DNA of 59,777 nucleotides from Burkholderiales bacterium (GTDB taxonomy: Bacteria > Pseudomonadota > Gammaproteobacteria > Burkholderiales > Casimicrobiaceae). The stretch covers positions 1 to 59,777 of the forward strand of contig JAICUU010000002.1 of assembly GCA_025935675.1 (NCBI GenBank), written 5' to 3'. The notes beneath the pieces are model-generated. The model did no database searches, was not told the DNA's origin, and saw nothing but the letters and a program-made list of their open reading frames with translations. The position numbers and the translations under genes were made by a program. This document shows positions 1 through 59,777 of the stretch, one piece after another. Position 1 is the stretch's first letter, and each line of letters begins with the position of its first letter.

Positions 1-288
1 GGCGACGTGCGACGTGGTCGCGAACGCGAGCCCCGCCTGCAGGCCGGCGAGCGGGCCCGCGAAGCCGCCCACCGCGTCGGCGACGACGGCGTAGCCGAAT
101 GCCGCGTAGCGCTCGGCGTTCTGGTTGGCGTTGACGACGATCGTCGCGACCTGCGGGGCGAAGCGATCGATGACGTGCGCGACCATCGGCCGCCCGTCGA
201 AGTCCACGAGGCCCTTGTCGACGCCGCCCATGCGGCGGCCCTGGCCGCCGGCGAGCACGAGGCCGGTGATCGAGCTCGTGCCGATCAA
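1..288 (-). CDS. mobA: Molybdenum cofactor guanylyltransferase MobA, N-terminal part (truncated by window edge; start codon uncertain, possibly TTG at 288)
   Basis: Minus-strand translation reads ...SSITGLVLAGGQGRRMGGVDKGLVDFDGRPMVAHVIDRFAPQ..., the MobA nucleotide-binding signature; adjacent to fdhD/moaA. Confidence 0.85.
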   Translation of the reverse strand, partial: MIGTSSITGLVLAGGQGRRMGGVDKGLVDFDGRPMVAHVIDRFAPQVATIVVNANQNAERYAAFGYAVVADAVGGFAGPLAGLQAGLAFATTSHVA

Positions 289-376
289 CGGGTGGCCCCC
301 CGAAGCGCGCTGCGCGCGCTTTCCACCTCGGTGGCGCGAGCGCCCCGAGTGCCCGATGCGAGCGGCCGGTCGGCGC

Positions 377-1243
377 TCATCCCCTGAACCGCTCGGCGCC
401 GGTGAACAGCAGGAAGTGGCGGTTGGTGGCGCGGCCGATCATCGTCATGCCGACCTTTTGCGCGATCTCGTAGCCCATCTGCGTCAATCCCGAGCGCGAC
501 ACGAGGAACGGGATGCCCATCTGGGCGGCCTTGATCACCATCTCGGACGTGAGCCGCCCGGTCGTGTAGAAGATCTTGTCGCCGCCGTCGATGCCGTCGA
601 GCCACATCTGCCCGGCGATCGCGTCGACGGCGTTGTGGCGGCCGACGTCCTCGACGAACATCAGGATCTCGCTCGCGTCGCCGTCGTTGCTCGCGAGCGC
701 GCAGCCGTGCACTGCGCCCGCCTGCTTGTAGATCGTCTCGTGGAGTCGCACGCGCTCGAGCAGCGCGTACAGCGCGTCGCGCGTGAGCGTCGCGCCGGGC
801 GGCAGCTTCACGTCGTCGATCTCGGCCATCAGGTCGCCGAACACGGTGCCCTGGCCGCACCCCGATGTCTTGGTGCGCTTCGCGGTCTTCTCCGCGAGGT
901 CGGCCAAGCCGCCGCGCGTCTTCACCGCAACCGACTCGGTGTCCCAGTCGACCTGCACGGCGACGATGTCGCGGATGTCGTTGACGAGGCGCTGGTTGCG
1001 CAGGTACCCGATCGTCAGCGCCTCGGGCGCGGCGCCCAGCGTCATCAGCGTCAGGAGCTCCTGCTTGTCGACGTAGATCGTCAGCGGGTGCTCGCCGGCG
1101 ATCGACACGTCGCGGCGCTGGCCGTTCTCGTCGACGGCCTCGACGTCGAAGGTGGCGGGCCGCGCGTTGTGCGTGAGGACGGGGCGGTAGCGGGTGCCGC
1201 CGGCGTCGGCCGCGTCGCGCCCGGGGCGACCTTGCGCGCTCAT
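377..1243 (-). CDS. fdhD: Formate dehydrogenase accessory sulfurtransferase FdhD
   Basis: ORF from ATG at 1243; ...[12 protein letters not shown]..., [41 protein letters not shown] motifs of FdhD; ATG overlaps moaA stop. Confidence 0.95.
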
Positions 1244-2334
1244 CCGCCGATGTAGCTCATCTCGACCTTGTCGAGCCGGCGCGTCGCCTCGCTGCGGAGC
1301 TCCGAGTAGCGGTCGGCGCGCAGCGACCAGATCGCGCGCACCAGCGCGGCGATCTCGTCGTCGCTCGCGCCTGCGCGAAGCTGCGCGCGAACGTCGTCGC
1401 CGCTGCGCGCGAAGAGGCACGTGTAGAGCTTGCCGTCGGTCGACAGCCGCACCCGCGTGCAGTCGCTGCAGAACGCCTGCGTCACCGACGCGATCACGCC
1501 GACCTCGCCGCTGCCGTCGCGATAGCGCCACCGCTTGGCGACTTCGCCGGTGTAGTTGGGCGCGACCGGCTCGATCGGCATCTCGCGGTCGATCGCCGCG
1601 ACGATCTCGCCCGCGGGCACGACGTCGTCCATCCGCCAGCCGTTGGTATGGCCGACGTCCATGTACTCGATGAAGCGCATGATGTGGCCGGTGCCCTTGA
1701 AGCGGCGCGCCAGCGGCACGATCGCGTGCACGTTGACCCCGCGCTTGATCACGGCATTGACCTTGATCGGCGCGAGGCCCGCGGCGGCGGCGGCGTCGAT
1801 GCCGGCCAGCACGTCGGCGACCGGAAAGTCGACGTCGTTCATCGCCTTGAACGTCGCGTCGTCGAGCGCATCGAGGCTCACCGTGACGCGCTTCAACCCC
1901 GCGTCACGCAGCGCGCGCGCCTTTTTGGCGAGCAGCACGCCGTTGGTCGTCAGCGTGAGCTCGACGGGCAATTCGGCCAGCATCGCCACGAGTCGCTCCA
2001 GGTGCCGGCGCAGCAGCGGCTCGCCGCCGGTCAGGCGGATCTTGGCGACACCTGCAGCGACGAACGCGCGCGCGACACGCGCGATTTCCTCGAACGTCAG
2101 CAGCTTGTCCTGGGGCAGGAACTTGTAGTCGCGGCCGAAGATCTCCTTCGGCATGCAATAAACGCATCGGAAGTTGCAGCGGTCGGTGACCGAGATCCGC
2201 AGGTCGTGCAGCGGCCGCCCGCGCATGTCGAGCGGCTGCGCGTCGCGCGTGCCCGCGGCGTCGCGCTCGGCCAGCAGGCGGGCGCGGCGCTCGGCATCGC
2301 GGCGGTCGGCGAGCGGAATGACCTTCATGACCAT
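1240..2334 (-). CDS. moaA: GTP 3',8-cyclase MoaA (radical SAM)
   Basis: [19 protein letters not shown] radical SAM CxxxCxxC, C-terminal [20 protein letters not shown] cluster and C-terminal GG; ORF-track N-terminal extension to 3276 is spurious. Confidence 0.96.
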
Positions 2335-2475
2335 AGGTGATTGCGTCAGCGAGCGTCCTTTGACCGATGGTAGCAGAGCGAAACGACGCGTCGCACCGGT
2401 TGTCAAACGCGGTGCGTCGCGATACCTTCGGACGCATCGGACACGCATTGCCGATTTGACCACTGACCGAGGGCG

Positions 2476-3027
2476 ATGTCCCTGCGAACGCAGATGACGA
2501 CTTTGAAGATTCCGCGATTCCCGGTGCACATCGTGATGCGCCGCACACCGCTCGTGAGCCGATGGGCCGACGAGAAGTGGGCGCCGTGGGGCATCGAGAT
2601 CGCCGGCGTGCCGCAGGACGATCTCGACGTCGTCGCGGCGCCGCCGGTGTGCTTTCGCGACGACGCGGAAATGACGCTGTGGCGCTTCGCGGGCTTCGCG
2701 CTCGAGATCCATCGCAGCGAGGGCGAGGGCTACTACCTCAACGTGCGCGAGGACGCGCCGCAGGTCTTCGTGATGTGGCGGCGCGACGACAGGCGCACGC
2801 CACCCGTGTACCCGGTGTTCGCGACGGTGAGCTACCACGAGGCCGCGCGCTCGATGGACGGCGGCGAGACCGTCGATCCGGTGCCGATGCCGATCGAGAT
2901 CCTCGCGTGGCTCGATGCCTACGTCGCCGCCAACTACACGCCCGAGGTCAAGGGCAAGCGTCGTCGGGTGGGCCCGTACGCCGATGCGCCGCCGGTGGGC
3001 GCGAACGCGCCGCGTCGCGAGTCGTGA
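2476..3027 (+). CDS. DUF3305 domain-containing protein
   Basis: [35 protein letters not shown]...; position beside DUF3306 in a formate dehydrogenase cluster; start may be 2494. Confidence 0.8.
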
Positions 3028-3680
3028 GCGTCCCCGGGAATCCCGCGGAAAAGCGCTTCTCGCTGTCGCGCTGGTCGGCGCGCAAGCGTGACGCGCGGCG
3101 CGGCCGTGCGAACGTCGCGGGCGATGACACTCGGCTGCGACAGGACGGTGTCGCCGCCGATCGCGTGCCGGCGCAAGCACCGGCCGGCGCGGTTTTGCCG
3201 GAGGCGGGCGACGCGCCGGTCGCGGTGCCTCTCCCCGATGTCGACGCGCTGACCTTCGATTCCGATTTCTCCGCATTCATGGCCAACGGCGTCGACGCCG
3301 ACGTGCGGCGCGCGGCGGTGCGCAAGCTCCTGCGCGACCCGCGCTTCAACGTGATGGACGGGCTCGACGTCTACATCGACGACTACACGAAGCCGGATCC
3401 GATCCCGCCGTCGATGCTGGCGCAGCTTCAGCACGCCGTTGCGACGCTGGCGCCGACGGCGGCGCCGGCGAGCGACGTGCCTGACGCCGGCAGCGCCGAA
3501 TCGCCCGTGGAAATCGCCGACGCGGGCGATGACGCAGCGCTTGCGTCACCGGTGTCGCTCGAAGCGCCGATCCCGCTTCCGGCAAGCGTCGCCGAAATCG
3601 ATCCCGACGCCATCGGCGCGGACGGCGCCGTACAACCCGCCATTTCGCGCGAGCATCTCGCGCCTTCACAAAAGACATGA
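3024..3680 (+). CDS. DUF3306 domain-containing protein
   Basis: GTG at 3024 overlaps upstream [19 protein letters not shown]...[56 protein letters not shown]3306 pattern. Confidence 0.8.
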
Positions 3681-5734
3681 CCGACGTCGCCGACAAATCG
3701 CTGTTCCTGTGCTCGTGCAACGGCACGCAGCCGCTCGACGCTGACGCGCTCGGGCGCGCGCTCGCGCTGCCCGAGGCGCCCGCGGTGCGCACCATGCTGT
3801 GTCATCGCGAGCTCGGCGACTTCACCGACGGCGCGCGCGGCGACGTGCTGGTCGCGTGCACGCAGGAGGCGCATCTTTTCAACGGCGCCGCCGAGCGTGC
3901 GGGACACGTGCGCACGATCCGCTTCGTCAATGTCCGCGAGAACGGCGGCTGGTCGAGCGACGCGCGCGCGGCGACGCCGAAGATCGCCGCGCTGATCGCC
4001 GCCGCGGCGCTGCCGGAGCCCGATCCGGTGCCGGTCGTCACGTACCGCTCGGGCGGCCAGGTCCTCGTCGCCGGGCCCGCGGCCGAGGCGCTGCGCTGGG
4101 CGCGCGCGCTTGACGGCCACGCCGCGGTGACCGTGCTCGTCACCTCGCGCGACGACGGCGTCGAGCTGCCCGCGACGCGCGACTTCGCCACGCACGCCGG
4201 TGCGCTCACCCGCGTCGCCGGCTGGCTCGGCGCGTTCGACGTCGAATGGCGCGTCGACAACCCCATCGATCTCGACGCGTGCACACGCTGCAACGCCTGC
4301 ATCCGCGCCTGCCCCGAGCACGCGATCGGCTTCGACTACCAGATCGACCTCGACGCCTGCCGCGACCACCGGGCGTGTGTCGCGGCGTGCGGCGAAGTCG
4401 GCGCGATCGACTTCGAGCGCGAAAAGACCACGCGCAGCGCGCGCTTCGATGCGGTCGTCGACCTGCAGCGCGTGCCGTCGCTCAGGGGCTTCGACACGCC
4501 GCAGGGCTACTTCGCTCCCGGCGACGACGTCGCGGCCCAGGCTCGCACGCTGGTCGAGGTGGCGTCGCTCGCCGGCGAGTTCGAGAAGCCGCGCTACTTC
4601 GCTTACAAGGCGTCGATCTGCGCGCATTCGCGCTCGCAGGTCGAGGGCTGCAGCGCGTGCATCGACGTTTGCTCGACGCGCGCGATCCGCGCCGATGGCG
4701 ACCATGTCGTCGTCGAGCCGCACCTTTGCATGGGCTGCGGCGGCTGCGCGACCGTGTGCCCGAGCGGCGCGATGCGCTATGCGTACCCGTCGATGCCCGA
4801 TCTCGCGCGGCGCGTGCGCACGCTGGTCGACACGTACACCGCCGCCGGCGGCCGCGACCCGGTCATTCTGCTGCACGCGGCGCAGGGCGCCGCGTCGATC
4901 GCGCAGGCCGCGCGGCATCGTCGCGGGCTGCCGTCGGCGGTGATCCCGGTCGAGGTCCATCACGTCGCGTCGGTAGGGCTCGACCTGTGGCTCGCGGCGC
5001 TCGCGTCGGGCGCTTCGCGCATCGCGGTGCTCGCCGGTCCCGACCTCGCGCCGAGCTACCGCGAGGCGATCGAGGCGCAGATGCGCTTCGGCGAGACGAT
5101 CGCCAACGCGCTCGGCTACCAGGGCGAGCATTTCCGCCTCGTGGACACCGATCCCGCGCGCTTCGACGACGCGCTGTGGCGCTGGGCTCCGCCGCTCGCG
5201 CCGCGCGTCACGGCGACGTTCGCCGTCGACGCGGACAAGCGCACGACGCTGGCGATGGCGATCGAGCATCTCGCGCGCCACGCGCCCACGCCGCAGACGC
5301 ACATCCCGCTGCCGGGCGGTGCACCCTTTGGCGCGATCGAGGTCGCGGCGAGCGCTTGCACGATGTGCCTCGCTTGCGTCGGCGCCTGCCCGGTCGGTGC
5401 GCTCGCCGACGGCCAGGACACGCTCGAGCTGCGCTTCATCGAGTCGCGCTGCGTGCAATGCGGCATCTGCGAGGCGACGTGTCCCGAGCACGCGATCACG
5501 TTGCGGCCGGGCCTCTGCCTCGAGCCGTCGGCAAAGGCGCTGCGCGTGCTCAACGCGGCACGCGTCGCGGCGTGTACGCGCTGCGGCAAGGCGCTCGGCG
5601 CTGCCAAGCTGATCGACGACATGGTGGCGCGCCTCGCGACGCATTCGATGTTCGCGACACCGGAGGCGCTCGCGCGCCTGCGGATGTGCGCCGACTGCCG
5701 CGTGATCGACCAGTTCGCCGCCACGGCGCGATAG
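3677..5734 (+). CDS. Polyferredoxin with HdrA-like N-terminal segment and MvhD-like (Cys-less) middle domain; formate dehydrogenase-associated
   Basis: Four clear CxxCxxCxxxCP motifs (CTRCNACIRACP, CMGCGGCATVCP, CTMCLACVGACP, CVQCGICEATCP) plus two degenerate ones; N-terminal LFLCSCNGT...VLVACTQEAHLF...RFVNVRENGGWS. Confidence 0.85.
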   Translation: MTDVADKSLFLCSCNGTQPLDADALGRALALPEAPAVRTMLCHRELGDFTDGARGDVLVACTQEAHLFNGAAERAGHVRTIRFVNVRENGGWSSDARAATPKIAALIAAAALPEPDPVPVVTYRSGGQVLVAGPAAEALRWARALDGHAAVTVLVTSRDDGVELPATRDFATHAGALTRVAGWLGAFDVEWRVDNPIDLDACTRCNACIRACPEHAIGFDYQIDLDACRDHRACVAACGEVGAIDFEREKTTRSARFDAVVDLQRVPSLRGFDTPQGYFAPGDDVAAQARTLVEVASLAGEFEKPRYFAYKASICAHSRSQVEGCSACIDVCSTRAIRADGDHVVVEPHLCMGCGGCATVCPSGAMRYAYPSMPDLARRVRTLVDTYTAAGGRDPVILLHAAQGAASIAQAARHRRGLPSAVIPVEVHHVASVGLDLWLAALASGASRIAVLAGPDLAPSYREAIEAQMRFGETIANALGYQGEHFRLVDTDPARFDDALWRWAPPLAPRVTATFAVDADKRTTLAMAIEHLARHAPTPQTHIPLPGGAPFGAIEVAASACTMCLACVGACPVGALADGQDTLELRFIESRCVQCGICEATCPEHAITLRPGLCLEPSAKALRVLNAARVAACTRCGKALGAAKLIDDMVARLATHSMFATPEALARLRMCADCRVIDQFAATAR

Positions 5735-5738
5735 CCCG

Positions 5739-6365
5739 GTGACCGCCACGGCGACCGTGCATTTGCCGATCGCGCCCGAGGACCGCGCGCGCGCCGACCT
5801 CTATGCGCTGCTCGCGCGGCTCTACGCGCGGGGGCCCGACGCCGCGCTCCTCGCGCGGGTCGCGGCGGCGCCAGCATTGCCGCCGGGCGAGGGTGATTCG
5901 CGGCTGTCCGAGGCCTGGAACGGGCTGCGGGCGGCGAGCGCCGCGATCGGTGCCGAATCCGCGGACGAGGAATACACGTCACTTTTCATCGGCATCGGCA
6001 AATCCGATCTCGACCTGCACGCGTCGCACTGGGTGGTGGGCGCGCGCTCCGAGCGGCCGCTGGTGCGCGTGCGCGCCGATCTCGCGCGCCTCGGGCTCGC
6101 GCGCCTTCCCGATGTTGCGATTTACGAGGATCATCTTGCAACGCTGTGCGAAGCGATGCGCGTGCTGATCGTCGGCGATGGATCGCGACCACCGTCGCCG
6201 ATCGACGAGCAAAAGCAGTTCTTCGACGCGCATCTCGGGCCGTGGATCGACGCGTGCTGCAATGCAATATGCAAACATGCTCTTGCAAACCTATACCGAT
6301 ACGTTGCACAATTGACTCAAGTACTAGTGGCGATCGAGCGCGACGCGTTCGCCATTGACCAATAA
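5739..6365 (+). CDS. TorD/DmsD-family molybdoenzyme chaperone
   Basis: GTG start; alpha-helical RADLYALLARLYARGPDAALL...EEYTSLFIGIGKSDLDLHASHWVVG, position upstream of FdhA. Confidence 0.75.
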   Translation: MTATATVHLPIAPEDRARADLYALLARLYARGPDAALLARVAAAPALPPGEGDSRLSEAWNGLRAASAAIGAESADEEYTSLFIGIGKSDLDLHASHWVVGARSERPLVRVRADLARLGLARLPDVAIYEDHLATLCEAMRVLIVGDGSRPPSPIDEQKQFFDAHLGPWIDACCNAICKHALANLYRYVAQLTQVLVAIERDAFAIDQ

Positions 6366-6399
6366 GCACGTCGCAGAGTTGTTTCCTTCGGAGGACGCC

Positions 6400-6678
6400 A
6401 TGCACGAATCTTCGCGTCGTGATGGGCGCCGCGCCGGGTCGCCCCAAGCCGCGATCGACGCGCCCGTTCCCTCCGGGATCCGTAGCGATCCCGTGCCACC
6501 CCAGACGTCGCGCCGGCGCTTCCTGTTCGCCCTCGGTGCGTCGAGCGCCGCCGCGATCGGCGCCGAGACCACTGCCGCCGCCGCTGCCGTCGGCGCACCG
6601 GCGCCGACGCGCGCCGCTGCCGACGGCTACCGCGAGACCGACCACGTGCGCCGCTATTACGCCAGCGCCAGGAACTGA
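6400..6678 (+). CDS. Small twin-arginine signal protein of formate dehydrogenase clusters
   Basis: GGAGGAC Shine-Dalgarno before ATG 6400; SRRRFLFALGASSAAAIGAE Tat signal; C-terminal YRETDHVRRYYASARN. Confidence 0.8.
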   Translation: MHESSRRDGRRAGSPQAAIDAPVPSGIRSDPVPPQTSRRRFLFALGASSAAAIGAETTAAAAAVGAPAPTRAAADGYRETDHVRRYYASARN

Positions 6679-6699
6679 ACCCACCAGCCCGGAGTTGCC

Positions 6700-9600
6700 A
6701 TGCTTCTGACGCGTAAATCCCGAGGCGACACCGCGACGCCCCCGCTGCGACGGCTCGCCGCGCAGGCCGCGACGATGGACCGCCGCGCCTTCCTTCGTCG
6801 CTCAGGGCTCGCCGCAGGTGCCGGCGCGTTCGCGACGCAACTGCCGCTCGGCACCGTGGGCACCGCCGAAGCCGCGGGCGAGGGCGACACCGTCAAGCGC
6901 GAAGTGCACCGCACGGTGTGCACGCACTGCTCGGTGGGCTGCGCCGTCGACGCGACGGTCGAGAACGGCGTGTGGACGCGCCAGGAGCCGGTGTTCGATT
7001 CGCCGCTTTCGCTGGGCGGCCACTGCGCGAAGGGCGCCTGCGTGCGCGAGCACGGCATGCACGACCATTCGCAGCGCCTCAAGACGCCGATGAAGCTCGT
7101 CGGCGGCAAATGGCAGCGTCTGTCGTGGGACCAGGCGATCAACGAGATCGGCGACAAGCTCCTCGCCATCCGCAAGGAATCGGGGCCCGACGCCGTGTAC
7201 TGGGTCGGCAGCTCCAAGCACAGCAACGAGGGCTCGTACCTGATGCGCAAGTTCGTGTCGTACTTCGGCACGAACAACATGGACCACCAGGCGCGCATCT
7301 GCCACTCGACCACCGTCTCCGGCGTCGCCAACACCTGGGGCTACGGGGCGATGACGAACTCGTACAACGACATGCAGAACACCAAGTGCGCGCTGTACAT
7401 CGGCAGCAACGCCGCCGAGGCGCATCCCGTGTCGATGGTGCACATGCTGCATGCCAAGGAGAACGGCGCGAAGATGATCGTCTGCGACCCGCGCTTCACG
7501 CGCACCGCGGCGCACGCCGACCACTACATCCGCTTCCGCTCCGGCACCGACGTCCCGGTCCTGTTCGGCATCCTGTACCACATCTTCAAGAACGGCTGGG
7601 AAGACAAGAAGTACATCAACGACCGCGTCTACGGCATGGACAAGGTCCGCGAGGACGTGCTCGCCAAGTGGACGCCGGACAAGGTCGAGGAAGTGAGCGG
7701 CGTGCCCGAGGCGCAGATCTTCCAGGCCGCCGAAATGATGGCCAAGAACCGGCCGTCGACACTGGTGTGGTGCATGGGCCAGACGCAGCACACGATCGGC
7801 AACGCGATGGTGCGCGCGTCGTGCATCCTCCAGCTCGCGCTCGGCAACATCGGCGTGTCGGGCGGCGGCGCCAACATCTTCCGCGGCCACGACAACGTGC
7901 AGGGCGCCACCGACATCGGCCCCAACCCCGACTCGCTGCCGGGGTACTACGGCGTTTCCGAAGGCGCATGGAAGCACTTCGCGACGGTGTGGGGCGTGCC
8001 GTACGACTGGATCCTGAAGCGGTTCGCCTCCAAGGAGATGATGGAGAAGCCCGGGATCACCGTGTCGCGGTGGATCGACGGCGTGACGGAGAAGAACGAC
8101 CTGATCGACCAGGACTCCAACCTGCGTGCGATCGTCTACTGGGGCCACGCGCCCAACAGCCAGACGCGCGGCAAGGAAATGGCCGAGGCGATGAAAAAGC
8201 TCGACGCGATCGTCGTCGTCGACCCCTATCCGTCGGCCACCGCGGCGATGGCGGCGATGGTGCGCCAGGACGGCGTGTATCTCTTGCCCGCCTGCACGCA
8301 GTTCGAGACGTCGGGGTCGGTGACGGCGTCGAACCGCTCGCTGCAGTGGCGCGAGCGCGTGATCTCGCCGATGTTCGAGTCGCAGACCGACCACGCGATC
8401 ATGTACGCGTTCGCCAAGAAGTTCGGCTACGGCCCCGAGTTCGTCAAGAACTACAAGATCGTCAAGCCCGACGGCGACCGCAAGTTCGAGGAGCCGGAGA
8501 TCGAGTCGGTGCTGCAGGAAATCAATCGCGGCATGTGGACGATCGGCTACACCGGCCAGTCGCCCGAGCGGCTCAAGCTGCACATGAAGAACATGGCGAC
8601 GTTCGACGTCAAGACGCTGCGCGCCAGCGGCGGTCCGTGCGACGGCGACTACTTCGGCCTGCCGTGGCCGTGCTACGGTTCGCCGCAGATCAAGCACCCG
8701 GGCTCGCCCAACCTCTACGACGAGTCGCGCAGCATGATGAACGGCGGCGGCTGCTTCCGCGCCAACTTCGGCATCGAGCGCGACGGCGTCAGCCTGCTCG
8801 CCGAGGACGGTTCGCATCCCAAGGACAGCGAGCTCACCACCGGCTATCCCGAGTTCGACCACGTGCTCATGAAGAAGCTCGGCTGGTGGACGGAGCTCAC
8901 CCCCGACGAGCAGAAGGCGGCCGAGGGCAAGAACTGGAAGACCGACCTGTCCGGCGGCATCCAGCGCGTGACGATGAAGCACGGCGTGCACCCGTGGGGC
9001 AACGCCAAGGCGCGCGCGATCGTCTGGAACTTCCCCGACGGCATCCCGCAGCACCGCGAGCCGCTGTACTCGCCGCGGCCCGACCTCATCGACAAGTACC
9101 CGACGCACGACGACAAGAAGGTGTTCTGGCGGCTGCCGACGCTGTTCAAGACGGTCCAGCAGCGCAACCACGACATCAGCAAGGAATTCCCGCTGGTGCT
9201 GACGTCGGGCCGCCTGACCGAGTACGAGGGCGGCGGCGAGGAGACGCGCTCGAACCGCTTTCTGGCCGAATTGCAGCAGGAGAACTTCGTCGAGATCAAC
9301 CCGAAGGACGCGAACGACCGTGGCGTCAAGGCCGGCGACTACGTGTGGGTGAAGACGCCCACCGGCGCGCAGCTCAAGGTGCGCGCGCTGGTCACCCAGC
9401 GCGTCGGGCCCGGCACCACGTTCGTGCCGTTCCACTTCTCGGGCTGGTGGCAGGGCAAGGACATGCTGGCGTTCTATCCGGAAGGCTCGCATCCGATCGT
9501 GCGCGGCGAGGCCGTCAATACGGCCACCACGTACGGTTACGACTCGGTGACGATGATGCAGGAAACCAAGACCACGCTGTGCCAGGTGGTCAAGGTCTAA
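6700..9600 (+). CDS. fdhA: Formate dehydrogenase catalytic (molybdopterin) subunit, Tat-exported, Cys variant
   Basis: Tat motif DRRAFLRRSG; CTHCSVGCAVDA 4Fe-4S motif; ARICHSTTVSGVANTWGYGAMTNSYNDMQN (Cys at the Sec/Cys position); molybdopterin dinucleotide-binding C-terminus. Confidence 0.96.
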   Translation: MLLTRKSRGDTATPPLRRLAAQAATMDRRAFLRRSGLAAGAGAFATQLPLGTVGTAEAAGEGDTVKREVHRTVCTHCSVGCAVDATVENGVWTRQEPVFDSPLSLGGHCAKGACVREHGMHDHSQRLKTPMKLVGGKWQRLSWDQAINEIGDKLLAIRKESGPDAVYWVGSSKHSNEGSYLMRKFVSYFGTNNMDHQARICHSTTVSGVANTWGYGAMTNSYNDMQNTKCALYIGSNAAEAHPVSMVHMLHAKENGAKMIVCDPRFTRTAAHADHYIRFRSGTDVPVLFGILYHIFKNGWEDKKYINDRVYGMDKVREDVLAKWTPDKVEEVSGVPEAQIFQAAEMMAKNRPSTLVWCMGQTQHTIGNAMVRASCILQLALGNIGVSGGGANIFRGHDNVQGATDIGPNPDSLPGYYGVSEGAWKHFATVWGVPYDWILKRFASKEMMEKPGITVSRWIDGVTEKNDLIDQDSNLRAIVYWGHAPNSQTRGKEMAEAMKKLDAIVVVDPYPSATAAMAAMVRQDGVYLLPACTQFETSGSVTASNRSLQWRERVISPMFESQTDHAIMYAFAKKFGYGPEFVKNYKIVKPDGDRKFEEPEIESVLQEINRGMWTIGYTGQSPERLKLHMKNMATFDVKTLRASGGPCDGDYFGLPWPCYGSPQIKHPGSPNLYDESRSMMNGGGCFRANFGIERDGVSLLAEDGSHPKDSELTTGYPEFDHVLMKKLGWWTELTPDEQKAAEGKNWKTDLSGGIQRVTMKHGVHPWGNAKARAIVWNFPDGIPQHREPLYSPRPDLIDKYPTHDDKKVFWRLPTLFKTVQQRNHDISKEFPLVLTSGRLTEYEGGGEETRSNRFLAELQQENFVEINPKDANDRGVKAGDYVWVKTPTGAQLKVRALVTQRVGPGTTFVPFHFSGWWQGKDMLAFYPEGSHPIVRGEAVNTATTYGYDSVTMMQETKTTLCQVVKV

Positions 9601-9616
9601 CGGAGGTCGCAACGCC

Positions 9617-10288
9617 ATGGCGCGAATGAAATTCCTGTGTGATGCCGAGCGCTGCATCGAATGCAACGGCTGCGTCACCGCGTGCAAGCAGGAGCACGAG
9701 ATTCCATGGGGCGTCAACCGCCGCCGCGTGGTGACGATGAACGACGGCGTCCCCGGCGAGCGCTCGATCTCGGTCGCCTGCATGCACTGCTCGGACGCGC
9801 CATGCATGGCGGTGTGCCCGGTCGACTGCTTCTACAAGACCGACCAGGGCGTCGTGCTGCACGACAAGGACATGTGCATCGGCTGCGGGTACTGCTTCTA
9901 CGCATGTCCGTTCGGCGCGCCTCAGTTCCCGCAGCTCGGCGCGTTCGGCGTGCGCGGCAAGATGGACAAGTGCACGTTCTGCGCCGGCGGCCCCGAGCCC
10001 GACGGCTCGGCCGCGGAATTCGAGAAGTACGGCCGCAATCGACTGTCCGAAGGCAAGCTGCCGGTGTGCGCCGAGATGTGCTCGACCAAGGCGCTGCTCG
10101 CCGGCGACGGCGACGTCCTCGCCGACATCTATCGCGATCGCGTGCTTCGCCGCGGCAAGGGCGCCGAGGTTTGGGGCTGGGCGACCGCGTACAAGGCGCC
10201 CGCCGGCGGCAACGGCGCCCCGCGACCCGCGGGCGCGACGCCTGCGCCTTCCGCAGGGCCCGCAGCACCCCAGGGAGGCAAGTCATGA
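9617..10288 (+). CDS. fdhB: Formate dehydrogenase iron-sulfur subunit
   Basis: CIECNGCVTACKQEH, CMHCSDAPCMAVCPVDC, CIGCGYCFYACPFGAP motifs. Confidence 0.95.
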   Translation: MARMKFLCDAERCIECNGCVTACKQEHEIPWGVNRRRVVTMNDGVPGERSISVACMHCSDAPCMAVCPVDCFYKTDQGVVLHDKDMCIGCGYCFYACPFGAPQFPQLGAFGVRGKMDKCTFCAGGPEPDGSAAEFEKYGRNRLSEGKLPVCAEMCSTKALLAGDGDVLADIYRDRVLRRGKGAEVWGWATAYKAPAGGNGAPRPAGATPAPSAGPAAPQGGKS

Positions 10289-10521
10289 CGCGCCGGCTCG
10301 AAGCAATCGTGGTGCCGCTGGCGGCGGCGTTGTCGGCGTTGATGCTGGCGGGCTGCGGCGAGCGTCCGCAGGTCGTCGATTACAAGCAGGGCACGTATTC
10401 GGGCAAGCCCGATACGCCGGCTTGGTCCAACGCGCCGTTCAATGGCAACGAGCAGGAGTGGACGAACGTGCTCAAGCAGCGCGCGCAGAACCAGAACGAG
10501 TACAAGCGGATCGGCGGTTGA
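10285..10521 (+). CDS. Small lipoprotein (78 aa) inside the formate dehydrogenase operon
   Basis: ATG overlaps fdhB stop; lipobox LMLAGC; sits between FeS and cyt b subunits. Confidence 0.75.
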   Translation: MTRRLEAIVVPLAAALSALMLAGCGERPQVVDYKQGTYSGKPDTPAWSNAPFNGNEQEWTNVLKQRAQNQNEYKRIGG

Positions 10522-10525
10522 CGCA

Positions 10526-11611
10526 ATGGCCGGCCACGATGATCCCGTGATGTCGCGCGCGATGCGTGCCGCGAGGTCCCTCGCGGTCGTCGTCGCCTGG
10601 GCAGCGCTGTCGGCAATGCCGGCGCACGCGCAATCGCCGGCGCTCAACGCCGACGATGCGGCGTCGGCCAAGGCCCAGCAGCTCCAGCAGGAGACCCAGC
10701 CGCTCAACAACCAGCCGGTGTGGTCGGAGGTACGCTCCGGCCGGCCGCAGGTGACGCAGGTGCGCGGCCGCGAGACCAACGTGCTGATCCAGCAGGGCGG
10801 GCAGACGTGGCGCGCGCTGCGCAACGGCCAGGTCGCCGTCTACGGCGGGTGGGCCATCGTCGTGATCCTGGTCGCGATCGCGGCGTTCTACCTGTGGAAG
10901 GGGCCGTTGCGGCTGCATTCGCCGATGACCGGGCGCAAGATCCGTCGCTTCCTGCCGTTCCAGCAGCTGATCCACTGGACGACGGCCACTGCGTTCGTCG
11001 TGCTCGCGATCACCGGCATCATCCTCGGCTTCGGCAAGAGCATGCTGTTGCCGATCCTCGGCCACACGCTGTTCTCGTGGCTTGCGCAGATCGCGAAGCC
11101 CCTGCACAACTTCATGGGGCCGGTGTTCGCGGTCTGCACCGTCATCATCTTCTTCACGTTCGTGCGCCGGAACTGGTGGCGCGCCTACGACATGGTGTGG
11201 ATCCGCAAGTTCGGCGGCATGTTGTCGGGTCACGACGTGCCGTCGGGCAAGTTCAACGCGGGCGAGAAGCTGTGGTTCTGGGGTGGCGTGCTGTTCCTCG
11301 GCGTCGTCGTCAGCGCCTCGGGGTTCGTGCTCGATTTCGCCAACTTCGACCAGACGCGCCAGACGATGCAGTGGGCGAACATCATCCACCTCGCGGCGGC
11401 ATGCCTGTTCATGATGGCCGGGCTCGGGCACATCTACATGGGCACGATCGGCATGATCGGCGCCTACCAGGCGATGAAGACCGGCTACGTCGACGAGACC
11501 TGGGCCCGCGAGCACCACCTGTACTGGTACGAGGACGTCAAGGCCGGCCGCGTCGATGTCGAAGCGGTGCCGTCGTCGAAGGAGCCCGCGGTGAAGCCGC
11601 GGCCCGCCTGA
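10526..11611 (+). CDS. fdhC: Formate dehydrogenase cytochrome b (gamma) subunit
   Basis: Signal peptide then RKIRRFLPFQQLIHWTTATAFVVLAITGIILGFG, PLHNFMGPVFAV, GGMLSGHDVPSGKFNAGEKLWFWGG; multi-TM cyt b family. Confidence 0.93.
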   Translation: MAGHDDPVMSRAMRAARSLAVVVAWAALSAMPAHAQSPALNADDAASAKAQQLQQETQPLNNQPVWSEVRSGRPQVTQVRGRETNVLIQQGGQTWRALRNGQVAVYGGWAIVVILVAIAAFYLWKGPLRLHSPMTGRKIRRFLPFQQLIHWTTATAFVVLAITGIILGFGKSMLLPILGHTLFSWLAQIAKPLHNFMGPVFAVCTVIIFFTFVRRNWWRAYDMVWIRKFGGMLSGHDVPSGKFNAGEKLWFWGGVLFLGVVVSASGFVLDFANFDQTRQTMQWANIIHLAAACLFMMAGLGHIYMGTIGMIGAYQAMKTGYVDETWAREHHLYWYEDVKAGRVDVEAVPSSKEPAVKPRPA

Positions 11612-11655
11612 ACTTCAACGAACGCGAGCGCGCTCGCCCGGATGGAGACCTGCCG

Positions 11656-11985
11656 ATGAATGTACTGCGCCCCGTCGTCGTCGCCGCGATCGCCGTCGCG
11701 TGCAGCGCCGCCTACGCCAAGCTGCCGCCGGCGCCGCCGATGACGGACGCCCAGAAGGCGGAGGCGGAGGCCAAGAAGACGGCCACTGCCGACAAGGAAA
11801 AGAACGAGCTGACCAACGCGCAGAACCGTGTCGCGCAGATCTACATCGCGCAGCAGAAGGCCAAGGGCGTGACCGTCACGCCGCAACTGCCGTCGACAGG
11901 CGGCAGCGCCGAGCCGCAGAAGCCGCCGTCCTCGCGCGCCGAGCCCGAGAAGGCGATGGCGCATTCGCCGCCGAAGAAGCACTAG
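11656..11985 (+). CDS. Small exported Lys/Ala-rich protein (109 aa), end of formate dehydrogenase operon
   Basis: Signal peptide MNVLRPVVVAAIAVACSAAYA; KAEAEAKKTATADKEKNELTNAQNRVAQIYIAQQKAKG. Confidence 0.65.
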   Translation: MNVLRPVVVAAIAVACSAAYAKLPPAPPMTDAQKAEAEAKKTATADKEKNELTNAQNRVAQIYIAQQKAKGVTVTPQLPSTGGSAEPQKPPSSRAEPEKAMAHSPPKKH

Positions 11986-12104
11986 CGCGCGGCCGCGGCG
12001 TAGCGAGCGCCGCGTCGTCCTCGAGTCGTACCGCGCGGCCCCGCTCAAGCGAGGCGAGCGCCGCCTCATCGTTCCCGTGCGGGCGACCCGCGCGATCGCG
12101 CTGC

Positions 12105-12110
12105 TATAAT
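12105..12110 (+). promoter_or_regulatory. -10 element (TATAAT) for tRNA-Ser
   Basis: Perfect TATAAT 9 bp upstream of the mature tRNA 5' end; weak -35. Confidence 0.6.
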
Positions 12111-12119
12111 CCGCGGTCC

Positions 12120-12207
12120 GGAGAGTTGGCCGAGTGGTCGAAGGCGCCTGACTCGAAATCAGGTATACGGCAACGTATCGGGGGTTCGAATCCCTCACTC
12201 TCCGCCA
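12120..12207 (+). tRNA. tRNA-Ser (anticodon CGA), CCA encoded
   Basis: GGAGAGT...ACTCTCC acceptor stem, anticodon loop CTCGAAA, long variable arm, GGTTCGAATCC T-loop, terminal CCA. Confidence 0.97.
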
Positions 12208-12305
12208 TTTCCTTCGCCGCTTCCTACCGCATTGTCGGCATTTGTCCGATTGCACGTTGTCAACCACACGGGCGACGATCCGGGCTCGACGTACCGAGCC
12301 TTGCG

Positions 12306-12506
12306 ATGAGCGACGAATACGAACCCCGCGTGCCCCACGACCGATCCCACATCAGCCTGTCCGAGGACGGCGACGTCCGCTACTGGACGTACCGGCTCGG
12401 CTGCACGGAGCCGGGGCTTCGCCTTGCCGTCGACGCCGTCGGCCATCGCTCGGAGGCGGTGTGCGAATATCTCTCCGCGTCGCATCGCAGCGCGATCTTG
12501 TTTTGA
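12306..12506 (+). CDS. Small DUF3606-like protein
   Basis: DRSHISLSEDGDVRYWTYRLGCTEPGLRLAVDAVGHRSEAVCEYL resembles the DUF3606 pattern. Confidence 0.6.
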   Translation: MSDEYEPRVPHDRSHISLSEDGDVRYWTYRLGCTEPGLRLAVDAVGHRSEAVCEYLSASHRSAILF

Positions 12507-12586
12507 CGCCGCGGCCGTGAACGGCCGCCGCGGATCACAACCCGCAAACGGGTTGCGCCTTTCGGCCCCGAGCCGCGCGACGGCGA

Positions 12587-13819
12587 TCAAGGCCTCGTCA
12601 CGATCATGAAATAGGCGTCGGTCTCGCCGGTCGGGAACGGCGCGAAGGCGGACAGCTTGCGGCCGTCCGCCGACAGGAACGCGAGGCCGGTGATGGGACC
12701 CGCGCCGAAGCGGCAGGTCGTGCCGGCCGTGGCATGAATCGTCCACGTGAAGACGGGCGCATCGCCGCGCGGCGTGAAAGCACCCGCGAACGAGCACGCG
12801 CCGTTGCCGCCGCTGAAGCTGCCGTCCGCCTGGATCGTGACGCCGGCCCCTTGGCGGCCGTCGGCATGCCCGGTGTAGCCCGCGTAGCCGCCTGCCAGCG
12901 TCGCGAGGCTGGCCGCCGACACAGCGCCCGGCGCGTACGTCGCATCGAGCGTGCGTCCGCCGCTTGTGCCCGCCATCGTCACGTGTAATGTGCCGCCCTC
13001 GGTAAACGTGCCGCTGACGGCGATCGCGCGGGCGACGCCCCGTGTCTCGGCCGCATCGGCGATCGGCGAATCGGTCGCCGCCGAATCGAAGCGGCCATCG
13101 GTCGTTTCCGCCGTGCCGTAGACGACGTCCGATTCGATGGTTTGGCCGGCCTTCAGCATCTCGATGTAAAACGTGCCGTCGTCGAGCACCATCGCCAGCG
13201 CCGCTTCGCCCGCGCTGGTCGTGCCGGTCCACACGCCGGCCGCCGACGCTTCGGGCGGGGGCGGGATCACCGCCGGCGGCAGCGACGTCGTGCACCAAGC
13301 CGGTCCCTCGGACGCGTAGCCCTTGGCAACCATCCGCTGGACCACTTCGGGACTGTTGGTGAAGCGATGGTTCGGCGCGCCGCCCATGCCGTTGTTGAAG
13401 ACGCGAAAGACCGGGTACTCGCCGATGGGGCACGTTCCCGCAGCGTTCCCCACATCGGCGTCGAACAGCTCGGGGTCCTCGAAAGTCCAGTCGGGAAACA
13501 GTTGCTGCGTGACCGCGCAATCGCCGTGAAGCGTGCCGTAGAAGTGCGAGCTCGTGCCGTTGTATTTGTCGTTGTACATTCGGCAGATCTGCACCGCGCT
13601 CGGCGGGTGCGACGCCGGATGGTAGGCGTCGAACGCCAAGCCAGTGCGAACCCAACCGGGAAACTGGTGCGTGTCGAGAAGCTCGATCTCGTTGGACCTC
13701 GGCGTCATGAAGTAATGGCCGAGGCTTGCGTTGTAGTACTCGACGACGGTGACGGTCGCCGCGTGCGCGACGACGCCGGCCAGCGCGAGCGCGCCGGCCA
13801 TGATGAGGCGCAGATACAT
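12587..13819 (-). CDS. Secreted protein with N-terminal DUF5648-like domain
   Basis: Signal peptide ...ALAGVVAHA; VVEYYNASLGHYFMTPRSNEIELLD...YPVFRVFNNGMGGAPNHRFTNS; domain shared with the S8 protease at 16950-19115. Confidence 0.75.
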   Translation of the reverse strand: MYLRLIMAGALALAGVVAHAATVTVVEYYNASLGHYFMTPRSNEIELLDTHQFPGWVRTGLAFDAYHPASHPPSAVQICRMYNDKYNGTSSHFYGTLHGDCAVTQQLFPDWTFEDPELFDADVGNAAGTCPIGEYPVFRVFNNGMGGAPNHRFTNSPEVVQRMVAKGYASEGPAWCTTSLPPAVIPPPPEASAAGVWTGTTSAGEAALAMVLDDGTFYIEMLKAGQTIESDVVYGTAETTDGRFDSAATDSPIADAAETRGVARAIAVSGTFTEGGTLHVTMAGTSGGRTLDATYAPGAVSAASLATLAGGYAGYTGHADGRQGAGVTIQADGSFSGGNGACSFAGAFTPRGDAPVFTWTIHATAGTTCRFGAGPITGLAFLSADGRKLSAFAPFPTGETDAYFMIVTRP

Positions 13820-14044
13820 GTCGGTTTCCCCTTGGCTGTCGGCACACCGCGCCGGCGAACGGCTGCCAGGCCAGCGCTGTGCCGCGACGACCCCTTGACC
13901 CCCGGGCGCGGATGGTGAACGCGGCCATGCGCCATGTCAACGTGCGCTGCGATTCCCTTCCGCGGCACTGTCGGCGCAGCGCCGATCGCGGGAAGCGGCG
14001 TCATCCGATAGCGGCCGCGACCGCCGGCCGGCGAACATGCGGCC

Positions 14045-14302
14045 GTGAGCGAGCGCGATGCCAGCACGAGGATGAAGTCGCGGCCCGGTCGATGGCTGCG
14101 GCGCCGACGCGAGCCCGCGGCGCATCCGCTGCCGGCGCCGCATGAGCGCGACGAGAGCGCCGATCCCAAGGCGCCCGCCGAGGGACCGAAGCTCGACCGC
14201 GCCGAGCAGGACGTTCGCGAGGGTCGCGTCGACACCGATAACTACGGGCGTACGCGCGAATCGTTCGAGCAGGCCGGCAAGCGTGGCACGCGCCGTCGTT
14301 GA
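14045..14302 (+). CDS. Hypothetical protein (85 aa, Arg/Glu-rich)
   Basis: Uninterrupted ORF between opposing genes with plausible hydrophilic composition only. Confidence 0.4.
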   Translation: MSERDASTRMKSRPGRWLRRRREPAAHPLPAPHERDESADPKAPAEGPKLDRAEQDVREGRVDTDNYGRTRESFEQAGKRGTRRR

Positions 14303-14353
14303 GCGCGCACGCGGCGGCGCGCGGCGCCCGGACGAACCCGGCTTGCAGCGCGC

Positions 14354-15541
14354 CTAGACGAGCTCGCCCTTGCGGCGCATCGCCAGTGGAATGAGCACCA
14401 GCGCGAGCGACGCGCCCGCGATCGGCACGAACGCGAGCGCGGGCACGCCGAGCGCGTCCCACAGCGCACCGCTGGCGATCGACAGCACGACCGCGCTTCC
14501 ATAGCTGATCGTGAACGTGCCCGCGGCTGTGCGCGCGACGTCGTCGCGATGGCACAAAAGCGGCGGCAGCGTGAGCCCGATGATCAGCGCGGCGGCGTTG
14601 GCAAAGCCCACCATCGCCGTCCACAGGATCGTCCGCGATCCGACGTCGAGCACGATGCCGGCGACGCCGATGACCGACAGCACGCCGCATGCGATATAGG
14701 GCCACGCCTTGCGCTCGATGCGGCCCGCGGTGCCGAGCAGCAATAGCGACGCCGGGAGCTGCGCGAAGTTGAGCGCGGTCAGCGCGGGACCGATCAGGTC
14801 GGAACGCCCGTGGCTCGCGAGGTAGATCGGCAGGAACGCGTTGGTGGAGAAGTACGTGGTGTTGAAGCAGCAGAAGAGGCCGCCCAGCCGCCACACGAGG
14901 CCCTTGTGCCAGTCCGGGAGCCACTTCGACGGCAGCGCGCGGCTCGTCGCGGATGGCGTCGCGTCATGGGGCGCGCAGACGGCGACGACGAGCGCGATGA
15001 TCACCACCGGCACCGACCACAGCACCAGCGAGCCGCGCCACGAGCCGCCGACCAGCGGCAGCACCAGCGATGCCGCGAACATCACCGGCAGGATCTCGCC
15101 GATCAGGAGCCCGTTGGTGTAGAGCGCGGTGCCGGTGCCGACGTGCGCCGGCATCCACTGGCGCACGGCCGTGGGCATGATCGGCTGCATGATCGCGATG
15201 CCGACCGACATCAGCACGGTCATCGCGAACAGCATCGCGAACGACGGCGACACGCCGCGCAGCGCCGAGCCCACCGCGATCACCACCAGTCCTCCGACCA
15301 GCGCGTGCTTGACACCGAGCTTCGTGACGAGCAGCGAGCCCAGCAGCGCAGCGATCGCGAAGAGCGCCGGCGGCACGCTCGACAGCATGCCGACCTGGGT
15401 GGCGGACAGGCCGAAATCGTCGCGGATCGTCGCCAGCACGGGCGGCACGGCGAGGATCGTCAGTCGGAGCGTGTTCCCGGAGAGCCACAGGAGCGTGGCG
15501 GCGAGCCACGCCGCGGGCGGCGCGTCGGCGTTGCGGTGCAT
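14354..15541 (-). CDS. MFS transporter, CynX/NimT-like
   Basis: 12-TM pattern; TLRLTILAVPPVLATIRDDFGLSATQVGMLSSVPPALFAIAALLGSLL. Confidence 0.85.
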   Translation of the reverse strand: MHRNADAPPAAWLAATLLWLSGNTLRLTILAVPPVLATIRDDFGLSATQVGMLSSVPPALFAIAALLGSLLVTKLGVKHALVGGLVVIAVGSALRGVSPSFAMLFAMTVLMSVGIAIMQPIMPTAVRQWMPAHVGTGTALYTNGLLIGEILPVMFAASLVLPLVGGSWRGSLVLWSVPVVIIALVVAVCAPHDATPSATSRALPSKWLPDWHKGLVWRLGGLFCCFNTTYFSTNAFLPIYLASHGRSDLIGPALTALNFAQLPASLLLLGTAGRIERKAWPYIACGVLSVIGVAGIVLDVGSRTILWTAMVGFANAAALIIGLTLPPLLCHRDDVARTAAGTFTISYGSAVVLSIASGALWDALGVPALAFVPIAGASLALVLIPLAMRRKGELV

Positions 15542-15653
15542 CGGCGGCGGCGTTGTCGTTGTTCGAAAAGCGCCGCGACGTGCGGGCCGGGCCACGCGCG
15601 AGGCGCGCGTGCCGGCGGCTTCGAGGCAACCGCTACGATAGCAAACCCGCGCG

Positions 15654-16748
15654 TCACCACGCGTAGCCGAGCGTGAAGAGGAGCGTGCGGTCGGCGCTGA
15701 AGCGGCCGGCCGGCGGGTCGCTGGTCCAGTCGTAGTTGTACTGCAGCGTGGCGTTGATGCCGAGGCCGATCGGTGCGCGCACGCCGGTCTGCGTGTGCAG
15801 CACGATCGAATTGCGCGAATCGAGGCTCACCGTGCCGTCCTGCTGGTGGAAGAACTGCATGTTGAGGCCGAACGGCTTCTGGTCGTAGCGCAGCACCCAC
15901 GCCGGCGCCGCGTAGTTCTGGTCGGGCACGCCGATGTTGTCGACGACGACGTAGTCGAGGCCGCCCTGCAGCGACAGGTTGAGCGCCGGCGATTCGTAGA
16001 ACTGGTAGCCAATCCCCACGCCGAGCGTCGAGCGCAGCTCGAGCGCCTTGAACGGGTCGTGCTCGAACGTCGCGCGCGTGTACGAGAAATCCTTGTTGCG
16101 ATAGAAGCGGTCGTACTCGCCGCGCGCCCGCCAGTTGGACGCCGACTCGATCTCGTTGCTGGTCGCGCGGTTGTACTCGCCGCCGGCGAGCACGCGGGAA
16201 TGGCGTGCGCGCCCGGTGACGTCGGCTTCGACGTGCAGTGTGCCGTTGGTGCTGTTGCCGCTGGTGGACGCGCCGCCGGCATTGACGTGCCCGGTCCACA
16301 GGATGCCGGCGCCGCTCTCCTCGATCGTCGGGTTGACGAAGCGCACGTCGGCGAGCGCGATGTCGCGCGCCGGTGGCGCCTCGCCCTTCGGCGCGCCGGG
16401 TGGCGGCGCGGGAATGAACACCGCATGGCCGGCCGACGTGCCGGCGCCGAGCGTGCCCTTGAGCACGCGCTCCTCGCTGATCATCAACGACACGGGCTTG
16501 GGCGTGGCGAGCGCTGCGATGTCCGACCATTTGAGCTTCAGCGTGCCGGCGTAGTCGGTCGCGAACGTCAGCTCGTCGCCCATCTTGTGCACGACCTTGC
16601 CGGTCAGGCGGTCGCCGTTCTTGAGGACGATGACGTCGGCGTGCGCGGCGCAGGCGAGCACGGCGGCGCCGAGCACCAGGGCGAGGCGGGCGATCCGGGC
16701 CGGAGGGGGCGAGGGAAGGCGGCGCTTGGACGCGCGTTCATCGATCAT
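15654..16748 (-). CDS. DUF481 domain (YdiY-like) outer-membrane protein
   Basis: HADVIVLKNGDRLTGKVVHKMGDELTFATDYAGTLKLKWSDIAAL... and C-terminal beta-barrel ending in aromatic residue. Confidence 0.85.
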   Translation of the reverse strand: MIDERASKRRLPSPPPARIARLALVLGAAVLACAAHADVIVLKNGDRLTGKVVHKMGDELTFATDYAGTLKLKWSDIAALATPKPVSLMISEERVLKGTLGAGTSAGHAVFIPAPPPGAPKGEAPPARDIALADVRFVNPTIEESGAGILWTGHVNAGGASTSGNSTNGTLHVEADVTGRARHSRVLAGGEYNRATSNEIESASNWRARGEYDRFYRNKDFSYTRATFEHDPFKALELRSTLGVGIGYQFYESPALNLSLQGGLDYVVVDNIGVPDQNYAAPAWVLRYDQKPFGLNMQFFHQQDGTVSLDSRNSIVLHTQTGVRAPIGLGINATLQYNYDWTSDPPAGRFSADRTLLFTLGYAW

Positions 16749-16838
16749 CCAAGCGCAGGATGCCGCGCGACGGCGGGCGCCTTAACCCGCCGTCGTCCGA
16801 TTGGCTTGTAGGGATCGGCTGACGCGATGCGTTCCAAC

Positions 16839-16940
16839 GTCATTCCCGCGGATGCGGGAATCCAGCCTTGACATCGCGACTCGAGGCGTGTTGCTACCCG
16901 TGCAACGCCAAGGCGGGATCCCCGCATTCGCGGGGATGAC
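16839..16940. repeat. REPIN/MITE-like element: two inverted GTCATTCCCGCG/GATGAC palindromes flanking a spacer
   Basis: GTCATTCCCGCGGATGCGGGAATCCAGCCTTGAC ... GGATCCCCGCATTCGCGGGGATGAC; a related element lies at 33041-33184. Confidence 0.75.
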
Positions 16941-16949
16941 GGGGATGCG

Positions 16950-19115
16950 TCAGATCGGCGCGCAGAACACCGCGCCCGTGCCATTGTCGGCGTCCGCGAC
17001 CCACGCGCGGTTCTGCATCGCGCGCCGCTCGGAACGATCGACGGTGAAGCGCTGGTTCGCGTCGCGGCGGTTGTCGAAGAAGCGGTACACCGGCACATGG
17101 CCATCCATGCACTGGCCGCTTGCATCGGCCACCTCGATCCAGAACGCGGCGGGCGTGTCCTCGGTCCAGCCGCCGGCGGCATTGGCCTTGACCGCCGCGC
17201 ATTGCGACGGATCCGCCGACCAGTAGTTGGAATTGACGAGGCCGGCGGCCGAGTAGCGGCAAACGGCGCGCGCGCCAGGGGGCGCGGTCGCACCGCTCGG
17301 GTACGCGTAGAACAGGCCGCCCGTGCGTTGCCATGTCGCGGCGAGGAACGTGTCGTAGTACGCGATCTCCGCGGCCGACGCGGTGACGAAATAGTGGTCG
17401 AGGTCGGCGCGGTAGTACTCGACGACCGGTACGCTGCCAGGCGGCGCGACCGACGAGGACGGCACGGTGCTGGCAACGGCGATGCCGGCGTCGAGCAGTC
17501 CCATCCCGCATACCGCCGGCGCGTTGCAGCGCGTGCCGCCGACGAAGTTGCGCGTGCTGCCGGTGAGGATCGACAGCGCGCGCCCCGATGTCAGGTTGAC
17601 GTTGCGCGCGAGCATCAGCGACAGCGTGCCGCTCACCATCGGCGCCGAGAAGCTCGTGCCGGCCGCTTCGGCATAGCTCGGGTTGCCCGGCACCGTCGTG
17701 CCGTCGTTGGCCGTCGACACGATGAATCCTGCATCGTCGCCGGCGGCGTCGACGTCGCCGCCGGGTGCCATCAGGTCGACGCGGCTGCCGAAGTTGGAAT
17801 AGCTCGCGAGGTCCCCGCTGCGGCCGATCGCGCCGACGGTGATCACGCCGCCGCAGTTGCCCGGCGCGTAGTTCGCCGCGAGGTCGCTTGCGTTGCCGGC
17901 GGAGGCGACCACCATCGCGCCTTGCGCCAACGCGACATCGACCGCTTCCTGGATCGCGTTGTCGCACGCGCCGTAGCCGCCGAGGCTCATGTTGATGATG
18001 CGCGCCGGCGTCGTGTTCACCGGCACGCCGTCGATCGGCACGCCCGCCGCCCACATCATTGCCGCGAGCACGTCGTCCATCGTCCCGCCGCACTTGCCGA
18101 GCGCGCGTACCGGCAGGATGCGCGAATGCCAGTTGAGGCCGGCGATGCCGATGCCGTTGTCGGCGCTGGCGCCGATGAGCCCCGCGACGAACGTGCCGTG
18201 CCAGAACGTCGCCTCGGCGGGCATGCCGTCGCATTCGCCGGCGTCGTGCCAGTCGCCCTCGTCGGTCGGATCGGGGTCGCGGCCGTCGCCGTCGCGCGCG
18301 CTCGCCGGATCACTGATGAAGTCGTAGCCGGGCAGCACGCGATCGTCGAGATCGGGGTGCGGCAGGATGCCCGTGTCGATCACCGCGATGGTGAGATCGG
18401 GAAGGCCCGTCTCGACGCCCCACGCCGCCTCGGCGCCGATGCCGCTCACGGGATCGGTCAGCGCCCATTGCTGCGCGAGCAGCGGATCGTTCGGCGCGCG
18501 CGCGACCTTGACGCGGCGCACGGCGTCGGCGTACTGGACCACGGGCAGCGCGGCCAGCGCGCCCGCCATCGCCGCGATCTTCGGTTGCGGCTCGGCCGTC
18601 ATCAGCGTCAGCACGTCGATGCCGCCGATGCGGCGCTCGTGCGCGAGCGGCGCGCCGATGGCCGCCGAGAGCGTCGGCAGCAGCGTCGCCCAATCGGGCG
18701 TCACGCCCGGCGCGAGCTTCAGCATGAAGCGGTTGCCGGTACCCTGGCCGTCGCCGGTCGCGGCGGCCGACTTCGCCACGGTGACGCGCGGCGGCACTTG
18801 TGCCCACAGCACGGCGCGGTCCTCGCGCATGCGCCGCGCCAGTGTGGCGGCCGTCGCGTCGTCGACGGTCACCGGCAGCGCGATGTCGACCGCGCCGGTA
18901 CGGGAATAGCCCGCGATCCCGAGCGATACGCCGGCGAGCGCCTCGAGACGCGACTTGCCGGCTGCCGAGAGCGCGCCGGGTGGCGAGAACGACGGATCGA
19001 GCATGACGCGCAGCGTGGCCGTGTCGGCCGCGGCGCCGGCCGAGGCGGCAAGCGCCGCGATCGCGACGGTCGCAACGAGGGGTGCGCGCAACGCGCGGGC
19101 GAAGCGTGACGTCAT
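16950..19115 (-). CDS. S8 (subtilisin-like) serine protease with C-terminal DUF5648-like domain
   Basis: IAVIDTGILPHPDL (Asp), HGTFVAGLIGA (His), GTSFSAPMVSGTLSLML (Ser); C-terminal VVEYYRADLDHYFVTASAAEIAYYD...VPVYRFFDNRRDANQRFT. Confidence 0.93.
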   Translation of the reverse strand: MTSRFARALRAPLVATVAIAALAASAGAAADTATLRVMLDPSFSPPGALSAAGKSRLEALAGVSLGIAGYSRTGAVDIALPVTVDDATAATLARRMREDRAVLWAQVPPRVTVAKSAAATGDGQGTGNRFMLKLAPGVTPDWATLLPTLSAAIGAPLAHERRIGGIDVLTLMTAEPQPKIAAMAGALAALPVVQYADAVRRVKVARAPNDPLLAQQWALTDPVSGIGAEAAWGVETGLPDLTIAVIDTGILPHPDLDDRVLPGYDFISDPASARDGDGRDPDPTDEGDWHDAGECDGMPAEATFWHGTFVAGLIGASADNGIGIAGLNWHSRILPVRALGKCGGTMDDVLAAMMWAAGVPIDGVPVNTTPARIINMSLGGYGACDNAIQEAVDVALAQGAMVVASAGNASDLAANYAPGNCGGVITVGAIGRSGDLASYSNFGSRVDLMAPGGDVDAAGDDAGFIVSTANDGTTVPGNPSYAEAAGTSFSAPMVSGTLSLMLARNVNLTSGRALSILTGSTRNFVGGTRCNAPAVCGMGLLDAGIAVASTVPSSSVAPPGSVPVVEYYRADLDHYFVTASAAEIAYYDTFLAATWQRTGGLFYAYPSGATAPPGARAVCRYSAAGLVNSNYWSADPSQCAAVKANAAGGWTEDTPAAFWIEVADASGQCMDGHVPVYRFFDNRRDANQRFTVDRSERRAMQNRAWVADADNGTGAVFCAPI

Positions 19116-19217
19116 GACGGGATCCCGGTACGCGCCCGGACGAGGCGCAACAGGCTCGCGCTGCAAATGCGATGCCAAGCGCCGGGACGGCACCCGAGCA
19201 AGGGCGTCGTGCCGCCG

Positions 19218-20051
19218 CTACTCGGACGGCACGTGCGCGGGAGGGGCGGGCCGCTTGATCGCGGCGCGGAACGGTTCCATCAGCGCGACGATCTGCGCGA
19301 ACGCCTTCGGATTCGCCGCGATCACCTCGCCGCCGTTGAGGTAGCTGTCGTTGCCGGCGAAATCGCCGACGAGGCCGCCGGCCTCGAGCACCATCAGGCT
19401 GCCCGCGGCGACGTCCCAGGGGTTGAGGCCGAGCACCCAGTAGCCGTCGTAGAAGCCGGCGGCGACATAGGCGAGGTCGAGCGCGGCGGCGCCGGGTCGG
19501 CGCAGCCCGGCGGTGGACACGGTCATCACCTTCAGCATCTCGAGGTACGTCTCGAGGTTGCTGCCGTCGCGGAACGGGAAGCTCGTGCCGACGAGGCAGT
19601 CGCGCAAATGCTGGCGCTTCGACACGCGGATGCGCCGATCGTTGAGGAACGCGCCGCGCCCCCGCGACGCGGTGAAGAGGTCGCCACGCACCGGATCGAG
19701 GATCGTGCCGTGCGTGACGACGCCGCGGTGCGCGAGCGCGATCGACACGCAGTACTGCGGCAGGCCGTGCAGGAAGTTGGTCGTGCCGTCGAGCGGATCG
19801 ATGATCCACACGTAGTCGGCGCCGGCATTCGCGCCCTTCGCCGTGCCTTCCTCGGCGAGGATCGCGTGATCGGGATAGGTCTTGAGCAGCGTGTCCACGA
19901 TCGCCGCCTCGGCCGCGCGGTCGACCTCGCTGACGAAGTCGCGCGGTCCCTTGACGCTGACGGACAGGAGGTCGAGGTCGCGCGCGCCGCGGTTGATGAC
20001 GTTGGCGGCACGGCGGGCGGCCTTGACGGCCGTCGTGAGCATCGGGTGCAT
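19218..20051 (-). CDS. suhB: Inositol-1-monophosphatase family protein
   Basis: DYVWIIDPLDGTTNFLHGLPQYCVSIA; NPWDVAAGSLMVLEAGG. Confidence 0.94.
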   Translation of the reverse strand: MHPMLTTAVKAARRAANVINRGARDLDLLSVSVKGPRDFVSEVDRAAEAAIVDTLLKTYPDHAILAEEGTAKGANAGADYVWIIDPLDGTTNFLHGLPQYCVSIALAHRGVVTHGTILDPVRGDLFTASRGRGAFLNDRRIRVSKRQHLRDCLVGTSFPFRDGSNLETYLEMLKVMTVSTAGLRRPGAAALDLAYVAAGFYDGYWVLGLNPWDVAAGSLMVLEAGGLVGDFAGNDSYLNGGEVIAANPKAFAQIVALMEPFRAAIKRPAPPAHVPSE

Positions 20052-20214
20052 GGGAGGGCGAACGCGCTCGACGCGCGCCGCGAGGCGGCAGTCCGCGTAT
20101 TCTAACGGCCGCATGAGCGCGACGGGCCGTCCCGAGCGCGAATCAACCCCGCAGCGCGAATCAACCCCGCAGCGCGTAGCGCGAAGGCTAGTAATGAGCG
20201 CGAAGGGCAGTCCA

Positions 20215-20988
20215 ATGACCGACCCGACCCCGCCGATCGACGTCGCGGCGCGCGCCTTGCGCGTGCGCGTCGTCCTTTCGAACACGTCCCATCCGGGCAA
20301 CATCGGCGCGACCGCGCGTGCGATGCTGACGATGGGGCTCGCGCGCCTCACGCTCATCGCGCCGAAGCGCTTCCCGGACGCCGAAGCGACCGCCCGCGCG
20401 TCCGGCGCGACGGCGATCCTCGACACCGCGACGATCGTCGACACGCTCGACGCCGCGCTCGCCGGCTGCTCGTGCGCGATCGGCCTGTCCGCGCGGCCAC
20501 GCGAATTCGCCGGCCGCGTGATGAACGTGCGCGACGCGGCGTGCCTCGCGGTGTCGACGGACGCCGGCGACGGCGATGTCGCGCTGGTGTTCGGCACCGA
20601 AATGAGCGGCCTCACCAACGACGAGCTCGCGCGCTGCACGCTAATCGCGACGATTCCCGCGAACCCCGCCTATGCGTCGCTCAACCTCGCCGCCGCCGTG
20701 CAGGTGGCGACGTACGAATGGCGGATGGCGGCCGAGGGCGGCGCCGTGTGGCGCGCGCCGCGCTTCGCGCCGGCAACGCGGGACGAAATCGAGGGCCTGC
20801 ACACGCACGCCGCGCGCACGCTCGCGGACATCGGCTTCCTCGACCCGCGCCGTCCGCGCCGGCTGATGCCGCGGCTGCGGCGCCTCTTCGCGCGCGCGGG
20901 CCTCGAGCGCGAGGAGATCAACATCCTGCGCGGCATCCTCGCCCGCGTCGATGCGCTCATGATGCGCGACAGCGGGCGCATGCCATGA
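20215..20988 (+). CDS. trmJ: tRNA (cytidine/uridine-2'-O-)-methyltransferase TrmJ
   Basis: VVLSNTSHPGNIGATARAM; LVFGTEMSGLTNDELARC; IPANPAYASLNLAAAVQV (SPOUT). In-frame upstream ATGs at 20113 and 20194. Confidence 0.92.
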   Translation: MTDPTPPIDVAARALRVRVVLSNTSHPGNIGATARAMLTMGLARLTLIAPKRFPDAEATARASGATAILDTATIVDTLDAALAGCSCAIGLSARPREFAGRVMNVRDAACLAVSTDAGDGDVALVFGTEMSGLTNDELARCTLIATIPANPAYASLNLAAAVQVATYEWRMAAEGGAVWRAPRFAPATRDEIEGLHTHAARTLADIGFLDPRRPRRLMPRLRRLFARAGLEREEINILRGILARVDALMMRDSGRMP

Positions 20989-21061
20989 GGACGAACGCTC
21001 GTCGCGGGTGCCCGGCGCGCAGCGCCAGTTCTCTCGCGCGCGACGCGCGGAGCACCGACCG

Positions 21062-22204
21062 GTGACTGCTGGCGCGCCGGTGCCGCCAGCGGAGGCCCAG
21101 GCCTGCCGCAATTGCGCACACGCGCTTGCCGCGGGCGACGTCTTCTGCGCGCATTGCGGACAGGAAACGAAGATCGCGCTACCGACCGCGCGCCAGTTCA
21201 TGCGCGAGGCAGCGGGCCGCTACGTCGCCTTCGACGGCCGGCTGTGGCGAACGCTGCGGGCGCTCCTCGTCAGGCCGGGTTTCCTCACGCGCGAGTATTT
21301 CGCCGGACGGCGCCGTCGCTACGTGCGTCCCGGCCGGCTTTTCCTCGTCACGTCGATCGTCGCGTTCGCGGCGATAAGGCTCGCGATCGACGCGCCGTTC
21401 AACGCCGTCGTCGAGCGCGACCTGCGTGAATCCGCGCATCCCGCTCAGAAGGATGCGGCGAAGTCCAAGGCTGGCGATGGTGGCGCGCAACACGCGGCGC
21501 CAACATCCGGCGCGCCATCCGCGCCATCGGCGGCCGCCGCCGCGCGCGACGCCGCACGCGCCGATGCCGACGCGCCGCGCAAGGGCGGACCCAAGCCGGC
21601 CAGGGACGCCGGCCGCGACGCCGGTGATGACGACGACACCGCGCACGTGCGCATCGGGCCGGGCGGCGACGTCGACCTGACGATCGACAGCGACCTCAAC
21701 GTCGGCGTCGCGCGCGATCGCAACAACGTGGTCCCGGCCGCGATTCGCGAGCGCATCGAGCAGTTCAACCACCTGCCGCGCGACGTCAAGCTGCGCCAGC
21801 TGATGACCAACGTGTTCCGCTACGGGCCGTACGCGGCGATCGCGCTGTTGCCGGCGTTCGCGATCCTGCTGATGATCGTCTACCCGCTGCCGAGCCGGCG
21901 CTATCCCGAGCGGCCGCGGCGCTTCGCCGGCCACCTCGTGCTCGCCGCGCACAACCACGCGTTCCTGTTCACGCTCACGACGCTCGTCATCGCGATCGAC
22001 GCACTGGCGAGCGGGCTCGGCGGCGTCGCCAAGTTCCTGTTCTTCGTCGGCGCGCCGGTGTACCTGCTGATGTCGCTGCGTGCGGTGTACGGCGGCGGCT
22101 GGACGCTGACGCTCTTCCGCGGATTCCTGTTGTTCCTGCTCTACGCGGTGCTGTTCGCGTTCGTCACGCTGGGATTGTTGCTCGCGGCGATCGTGCTGCA
22201 GTAA
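21062..22204 (+). CDS. DUF3667 domain membrane protein with zinc ribbon
   Basis: CRNCAHALAAGDVFCAHCGQ zinc ribbon; PGFLTREYFAGRRRRYVRPGRLFLVTSIVAF; C-terminal TM helices. Confidence 0.8.
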   Translation: MTAGAPVPPAEAQACRNCAHALAAGDVFCAHCGQETKIALPTARQFMREAAGRYVAFDGRLWRTLRALLVRPGFLTREYFAGRRRRYVRPGRLFLVTSIVAFAAIRLAIDAPFNAVVERDLRESAHPAQKDAAKSKAGDGGAQHAAPTSGAPSAPSAAAAARDAARADADAPRKGGPKPARDAGRDAGDDDDTAHVRIGPGGDVDLTIDSDLNVGVARDRNNVVPAAIRERIEQFNHLPRDVKLRQLMTNVFRYGPYAAIALLPAFAILLMIVYPLPSRRYPERPRRFAGHLVLAAHNHAFLFTLTTLVIAIDALASGLGGVAKFLFFVGAPVYLLMSLRAVYGGGWTLTLFRGFLLFLLYAVLFAFVTLGLLLAAIVLQ

Positions 22205-22216
22205 CGGTTACGCCGC

Positions 22217-22675
22217 TCAGATGTCCTTGCACGCGTCGCGGCGGCTCGTGGCGAAGCGCTCGATGCGCCGCTGGTGGCGGTCGACGCGGTTGTCGAGCCA
22301 TTTCAGCGCCGCTGCGTAGCGCGCGCACGTGAGCTTGCTGCGGCAGCTCTGCTGAAGCTTGTGATAGCGCGCGACGTCGGCCTCTGCCGTCTCGAGCGAG
22401 CTTTGCTCACGCTCGAGCTTGCGCGTGGCCGATACGCAGGGCTTGGCGGCGACGGGCCGGCGGATCGTCACCGGGCTCGGCGGCGAGGGCCGGGCGTCGG
22501 GCACGGCTGGGGTTGCCGCCGCGGGTGGCATTACCGGCGGGGATGTCGTTACGGGTGCGGCTGGATTTGCCGGTGCGGGTGACGTCGCCCGCGCCGTCGG
22601 CTCGCCGGCTGCGACTCCGATCCCGGCCACCAGCCACGCGACGGCGAGCAGGGACGTTCGGATCGGCCGGCGCAT
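22217..22675 (-). CDS. Exported protein of unknown function (Pro/Ala-rich N-terminus)
   Basis: Signal peptide; PA-rich linker; C-terminal helical RKLEREQSSLETAEADVARYHKLQQSCRSKLTCARYAAALKWLDN. Confidence 0.6.
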   Translation of the reverse strand: MRRPIRTSLLAVAWLVAGIGVAAGEPTARATSPAPANPAAPVTTSPPVMPPAAATPAVPDARPSPPSPVTIRRPVAAKPCVSATRKLEREQSSLETAEADVARYHKLQQSCRSKLTCARYAAALKWLDNRVDRHQRRIERFATSRRDACKDI

Positions 22676-22747
22676 CGACGCGACTATACCCGCGCGTCCG
22701 CTGGGCAATAGTTGAGTAAACGACTCGGAAATGCCAGAATCGCGGCC

Positions 22748-23527
22748 ATGCTCGACCATCTGCGCGAAGACATCGCCGTGGTGTTCGACCGCGACCCCGC
22801 GGCCCGCACCCGTTGGGAAGTGCTCACCTGCTACCCGGGCGTCCACGCGCTGATCTGGCACCGTGCGGTCACTCACCCGTTGTGGTCGAGCGGCTTGCGC
22901 TGGCTCGCACGCTGGCTGTCGCACTGGAGCCGTTTTTGGACCGGAATCGAGATCCATCCGGGCGCGACGATCGGCCGGAGGGTCTTCATCGACCACGGCA
23001 TGGGGATCGTCATCGGCGAGACGGCCGAGATCGGCGACGACTCGACGCTCTATCACGGCGTCACGCTGGGCGGCACGTCGTGGAACAAGGGCAAGCGCCA
23101 TCCGACGCTGAAGGCGGGCGTGGTGGTGGGCGCGGGCGCCAAAATTCTCGGGCCGATCGTCGTCGGCGAGGGCGCCAAGATCGGCTCCAACGCCGTCGTC
23201 GTGCGCGACGTCCCACCCGGCGCGACGGCCGTCGGCATCCCGGCGCGGATCCAGGCGCGCGACACCGAGGCCGCCAGCCGCCGCGAGGCGCAGGCCGAGA
23301 AGATGGGCTTCGCGGCTTACGCGATCGCCTCCGACATGAACGACCCGGTGCTGCAGGCGATCCACAAGCTCCTCGACCATGCCGCCGAGGCCGACGCGCG
23401 TTTCGACGCGCTGGTCGCGCAGTTGATGCGCGACGGCGTCGAGTGCGGCGACACGATGGCGGTGGCCGAGGCGTTCGACCCCAACCAGATCAACCGGATG
23501 CTCGGCGACGAGGACCGGCACGGCTGA
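22748..23527 (+). CDS. cysE: Serine O-acetyltransferase
   Basis: [52 protein letters not shown] hexapeptide repeats. Confidence 0.96.
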
Positions 23528-23558
23528 TCCGACAGGACTGATGACGGGAGGTAAAGCG

Positions 23559-24554
23559 ATGCAGCGTGTTTCGCTCTGCAGCGCGGGTCGCGCACTCGCG
23601 TTGGCGACGTTCCTGATTGGCTCGCTCGTCGTCGGCGCGGCGCATGCCGCCGATGCCTTCCCGGCACATGCGATTCGGCTCGTCGTGCCGTTCCCGGCCG
23701 GCGGTCCCACCGATTTCGTCGCGCGCCCGCTCGCGCAGTTCCTGTCGGAGTCGCTGCATCAGCAGGTGATCGTCGACAATCGCGGCGGCGCCGGCGGCAC
23801 GATCGGCGCGGAAGCGGTCGTCAAGTCTGCTCCCGACGGCTACACGCTGCTGATGGGCACCGTCGGCACGCAGGCGATCAATGCGCGCCTCTATCGCAAG
23901 CTCGCCTACGATCCGCGCAAGGATTTCACGCCGATCGCGGCGGTGGCGGCCGCCCCGGTGACGCTGGTGGTCTCGCCGAAGCTCGGCGTGCATTCGATCG
24001 CGACGTTCATCGCCAAAGCCAAGGCGCAACCCGGTGGCATCACGTTCGGCACCGCCGGCAACGGCACGCCGGGTCACCTGACCGGCGAGATGTTCCGCGC
24101 CGCCACCGGCGTCGACCTGAAGCACGTTCCGTATCGCGGCAGCGCGCCCGCGATCTCCGATCTTCTTGGCGGGCAGATCGACGCGATGTTCGATCCGCTG
24201 CAATCGGTGTTGCCGCATGTGCAGGCCGGCAAGTTCGTGCTGCTCGGCGTCAGCAGCGCCAAGCGCTCGGCCGCCGTGCCCGACGCGCCGACGTTCGCCG
24301 AATCCGGGCTCGCCGGCTTCGAGGCGACCGCATGGTGGGGCGTGTACGGCCCGGCCGGCATGCCCGCCGACGTCGCCGACAAGCTCAACGCGGCGATCCG
24401 GCAAGTTACGCAATCGCCGGCATTTCGCGCGCTGCTCGAGCCACGCGGCGTCGAAGTGCTGGACGGCTCGCGCGCCGATTTCGCGCGCTTCGGCGAGGCC
24501 GAGCTCGCCAAGTGGGGCAAGGCGGTGGAAGCGTCCGGCGCGACGATCGATTGA
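23559..24554 (+). CDS. Tripartite tricarboxylate transporter substrate-binding (Bug family) protein
   Basis: GGGAGG Shine-Dalgarno before ATG 23559; signal peptide; IRLVVPFPAGGPTDFVARPLAQ..., KSAPDGYTLLMGT... Confidence 0.93.
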   Translation: MQRVSLCSAGRALALATFLIGSLVVGAAHAADAFPAHAIRLVVPFPAGGPTDFVARPLAQFLSESLHQQVIVDNRGGAGGTIGAEAVVKSAPDGYTLLMGTVGTQAINARLYRKLAYDPRKDFTPIAAVAAAPVTLVVSPKLGVHSIATFIAKAKAQPGGITFGTAGNGTPGHLTGEMFRAATGVDLKHVPYRGSAPAISDLLGGQIDAMFDPLQSVLPHVQAGKFVLLGVSSAKRSAAVPDAPTFAESGLAGFEATAWWGVYGPAGMPADVADKLNAAIRQVTQSPAFRALLEPRGVEVLDGSRADFARFGEAELAKWGKAVEASGATID

Positions 24555-24564
24555 CGCGACCGCG

Positions 24565-25803
24565 ATGCGACTCACCGCGGAAGAAGAGGCGATGCTGGCC
24601 GGCGACGCGGGGCCGGTGCGCCAGCAGGCGTTGCGTCATCAGATCGCGGTCGGCGATTTCTTCGGCGCCGCGGATTTCGTCGAGGTCGGCCAGGCGCACG
24701 TGATGGCGGATACCGAGAGCCTTGGCGAGTCGGGCGTCGCATGGCTCGAATCGCTGGCGGCGCACCCGCCGGCGCAGTGCCGCGTGCGCGTGCCGACGAT
24801 CACCGATCCGCGCGGCACCGATTTCTCGAACGGCGACGTGCTCAAGCAGGCCGCGTGGATGCTGAACCTCGAGCGGCGCGCGATCGCCGCGTTCGAGGGC
24901 CTCGGCGTCATGCTGACCGACACCTGCATCAACTACCAGACGATACGGCCGGCCACGCGCGGCGAGCACGTCGCGTTCGGCGATACGGGTGTGGTCATCT
25001 ACTCGAACTCGGTGTGCGGCGCGCGCTCCAATTTCGAGGGCGGGCCGTCGGCGCTGTCGGCGGGTCTCACGGGCCGCACGCCGCGCTATGGGTTCCACCT
25101 CGACGCGATGCGTCGTGCGAGCGTGGTGATTCGCGCCGAATGGACGCCGCGTACGCTCGACGAGTGGGGCGCGCTCGGCGCCGTCGTCGGCCGCGTCGCC
25201 GGCAATTACTGGGCTGTGCCGGCGGTCGAGGGCCTCGAGGGCGCCCCCGACTCCGATGCGCTCAAGCATTTCGGCGCGGCGATGGCGAGCTTCGGCTCGA
25301 TCGCGCTGTATCACCTCGTCGGCTTGACGCCCGAGGCGCCGCGCCTCGCCGACGTCGCCGATCGATCGTTGCCCAACGCGCGCGTGACGCGCGCCGACGT
25401 CGATGCGTTGCGTGCGTCGTACCGCGTCGGCGAGCGCAGCGACGTCGACGTCGTGGTGTTCTCCGGCCCGCAGTTGAGCCTCCTCGAGTTGCGCGACCTG
25501 GCCGGCCTGTGCGACGGGCGGCGCTTCATCGTGCCGTTGCTCGCCGTGACGAGCCCTCAGGTGAAGCCGGATGCCGACCGGCTGGGCCTCACGCGGCGAA
25601 TCGAGGATGCCGGCGGCACGCTGCTCGCCGGCATGTGCTTCTACCAGTCGTACGCACGCGAGATCGCCGAGGCCAACGGCTGGAGGCGCCTCGCCACCAA
25701 CAGCGCCAAGATGGTCAACATCCTCGGCGGCTACGGCTACCAGCCGATGCTCGCGTCGATGGAGGCCTGCGTCGACGCGGCCTGCTCGGGCTACCTCGAA
25801 TGA
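24565..25803 (+). CDS. Aconitase X large subunit / catalytic domain (putative Fe-S dehydratase)
   Basis: MRLTAEEEAMLAGDAGPVRQQALRHQIAVGDFFGAADFVEVGQAHVM; GEHVAFGDTGVVIYSNSVCGARSNFEGG; LATNSAKMVNILGGYG. Confidence 0.88.
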   Translation: MRLTAEEEAMLAGDAGPVRQQALRHQIAVGDFFGAADFVEVGQAHVMADTESLGESGVAWLESLAAHPPAQCRVRVPTITDPRGTDFSNGDVLKQAAWMLNLERRAIAAFEGLGVMLTDTCINYQTIRPATRGEHVAFGDTGVVIYSNSVCGARSNFEGGPSALSAGLTGRTPRYGFHLDAMRRASVVIRAEWTPRTLDEWGALGAVVGRVAGNYWAVPAVEGLEGAPDSDALKHFGAAMASFGSIALYHLVGLTPEAPRLADVADRSLPNARVTRADVDALRASYRVGERSDVDVVVFSGPQLSLLELRDLAGLCDGRRFIVPLLAVTSPQVKPDADRLGLTRRIEDAGGTLLAGMCFYQSYAREIAEANGWRRLATNSAKMVNILGGYGYQPMLASMEACVDAACSGYLE

Positions 25804-26216
25804 GCGGCGAAGGGTTCGTGGCACGCCATGCGATGGGCGAGCGCGTCGAAGGCATCGCGCTCGTCGCCGCGGACGGGTTCTCCGCGCGCTATGACCTCGA
25901 CCGGCTGCGCGGCGTGTTCTCGCGGCCGCAGCATGCGCTGGCCGGCCAGTCGTACGTCGAACGGATCCTGGTGCTCGAAACCGCGAAAGGCGGCGTCGCC
26001 TCGGCGTGGATGCTGCGCGACATGCGCGAGCGTGGCCTCGTGCCGCTTGCGCTGGTGTTCAACAGCGTCAACCCGATCATCGCGCAGGGGACGGCGTTCG
26101 CCGGCATCCCGATGCTGGCCGGCTTCGACGTCGACATCACCAAGGTGCTCGCCACCGGCGACCGGGTGGTCATCGACCCGGCGAGCCATCGCGTGTCGCG
26201 CGTACCGACGCCGTGA
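25800..26216 (+). CDS. Aconitase X small (swivel, DUF126) subunit
   Basis: ATGA overlap with large subunit; VFSRPQHALAGQSYVERILVLETAKGGVASAWMLRDM...NPIIAQGTAFAGIPMLAGFD. Confidence 0.88.
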   Translation: MSGEGFVARHAMGERVEGIALVAADGFSARYDLDRLRGVFSRPQHALAGQSYVERILVLETAKGGVASAWMLRDMRERGLVPLALVFNSVNPIIAQGTAFAGIPMLAGFDVDITKVLATGDRVVIDPASHRVSRVPTP

Positions 26217-26270
26217 CCGGGCCCGCGAACCTTCCAATTCAAGGCATTAGCCATCGAACTTTCCCGGCGA

Positions 26271-26304
26271 TTACTTGACTAATTTATTCGGGAATTGGTA
26301 GAAT
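26271..26304 (+). promoter_or_regulatory. iscR promoter with overlapping IscR type-1-like box
   Basis: -35 TTGACT (26275-26280), 18-bp spacer, -10 TAGAAT (26299-26304); TTACTTGACTAATTTATTCGGGAAT resembles ATASYYGACTRWWWYAGTCRRSTAT. Confidence 0.7.
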
Positions 26305-26346
26305 GCGGCTTGGATGCCGGGGCTCGACCCCGGTGGTGGAGCGGCG

Positions 26347-26823
26347 ATGAGACTGACGACCAAGGGGCGGTTTGCGGTGACGGCGATGCTGGACGTCGCG
26401 CTCAATGCGCAAGACGGCCCGGTCACGCTGGCCGCGATTTCCGCTCGCCAGAAGATCTCCCTCTCCTACCTCGAGCAGCTGTTCGGCAAGCTGCGCCGGC
26501 GCGGCCTCGTCGACAGCGTGCGCGGGCCCGGCGGCGGCTACCAGCTGGCGCGCGCGAGCGAGGACATGACGATCGCCGACATCATCCGCGCGGTCGACGA
26601 GCCGATCGACGCGACGCAGTGCGGCGGGCGCCAGAACTGCCACGACGACAAGCGCTGCATGACGCACGAATTGTGGGCGGGTCTCAACGCCCACATCTAT
26701 GGATTCCTGCGCGGCATCACGCTCGCGGAGATGGTGCGCCGGCAAGCGCCGGAGCGCCACGAGGTGGTCGTGCTGCAGGATCAGCGCGCGGCGCATCAAC
26801 CCGCGGACGCGCAACAGGCGTAA
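26347..26823 (+). CDS. iscR: Fe-S cluster assembly transcriptional regulator IscR
   Basis: [20 protein letters not shown]; cluster-ligating C...C...C ([19 protein letters not shown]); start of isc operon. Confidence 0.96.
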
Positions 26824-26842
26824 TCACGAATACGGATCGACG

Positions 26843-28069
26843 ATGGCCCACGGCAATGCGATGAAGTTCCCGGTGTACCTCGACTACTCGGCGACGACGC
26901 CGGTCGACCCACGCGTCGCGGAGAAGATGATCCCGTGGCTCACGACGAACTTCGGCAATCCCGCGTCGCGCTCGCACGCGTACGGGTGGCAGGCCGAGGC
27001 CGCGGTCGAGGAGGCGCGCGAGAACGTCGCCGCGCTGGTGAACTGCGACCCGAAGGAGCTCGTGTGGACGTCGGGCGCGACAGAGTCGATCAACCTCGCG
27101 GTCAAGGGCGCGGCGCACTTCTACAAGGACAAGGGCAAGCACCTCGTCACCGTCGCCACCGAGCACAAGGCGACGCTCGACACGATGCGCGAGCTCGAGC
27201 GCGAAGGCTACGAGGTCACGTACCTGCCGGTGGACGAAGATGGCATGGTGTCGCTCGAGGCGTTCGCGGCGGCGCTGCAACCCGGCACGGCCGTCGCGTC
27301 GGTGATGTACGTGAACAACGAGATCGGCGTCGTCCAGGACATCGCGGCAATGGGCGCGATCTGCCGCGAGCGCGGCGTGATCTTCCACGTCGACGCGGCG
27401 CAGGCCACCGGCAAGATCCCGGTCGACCTCGCGGCGCTCAAGGTCGACCTGATGTCGTTCTCGGCGCACAAGACCTATGGCCCCAAGGGCGTGGGTGCGC
27501 TCTACGTACGGCGCAAGCCGCGGGTGCGCATCGAGGCGCAGATGCATGGCGGCGGCCACGAGCGCGGCATGCGCTCGGGCACGCTGCCGACGCACCAGAT
27601 CGTCGGCATGGGCGAGGCGTTCCGCCTCGCGCGCCTCGAGATGGGCGAGGAGCTGCCCCGCATCCGCAAGCTGCGCGACCGGCTGTGGAACGGGCTGTCC
27701 GGAATCGAGGAAGTCTACGTCAACGGCAGCCTCGAGCATCGCGTTCCGCACAACCTCAACGTCAGCTTCAATTTCGTCGAGGGCGAGAGCCTCATCATGG
27801 CGGTCAAGGACCTCGCCGTGTCGTCGGGCTCGGCGTGCACGTCGGCATCGCTCGAGCCGTCGTACGTGCTGCGCGCGCTCGGCCGCAGCGACGAGCTCGC
27901 GCACAGCTCGATCCGCTTCACCGTCGGCCGCTTCACCACCGAGAGCGAGATCGACTTCGCGGTCGAGCTGATCCGCCGCAAGATCGACAAGCTGCGCGCG
28001 CTGTCGCCGCTGTGGGAGATGCACCAGGACGGCGTCGATCTCGCCACCGTGCAGTGGGCCGCGCACTGA
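26843..28069 (+). CDS. iscS: Cysteine desulfurase IscS
   Basis: [72 protein letters not shown]. Confidence 0.98.
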
Positions 28070-28130
28070 TGTTGCGTCGCGACGCCCGATCCGGATGCGT
28101 CGCGGGTATATGAAAGGCTGAGGTAACACC

Positions 28131-28550
28131 ATGGCATACAGCGACAAAGTCATCGATCACTACGAAAACCCCCGCAATGTCGGGTCGTTCGCCAAGGGCG
28201 ACGACGCCGTCGGCACCGGGATGGTCGGCGCGCCCGCCTGCGGCGACGTGATGAAGCTGCAGATCCGCGTCGGCAAGGGCGGCGTCATCGAGGACGCCAA
28301 GTTCAAGACCTACGGCTGCGGCTCGGCGATCGCGTCGTCGTCGCTCGTCACCGAATGGGTGAAGGGCAAGACGCTCGACCAGGCGCTCGACATCCGCAAC
28401 ACGCACATCGCCGAGGAGCTCGCGCTGCCGCCGGTGAAGATCCACTGCTCGATCCTCGCCGAGGACGCGATCAAGGCCGCCGTCGCCGACTACAAGTCGC
28501 GGCACGCCGCGGGCGAAGTGCCGGCCGAGGCGAAGGCGGCGGCGGACTGA
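28131..28550 (+). CDS. iscU: Fe-S cluster scaffold IscU
   Basis: [62 protein letters not shown]. Confidence 0.98.
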
Positions 28551-28870
28551 TGATCACGCTCACCGAAAAGGCGGCGAAGCACGTCGACGCGCAGTTCGCG
28601 CGCCGCGGCAAGGGCGTCGCGCTGCGGCTCGGCGTGCGCACCAGCGGCTGCTCGGGGCTCGCGTACAAGCTCGAGTTCGCAGACGAGGTGCAGCCGGAGG
28701 ACACGCGGTTCGAAAGCCACGGCGTGACGGTGATCGTCGACCCGAAGAGCCTGCCGTACCTCGACGGCATGGAGCTCGATTTCGCGCGCGAAGGCCTCAA
28801 CGAGGGCTTCAGGTTCAACAACCCCAACGTCAAGGCCGAATGCGGCTGCGGCGAGAGCTTCAACGTCTAG
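28550..28870 (+). CDS. iscA: A-type Fe-S carrier IscA
   Basis: [38 protein letters not shown]. Confidence 0.97.
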
Positions 28871-28924
28871 ACGGCGCCGCCACGGCGGCCTGAAAGGTCG
28901 GGCTGCAGCGGCGGCCTGAAGCGT

Positions 28925-28953
28925 CGGGCGGCTCGCGGGCCGCCCGTTTCGTT
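28925..28953 (+). terminator. Hairpin followed by T-rich stretch between iscA and hscB (terminator or attenuator)
   Basis: CGGGCGGC-TCGCGG-GCCGCCCG then TTTCGTT. Confidence 0.5.
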
Positions 28954-28961
28954 CACGGGAC

Positions 28962-29486
28962 ATGATCGACTTCACGCTCAACCATTTCGAGCTGTTCGGC
29001 CTGCCGGCGACGTTCCAGATCGACGGCGGCGCGCTCGAGGCGCGCTATCGCGATCTCGCGCGCGACGTGCATCCCGACCGTCACGCCGGCGACGCGTCGG
29101 AACAGCGCGCCGCGGCGCAGGCGGCGGCGCGCGTCAACGAGGCGTACCGCATGCTCAAGGACCCGGTGGAGCGCGGGCGCTACCTGCTCGCGCTGGAAGG
29201 CATCGACGCGCTCGCCGAGACCGACACCGCGCTGTCGCGCGCGTTCCTGGAGCGCGAGCTCGAGCGGCGCGAGCGCGCGGCCGACGCGCAGGATGCCGGC
29301 GACGTCGCGGCGCTCGAGGCGATGCTTGGCGACATCCGCCACGAGTCGCGCGCGCGCGAGTCGGAGCTCGCCGCGCGCCTCGACGCGCGCGACCTCGACG
29401 GCGCGCGCAACGGCGTGCGCGAGCTCAAGTTCCTGCAGAAGGTCGCCGCGGACGTCGACGCGATGATCGAGGCGATCGAGGCCTGA
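28962..29486 (+). CDS. hscB: Fe-S co-chaperone HscB
   Basis: [15 protein letters not shown]...[10 protein letters not shown] (J-domain HPD); between iscA and hscA. Confidence 0.96.
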
Positions 29487-29487
29487 C

Positions 29488-31368
29488 GTGGCGCTCTTCC
29501 AGATCGCCGAGCCCGACGCGAAGCCGGCGCCGCGCGAGAAGCGCCGCGCGATCGGCATCGACCTCGGCACGACCAACTCGCTCGTCGCCACGGTGCGCGA
29601 CGGCGTGGCGGTCGTGCTCGCCGACGACGCCGGGCGCGCGCTGCTGCCGTCGGTCGTTCACTACGGCGAGGCGGGCGTCGACGTCGGCTACGCGGCGCAG
29701 GCGGAGCAGTCGAAGGACCCGGCGAACACCGTCGTGTCGGTCAAGCGGATGATGGGCCGCGGCCGCGCCGATCTCGACGACGAGCGGCGCTATCCGTACC
29801 GCTTCGTCGACACGCCCGGCATGGTGCGCATCGACACGCGCCTCGGCGTGCGCTCGCCGGTGGCGATCTCCGCCGACATCCTGGCCGCGCTGCGCGCACG
29901 CGCCGAGGCGCAACTGGGCGGCGCAATCGATGCCGCCGTCGTCACCGTGCCGGCGTACTTCGACGATGCGCAGCGCCAGGCGACGCGCGACGCCGCGCGG
30001 CTCGCGGGATTGCCGGTGCTGCGCCTCCTCAACGAGCCCACCGCCGCTGCGGTGGCCTACGGGCTCGACAATGTCGCGCGCGGCACGTACGCGATCTTCG
30101 ACTTGGGTGGCGGCACGTTCGACATCTCGATTCTCGCGTTGAGCGAGGGCGTGTTCAAGGTGCTCGCCACCGCCGGCGACGCCTCGCTCGGCGGCGACGA
30201 CTTCGACCATCGCCTGTTCTGCTGGATCATCGCCGAGGCGAAGTTGCCGCCGCTCGACGCGCGCGACACGCGCCTGTTGCTCGCCAAGTCGCGCGAGGCG
30301 AAGGAGAGGCTGACCGGCCGCGACGCGGCGCCGATCGTCGCCACGCTCGGCGACGGGCGCGACGTCCGGCTCACGCTGACCGCGGCGACGTTTACCGACA
30401 TCACGCGCACGCTCGTGCAGAAGACGCTGCAACCGGTGCGCCGTGCGATGCGCGACGCCGGGCTCACCGCCGACGACATCGACGGCGTCGTGCTGGTCGG
30501 CGGCGCGACGCGGATGCCCGAGATCCGCCGCGCGGTCGAGGACTACTTCGGCAAGCCGCCGCTCACCAACCTCAATCCCGACGAGGTCGTGGCGCTCGGC
30601 GCCGCCGTGCAGGCGAACGCGCTCGCGGGCAATCGCGACGGCGACGACTGGCTGCTGCTCGACGTCATCCCGCTGTCGCTCGGCCTCGAGACGATGGGCG
30701 GGCTCGCCGAACGCATCGTGCCGCGCAACGCGACGATCCCGGTCACGCGCATGCAGGAATTCACGACGTACAAGGACGGCCAGACGGCAATGTCGATCCA
30801 TGTCGTCCAAGGCGAGCGCGAGAAGGTCGCCGATTGCCGGTCGCTCGCGCGCTTCGAGTTGCGCGGCATCCCGCCGATGACCGCGGGCGCGGCGCGCATC
30901 GCCGTGACATTCCAGGTCGACGCCGACGGGCTCCTGTCGGTCGACGCGCGCGAGACGACCACGGGCATCGCCGCGGCGGTCGAGGTCAAGCCGTCGTACG
31001 GCCTCACCGACGCCGAGGTCGCGCGAATGCTCGCCGACTCGATCGCGCACGCCGCAGACGACGCGCGCGCACGCGCGCTCGCCGAGGCCGAGGTCGAGGC
31101 GCGGCAGCTCCTCGAGATCACCGCGCGTGCGCTCGACACGGACGCCGCGATCGTCGAGGCCGACGAGCGCGCGCGGATCGACGCGGCGACCGCGAGGCTC
31201 GGCGCCGCATTGTCGGCGGGGACGAGCGACGCCGCCGCGCTGCGCGCCGCGACCGAATCGCTCAATCGCGCGACCGCGGACTTTGCCGCGCGGCGGATGA
31301 ACCGCGACGTGCGCCGCGTGCTGGCCGGGCGCACCCTCGACGCGGTGACGTCGGGCGATCGTGGCTGA
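29488..31368 (+). CDS. hscA: Fe-S assembly chaperone HscA (Hsp70)
   Basis: [46 protein letters not shown]. Confidence 0.97.
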
Positions 31369-31702
31369 GATCGTCGTGCTGCCGCATCCGGAGATCTGCC
31401 CGGATGGCGCGACGTTCGAGGCCGAGCCCGGCAAGTCGCTGCTCGACAACCTGCTCGACCAGGGCATCGAGGTCGAGCATGCCTGCGAGAAGTCCTGCGC
31501 CTGCACCACCTGCCACGTGATCGTGCGCGAGGGCTTCGCATCGCTGCCGGAGTCGACCGAGGACGAGGACGACCTCCTGGACCGCGCATGGGGGCTGACG
31601 CCGCAATCGCGGCTGTCGTGCCAGGCGAAGGTCGACGGCAAGAGCAAGCTCGTCGTCGAGATCCCGCGCTACACGATCAACTACGCGAAGGAGCGCAAAT
31701 GA
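31361..31702 (+). CDS. fdx: ISC-type [2Fe-2S] ferredoxin
   Basis: [27 protein letters not shown]; overlaps hscA by 8 bp. Confidence 0.97.
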
Positions 31703-31893
31703 AGTGGACCGATTCGCGCGAGGTCGCGATCGCGCTGGCCGCGGCGCACCCCGACGAAGACCCCGCGCGCATGCGCTTCACCGACCTGCGCGCGCTGGTG
31801 CTGGCGCTGCCGGGCTTCGCCGACGATCCCGCGCGCTGCGGCGAGAAGATCCTCGAGGCGATCCAGATGGCGTGGATCGACGAGACGGACTGA
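31699..31893 (+). CDS. iscX: IscX
   Basis: [40 protein letters not shown]...CGEKILEAIQMAWIDE. Confidence 0.95.
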   Translation: MKWTDSREVAIALAAAHPDEDPARMRFTDLRALVLALPGFADDPARCGEKILEAIQMAWIDETD

Positions 31894-31897
31894 CGGC

Positions 31898-31926
31898 TGC
31901 ACACCGCGGCGACGCGCCGCTACAAT
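31898..31926 (+). promoter_or_regulatory. Predicted sigma-70 promoter upstream of the second Bug gene
   Basis: TGCACA, 17-bp spacer, TACAAT. Confidence 0.5.
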
Positions 31927-32006
31927 GCACGGGCCGAGCGGTCGCCACGCCACCTCGCGTGCCGGCCGCGCCGCGACGCATCCCCTCGATCCCCGTGGAG
32001 CCCAGC

Positions 32007-32999
32007 ATGACCCTTTTCGCACGCCGCATGACGCGCGCGGCGCTCGCCGCGCTCGGCGTCGCCATTGCATGCCTCGCATTGCCCGCGCTCGCCGCCGACG
32101 CGTGGCCGACGAAGCCGGTCAAGATCGTCGTGCCGAGCCCGCCGGGCGACGGCTCCGACCTCACCGCGCGCGTCGTCGCCGACAAGCTGCAGGCGGCGTT
32201 CGGCCAGCCGTTCATCGTCGAGAACAAGCCGGGCGCCGGCGGCGTCGTCGCCGCCGAGCTCGTCGCGCATTCGGCGCCCGACGGCTACACGCTGATCATG
32301 GGCAACGCGGGCTCGCACGGGATCAACGCCGCCGTGTACACGAAGCTGAGCTATGACGCGGTGGCGAGCTTCGCGCCGATCTCGATGATCTCGTACTCGC
32401 CAAACGTGCTGGTCGTCAACCCGGCGTCGCCGATCCACACGGTGCAGGACCTGATCAGCGCGGCCCGCGCGAAGCCGGGCGCCATCGACTTCGCGTCGGG
32501 CGGGCAGGGCTCGTCGGCGCACATGTCGATGGAGCTCTTCAAGTACCTGACGAAGACCGACCTGCACCACATTCCCTACAAGGGCGCGACACCCGCGCTG
32601 ACCGACATCATCGCCGGCACCGTGCCGCTCGGCTTCTTCAACCTGCCCCCGGCGATCGGCCACATCCACTCGGGCAAGGTGCGCGCGCTCGCGGTGACGA
32701 CCGCCGAGCGCTGGCCGGCGTTGCCGGACGTTCCAACCGTCGCCGAAGCCGGCGTACCGGGCTTCGAGACGGTGGCGTGGTTCGGCCTGCTCGCGCCGGC
32801 GGCGACGCCGCGGCCGATCGTCGAGCGCCTCGCCACGGAGATCCGCAAGATCGTGGCGATGCCGGAGGTGAAGGCGCGGATCGAAGGCACCGGCGCGAAA
32901 GAGGTCGGCAGCACGCCGGAGGAATTCGCGAAGCGCATCCACGACGACGTCGCGAAGTGGAAGCGCGTCGCCGCCGCCGCGAACGTGCACCTCGACTGA
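32007..32999 (+). CDS. Tripartite tricarboxylate transporter substrate-binding (Bug family) protein
   Basis: Signal peptide; WPTKPVKIVVPSPPGDGSDLTARVVADKLQ...HSAPDGYTLIMGNAG. Confidence 0.93.
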   Translation: MTLFARRMTRAALAALGVAIACLALPALAADAWPTKPVKIVVPSPPGDGSDLTARVVADKLQAAFGQPFIVENKPGAGGVVAAELVAHSAPDGYTLIMGNAGSHGINAAVYTKLSYDAVASFAPISMISYSPNVLVVNPASPIHTVQDLISAARAKPGAIDFASGGQGSSAHMSMELFKYLTKTDLHHIPYKGATPALTDIIAGTVPLGFFNLPPAIGHIHSGKVRALAVTTAERWPALPDVPTVAEAGVPGFETVAWFGLLAPAATPRPIVERLATEIRKIVAMPEVKARIEGTGAKEVGSTPEEFAKRIHDDVAKWKRVAAAANVHLD

Positions 33000-33067
33000 C
33001 CGTGGTCATTCCCGCGAATGCGGGAATCCAGCTGACCGTGGTCATTCCCGCGAATGCGGGAATCCAG
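32996..33067. repeat. Perfect 36-bp two-copy tandem repeat containing the GTCATTCCCGCGAATGCGGGAATCCAG palindrome
   Basis: CTGACCGTGGTCATTCCCGCGAATGCGGGAATCCAG at 32996-33031 and 33032-33067. Confidence 0.95.
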
Positions 33068-33184
33068 TCTTGACGCAGCGATTGCCGACACCACGGCATG
33101 TTGCGCTGCCACGGCTGGACGTACCGCATCGCAATACCGCACCATCGGGTTGCCGGGCAGGGGCCCCGCATTCGCTGGGATGAC
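33041..33184. repeat. REPIN/MITE-like element related to 16839-16940
   Basis: GTCATTCCCGCGAATGCGGGAATCCAGTCTTGAC ... GGCCCCGCATTCGCTGGGATGAC. Confidence 0.75.
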
Positions 33185-33244
33185 GGCGGGTGCTTTGCGC
33201 CCTCTCCCACGGCGCGGAGAGGGTAGGCGCGAGGGCGCGCTTCG

Positions 33245-34084
33245 TCAGGCGAACAGGTTCAGCACCGCATCGAGCCCGCAGTGGTCGATCGCGTGCGTGG
33301 CCGCGGCGCGTGCCGCCGGCTTCGCATGCCACGCGACGGACACGCCCGCCACCTCGAGCATCGGGATGTCGTTGGCGCCGTCGCCGATCGCCACGGCGAT
33401 CCCGCCGTCGCGCTGCGCCGCTGACGCGTACCCGGCGAGCGCCGCCGCCTTCGCGCGCGCATCGACGATCGAGCCGGTCAGCCGTCCGGTCAGACGACCG
33501 TCGACTACCTCGAGCGTGTTGGCGAGTGCCGCCGTGAAGCCGAGGCGCGCACGCAAGCGCTCGGTGAAGAACGTGAACCCGCCCGACAGCAGCAGCGTCG
33601 TCGCGCCTTGCGCGTGCAGCGCCGCCAGCAGCGCCTCGGCGCCCGGCGAGAGCCGCAGGCGATCGTCGTAGACCTCGGCGAGCGCGCCCTCCGGCACGCC
33701 CGCCAGCAGCGCGACGCGCCGCCGCAGGCTTTCCGCGAAGTCGATCTCGCCGCGCATCGCCAGCGCGGTGATCGCCGCGACCTCGGGCTTGATGCCGCGC
33801 AGGTCCGCGATCTCGTCGATGCACTCGATCGTGATCAGCGTCGAGTCCATGTCCATCGCCACGACGCGCACGCGGGGCAGCGTGTCGCGGCCTTCGACGC
33901 GCGCGACGTCGTAGCCGCCGGCGTGGCAGGCAGCGTCGACGCCCGCATCCGATTCGATGTCGTACAGCCGGCAGGCGTCGTTGCAGGCACGCGTCAGCGG
34001 CTCGACGCCCGCCGCGCCCGTCAGGGCATAGAGCGCGTCGACATCGTCGGGCGCGAGATGCGGCGCCTGGATGACGAGATCCAC
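33245..34084 (-). CDS. serB: Phosphoserine phosphatase SerB
   Basis: VVAMDMDSTLITIECIDEIA (HAD DxDxT); TTLLLSGGFTFFTERL; IAVAIGDGANDIPML; GTG at 34084 is a likely start. Confidence 0.93.
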   Translation of the reverse strand: MDLVIQAPHLAPDDVDALYALTGAAGVEPLTRACNDACRLYDIESDAGVDAACHAGGYDVARVEGRDTLPRVRVVAMDMDSTLITIECIDEIADLRGIKPEVAAITALAMRGEIDFAESLRRRVALLAGVPEGALAEVYDDRLRLSPGAEALLAALHAQGATTLLLSGGFTFFTERLRARLGFTAALANTLEVVDGRLTGRLTGSIVDARAKAAALAGYASAAQRDGGIAVAIGDGANDIPMLEVAGVSVAWHAKPAARAAATHAIDHCGLDAVLNLFA

Positions 34085-34091
34085 CTCGCGG

Positions 34092-36392
34092 TCAGCGACG
34101 CTTGGCGCGCTTGCCGGCGGGCACGGGGGCGCCGCGCGGCAGGTCGTCGCGCGACAGCGGCTGCGACACGCGCGGTCGCGCCGATGCGCCCGGACGTGCC
34201 TTCGCGGCCGCCTGCCTCGACTCGCCGCGGCGCGGCGCGGGCGTGGCCGGCACGGGCGTGTCGTCGAGCACGAAATCGATCTTGCTCGTCTCGAGGTCGA
34301 CGCGCGCGACGCGCACGCGGATCCGCGCGCCGAGGCGCCACACGACGCCGCTGCGCTCGCCGCGCAGCTCGTGGCGCGCGGCCTCGTAGCGGAAGTAGTC
34401 GCGGCCGAGCTCGGTGACATGCACGAGGCCGTCGACGTTGAGGCTGTCGAGCGTGACGAAGAGGCCGAAGCTCGTGACACCGCTGACCGTGCCGTCGAAC
34501 GTCTCACCGACGCGGTCGCGCATGAAGTAGCACTTGAGCCACGCCTCGACGTCGCGCGTCGCGTCGTCGGCGCGGCGCTCGGTCTGGGACGTGTGCTGGC
34601 CGAGCTCGCTCCATGACGCGCCTTCCGGCGTGTAGCGATTGCCCGCGAGCACGGCCTTGATCGCGCGATGCACGAGGAGATCGGGGTAGCGGCGGATCGG
34701 CGAGGTGAAGTGCGCGTAGGCGTCGTAGGCGAGGCCGAAATGGCCGATGTTCTCGGGCCGGTACTGCGCCTGCTGCAGCGAGCGCAGCAGAAGCGTCTGC
34801 AGCAGCGACTCGTCGGGCCGACCCTCGATCTCGCGCATCAGCTTCGCGTAGTCGCCGGCGGTCGGCGCGTCGGCGCCGCCGAGCGCGAGCGCCGCGCTCG
34901 CGAGGAATGCCTTCAGCTGTGTGAGCTTCTCGGTCGTCGGACCAGCGTGCACGCGGTAGAGCGCCGGCTGGCGATTCGCGGCGAGAAAACCTGCCGCGCA
35001 GACGTTGGCCGCGAGCATGCATTCCTCGATCAGCTTGTGCGCGTCGTTGCGCGGCGCCGGCACGATGCGCTCGATCTTGCCGCGGTCGTCGAATACCAGC
35101 GCGAGCTCGACCGTGTCGAAATCGATCGCGCCGCGCGCGAGGCGCGCCTTCGCCAGCACCTTGTAGAGCGCGTACAGCACGGAAAGATGCGGCATCAGCG
35201 CGCGGGCGCGCGGGTCGTCGATCCGCCCGGGCGACGACAGCCACGCCCACACCTCGTCGTAGGTGAGCCGGGCGCGCGAATGGATCACCGCGGGGAAGAA
35301 GCGGTAGCCGGTGATCGCGCCGTGGGCGTCGATCGTCATCTCGCAGGCCATCGCCAGCCGGTCGACGTCCGGCTTGAGCGAGCAGAGCTCGTTCGACAGC
35401 GCCTCGGGCAGCATCGGGATCACGCGGCGCGGGAAGTACACCGACGTGCCGCGCTCGCGCGCGTCGGCATCGAGCGCGCTGCCGTCCTTCACGTAGTGCG
35501 CCACGTCGGCGATCGCGACGACGAGTCGGAATCCGCGCCCGTCGCGCTCGCACCACACCGCGTCGTCGAAGTCGCGCGCGTTGACGCCGTCGATCGTCAC
35601 GATCGGCAGCTTCGTCAGGTCCTCGCGACCCTTGCGATCGGCGTCGCGCACCTCCTTCGGCAGCCGCTTCGCCTCGCGGACCGCAGCGTCGCTGAACTCG
35701 AACGGCAGCGCGTGCTTGCGCAGCGCGATCTCGATCTCCATGCCGGGGTCGGTGACGCTGCCCAGCACCTCGACGACGTGCGCGACGGGCTCGCGGTCCG
35801 CGCCCGGCTGCTCGTCGATGCGCGCGACGACGACCTGGCCGGCCTGCGCGCCGTCGCGGGCGTCGGCGGGAATCAGCAGGTCCTGGCTGATCCTGCGGTT
35901 CTCGGCGACGACGAACCACACGCCGCGCTCCTCGTGCAGACGGCCGACGACGTCGTGCGTGCGCCGCTCCAGCACCTCGACGATCTCGCCTTCGCGGCGG
36001 CCGCGCCGGTCGACGCCCACCTCGCGCACCGCGGCGCGATCGCCGTGCAGGAGCTTGTGCATCTCGCGCGGCGCGAGGTAGAAGTCGTCGCCGCCCTCGT
36101 CGGGCACGAGAAAGCCGTAGCCGTCGGCGTGGCCGGTGACGGTGCCCGCGACGACGTCGATCCGGCGCGCGACGATGATCTCGCCCTTGCGGTTGACGAT
36201 GACGTCGCCGCGGCGCTTCAGCGCGTCGAGCGCCGCGTCGAACCTGTCGCGCCCCGCACGCTTGACTTTAAGCCTCGAGGCGAGCTCGGCGGCGTCGACC
36301 GGCATGTCGATCGCGACGAGCGCGGCGAGCAGCGCGGGGGCGTCGATGGGGTGGCCGGAGCCGGCTTCAGCGGTGTTGCGCTTCTTTGACAC
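34092..36392 (-). CDS. rnr: Ribonuclease R
   Basis: GTG start; MSKKRNTAEAG; IVTIDGVNARDFDDAVWCERD; HFTSPIRRYPDLLVHRAI; S1 domain. Confidence 0.96.
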   Translation of the reverse strand: MSKKRNTAEAGSGHPIDAPALLAALVAIDMPVDAAELASRLKVKRAGRDRFDAALDALKRRGDVIVNRKGEIIVARRIDVVAGTVTGHADGYGFLVPDEGGDDFYLAPREMHKLLHGDRAAVREVGVDRRGRREGEIVEVLERRTHDVVGRLHEERGVWFVVAENRRISQDLLIPADARDGAQAGQVVVARIDEQPGADREPVAHVVEVLGSVTDPGMEIEIALRKHALPFEFSDAAVREAKRLPKEVRDADRKGREDLTKLPIVTIDGVNARDFDDAVWCERDGRGFRLVVAIADVAHYVKDGSALDADARERGTSVYFPRRVIPMLPEALSNELCSLKPDVDRLAMACEMTIDAHGAITGYRFFPAVIHSRARLTYDEVWAWLSSPGRIDDPRARALMPHLSVLYALYKVLAKARLARGAIDFDTVELALVFDDRGKIERIVPAPRNDAHKLIEECMLAANVCAAGFLAANRQPALYRVHAGPTTEKLTQLKAFLASAALALGGADAPTAGDYAKLMREIEGRPDESLLQTLLLRSLQQAQYRPENIGHFGLAYDAYAHFTSPIRRYPDLLVHRAIKAVLAGNRYTPEGASWSELGQHTSQTERRADDATRDVEAWLKCYFMRDRVGETFDGTVSGVTSFGLFVTLDSLNVDGLVHVTELGRDYFRYEAARHELRGERSGVVWRLGARIRVRVARVDLETSKIDFVLDDTPVPATPAPRRGESRQAAAKARPGASARPRVSQPLSRDDLPRGAPVPAGKRAKRR

Positions 36393-36414
36393 TGTTGGAA
36401 ACGGTAAGTAAAAT
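36386..36414 (+). promoter_or_regulatory. tRNA-Leu promoter
   Basis: Perfect TTGACA, 17-bp spacer, TAAAAT; overlaps the divergent rnr start codon. Confidence 0.75.
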
Positions 36415-36428
36415 AATGGGTTGCGGTC

Positions 36429-36515
36429 GCCCAGATGGCGGAATTGGTAGACGCACCAGGTTCAGGTCCTGGCGGTGGCAACACTGTGGAGGTTCGAGTC
36501 CTCTTCTGGGCACCA
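36429..36515 (+). tRNA. tRNA-Leu (anticodon CAG), CCA encoded
   Basis: GCCCAGA...TCTGGGC acceptor, anticodon loop TTCAGGT, long variable arm, GGTTCGAGTCC T-loop, CCA. Confidence 0.97.
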
Positions 36516-36632
36516 CCCTCGTAGCGCGGCGCATCCGCGCTGTCGTTTCAATCGGCGCAAGCGAGCGCCTTCGCATCGCGATTCACTGCCGGCAACGCGG
36601 GCGGCCCGGCCGCCGCCGCGCCCTCCGTCGCG

Positions 36633-37220
36633 TCAACTGGCCGGCTCGGCCGGCCGCGCGAGCCGCGCCGCGACGCTTGCGGGCTCCATGCGGTCGTACA
36701 CCTCGAACGGCTGGTGAATCCACGGGCTGTGGGCGAGGTACTCGACGAAATAGTCGGGACGGTACACCGAGCACGCCTTCCACCACAGCACGGCCGTGCG
36801 CATCTCGCGGATCGCCGGGAAGCGCTGCGGCAGCGTGCGAGCCACGGCCTCGAGCGTGTGGCCCGAGTCGACCATGTCATCGACGAGCAGCACGCGATCG
36901 CCGAGCGTCGGGCGCGTCATCGTCATGTGCTCGGCGATCACGAGCTCGCCGCGCACCGTGCCGCCGTCGGCGGCGTACGAATGCGTCGACAGGATCGCGA
37001 GCGGCATGTCGAAGATGCGCGACAGCACGTCGCCGACACGCAAGCCCCCGCGCGCGATGCAGATGATCTGGTTGAACGCGAAGCCCGAGCGATGCACGGT
37101 GTCGGCGAGGCGCTCGACCAGCCGGTTGTAGTCGCTCCAGGTCACCACGAGGTCGCGGCCGCCGCCCACGCCCTCGGCGGCCGCTATGACATCGTGCGCG
37201 GACCCTGCGGTGCTCGTCAT
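36633..37220 (-). CDS. Phosphoribosyltransferase (hypoxanthine/xanthine type)
   Basis: IICIARGGLRVGDVLSRIF; DRVLLVDDMVDSGHTLEAV (PRPP-binding loop). Confidence 0.85.
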   Translation of the reverse strand: MTSTAGSAHDVIAAAEGVGGGRDLVVTWSDYNRLVERLADTVHRSGFAFNQIICIARGGLRVGDVLSRIFDMPLAILSTHSYAADGGTVRGELVIAEHMTMTRPTLGDRVLLVDDMVDSGHTLEAVARTLPQRFPAIREMRTAVLWWKACSVYRPDYFVEYLAHSPWIHQPFEVYDRMEPASVAARLARPAEPAS

Positions 37221-37249
37221 CGCTTGCCCCTTCGCGTGCAATGCGGCAT

Positions 37250-39552
<2,303 letters not shown>

Positions 39553-39560
<8 letters not shown>

Positions 39561-39747
39561 GCACGAGCACCAGGGACAGCACGCCCGCGGCGATGGACGC
39601 GAGGCCGATGAAGCGGAGCTGGCCGTCGGAGAGCGTCGTCATCCGCCGGAACGCCTCGCGCCAGATGCCGGGTGCCGCGAACGGCAACAGGCCCTCGATG
39701 ACGAGCACCAGCGCGAACGCCGTCCACAGCGGATGGGTCACGGCCAT
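39553..39747 (-). CDS. DUF2065 inner-membrane protein
   Basis: LWTAFALVLVIEGLLPFAAPGIWREAFRRMTTLSDGQLRFIGL. Confidence 0.88.
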
Positions 39748-39764
39748 CGCGATGCGGCGGCGCG

Positions 39765-40655
39765 CTACTTGGCGCGCGCGTCGCGCGCGGCGTTGCCGCC
39801 GGGCGTGCGGAAGTAGCGGAACAGGTCGCTGTCGGGATCGAGCACCATCACGTCGCCCTTGCCGCGGAACGTCGAGCGATAGGTGTCGAGGCTGCGGTAG
39901 AAGTCGTAGAACTCCGGGTTGACGCCGTACGCTTCGGCGTAGATCGCCGATGCGCGCGCGTCGCCCTTGCCCTTCAGCGACTGCGCCTGCTTGTAGGCGT
40001 CGGCGAGGATCACCTGGCGCTGGCGGTCGGCGTCGGCGCGGATCTTCTCCGACTCGGCGCCGCCCTGCGAGCGCAGCTCGTTGGCGACTCGGCGGCGCTC
40101 CGACTCCATCCGCTGGTAGACGGGGCCGGTGACGTCGGGCGGCAGCTCGACGCGGCGCAGGCGCACGTCGACGATCTCGACGCCGATCGAGCGCGCGTCG
40201 GCGTTGGCCTTCTCGCGCGTCGTCTGCGTGATCTTGTCGCGCTCGGTGGAGATCGCGGCGTGCACGTCGCGCTTGTTGAACTCCTCGGCGAGGATCGAGC
40301 GTACCGTCTGCCCGAGCCGCCGGCGGGCCGCTTCCTCGTCTCCGCGCACCGAGCGGTAGTACTGCTTGACGTCGGTGATCCGCCACAGCACGATGAAATC
40401 GACGAGCAGCGGCTTCTTCTCCGACGTCGTCATGCGGTCCGGCTCGGGATTGTCGAGCGTGAGGATGCGCCGGTCGTAGGTGCGGACGTTCTGCAGCAGC
40501 GGGATCTTGGTGTAGAGCCCGGCCTCGGTCTTGGTGTCGACGATCTCGCCCAGCTGGAACTTGATGGCGTACTTGGTCTGGTCGACCGTGTACAGCGACT
40601 GCGAAGCGACCAGCAGGAGCGCGACCAGGAAGGCGAGGATGGGCATCGTGCGCAT
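39765..40655 (-). CDS. hflC: Protease modulator HflC
   Basis: SPFH domain; LYTVDQTKYAIKFQLGEI; adjacent to hflK. Confidence 0.95.
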   Translation of the reverse strand: MRTMPILAFLVALLLVASQSLYTVDQTKYAIKFQLGEIVDTKTEAGLYTKIPLLQNVRTYDRRILTLDNPEPDRMTTSEKKPLLVDFIVLWRITDVKQYYRSVRGDEEAARRRLGQTVRSILAEEFNKRDVHAAISTERDKITQTTREKANADARSIGVEIVDVRLRRVELPPDVTGPVYQRMESERRRVANELRSQGGAESEKIRADADRQRQVILADAYKQAQSLKGKGDARASAIYAEAYGVNPEFYDFYRSLDTYRSTFRGKGDVMVLDPDSDLFRYFRTPGGNAARDARAK

Positions 40656-40658
40656 GTG

Positions 40659-41867
40659 CTAGCGACCCTCGCGATTGCGCAGCGCATCGCGGTTGCGAGG
40701 ATCGATCGACGACGACGTGTCGGGCGGCGGCGGCGCGTTGCGCACGCTGGTGGTCGTCGACGCGCTTCCGCTGGTGTCGGCAGCGGCGCCGCCGGCGGCG
40801 CCGGCGGACGGCGACACGAGCTTGTCGAGCGGCAGGTAGAGGAGGTTGCGGCCCGACTTGTCGTTGACGAGCACCTTGTTGGTGCTGCCGAGCACCGACT
40901 GCATCATGTCCTGGTAGAGGCGCTCGCGCGTGACGGCCGGCGCCTTCTGGTATTCGGCGTAGATCTGCTTGAAGCGCGAGGCGTCGCCGTCGGCGCGCTG
41001 CACGACCTCGGTCTGGTAGCCCTGCGCCTCCTCGAGGAGTCGTGCCGCGGCGCCGCGCGCGCGCGGAATCACGTCGTTGGCGTACGCCTGGCCCTCGTTG
41101 ATGAAGCGCTCGCGGTCCTGGCCGGCCTTGACGGCGTCGTCGAACGCCGCCTGCACCTTCTCGGGCGGCTGCACGCTCTGCAGCGTCACCTTCTGCACCA
41201 GCACGCCGGTGCCGTAGAGGTCGAGCATCTGCTGCATCAGGCGCTCGGTCTCGCGCGCGATCTGCTCGCGTCCCTCGTACAGCGCCGAGTCCATCTTGCT
41301 GCGCCCGATCACCTCGCGGATCGCGCTCTCGGCGACGAACGCGACGATCTGATCGGGACGGCTGCTGTTGAAAACCCAGTCCTCGGCGCTCTTGAGGTTG
41401 TATTGCACGGCGAACTGGATATCGATGATGTTCTCGTCGTCCGTGAGCATCACCGCTTCCTTGTCGACCTTGTTCTTCGGCGTGTTGCGATAGCCGATCT
41501 CGATCGTCTTGACCTGCGAGAAGTCGACGACGTCGACCGCCTCGATCGGCACGGGCATGTGCCAGCGCGGACCCGGCAACGTGGTCTCGATGTACTTTCC
41601 GAAGCGCGTGACGACGCCGCGGCGGCCTTCGTCGACGATGTAGAAGCCGCTCGCGAGCCACACGACCACTACCAGCGCGACGACGAGCGCGGCGCCGCTG
41701 AGTCGCAGGCCGCCGCCGCCGCCGTCACCGCCTTCGCCGCCGTCGCGGCCGCGCTGGCCGAGCAGGGCGCCGAAGCGCCGCGTGAGGTTGCGCCAGATCT
41801 CGTCCAGGTCGGGCGGGCCGCCCTGGGCGTTATTGCGCTTTCCCCATTGTGGATCGTTGAGCGACAT
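40659..41867 (-). CDS. hflK: FtsH protease activity modulator HflK
   Basis: IVDEGRRGVVTRFGKYIETTLPGPRWHMPVPIEAVDVVD; N-terminal DPQWGKR. Confidence 0.95.
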   Translation of the reverse strand: MSLNDPQWGKRNNAQGGPPDLDEIWRNLTRRFGALLGQRGRDGGEGGDGGGGGLRLSGAALVVALVVVVWLASGFYIVDEGRRGVVTRFGKYIETTLPGPRWHMPVPIEAVDVVDFSQVKTIEIGYRNTPKNKVDKEAVMLTDDENIIDIQFAVQYNLKSAEDWVFNSSRPDQIVAFVAESAIREVIGRSKMDSALYEGREQIARETERLMQQMLDLYGTGVLVQKVTLQSVQPPEKVQAAFDDAVKAGQDRERFINEGQAYANDVIPRARGAAARLLEEAQGYQTEVVQRADGDASRFKQIYAEYQKAPAVTRERLYQDMMQSVLGSTNKVLVNDKSGRNLLYLPLDKLVSPSAGAAGGAAADTSGSASTTTSVRNAPPPPDTSSSIDPRNRDALRNREGR

Positions 41868-41944
41868 GGATTCCGGACGTTTGTCCCGTGCGCGAAAAGG
41901 GCGAGTCGACGTCGCACCGCGCGTGCGCGGCGATGAGTCCCGGA

Positions 41945-43093
41945 TCAGGCGGACACGCGGCTCCCCTCGCGCGCGCTTTCGGCATCGTCCGCGGGCGCCG
42001 CGGGGCGGGTGAATCGCTCACGCAGCGCCGCCTTCAGCTCCGCGCAACCGTCGCCCGTCAATGCGCTCGTTCGGACGGACGTGATGGTACCACAGCCGTC
42101 GCGCTCGACGCCCGGCGCGAGGCCCGCGAGGTCGGCCTTGTTCAGCACGCGGATGCGCGGCACGCCCGCCGCGCCGATCTCCTCGAGCACCGCCTCGACG
42201 GCGGCGTCCTGCGCGTCGCGCTCGGGTGACGCCGCGTCGACGACCTGCAGCAACAGGTCGGCCTCGGCGGCCTCGGCGAGCGTCGCGCGAAACGCGGCGA
42301 CGAGGTCGTGCGGCAGGTCGCGGATGAAGCCCACGGTATCCGACAGGACGAGGGTATCGCCGTCGCCGCCCGTGCCGACGCGCCGCAGCGTCGTGTCGAG
42401 CGTGGCGAAGAGCTGGTCGGCGGCGTGCACGTTGCCGCCGGTCAGGCGGTTGAACAGCGTCGACTTGCCGGCGTTGGTATAGCCGACGAGCGCGATGGTG
42501 CGCACGGCGTTGCGCTTGCGCGTGCGGCTTTGCACGCGGCGCGACGTGGCGACGCGCGCGATGCGCTCGCGGATCTGCTTGACGCGCTTGCCGATGAGGC
42601 GCCGGTCGGTCTCGAGCTGCGTCTCGCCGGGCCCGCGCAGGCCGATGCCGCCCTTCTGGCGCTCGAGGTGCGTCCAGCCGCCGGCGAGGCGTGTCGCAAG
42701 ATGCGCGAGTTGCGCGAGCTCGACCTGCAGCTTGCCCTCGCTGCTGCGCGCGCGCAGCGCGAAGATGTCGAGGATCAGGCTGACGCGGTCGACGACGCGC
42801 CGGCCGAGCGCGGCCTCGAGGTTGCGCTGCTGGACGCCCGACAGCGTGTGATCGACGATGACGATGTCGGCCGCGGCCGACTCGGCCAGCGCTGCGATCT
42901 CGTCGACCTTGCCGCGGCCGGCGAAGAGCGCCGCGTCGGGACGCGCACGGCGCGCGCGCACCTCGCCGACGACGGTGGCGCCGGCGGCCTCCGCGAGCGC
43001 CTTCGCCTCGGCAAGGCGCAGCGCCGCGTCGCCGTCGCCGAAATCGATCTCGACGACGAGCGCGCGCGCGCCGCGGTCAGGGCGCTCGAACAT
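41945..43093 (-). CDS. hflX: GTPase HflX
   Basis: [48 protein letters not shown]. Confidence 0.96.
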   Translation of the reverse strand: MFERPDRGARALVVEIDFGDGDAALRLAEAKALAEAAGATVVGEVRARRARPDAALFAGRGKVDEIAALAESAAADIVIVDHTLSGVQQRNLEAALGRRVVDRVSLILDIFALRARSSEGKLQVELAQLAHLATRLAGGWTHLERQKGGIGLRGPGETQLETDRRLIGKRVKQIRERIARVATSRRVQSRTRKRNAVRTIALVGYTNAGKSTLFNRLTGGNVHAADQLFATLDTTLRRVGTGGDGDTLVLSDTVGFIRDLPHDLVAAFRATLAEAAEADLLLQVVDAASPERDAQDAAVEAVLEEIGAAGVPRIRVLNKADLAGLAPGVERDGCGTITSVRTSALTGDGCAELKAALRERFTRPAAPADDAESAREGSRVSA

Positions 43094-43190
43094 GGGGAGG
43101 CGGTTGCCCGCGAACGTGCCTGGTGTGCATCGCTGCGAACGTGGAGGCGCCGCAGCGCCGGTTCAACCGCGCCGCGCGCCCAGGCTTCGC

Positions 43191-43436
43191 TCAGGCGTCG
43201 TTCTCGCCGTTCGGATGATGCGGCATGGCCACCGGGCGCGACGGCACGACGGTGGAGATCGCGTGCTTGTAGACCATCTGCGTGACGGTGTTCTTGAGCA
43301 GCACGACGTACTGGTCGAACGATTCGATCTGGCCCTGCAGCTTGATGCCGTTGACGAGGTAGATCGAGACCTGGACATGCTCCTTGCGCAGCGTGTTCAG
43401 GAACGGGTCTTGTAGCATTTGCCCTTTGTTGCTCAT
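43191..43436 (-). CDS. hfq: RNA chaperone Hfq
   Basis: [65 protein letters not shown]. Confidence 0.98.
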
Positions 43437-43467
43437 CGGAAGCTCCTCGGTTCTTGGTGACCTCGGC

Positions 43468-44856
43468 TCAGGAGGCAGCGCTCTTGCGCGAACGGGCCGT
43501 TGCCGGCTTCGGGCGGCGGCGCGCCGCGGGTTCCGCGTAAGGGTTGGCGCCGGTGCGAAATTGTATCCTAAGCGGTGTGCCGCGCAGTTTGAACGCCGTG
43601 GCGAAGAATCGTTCCAGGTAGCGGCGGTAGGCATCGGGCACGGCGCCGAGCGACGAGCCGTGGATGATGATCAGCGGCGGATTGTGGCCGCCCTGGTGCG
43701 CGTAGCGCAGCTTCGGCCTCACCATGCCGGCGCGCGGCGGCTGCTGGCGCGTCACCGCCTCGATGAGCGCGCGCGTCAGGCGCGGCGTAGGCATGCGCGA
43801 CATCGCTGCCTTGTACGCCGCGTCAACGGCGGCGAGCACCGCCTTCACGCCCTTGCCGTCGCGCGCGCTGATGTATTGGCGATCGGCGAAGTCGAGGAAC
43901 GCGAGCTTGCGATCGATGTCGCGCTTGATCGCGTCGCGCGCCTCGGTGTCGGCCGCATCCCACTTGTTGACCGCGACCACCAGCGCGCGGCCGGCGTCGA
44001 GCGCGTAGCTCGCGATGTGCGCGTCCTGGTCGGCGATCCCCGCGGTGGCGTCGAGCAGCAGCACGACGACGTTGGCATCCTCGATCGCCTGCATCGTCTT
44101 CAGCACCGAGAACTTCTCGATCGCCTCGGTCACCTTGCCGCGGCGGCGCACGCCGGCGGTGTCGATCAGCGTGTAGTGCCGCGCGCCGGCGTCGAACTCG
44201 AGGTGGATCGCGTCGCGCGTCGTGCCGGGCTCGTCGAACGCGATGACGCGCTCCTCGCCGAGCAGCGTGTTGACGAGCGTCGACTTGCCGACGTTCGGCC
44301 GGCCGACGATCGCCACCATGACGCGATCGTCGTGCGCTGCCGACTCATCCGCGTCGTCCGCGCGCGGCAGCAGCGCCTCGATCTGCTCGACGAGCGCCTT
44401 GACGTTCTCGCCGTGCGCCGCCGACACGGGCAGCGGCACGCCGGCACCGAGCTCGTGGAAATCGGCGGCGGCGCGCTCGCGGTCGATGCCCTCGGTCTTG
44501 TTGACGACGAGGAGCGCAGGCCGGCCGGTGCGGCGCAGCCGCGCGGCGATCGCGAGGTCCTGCGGCGTCACGCCTTCGCGGCCGTCGACGATGAACACGA
44601 CCACGTCGGCCTCGGCGATCGCGGTCTCCGCCTGGCGCGCCATCTCGCGCTCGATGCCCGACTTGGCGACCGGCTCGAAACCGCCGGTGTCGACGACCAG
44701 GAACGCGCGTGTGTCGCCGCGCGCGCGGCCGTAGTGGCGGTCGCGCGTGAGTCCCGGGATGTCGTGGACGAGCGCCGCGCGCGAGCGCGTCAGGCGGTTG
44801 AACAGCGTCGACTTGCCGACGTTGGGACGGCCGACCAGCGCGACGGTGGGCAGCAT
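43468..44856 (-). CDS. der: Ribosome-assembly GTPase Der (EngA)
   Basis: Two GTPase domains: [19 protein letters not shown] and [20 protein letters not shown]. Confidence 0.97.
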
Positions 44857-44872
44857 CGCACGCGCGGTCTTG

Positions 44873-46069
44873 TCAGCGTACGCCGACGCTGATGACGCTG
44901 CCGTTGCGCGACTGCCACACGGCGCCCGTCGCCGTCGCCGCCGGCGTGGCGGCCGGAACCGAGCCGTCGGTGGCGATGCGCCCGACGTACGCGCCGTCGG
45001 CGGTGGCGAGGAGGTGCAGCCAGCCCTGCACGTCGACGACGCCGACGTAGTCGCCGACCATCTGCGGGCCGCGGATCTTGCGATCCTTCAGCACGTCCTG
45101 CTTCCACACGGTGGCGCCCGTCGACTTGTCGAGCGCGATCACCGAGCCCGCGTCGTCGGTGATGTAGAAATTCTTCGCGTCCTTGGTCATGCCGCCGTAG
45201 CTCGCCACGTCGCGCGACCACACGCTCGTGCCGCGCAGCGCGTCGAAGCATACGGTGCGGCCCTGGAACGCGGTCGCGCAGACGTCGCGTCCATTCATCA
45301 CGGGTGGGCTCGTGACGTCGGCGATGCGCTCGAGCTCGGTCGCGCCCTTCGGTACCGCGACGGCGGCTTCCCAGCCGACGATGCCGTTGGTCACGTCGAG
45401 CGCGGCGAGCCTGCCGCCCGCGGTGCCGATGAAGGCGCCGCCGTGGCTGATCGTCGCCGGCGCGCTGTTGGCGACGACGAGCGGCGGATTCTGGCGCTGG
45501 TACACCCAGCGGCGCTTGCCGTCGGCGGTGTCGAGCGCGAACACGCGGCCGTCGCCCGAATACACGACCGCGACGCCGTCGGCCACGGCGGGCGGCGCCG
45601 TCACTTCGCTCGACACGTCGGCCTTCCACGCGATCTTGCCATCCGCCGTGACGGCGATCACCGCGCCTTCACCGGTGCCGACGATCGCGACCTTGTCGTC
45701 GGCGCCCACGCCCGCCGACAGTCGCGCGGCGACGTTGATCCGCCATTCGACGCGACCCGTCGCGGGATCGAGGCGCACGAGCGTGCCGTCCGCCGCCGCC
45801 GCGTAGATCGCGTCGGTCGTCACCGCCGGCGTGAAGCCGAACGGCACCTTGCCGACGCTCGCCTGCCAGTTGACGACCGGCGTGACGCTCGCCGCCTTGA
45901 GCTCGGGCATCGGGCCCGGCTTGTAGCGATCGCTGAACCAGCCGAGCGTCCACGGCGCGGGGATCGTCGGCATCCACGACGTCAGCGTGCTGCAGCCCGC
46001 GCTCGCCAGCGCGAGCGCGGCGATCCCAAGGCGCGCGGCGAGCCGCGCGCGCGTGGAACGCTCGCTCAT
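44873..46069 (-). CDS. bamB: Outer membrane assembly factor BamB
   Basis: Lipobox LASAGC; PQQ-like beta-propeller repeats; between der and yfgM-like gene. Confidence 0.94.
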
Positions 46070-46830
46070 GGCTTGCCGGCGGTGCCGCCGCCCGCGGCGG
46101 CGGGCGCGCCCGGAGCGCTCGCCGCGGTGCCGGACGCCGTCGACTTGGCCGCCGGTGCGATGGCGGGCAACGCGTTGCTCGCGGGCGTGGGCGCGGTGTC
46201 GCCGCCGAGCGCGTGGAACTTGACCTCGACGTAGTTGCGGTACGGCGAGCGCGCGTCGAGCTTGGCGAGCGCGGCTTCGTACGCCTTGCGCGCGTCGTCC
46301 TTGCGGCCCGCAACCGACAGCGCGTCGCCGCGCAGGTCGGCGTAGATGCCCGCGAACGCATCGGGCACCTTGGCGTCGGCGAGCTTCAGCGCGTCGTCGG
46401 GCTTGCCGTCGTCGAGCCACGCTTCGGCGAGCCGGTAGCGCGCGATCGCGCCGAGCTCGGCGTCGTCGGCGTGATCGAGCGCCCATTGCAATTGCGTGCG
46501 CGCGCCGGCCTTGTCGCCGCTGTCCCACAGGAGCTTGGCGTACACGAGCGCGGCGCGCGGCGCGTACGGCGTGCCGGCGTAGCGGTCGGCGAGCTGCGCC
46601 ATCGCCTCCTTGCCCTTGGCGGCGTTTTCGGTGCGTGCCGCGTCGGCGACGGCGCCGTAGAGGACCGACGCCGTGTTGAGGCGGTTCGCCTCGTACCAGC
46701 GCCATCCCTGCACGCCGATGAACGCGACGCACACCGCGATGACGAGCGCGGCGATGCGGCTGCCGTGCTCCGACCACCATGTCTTCAGTGCGTCGAGTTG
46801 TTCCTGCTCTTCGAGATCGTAGACGGCCAT
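46066..46830 (-). CDS. YfgM-family tetratricopeptide membrane protein
   Basis: YDLEEQEQLDALKTWWSEHGSRIAALVIAVCVAFIGVQGWRWYE; TPYAPRAALVYAKLLWDSGD. Confidence 0.9.
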   Translation of the reverse strand: MAVYDLEEQEQLDALKTWWSEHGSRIAALVIAVCVAFIGVQGWRWYEANRLNTASVLYGAVADAARTENAAKGKEAMAQLADRYAGTPYAPRAALVYAKLLWDSGDKAGARTQLQWALDHADDAELGAIARYRLAEAWLDDGKPDDALKLADAKVPDAFAGIYADLRGDALSVAGRKDDARKAYEAALAKLDARSPYRNYVEVKFHALGGDTAPTPASNALPAIAPAAKSTASGTAASAPGAPAAAGGGTAGKP

Positions 46831-46860
46831 TGCAGTTTGCCCGGAGTGCGTGATTGATCG

Positions 46861-48201
<1,341 letters not shown>

Positions 48202-48209
48202 CGTGCGGG

Positions 48210-49211
48210 TCAGCGCAGCGTCAGCCGCGCCACGTTCTGGCGGATGTGCGGCGTGAGGTCGACCGGCGCGCCGCGATACGTGACATCGACGTCGCTGGCG
48301 TTGCCGACGACGAGCGCGAGCGGCGGCGCCGCATCGAGCGTGCGCGACGTGCCGGCGCTGCCGGTCATCGTGAGGAGGCTCGCGCCGCCCGCGTCCTTGA
48401 CGTCGATCCACGACGTGCCGCGGAACACGATCGCGAGCGTCGGCCCGCCGACTGCCGGTTGCGTGCCTGCGGACGGTTGCGCGGCGGCGCCCGTCGCGGC
48501 ATCCGCGCGCTGCGGGGGGGCGCTCGCCGACACCGGCACGAGCGCCCCGGACGGTGGGTTCGCGAGCGTGGCTGCCGTGTTGCCGGCGTGCGCGGCGTCC
48601 GCGGCGGCGGGAACGACCGCGGCGTCGCTCGTGGCGGGGTTGCCGTCGTTCGACGACGTTGGCGCCGGCGCGGCGGGATTGGGCAGCGGCTTGCCTTCGC
48701 CGGGCGGCGCGCCCGGCGGCGGCGCGCTCGGCGGCGGCGGCGCTTCCGCGGCAGGCGCGCTCGCAGGCGGCTCGCTCGCCGGCGGCGGGCGCAGCCGTTC
48801 GTAGGCGACGGCGACGACCACGATCGCGAGGAGCGCCAGCGCGATCGCCCATCCGGCGACGGAGCGGGGCCGCGCGCGCTCGGCGGGGATCTCGCCCATC
48901 GCGCGGTCGGTGCTCGCGAGATGCGGATGCGACAGGCCCGGCTCGGCCTCGGCGTCGGGCAGCGCCGCGAGCACGCTCGCGGCGTCGAGGCCCAGCAGTC
49001 GCGCGTAGTTGCGCGCGAAGCCGCGCACGAACGTGCGGCCCGGCAGCGCGGCGAAATCGCCGGCTTCGATCGCGCGCACCTGGCGCGGCGCGAGCTTCAG
49101 CTGCCCCGCCACCGCGTCGATCGAAAGTCCCGCGGCCTCGCGCGCCGCGGCGAGCATCGCACCGGCGTCGCGCGGCGTCGGCGGTGCGGGCGTGTCGTCC
49201 TCGACCGCCAT
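48210..49211 (-). CDS. RodZ-like HTH/TM protein
   Basis: LAAAREAAGLSIDAVAGQLKLAPRQVRAIEAGDFAALPGRTFVRGFARNYARLLGLD; TM; Pro/Ala linker; DUF4115-like C-terminus. Confidence 0.87.
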   Translation of the reverse strand: MAVEDDTPAPPTPRDAGAMLAAAREAAGLSIDAVAGQLKLAPRQVRAIEAGDFAALPGRTFVRGFARNYARLLGLDAASVLAALPDAEAEPGLSHPHLASTDRAMGEIPAERARPRSVAGWAIALALLAIVVVAVAYERLRPPPASEPPASAPAAEAPPPPSAPPPGAPPGEGKPLPNPAAPAPTSSNDGNPATSDAAVVPAAADAAHAGNTAATLANPPSGALVPVSASAPPQRADAATGAAAQPSAGTQPAVGGPTLAIVFRGTSWIDVKDAGGASLLTMTGSAGTSRTLDAAPPLALVVGNASDVDVTYRGAPVDLTPHIRQNVARLTLR

Positions 49212-50014
49212 CAGCAATCCTTGCCGTCGAGGTTCTGCGACTCGGGGGAGCGCGGGAAGCGGTTGCGGATCTGCTGCGCGTACGAATCCTGCGAGTCGCG
49301 GTCGCCCTTGCGCTTCTCGATGCACATGCCGAGGTAGAGCGCGGGCGCCGGCGCATTGTTCTGCGACATCACCGTGCGCATCAGCGTTTGTGCCTCGTCG
49401 AGGCGTCCCTCGCGGTAGTCGAGGAGCGCGAGGTTGTACGCCGCGCTCGCGTCCTGCGGCTTGAGCGACAGCGCGCGGCGGAAGTATTGCTCGCCCTCGG
49501 CGTTCTTGCCCAGCAGCACGCTGCACTTGCCGGCGTTGGTGAGCGCGATCTCCGGCGTCTTGTACAGCGGGTCGCGCGCGGCGATCTCGAACTCGGCGAT
49601 CGACTCCGCCGGGTGCCCGTGCGAGCACAGGAACGCGCCCCAGTTGTGGTGGAGCTCGGAATCGTTGGGCGCGATCGACAGCGCGCGGCGGAAGTTCGCC
49701 TCGGCCTTGTCGGCCTCGCCGATCATCGTGTAGACCAGCCCGTAGACATTGTAGATGCGTGAGTACGTCGGATCGTCGCGCTCTGCGAGCTTGAGCTCAT
49801 CGAGCGCGACGCTCATCTGCCCGCGCTCGTAGTAGCCGGCGGCGAGCTCGGTGTGGAGCTCGGCCTTGCGCCGCGGCGTCACCGGCGGCTGCGGCGCGAG
49901 CTGCACCTGCGGCGTCTCGATCACCGTCTGCGGTGTCGTTTGCGTTGGCTTCGAGGCGCAACCGGCGACGGCGATCGCGGCGGCAGCGGCGAGGAGGGCG
50001 GTAATGCGACGCAT
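49211..50014 (-). CDS. pilW: Type IV pilus biogenesis/stability lipoprotein PilW (PilF)
   Basis: Lipobox IAVAGC; TPR repeats; HHNWGAFLCSHGHPAESIAEFE. Confidence 0.9.
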   Translation of the reverse strand: MRRITALLAAAAAIAVAGCASKPTQTTPQTVIETPQVQLAPQPPVTPRRKAELHTELAAGYYERGQMSVALDELKLAERDDPTYSRIYNVYGLVYTMIGEADKAEANFRRALSIAPNDSELHHNWGAFLCSHGHPAESIAEFEIAARDPLYKTPEIALTNAGKCSVLLGKNAEGEQYFRRALSLKPQDASAAYNLALLDYREGRLDEAQTLMRTVMSQNNAPAPALYLGMCIEKRKGDRDSQDSYAQQIRNRFPRSPESQNLDGKDC

Positions 50015-50031
50015 GCGGGACCTTCGTGGGC

Positions 50032-51177
50032 TTAACGGGACGCGATCGGCACGACGCGCGAGGCGAGCGGCCGCTTGACGCGGTTGTGCACCTTCCCGGC
50101 GAGCTGGCCGCACGCGGCGTCGATGTCGTCGCCGCGCGTCTTGCGGATCGTCGCGACGATGCCGGCCGACTGCAGCACGTCGCGAAACGCGACGATGCGC
50201 GCGCGGGGGCTGCGGCGGAAATCGCCGCCGGGGAACGGGTTGAACGGAATCAGGTTGATCTTGCACGGCACGTCGCGCACGCGCGTCGCGAGCGCGCGCG
50301 CCTGCGCTGGCGCGTCGTTGACGCCGTCGAGCATCACGTACTCGAACGTCACGAAATCGCGCGGTGCGAACTCGAGATAGCGCACGCACGCGGCGAGGAG
50401 CTCGTCGAGCGGGTGCACGCGATTGATCGGCACGAGCCGGTCGCGCAGCGCGTCGTCGGGCGCGTGCAGGCTCACCGCCAGCGCGACCGGCGCCTCGCGC
50501 GCGAGGCGGTCGATCATCGGCACGATGCCCGACGTCGACAGCGTGACGCGGCGCCGCGACAGGCCGTAGGCGTTGTCGTCGACGAATAGGCGGAGCGCCC
50601 TCGCCACCGGCTCGAAGTTGGCGAGCGGCTCGCCCATGCCCATCATCACGACGTTGGTGATCGGCGCGCGCCCGGCTTCGACCCAGGGCGCCCCGACGCC
50701 ATCGTCAAGCAGCGCGCGGTTGGCGTGCCAGAGCTGCCCGACGATCTCCGCGGTGGCGAGGTTGCGGTTGAAGCCGCCGTGGCCCGTCGAGCAGAAAGCG
50801 CAGTCGAGCGCGCAGCCCGCCTGCGACGAAATGCACAGCGTGCCGCGGTCGTCCTCGGGAATGTAGACCGCCTCGACCGCGTTGCCGTTGCCGGCGTCGA
50901 GCAGCCATTTGCGCGTGCCGTCGTGCGCGGTGCTGTCGCGGATCACCGCGGGCGCCGCGATCGTCGCCTGCGCCGCGAGCGCCGCGCGCGCGTCGCGGGC
51001 GAGGTCGGTCATCGCCGCGAAATCGGCGGCGAAGCGCTGGTGCACCCAGCGCGACACCTGCTTCGCGCGAAACGGCTTGTCGCCGCGCGCGGCCATCCAT
51101 GCCGCGAGCCCCGCCGGATCGAAGTCCAGCAGGTTGGCGACGGGTGCTGCGGTCAGCGGTTCGCGCGCGGCTTGCAC
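50032..51177 (-). CDS. rlmN: 23S rRNA (adenine2503-C2)-methyltransferase RlmN
   Basis: [42 protein letters not shown] start at 51177 proposed. Confidence 0.95.
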
Positions 51178-51194
51178 GACATCGGCTTCACGGG

Positions 51195-51620
51195 TCAGCG
51201 CGAATAGACGTTGAGCGCGGGGAAGAAATACGCGACCTCGTCGCGGGCGGTCGCGGCCGCGTCCGAGCCGTGCACCGCATTGGCGTCGATCGACGCCGCG
51301 AAGTCGGCGCGAATCGTGCCCTTCGCCGCCTTCTTCGGGTCGGTCGCGCCCATCAGCTCGCGATTGCGCGCGATCGCGTCCTCGCCTTCCAGCACCTGGA
51401 TCATCACCGGGCCCGAGGTCATGAACGCGACCAGGTCGCGGAAGAACGGCCGCTCCTTGTGCACCGCGTAGAAGCCCTCGGCCTCGGCACGCGACAGGTG
51501 CGCCATCCGCGCCGCGACGATCTTGAGGCCCGCCTTCTCGAAACGGGAGTAGATCTCGCCGATCACGTTCCGGGCGACGGCATCGGGCTTGATGATGGAA
51601 AGGGTGCGTTCGACCGCCAT
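51195..51620 (-). CDS. ndk: Nucleoside diphosphate kinase
   Basis: [56 protein letters not shown]. Confidence 0.98.
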
Positions 51621-51878
51621 TTCGGGGCTCCGGTGGGATAATTCGTAGAAAATTCAACATTATGCCACCTTTTCCGGCCCTTGCGTCGAGCGCCCGCTCG
51701 CGGGCGCGGATGGGAGTTCCTGCCAAGGCACTCGCGCCGGAGCGTCGTGCCGGCCCGCCACTGCGCTGGAGGCGCACCACCCGGCCAGGCGTTGGCATCC
51801 CGCGCGCGCATTGGCGTCGAAGCCGACGCGCAATTCCTTGGCCGGCGCCCGCCGGGCGGGCGCCGCGCCCCCCCTCGC

Positions 51879-52793
51879 TCAGATCACCGCGAGCGCGACG
51901 ATGCCGGTCAGGAGTCCCCACTTGACGAAGACATACACCGGCTTGCTCCAGTTCTTGAGCTTGCGGCGCGCCACGTCGACCTGGTCGAAGAAGCGGAACA
52001 CGCGGTTGAAGGCGCCGATGCGCTCGCCCTCGACGTTCGCGCTGGCGCTGGCCTTGATCACGTGGCGGCTCACCCAGCGATTGAGGCCGGTGACGACGCG
52101 GCTCGTCAGCGGCCGCTCGACGTCGGCGAACAGGATCATCCGCGGGGTGTCGGTGCGGTTCTCGGCCCAGTGGATGTACGTCTCGTCGAAGATCACGGCC
52201 TCGCCGTCTTTCCAGGCGTAGGGCTCGCCGTCGACGATGATCCGGCACGCCTCGGCGTTGGGGGTCGACAGCCCGAGGTGATAGCGCAGCGATCCCGCGT
52301 ACGGATCGCGATGCACGCCGAGCTTCCCGCCCGGCGGCAGCATCGCGAACATCGCGCCGTGCACGGTCGGGATCGACTCGAGGAGCTCGACGGTGCGCGG
52401 GCAGAGCTCGCGCGCCGACGGCAGCGGATCCTCGTACCACTTGAGGTAGAAGCGCTTCCAGCCGTACTTGAAGAACGAATCGAAGCCGAGGTCGTTCTTG
52501 CCGGTGGCGGCGCGCACCTGCCCGGCCTCGTGGAGCCGCATCGCCTCGTCGCGGATCTCGCGCCAGTGCGCGGTCAGCGGCGCGAGCTCCGGGAAACGCG
52601 CGACGTCGTGGTACGGCTTCGCCGGCACGCCCGAGAACGCGTACATCAGGATGTTGTACGGCGCGACGAACGTCGAGTGGTCGGTCAGTTGCTTGACGGG
52701 CTTGTGGCGCACGCGGCCGCGGAAATGCACGAACAGCACCGATGCGACGAACGACGCGACGAGTGCCCACTTGAGAAGGTGCAGCGGCTCCAT
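51879..52793 (-). CDS. Aspartyl/asparaginyl beta-hydroxylase family, LpxO-like
   Basis: [21 protein letters not shown]...[32 protein letters not shown]. Confidence 0.88.
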
Positions 52794-52872
52794 GGCGACA
52801 CTCTAGCGCGTTTCGCATGGCGCGCCGCGCCGGCGGTGAAACGCAGCGGGACCCCTTGCGCCGCCACCCGCG

Positions 52873-53877
52873 CTACGCGCGCGGTCCCGCGGCAGGCCGG
52901 CTGACGACGATGCGCCCCGCGCGCACGCCGATCGCGCAGCCGTCGTGGCGCAAGTCGACCGCAGCACCCGGCCGGGCGTGCGCGAGCTGCGCGAGCATCG
53001 CGCGAAGGCGCGCGGCCGACGGCGGCCGCATTCCGTGCTGGCGCAGGAACCAGCGCAGCAGGTTGCGCGCACGATGCGGCGCGAGCGCGGCGAGCGCCTC
53101 GCGCGCGAGCGTGTGGCCGTCGCAGGCGCCGTTCGCATCGACCGCGGCCAGCTCGTCGGCGAGCGTCGCGGCCTCGGCCTGCAGCGCCGCCGCGCGCACC
53201 AGCGTGCGCGGATAGCCGGGCGCGAGCCTCGCCAGCGCCGGCACGACGGCGTGGCGCAGCGCGTTGCGCTTGTGCCGGTCGGAGGCGTTGCTGTCGTCGT
53301 CGACGTACGCGAGCGCATGGTGGGCGACGTAGGCGTCGATCGCCGCGCGCGGCACGTCGATCAGCGGCCGCAGCCACGTGATACCCGCGGTCATGCGCCG
53401 CGCCGGCATCGCCGCGAGGCCCGCCGGGCCCGCGCCGCGCACGAGCTGCAGCAGGAGCGTCTCGGCCTGGTCGTCGGCGTGATGGGCGAGCGCGACGACA
53501 TCGGTGCCGTGCGCTTTCGCCATCGCCGCGAGCGCGCGGTAGCGCGCGTCGCGCGCCGCCGCCTCGACGCCGTCGGCGCGCGTCGGCGTGACAACCACGC
53601 GCGTGGCCGCGAACGCGATGCCGCGCGTGTGGCAGAGCTCCTCGCAGAAGCGCGCCCAGCGGTCGGCTTCGCCGGACAGGCCATGGTGGACGTGGGCCGC
53701 GGCGACGCGCACGCCGCCCGGCGCCGCGTGCGCGCACACCGCATCGAGCAGCGCGACCGAGTCGCGACCGCCGGACAGCGCGACAACGATGGCATCGGCG
53801 CCGGCGGCGTCGCGCGCGATCGCGCGCGTCACCGCCGCGCGGATGTCATCCGGCGGGAATCTCCTTGAACTTGCCAT
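52873..53877 (-). CDS. tilS: tRNA(Ile)-lysidine synthase
   Basis: [20 protein letters not shown]-loop; [23 protein letters not shown]. Confidence 0.95.
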
Positions 53878-54814
53878 AGGCGAGAATCTTGTCCTCGCGG
53901 GCCTCGAGGAGCTTGTCGAGGGGCATGTCCATCAGCGGCCGCATCGCGTCGGTCAGCGCCTTGCGCAGGTTGCCCATCATCGCCGTGTGGTCTCGATGCG
54001 CGCCGCCGGGCGGCTCGCTGACGACCTTGTCGACGAGGCCGAGCTGCTTGAGGCGCGTCGACGTGATGCCCAGCGTCTCCGCGGCCTCGGGCGCCTGCGC
54101 CGCCGATTTCCACAGGATCGACGCGCAGCCCTCCGGCGAGATCACCGAGTACGTCGAGTATTGCAGCATCAGCGTGGTGTCGCCGACGGCGATCGCCAGC
54201 GCGCCGCCCGAGCCGCCTTCGCCGATCACGGTGACGACGATCGGGATGCGCAGGCCGGCCATCTCGTAGAGGTTGCGGCCGATCGCCTCCGACTGCCCGC
54301 GCTCCTCGGCGCCGATGCCGGGATACGCGCCCGGGGTGTCGACGAACGTGAAAAGCGGCAGCCCGAACTTCTCGGCGAGCTTCATGAGGCGCAGCGACTT
54401 GCGGTAGCCCTCGGGCCGCGGCATGCCGAAGTTGCGGTGGATCTTCTCCTTGGTGTCGCGGCCCTTCTGGTGGCCGATCACCATGCACGGCGTGCCGTTG
54501 AAACGCGCGAGGCCGCCGACGATCGCGGGATCGTCGGCATACGCGCGATCGCCGGCGAGCTCGCGGAAGTCGCTGAACAGGCCGGCGATGTAGTCGAGCG
54601 TGTAGGGCCGCTGCGGATGTCGCGCGACCTGCGCGATCTGCCAGGCCGACAGCTTGCCGTAGATGTCCTTGGTGAGCTGCTGGCTCTTCTTCGAGAGCCG
54701 CGCGATCTCGTCCGAGATGTCCACGGCCGAGTCCTCGTGCACGAAGCGCAGCTCGTCGATCTTCGCCTGGAGCTCGGCGATCGGCTGTTCGAAGTCGAGG
54801 AAGGTCTGTTTCAT
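53846..54814 (-). CDS. accA: Acetyl-CoA carboxylase carboxyltransferase subunit alpha
   Basis: [46 protein letters not shown]. Confidence 0.98.
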
Positions 54815-55062
54815 CGCTTGCGGGGGCGGCCCGGCGGATCGCGCGCGGCGCCTTGGCGGGCATCGTAGTGCAGAGCGCGGTCGCCCGCAAACAGGGCGGG
54901 GCGGGCCGCGGCGCGCATTCTATCCATTCGCCACGCCGGCGGGCGCCCCGGGCAGCACCCAGGGCAGTCGCGATGCGCGTGAAATCGGCGTCGCCGGTGC
55001 GACTGCCATCGTCCGGATGGCCGATCCGCCGCCGGTAGAATCGGCGCTTCGGAGGCAATGCC

Positions 55063-56127
55063 ATGACGACGCATCGCATCGCGGTCATCGCCGGCGACGG
55101 CATCGGCAAGGAAGTCGTGCCGGAGGGCCAGCGCGTGCTGGAAGCGGCCGGGCGCCGCTTCGGCATCGACTGGCAGTTCGCGCACCTCGACTGGAATTGC
55201 GATTACTTCGCGCGCCACGGCCGGATGATGCCGGAGGACTGGTTCGACACGCTGAAGGGCTTCGAGGCGATCTTCTACGGCGCCGTCGGCTGGCCGGCGA
55301 CGGTGCCCGATCACGTGTCGCTGTGGGGGTCGCTGATCCAGTTCCGCCGCCGCTTCGACCAGTACGTCAACCTGCGGCCATGCCGGCTGATGCCCGGCGT
55401 GCCGTCGCCGCTCGCGTCGCACGACGCCGGCAGCATCGACTTCGTGGTCGTGCGCGAGAACACCGAGGGGGAGTACTCGTCGGTCGGCGGGCGCATGTTC
55501 GAGGGCACGCCGCAGGAGATGGTGTTCCAGGAGTCGGTGTTCACGCGCCGCGGCGTCGACCGCGTGCAGAAGTTCGCCTTCGAGCTCGCGCGCACGCGGC
55601 CGCGCCGCAAGGTGACCTCCGCCACCAAGTCGAACGGCATCGCGATCACGATGCCGTACTGGGACGAGCGCTTCCGCGCGATGGCGGCGCAGTACCCGGA
55701 CGTGGCCACCGACCAGTTCCACATCGACATCCTGTGCGCGCACTTCGTGCGCCGTCCCGGGATCTTCGACGTCGTCGTCGGCTCCAACCTCTTCGGCGAC
55801 ATCCTGTCGGACCTCGGGCCCGCGGTCTGCGGCACGATCGGCATCGCGCCGTCCGCCAACCTCAATCCCGAGCGTGTCTTTCCGTCGCTGTTCGAGCCGG
55901 TGCATGGCTCGGCGCCCGACATCGCGGGCCAGGGCGTCGCCAATCCGATCGGCCAGGTCTGGTCGGCCGCGCTGATGCTCGACTTCCTCGGTCATCGCGA
56001 CGCCGCCGCGGCGGTCGTCGCCGCGATCGAGCGCGTGCTCGCCGATCCGGCGGCGCCGCGCACGCGCGACCTCGGCGGCCGCGCCGGCACGGCCGAGGTC
56101 GGCAAGGCGATCGCCGCGCTGATCTGA
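55063..56127 (+). CDS. Tartrate/isopropylmalate dehydrogenase-family NAD-dependent enzyme (tartrate dehydrogenase/decarboxylase-like)
   Basis: IAVIAGDGIGKEVVPEG; VVVRENTEGEYSSVGGRMFEGTPQEMVFQESVFTRRGVDR; GSNLFGDILSDLGPAVCGTIGIAPSANLNPE. Confidence 0.88.
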   Translation: MTTHRIAVIAGDGIGKEVVPEGQRVLEAAGRRFGIDWQFAHLDWNCDYFARHGRMMPEDWFDTLKGFEAIFYGAVGWPATVPDHVSLWGSLIQFRRRFDQYVNLRPCRLMPGVPSPLASHDAGSIDFVVVRENTEGEYSSVGGRMFEGTPQEMVFQESVFTRRGVDRVQKFAFELARTRPRRKVTSATKSNGIAITMPYWDERFRAMAAQYPDVATDQFHIDILCAHFVRRPGIFDVVVGSNLFGDILSDLGPAVCGTIGIAPSANLNPERVFPSLFEPVHGSAPDIAGQGVANPIGQVWSAALMLDFLGHRDAAAAVVAAIERVLADPAAPRTRDLGGRAGTAEVGKAIAALI

Positions 56128-56140
56128 TATAAACGCCGCG

Positions 56141-56210
56141 AGTCGACGCGCGCCGATGGCGCGCGCCGGTGACGCGGCCAGTCGACGCGCGCCGATGGCG
56201 CGCGCCGGTG
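56141..56210. repeat. 39-bp-period two-copy tandem repeat, each copy with a perfect CGCGCGCC-GAT-GGCGCGCG hairpin
   Basis: AGTCGACGCGCGCCGATGGCGCGCGCCGGTG at 56141-56171 and 56180-56210. Confidence 0.95.
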
Positions 56211-56235
56211 GCGACAAAACGCACGAGGAAACCGC

Positions 56236-57843
56236 ATGTCCTTGCTGATCGCAGTACCCCGCGAGGTCTATCCCGGCGAGAAGCGCGTCGCCACCGTGCC
56301 CGACGTCGTCGAGAAGCTCCTCAAGCATGGCTTCCGCGTCGCCGTCGAGGCCGGCGCCGGCGAGGGCTCGCAGATCGACGACGCCGCCTACCGCGCCGCG
56401 GGCGCCGAGGTCGTCGCGGATCGCGCGGCGCTGTGGTCGCGCGCCGACATCGTGTTCAAGGTGCGCGCGCCCGACGACGAGGAGATCGGGCTCCTGCGCG
56501 AAGGCGCGATGCTGGTGTCGTTCGTCTGGCCCGCGCAGAACCCCGCGCTGATGCAGAGGCTCGCGGCGCGCAAGGCGACGGTGCTGGCGATGGACAGCGT
56601 GCCGCGGATCTCGCGCGCGCAAAAGCTCGATGCGCTGTCGTCGATGGCGAACATCGGCGGTTACCGCGCGGTGATCGAGGCGGCGCACGCGTTCGGCCGC
56701 TTTTTCACCGGCTCGATCACGGCGGCGGGCAAGGTACCGCCAGCGAAGGTGTTCGTCATCGGCGCCGGCGTCGCGGGGCTCGCCGCGATCGGCGCGGCGT
56801 CGGGGCTCGGCGCGATCGTGCGAGCCAACGACACGCGACCCGAGGTCGCCGACCAGATCCGCTCGCTGGGCGGCGAGTTCGTGCCGGTCGACTACGTCGA
56901 GGAGGGCAGCGGCAGCGGCGGCTACGCCAAGGTGATGAGCGAGGGTTTCCTCAAGGCGCAGGCCGCGGTGTTCGCGCGCGAGGCGAAGGATGCCGACATC
57001 ATCATCACCACCGCGCTCATTCCCGGCAAGCCGGCGCCGCGCCTCATCAGCGCGGACATGGTCGCGTCGATGAAGCAGGGCAGCGTCATCGTCGACATGG
57101 CGGCCGAGCAGGGCGGCAACTGCGAGCTCACCGTGCCGGGGCAGGTGGTCGTGCGCCACGGCGTGACGATCATCGGCTACACGGACCTGCCGAGCCGCCT
57201 CGCCAAGCAGGCGTCGACGCTGTACGCGACCAACCTGCTGCGGCTCGTCGACGACCTCGTCAAGACGAAGAGCATCGACGGCGCGACGATCGCCATCGAC
57301 ATGAACGACGAGGTGCTGCGCGGCACGACGGTGATCGACAAGGGGGTCGTCACATGGCCGCCGCCGCCACCCAAGCTCTCCGTGGCGCCGCCCGCGGCGG
57401 CGAAGCCGGCGGCACCGGCGCCGGCGGCGGCGAAGCCGAAGGGTCACGGCGAGGCGAGCGGCCCGATGTCGCCGGCGAAGGCGCTGGTGTTCTTCGGCGC
57501 CGGCGCGATCCTGTTCATCCTCGCCGGCCGCTATGCGCCGCCGTCGTTCCTCGCGCACTTCACCGTGTTCGTGCTCGCCTGCTTCGTCGGCTACATGGTG
57601 GTATGGAACGTCAAGCCGGCGCTGCACACGCCGCTGATGAGCGTGACCAACGCGGTGTCGTCGATCATCGCGATCGGCGCGCTGGTGCAGGTCGCGCCGG
57701 ATCTCGCGCACGTGGCGCCCGGCGTCGCGCGGCCCGACGTGCTGATCCGCTGGCTCTCGGTGGCGGCGATCGCACTCGCCACGATCAACATGTTCGGCGG
57801 CTTCGCGGTCACGCGGCGCATGCTCGGCATGTTCCGCAAGTGA
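56236..57843 (+). CDS. pntA: NAD(P) transhydrogenase alpha subunit (full-length, fused dI and TM part)
   Basis: [35 protein letters not shown]-terminal [20 protein letters not shown]. Confidence 0.96.
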
Positions 57844-57853
57844 GGCGCGCGCC

Positions 57854-59278
57854 ATGACCATCGGCACGAGCCTCGCCACCGTCGCCTACCTCGGCGCGAC
57901 GATCCTCTTCATTCTCTGCCTCGGCGGGCTCTCCAACCAGGAGACCTCGCGGCGCGGCAACGCCTACGGCATCGTCGGCATGGCGATCGCGGTGCTGGCC
58001 ACGGTGTTCGGCACGCAGGTGACGCCCGCGGGCTGGCCCTGGATCGGCGGCGCGATGGCCGTCGGCGCGGTCATCGGCCTCTACGCGGCGCGCATCGTGC
58101 AGATGACGCAGATGCCGGAGCTCGTCGCGCTGATGCACAGCCTCGTCGGTCTCGCCGCGGTGCTGGTCGGCTACGCGAACTTCGTCGATCCGGCGGTGGC
58201 GGCGACGATGACGCCCGCCGAGAAGGGGATCCACGAGATCGAGATGTACGTCGGCGTGCTGATCGGCGCCATCACGTTCTCGGGCTCGCTGATCGCGTTC
58301 GGCAAGCTGTCCGGCAAGATCGGCGGCAAGCCGATGCTGCTGCCCGGGCGCCACTGGATCAACCTCGCCGGGCTCGTCATCGTGATCGTGTTCGGCTGGC
58401 GCTTCGTGGCCGTGCACGACGCGGGGGCGGCGACGACGGCGATGATCGTGATGACGATCGTCGCGCTTTTGTTCGGCATCCACATGGTGATGGCGATCGG
58501 CGGCGCCGACATGCCGGTCGTCGTGTCGATGCTGAACAGCTACTCGGGCTGGGCGGCCGCCGCCACCGGCTTCATGCTCTCGAACGACCTCCTGATCGTC
58601 GTCGGCGCGCTGGTCGGCTCGTCGGGCGCGATCCTGTCGTACATCATGTGCACGGCGATGAATCGCCGCTTCCTCGCGGTGATCGCGGGGGGCTTCGGCA
58701 CCGACAGCAGTGCCGCCGCGAAGGGCGGCACGGCCGCCGCGCCGGCCGGCGAGGTGCACCCGATCACCGCGCCCGAGACGGCGGAGCTCCTGAAGGAGGC
58801 GAAGGACGTCATCATCGTGCCGGGCTACGGCATGGCGGTCGCACAGGCGCAGCACACGGTCTACGAGATCACCAAGGCGCTGCGCGAGGGCGGCACGAAA
58901 GTCCGTTTCGCGATCCACCCGGTCGCGGGCCGCATGCCCGGCCACATGAACGTGCTGCTCGCCGAGGCCAAGGTGCCGTACGACATCGTGTTCGAGATGG
59001 ACGAGATCAATCCCGACTTCCCGGCCGCCGACGTGGCGATGGTGATCGGCGCCAACGACATCGTGAACCCCGCCGCGCAGGACGATCCGACCAGCCCGAT
59101 CGCCGGCATGCCCGTGCTCGAGGTGTGGAAGGCCAAGCACTCGATCGTGATGAAGCGCAGCATGGCGTCGGGCTACGCGGGCGTCGACAATCCGCTGTTC
59201 TACAAGGACAACAACCGGATGCTGTTCGGCGACGCCAAGAAGATGCTCGACGAGGTGCTCGCGGCGCTCAAGGCCTGA
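57854..59278 (+). CDS. pntB: NAD(P) transhydrogenase beta subunit
   Basis: [71 protein letters not shown]. Confidence 0.97.
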
Positions 59279-59294
59279 CGCGCCGAGCCGGGGC

Positions 59295-59777
59295 ATGGCG
59301 ACCGCGCCGCTCGCCCACCTCACGGTGCTCGACCTGTCCCGGGTCCTCGCGGGACCCTGGTGCACGCAGCTCCTCGCGGATCTCGGTGCCACCGTCATCA
59401 AGGTCGAGCGTCCCGGCAGCGGCGACGACACGCGCGCGTGGGGCCCGCCGTGGCTCAAGGACGGCGACGGCCGCGACACGAGCGAGTCCGCGTACTTCCT
59501 CGCCTGCAACCGCGGCAAGCGCTCGGTCGCGATCGACTTCACGACGCCGGAAGGCGGCGATCTCGTGCGCGGCCTCGCGCGCGACGCCGACGTGCTCGTC
59601 GAGAACTTCAAGGTCGGCGGCCTCGCCGCCTACGGCCTCGACTACGCGAGCGTGCGGCCCATCAACCCGCGGCTCGTCTATGCGTCGATCACCGGCTTCG
59701 GCCAGCAAGGCCCGTACGCCGCGCGCGCCGGCTACGACTTCATCGTGCAGGGGATGAGCGGCTTCATGAGCGTCACC
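59295..59777 (+). CDS. CaiB/BaiF (family III) CoA-transferase, N-terminal part (truncated by window edge)
   Basis: LTVLDLSRVLAGPWCTQLLADLGATVIKVERPGSGDDTRAWGPPW. Confidence 0.95.
   Translation, partial: MATAPLAHLTVLDLSRVLAGPWCTQLLADLGATVIKVERPGSGDDTRAWGPPWLKDGDGRDTSESAYFLACNRGKRSVAIDFTTPEGGDLVRGLARDADVLVENFKVGGLAAYGLDYASVRPINPRLVYASITGFGQQGPYAARAGYDFIVQGMSGFMSVT

Follow-up and report, generated by a model that had tools for sequence, protein, structure and literature searches.

FdhE, a cytoplasmic accessory protein with a Cys4 iron site, is a maturation factor for exported formate dehydrogenases (FDHs) of E. coli. In the same bacterium, the ferredoxin-like proteins HydN and YsaA bind to an FDH and alter its activity; it has been argued that they act as alternative electron partners and do not serve maturation (PMC6004506). 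HycF carries a metal site with the spacing CxxC-x34-CPxC, located beside the formate dehydrogenase subunit FdhF, and its metal was proposed to regulate the binding of FdhF by redox state (PMC9474812). For the heterodisulfide reductase subunit HdrA, residues E356 and K409 were named at the FAD (PMC12054007). Within fdh operons that include DUF3305 and DUF3306, a gene designated 'fer4' was described by Bay et al. 2015 (PMC4464133), and the expression of Shewanella SO4506, annotated as 'iron-sulfur cluster-binding protein', changes with that of the neighboring fdh genes (PMC2535785). Both are very probably the polyferredoxin gene analyzed here, in the same operon, SO4506 being assigned by gene order and annotation. 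Neither paper addresses where its domains come from or what it does, and the literature, as far as it was covered (in part), includes no description of the mosaic origin, the exact co-occurrence or the function of the polyferredoxin.

The window, the whole stretch of 59,777 nucleotides of a Burkholderiales bacterium that was analyzed, contains a tightly packed operon in the order DUF3305, DUF3306, polyferredoxin, TorD-like protein, TIGR02811 protein, FdhA, FDH3 beta and gamma (Table 1), so that the placement of the polyferredoxin in a respiratory FDH operon by an earlier note on this DNA was correct. DUF3305 and DUF3306 overlap by GTGA at 3024 and DUF3306 and the polyferredoxin gene by ATGA at 3677, suggesting coupled translation. 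Among 80 homologous loci, many of them incomplete, DUF3306 was found in 79, TorD in 77, DUF3305 in 76 and FdhA in 73, while moaA is present in 63 of the 80 and fdhD adjoins the operon in 50; both lie on the opposite strand in most of the long loci. Neither HdrB nor HdrC was detected among the identified operon genes, nor were hydrogenase genes. DUF3305 is similar to the DUF3305 part of the MobA fusion model NF011058 (E 5.5e-9). Its structural model, of pLDDT 91.5, showed no fold match in the PDB (best E 0.27); the model gives no mechanistic clue for this reason, and DUF3305 may represent an undescribed fold. The FdhC protein is extended at its N-terminus, ahead of the cytochrome b561 domain, by a long segment with a likely signal and an additional transmembrane helix.

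Table 1. Coordinates and basis of assignment for the operon, its neighbors and the domains of the polyferredoxin
Feature	Position	Strand	Basis or remark
fdhD	377..1531	-	read from translation; approximate start
moaA-like molybdopterin biosynthesis gene	1240..2334	-	read from translation; approximate start
DUF3305 (PF11749)	2476..3027	+	profile match
DUF3306 (PF11748)	3024..3680	+	GTG start; profile match
Polyferredoxin gene	3677..5734	+	685 aa; translation as first quoted; homologues, alignment, AlphaFold2
HdrA-type N-terminal Fe-S domain, residues 1-116	3677..4024	+	C12, C14, C42, C61; hhalign to HdrA
HdrA FAD domain, N-terminal edge, residues 117-195	4025..4261	+	alignment
HdrA inserted ferredoxin domain, residues 196-248	4262..4420	+	second motif with His231 for Cys
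FAD domain, C-terminal edge, residues 249-311	4421..4609	+	HMMER alignment to 9sfi_A; sequence spacing
HdrA C-terminal ferredoxin domain, residues 312-372	4610..4792	+	domain i-E 1.4e-10 to 8rvu_a
MvhD/FlpD fold without cysteines, residues 373-512	4793..5212	+	PF02662 sub-threshold; Foldseek
Two [4Fe-4S] ferredoxin motifs, HycF-like, residues 552-612	5330..5512	+	profile, Foldseek
HycF/HyfH-type tail, residues 613-685	5513..5731	+	C633-x2-C636-x34-C671-x2-C674, candidate metal site
TorD/NarJ-type chaperone	5739..6365	+	PF02613, E 3.8e-22
FDH-region Tat protein TIGR02811	6355..6678	+	above cut-off
FdhA catalytic subunit, Cys type	6775..9600	+	Tat signal MDRRAFLRRSG; start placed by eye
FdhB, 'FDH3 subunit beta'	9617..10288	+	NF038355, 343 bits, cut-off 240
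FdhC cytochrome b gamma subunit	10442..11611	+	TIGR01583, 158.7 bits, cut-off 115.9

The coding status of the polyferredoxin frame is not in doubt, since 80 full-length homologues, mostly betaproteobacterial, share 47-65% identity with it. A mechanical frame of 773 aa runs antisense to it (3428-5749, minus strand) and is longer than the real gene; showing no gene signs, it is probably a GC-rich shadow frame. The four canonical and two degenerate ferredoxin motifs of the earlier note are present in the translation exactly as quoted there: four CxxCxxCxxxC motifs start at C202, C351, C561 and C592, and the degenerate ones are C228-x2-H231-x2-C234-x3-C238 and C315-x9-C325-x2-C328-x3-C332. One further quartet, C633/C636 with C671/C674, was absent from that list. 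All cysteines except C614 are invariant in an alignment of 55 betaproteobacterial sequences, and the protein is predicted to hold about six or seven clusters in a chain. The AlphaFold2 model has a mean pLDDT of 91.2 and a pTM of 0.86. No export signal or signal peptide is visible in the protein as read from the translation.

The N-terminal half of the polyferredoxin is related to HdrA. In hhalign, a profile of 55 sequences matched four PDB HdrA chains over residues 8-215 with a probability of 97.3% (E 1.9e-11), the letters of the PDB chains, and only those, being taken from printed search alignments; the N-terminal domain alone gave E 7.8e-5 and a probability of 61%. C12, C14, C42 and C61 align with four HdrA cysteines and are invariant in the 55 betaproteobacterial sequences. 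HdrA was the top Foldseek match of the model (E 9.0e-15) and the global TM-score was low (0.24), suggesting that the individual domains are alike and that their arrangement differs. The isolated N-terminal domain gave no match in NCBIfam or the PDB in a sequence-only search, and the HdrA signal emerges only from the fold and from comparing profiles over a long co-linear stretch. The HdrA-like N-terminus proposed by the earlier note thus holds, and the likeness extends to the inserted and C-terminal ferredoxin domains of HdrA, which that note had missed; both are present, with one Cys replaced by His231. This His occurs in 54 of the 55 betaproteobacterial members, and the resulting CxxHxxCxxxC motif (4358-4390, residues 228-238) may hold a His-ligated [4Fe-4S] or a [3Fe-4S] cluster. 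In both gamma-type members checked (L107 and L111), C354 is replaced by Ala, leaving three Cys in that motif.

The FAD domain of HdrA has collapsed to two edge pieces, in agreement with the vestigial flavin domain suggested from the sequence. Its core, with the E356/K409 segment, is absent and its first and last strands are left: residues 117-195 have lost GxGxxG and keep the G-(W/Y)-LG-x-F strand, and PQGYF of residues 249-311 aligns with PEGFF of HdrA (HMMER, 9sfi_A). From Cys238, the last of the inserted ferredoxin, to Cys315, the first of the C-terminal ferredoxin, the distance is about 76 aa, compared with well over 250 in HdrA. Since both GxGxxG and the E356/K409 stretch are missing, flavin bifurcation is not expected, and an active bifurcating HdrA was rejected as an identity for this protein. 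The following MvhD/FlpD part gave sub-threshold profile matches, with 15.9 bits on residues ~404-492 (PF02662, E 0.013) against the Pfam gathering threshold of 22.3, and with sub-threshold FlpD (PF02662) matches in 5 of 13 family members (best E 8.4e-4). Its fold was recognized by Foldseek in four MvhD chains (5odc_D, 5odh_D, 7bkb_F and 8rvu_F; prob 0.97-1.0, TMt 0.59-0.69). No Cys exists between residues 361 and 561, and the [2Fe-2S] cysteines of MvhD are absent, as the earlier note had indicated for its middle region. HdrA was thus matched by profile and MvhD by sub-threshold profile matches and by fold, and no other known fold covered the whole protein.

The C-terminal module was missed by the earlier note, which otherwise described the HdrA and MvhD parts and the tie to FDH correctly. 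Residues 551-674 match HycF by profile (E 4.9e-13) and by Foldseek (TMt 0.78), and isolated tails without the ferredoxin motifs match the HycF model NF009053 in 14 of 15 cases (best E 5e-5). The tail and HycF have in common the Cys quartet spacing CxxC-x34-CxxC, the simple x34 pattern failing in 4 of 84 polyferredoxin sequences. Zinc-finger matches of the isolated tail in the PDB, obtained via a CxxCGK motif, were rejected as compositional, and the NCBIfam HycF match was used. The best reading of these sequence comparisons is that an HdrA-MvhD-like ancestor of the polyferredoxin shed two sites, for flavin and for [2Fe-2S], and gained a HycF-like module by fusion.

Among 299 Pseudomonadota genomes, the polyferredoxin family was matched in 55. 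The same 54 genomes carry the polyferredoxin, DUF3305, DUF3306 and FDH3 beta above cut-off (Fisher p 4e-59, the species not being independent), indicating a strict link to one FDH type and supporting the tie of an Hdr-derived protein to FDH clusters with DUF3305/DUF3306 that the earlier note had proposed; the DUF3305 and DUF3306 genome lists were compared by eye and the other co-occurrences were computed. The 55th genome (G186; L125:2946-10329) carries a relative with a 515-aa open frame beside a Tat-signal molybdoenzyme, an Fe-S subunit, NrfD and a TorD-like protein, indicating that the family is not limited to FDH3. In a tree rooted with this relative, three architectures form three clades. 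The betaproteobacterial members are full length; the alpha-type members, from outside the GTDB class of the window and presumably Alphaproteobacteria, are devoid of the inserted ferredoxin; the gamma-type members, with open frames of 554-589 aa, are devoid of both the inserted ferredoxin and the N-terminal HdrA domain. Remnants of the FAD domain are kept in all clades, for which loss from an HdrA-like ancestor would be the simplest explanation. In five genomes, one polyferredoxin stands against two genes for FDH3 beta, indicating that it acts in trans. In one locus (L124, G174:C97:556000-570000), a second FDH3 cluster has its own DUF3305, DUF3306 and TorD and is without polyferredoxin.

Based on this distribution and the domain composition, we consider it somewhat more probable than otherwise that the polyferredoxin is a cytoplasmic multi-cluster Fe-S accessory dedicated to the Tat-exported molybdenum FDH of the 'FDH3' type, helping its maturation. 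This function is favored by the adjoining maturation genes (TorD, fdhD, moaA and DUF3305 with its similarity to a MobA fusion domain), the trans action on two FDHs, the HycF-type tail, the precedent of HydN and YsaA as ferredoxin-like partners of an FDH in E. coli, and the near-absence of FdhE, which was found in 2 of 54 polyferredoxin genomes and in 43 of 245 others (p 0.01, relatedness not being corrected, and many FdhE-less genomes possibly having no FDH). Because FdhA bears a Tat signal and the polyferredoxin no visible one, contact must precede export, and a meeting with the mature periplasmic FDH is not expected. A stoichiometric FDH subunit is disfavored by both copy number and topology. 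Before export, the HycF-like metal tail would dock the precursor of FdhA, or of FdhA-FdhB, together with TorD, DUF3305, DUF3306 and FdhD, and the cluster chain would supply electrons or clusters to load or reductively activate the Mo-bisPGD and Fe-S cofactors; the polyferredoxin would thereby do for FDH3 the job that FdhE does for FDH-N/O of E. coli. The step served could lie in providing the Mo cofactor with electrons, in loading Fe-S clusters or in proofreading. This function is weakened by the argument that HydN and YsaA are electron partners and not maturation factors, by the weak FdhE contrast, by the many clusters, which maturation leaves unexplained, and by the gamma-type members without the first domains.

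The earlier note had left the choice between an electron wire and a maturation or redox sensor role, which the mismatch with Tat export, the copy number and the near-absence of FdhE tilt toward maturation and away from a respiratory wire. A cytoplasmic wire would lead electrons from low-potential carriers (ferredoxin, or NADH via another protein) to the membrane FDH, for example through FdhC on its cytoplasmic side, or to an FdhA that stays in the cytoplasm. Electron transfer is the task of both the HdrA-MvhD and the HycF modules, each of which touches an FDH in a known complex (7bkb for FDH-HdrA-MvhD; formate hydrogenlyase for HycF), and conserved clusters are many; however, FdhA bears a Tat signal, the loss of the flavin site and the MvhD cysteines leaves no entry for hydride or NADH, a single copy accompanies two FDH3 beta genes in the five genomes, and no donor gene is conserved among the 80 loci, making such a wire unlikely. 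An Fe-S scaffold or carrier, handing clusters instead of electrons to apo-FdhA/FdhB, is doubtful to a somewhat greater degree: the clusters with changed ligands (H231, and C354A in the two gamma-type members) could be labile, but most of the motifs are intact, and complete ferredoxin motifs as a rule bind their clusters tightly, and the Mrp/NUBPL-type iron-transfer ATPase adjoining the gene, which would suit such a carrier, is limited to two genomes of one genus. This P-loop ATPase lies directly after the polyferredoxin gene (L119:1083-1964 and L123:2507-3388, both minus strand) in a genus that belongs to another GTDB class than the window, and was seen nowhere else. A redox or metal sensor gating FDH export or activity via the Cys4 metal site, as proposed for HycF, is improbable despite that HycF model and the conservation in most members of Lys638 at the position of HycF Arg122, since no regulatory domain is present and a sensor needs no full cluster chain.

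If the maturation function is true, the polyferredoxin is a testable candidate for the assembly of a widespread respiratory FDH class in bacteria mostly without FdhE, and DUF3305 and DUF3306, domains of unknown function, are tied to the same assembly step. The reuse of HdrA parts without flavin chemistry calls for caution in annotating such proteins as bifurcating, and as the production of FDH limits work on converting CO2 to formate, a maturation partner that has been missing is of practical use. More tentatively, and at less than even odds in our judgment, an HdrA-MvhD bifurcation protein of the methanogen kind may have lost its sites for flavin and [2Fe-2S], acquired the tail with which formate hydrogenlyase docks its FDH, and evolved, in company with DUF3305 and DUF3306, into a self-contained maturation system that supplies electrons and takes the place of FdhE across an entire class of exported FDHs.

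Compared with known systems, the polyferredoxin is not homologous to FdhE, which is nearly absent from the genomes that carry it. HydN and YsaA are likewise ferredoxin-like and associate with the catalytic subunit of an FDH, whose dye-linked activity they increase (PMC6004506), but they are small single-domain proteins for a cytoplasmic FDH. HdrA of type Ia (HdrA2, the HdrA-MvhD fusion) has the same N-terminal Fe-S domain, FAD-domain edges, inserted ferredoxin, C-terminal ferredoxin and MvhD fold in the same order; the polyferredoxin differs by the absence of the FAD-binding core, the E356/K409 segment and the MvhD cysteines, by its operon without HdrB/HdrC and by its extra HycF-like C-terminus. 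HycF/HyfH of formate hydrogenlyase has the same two [4Fe-4S] motifs followed by CxxC-x34-CxxC, whereas in the polyferredoxin this module is fused to HdrA/MvhD parts, stands in an operon without hydrogenase genes, and accompanies an FDH that is Tat-exported and quinone-linked.
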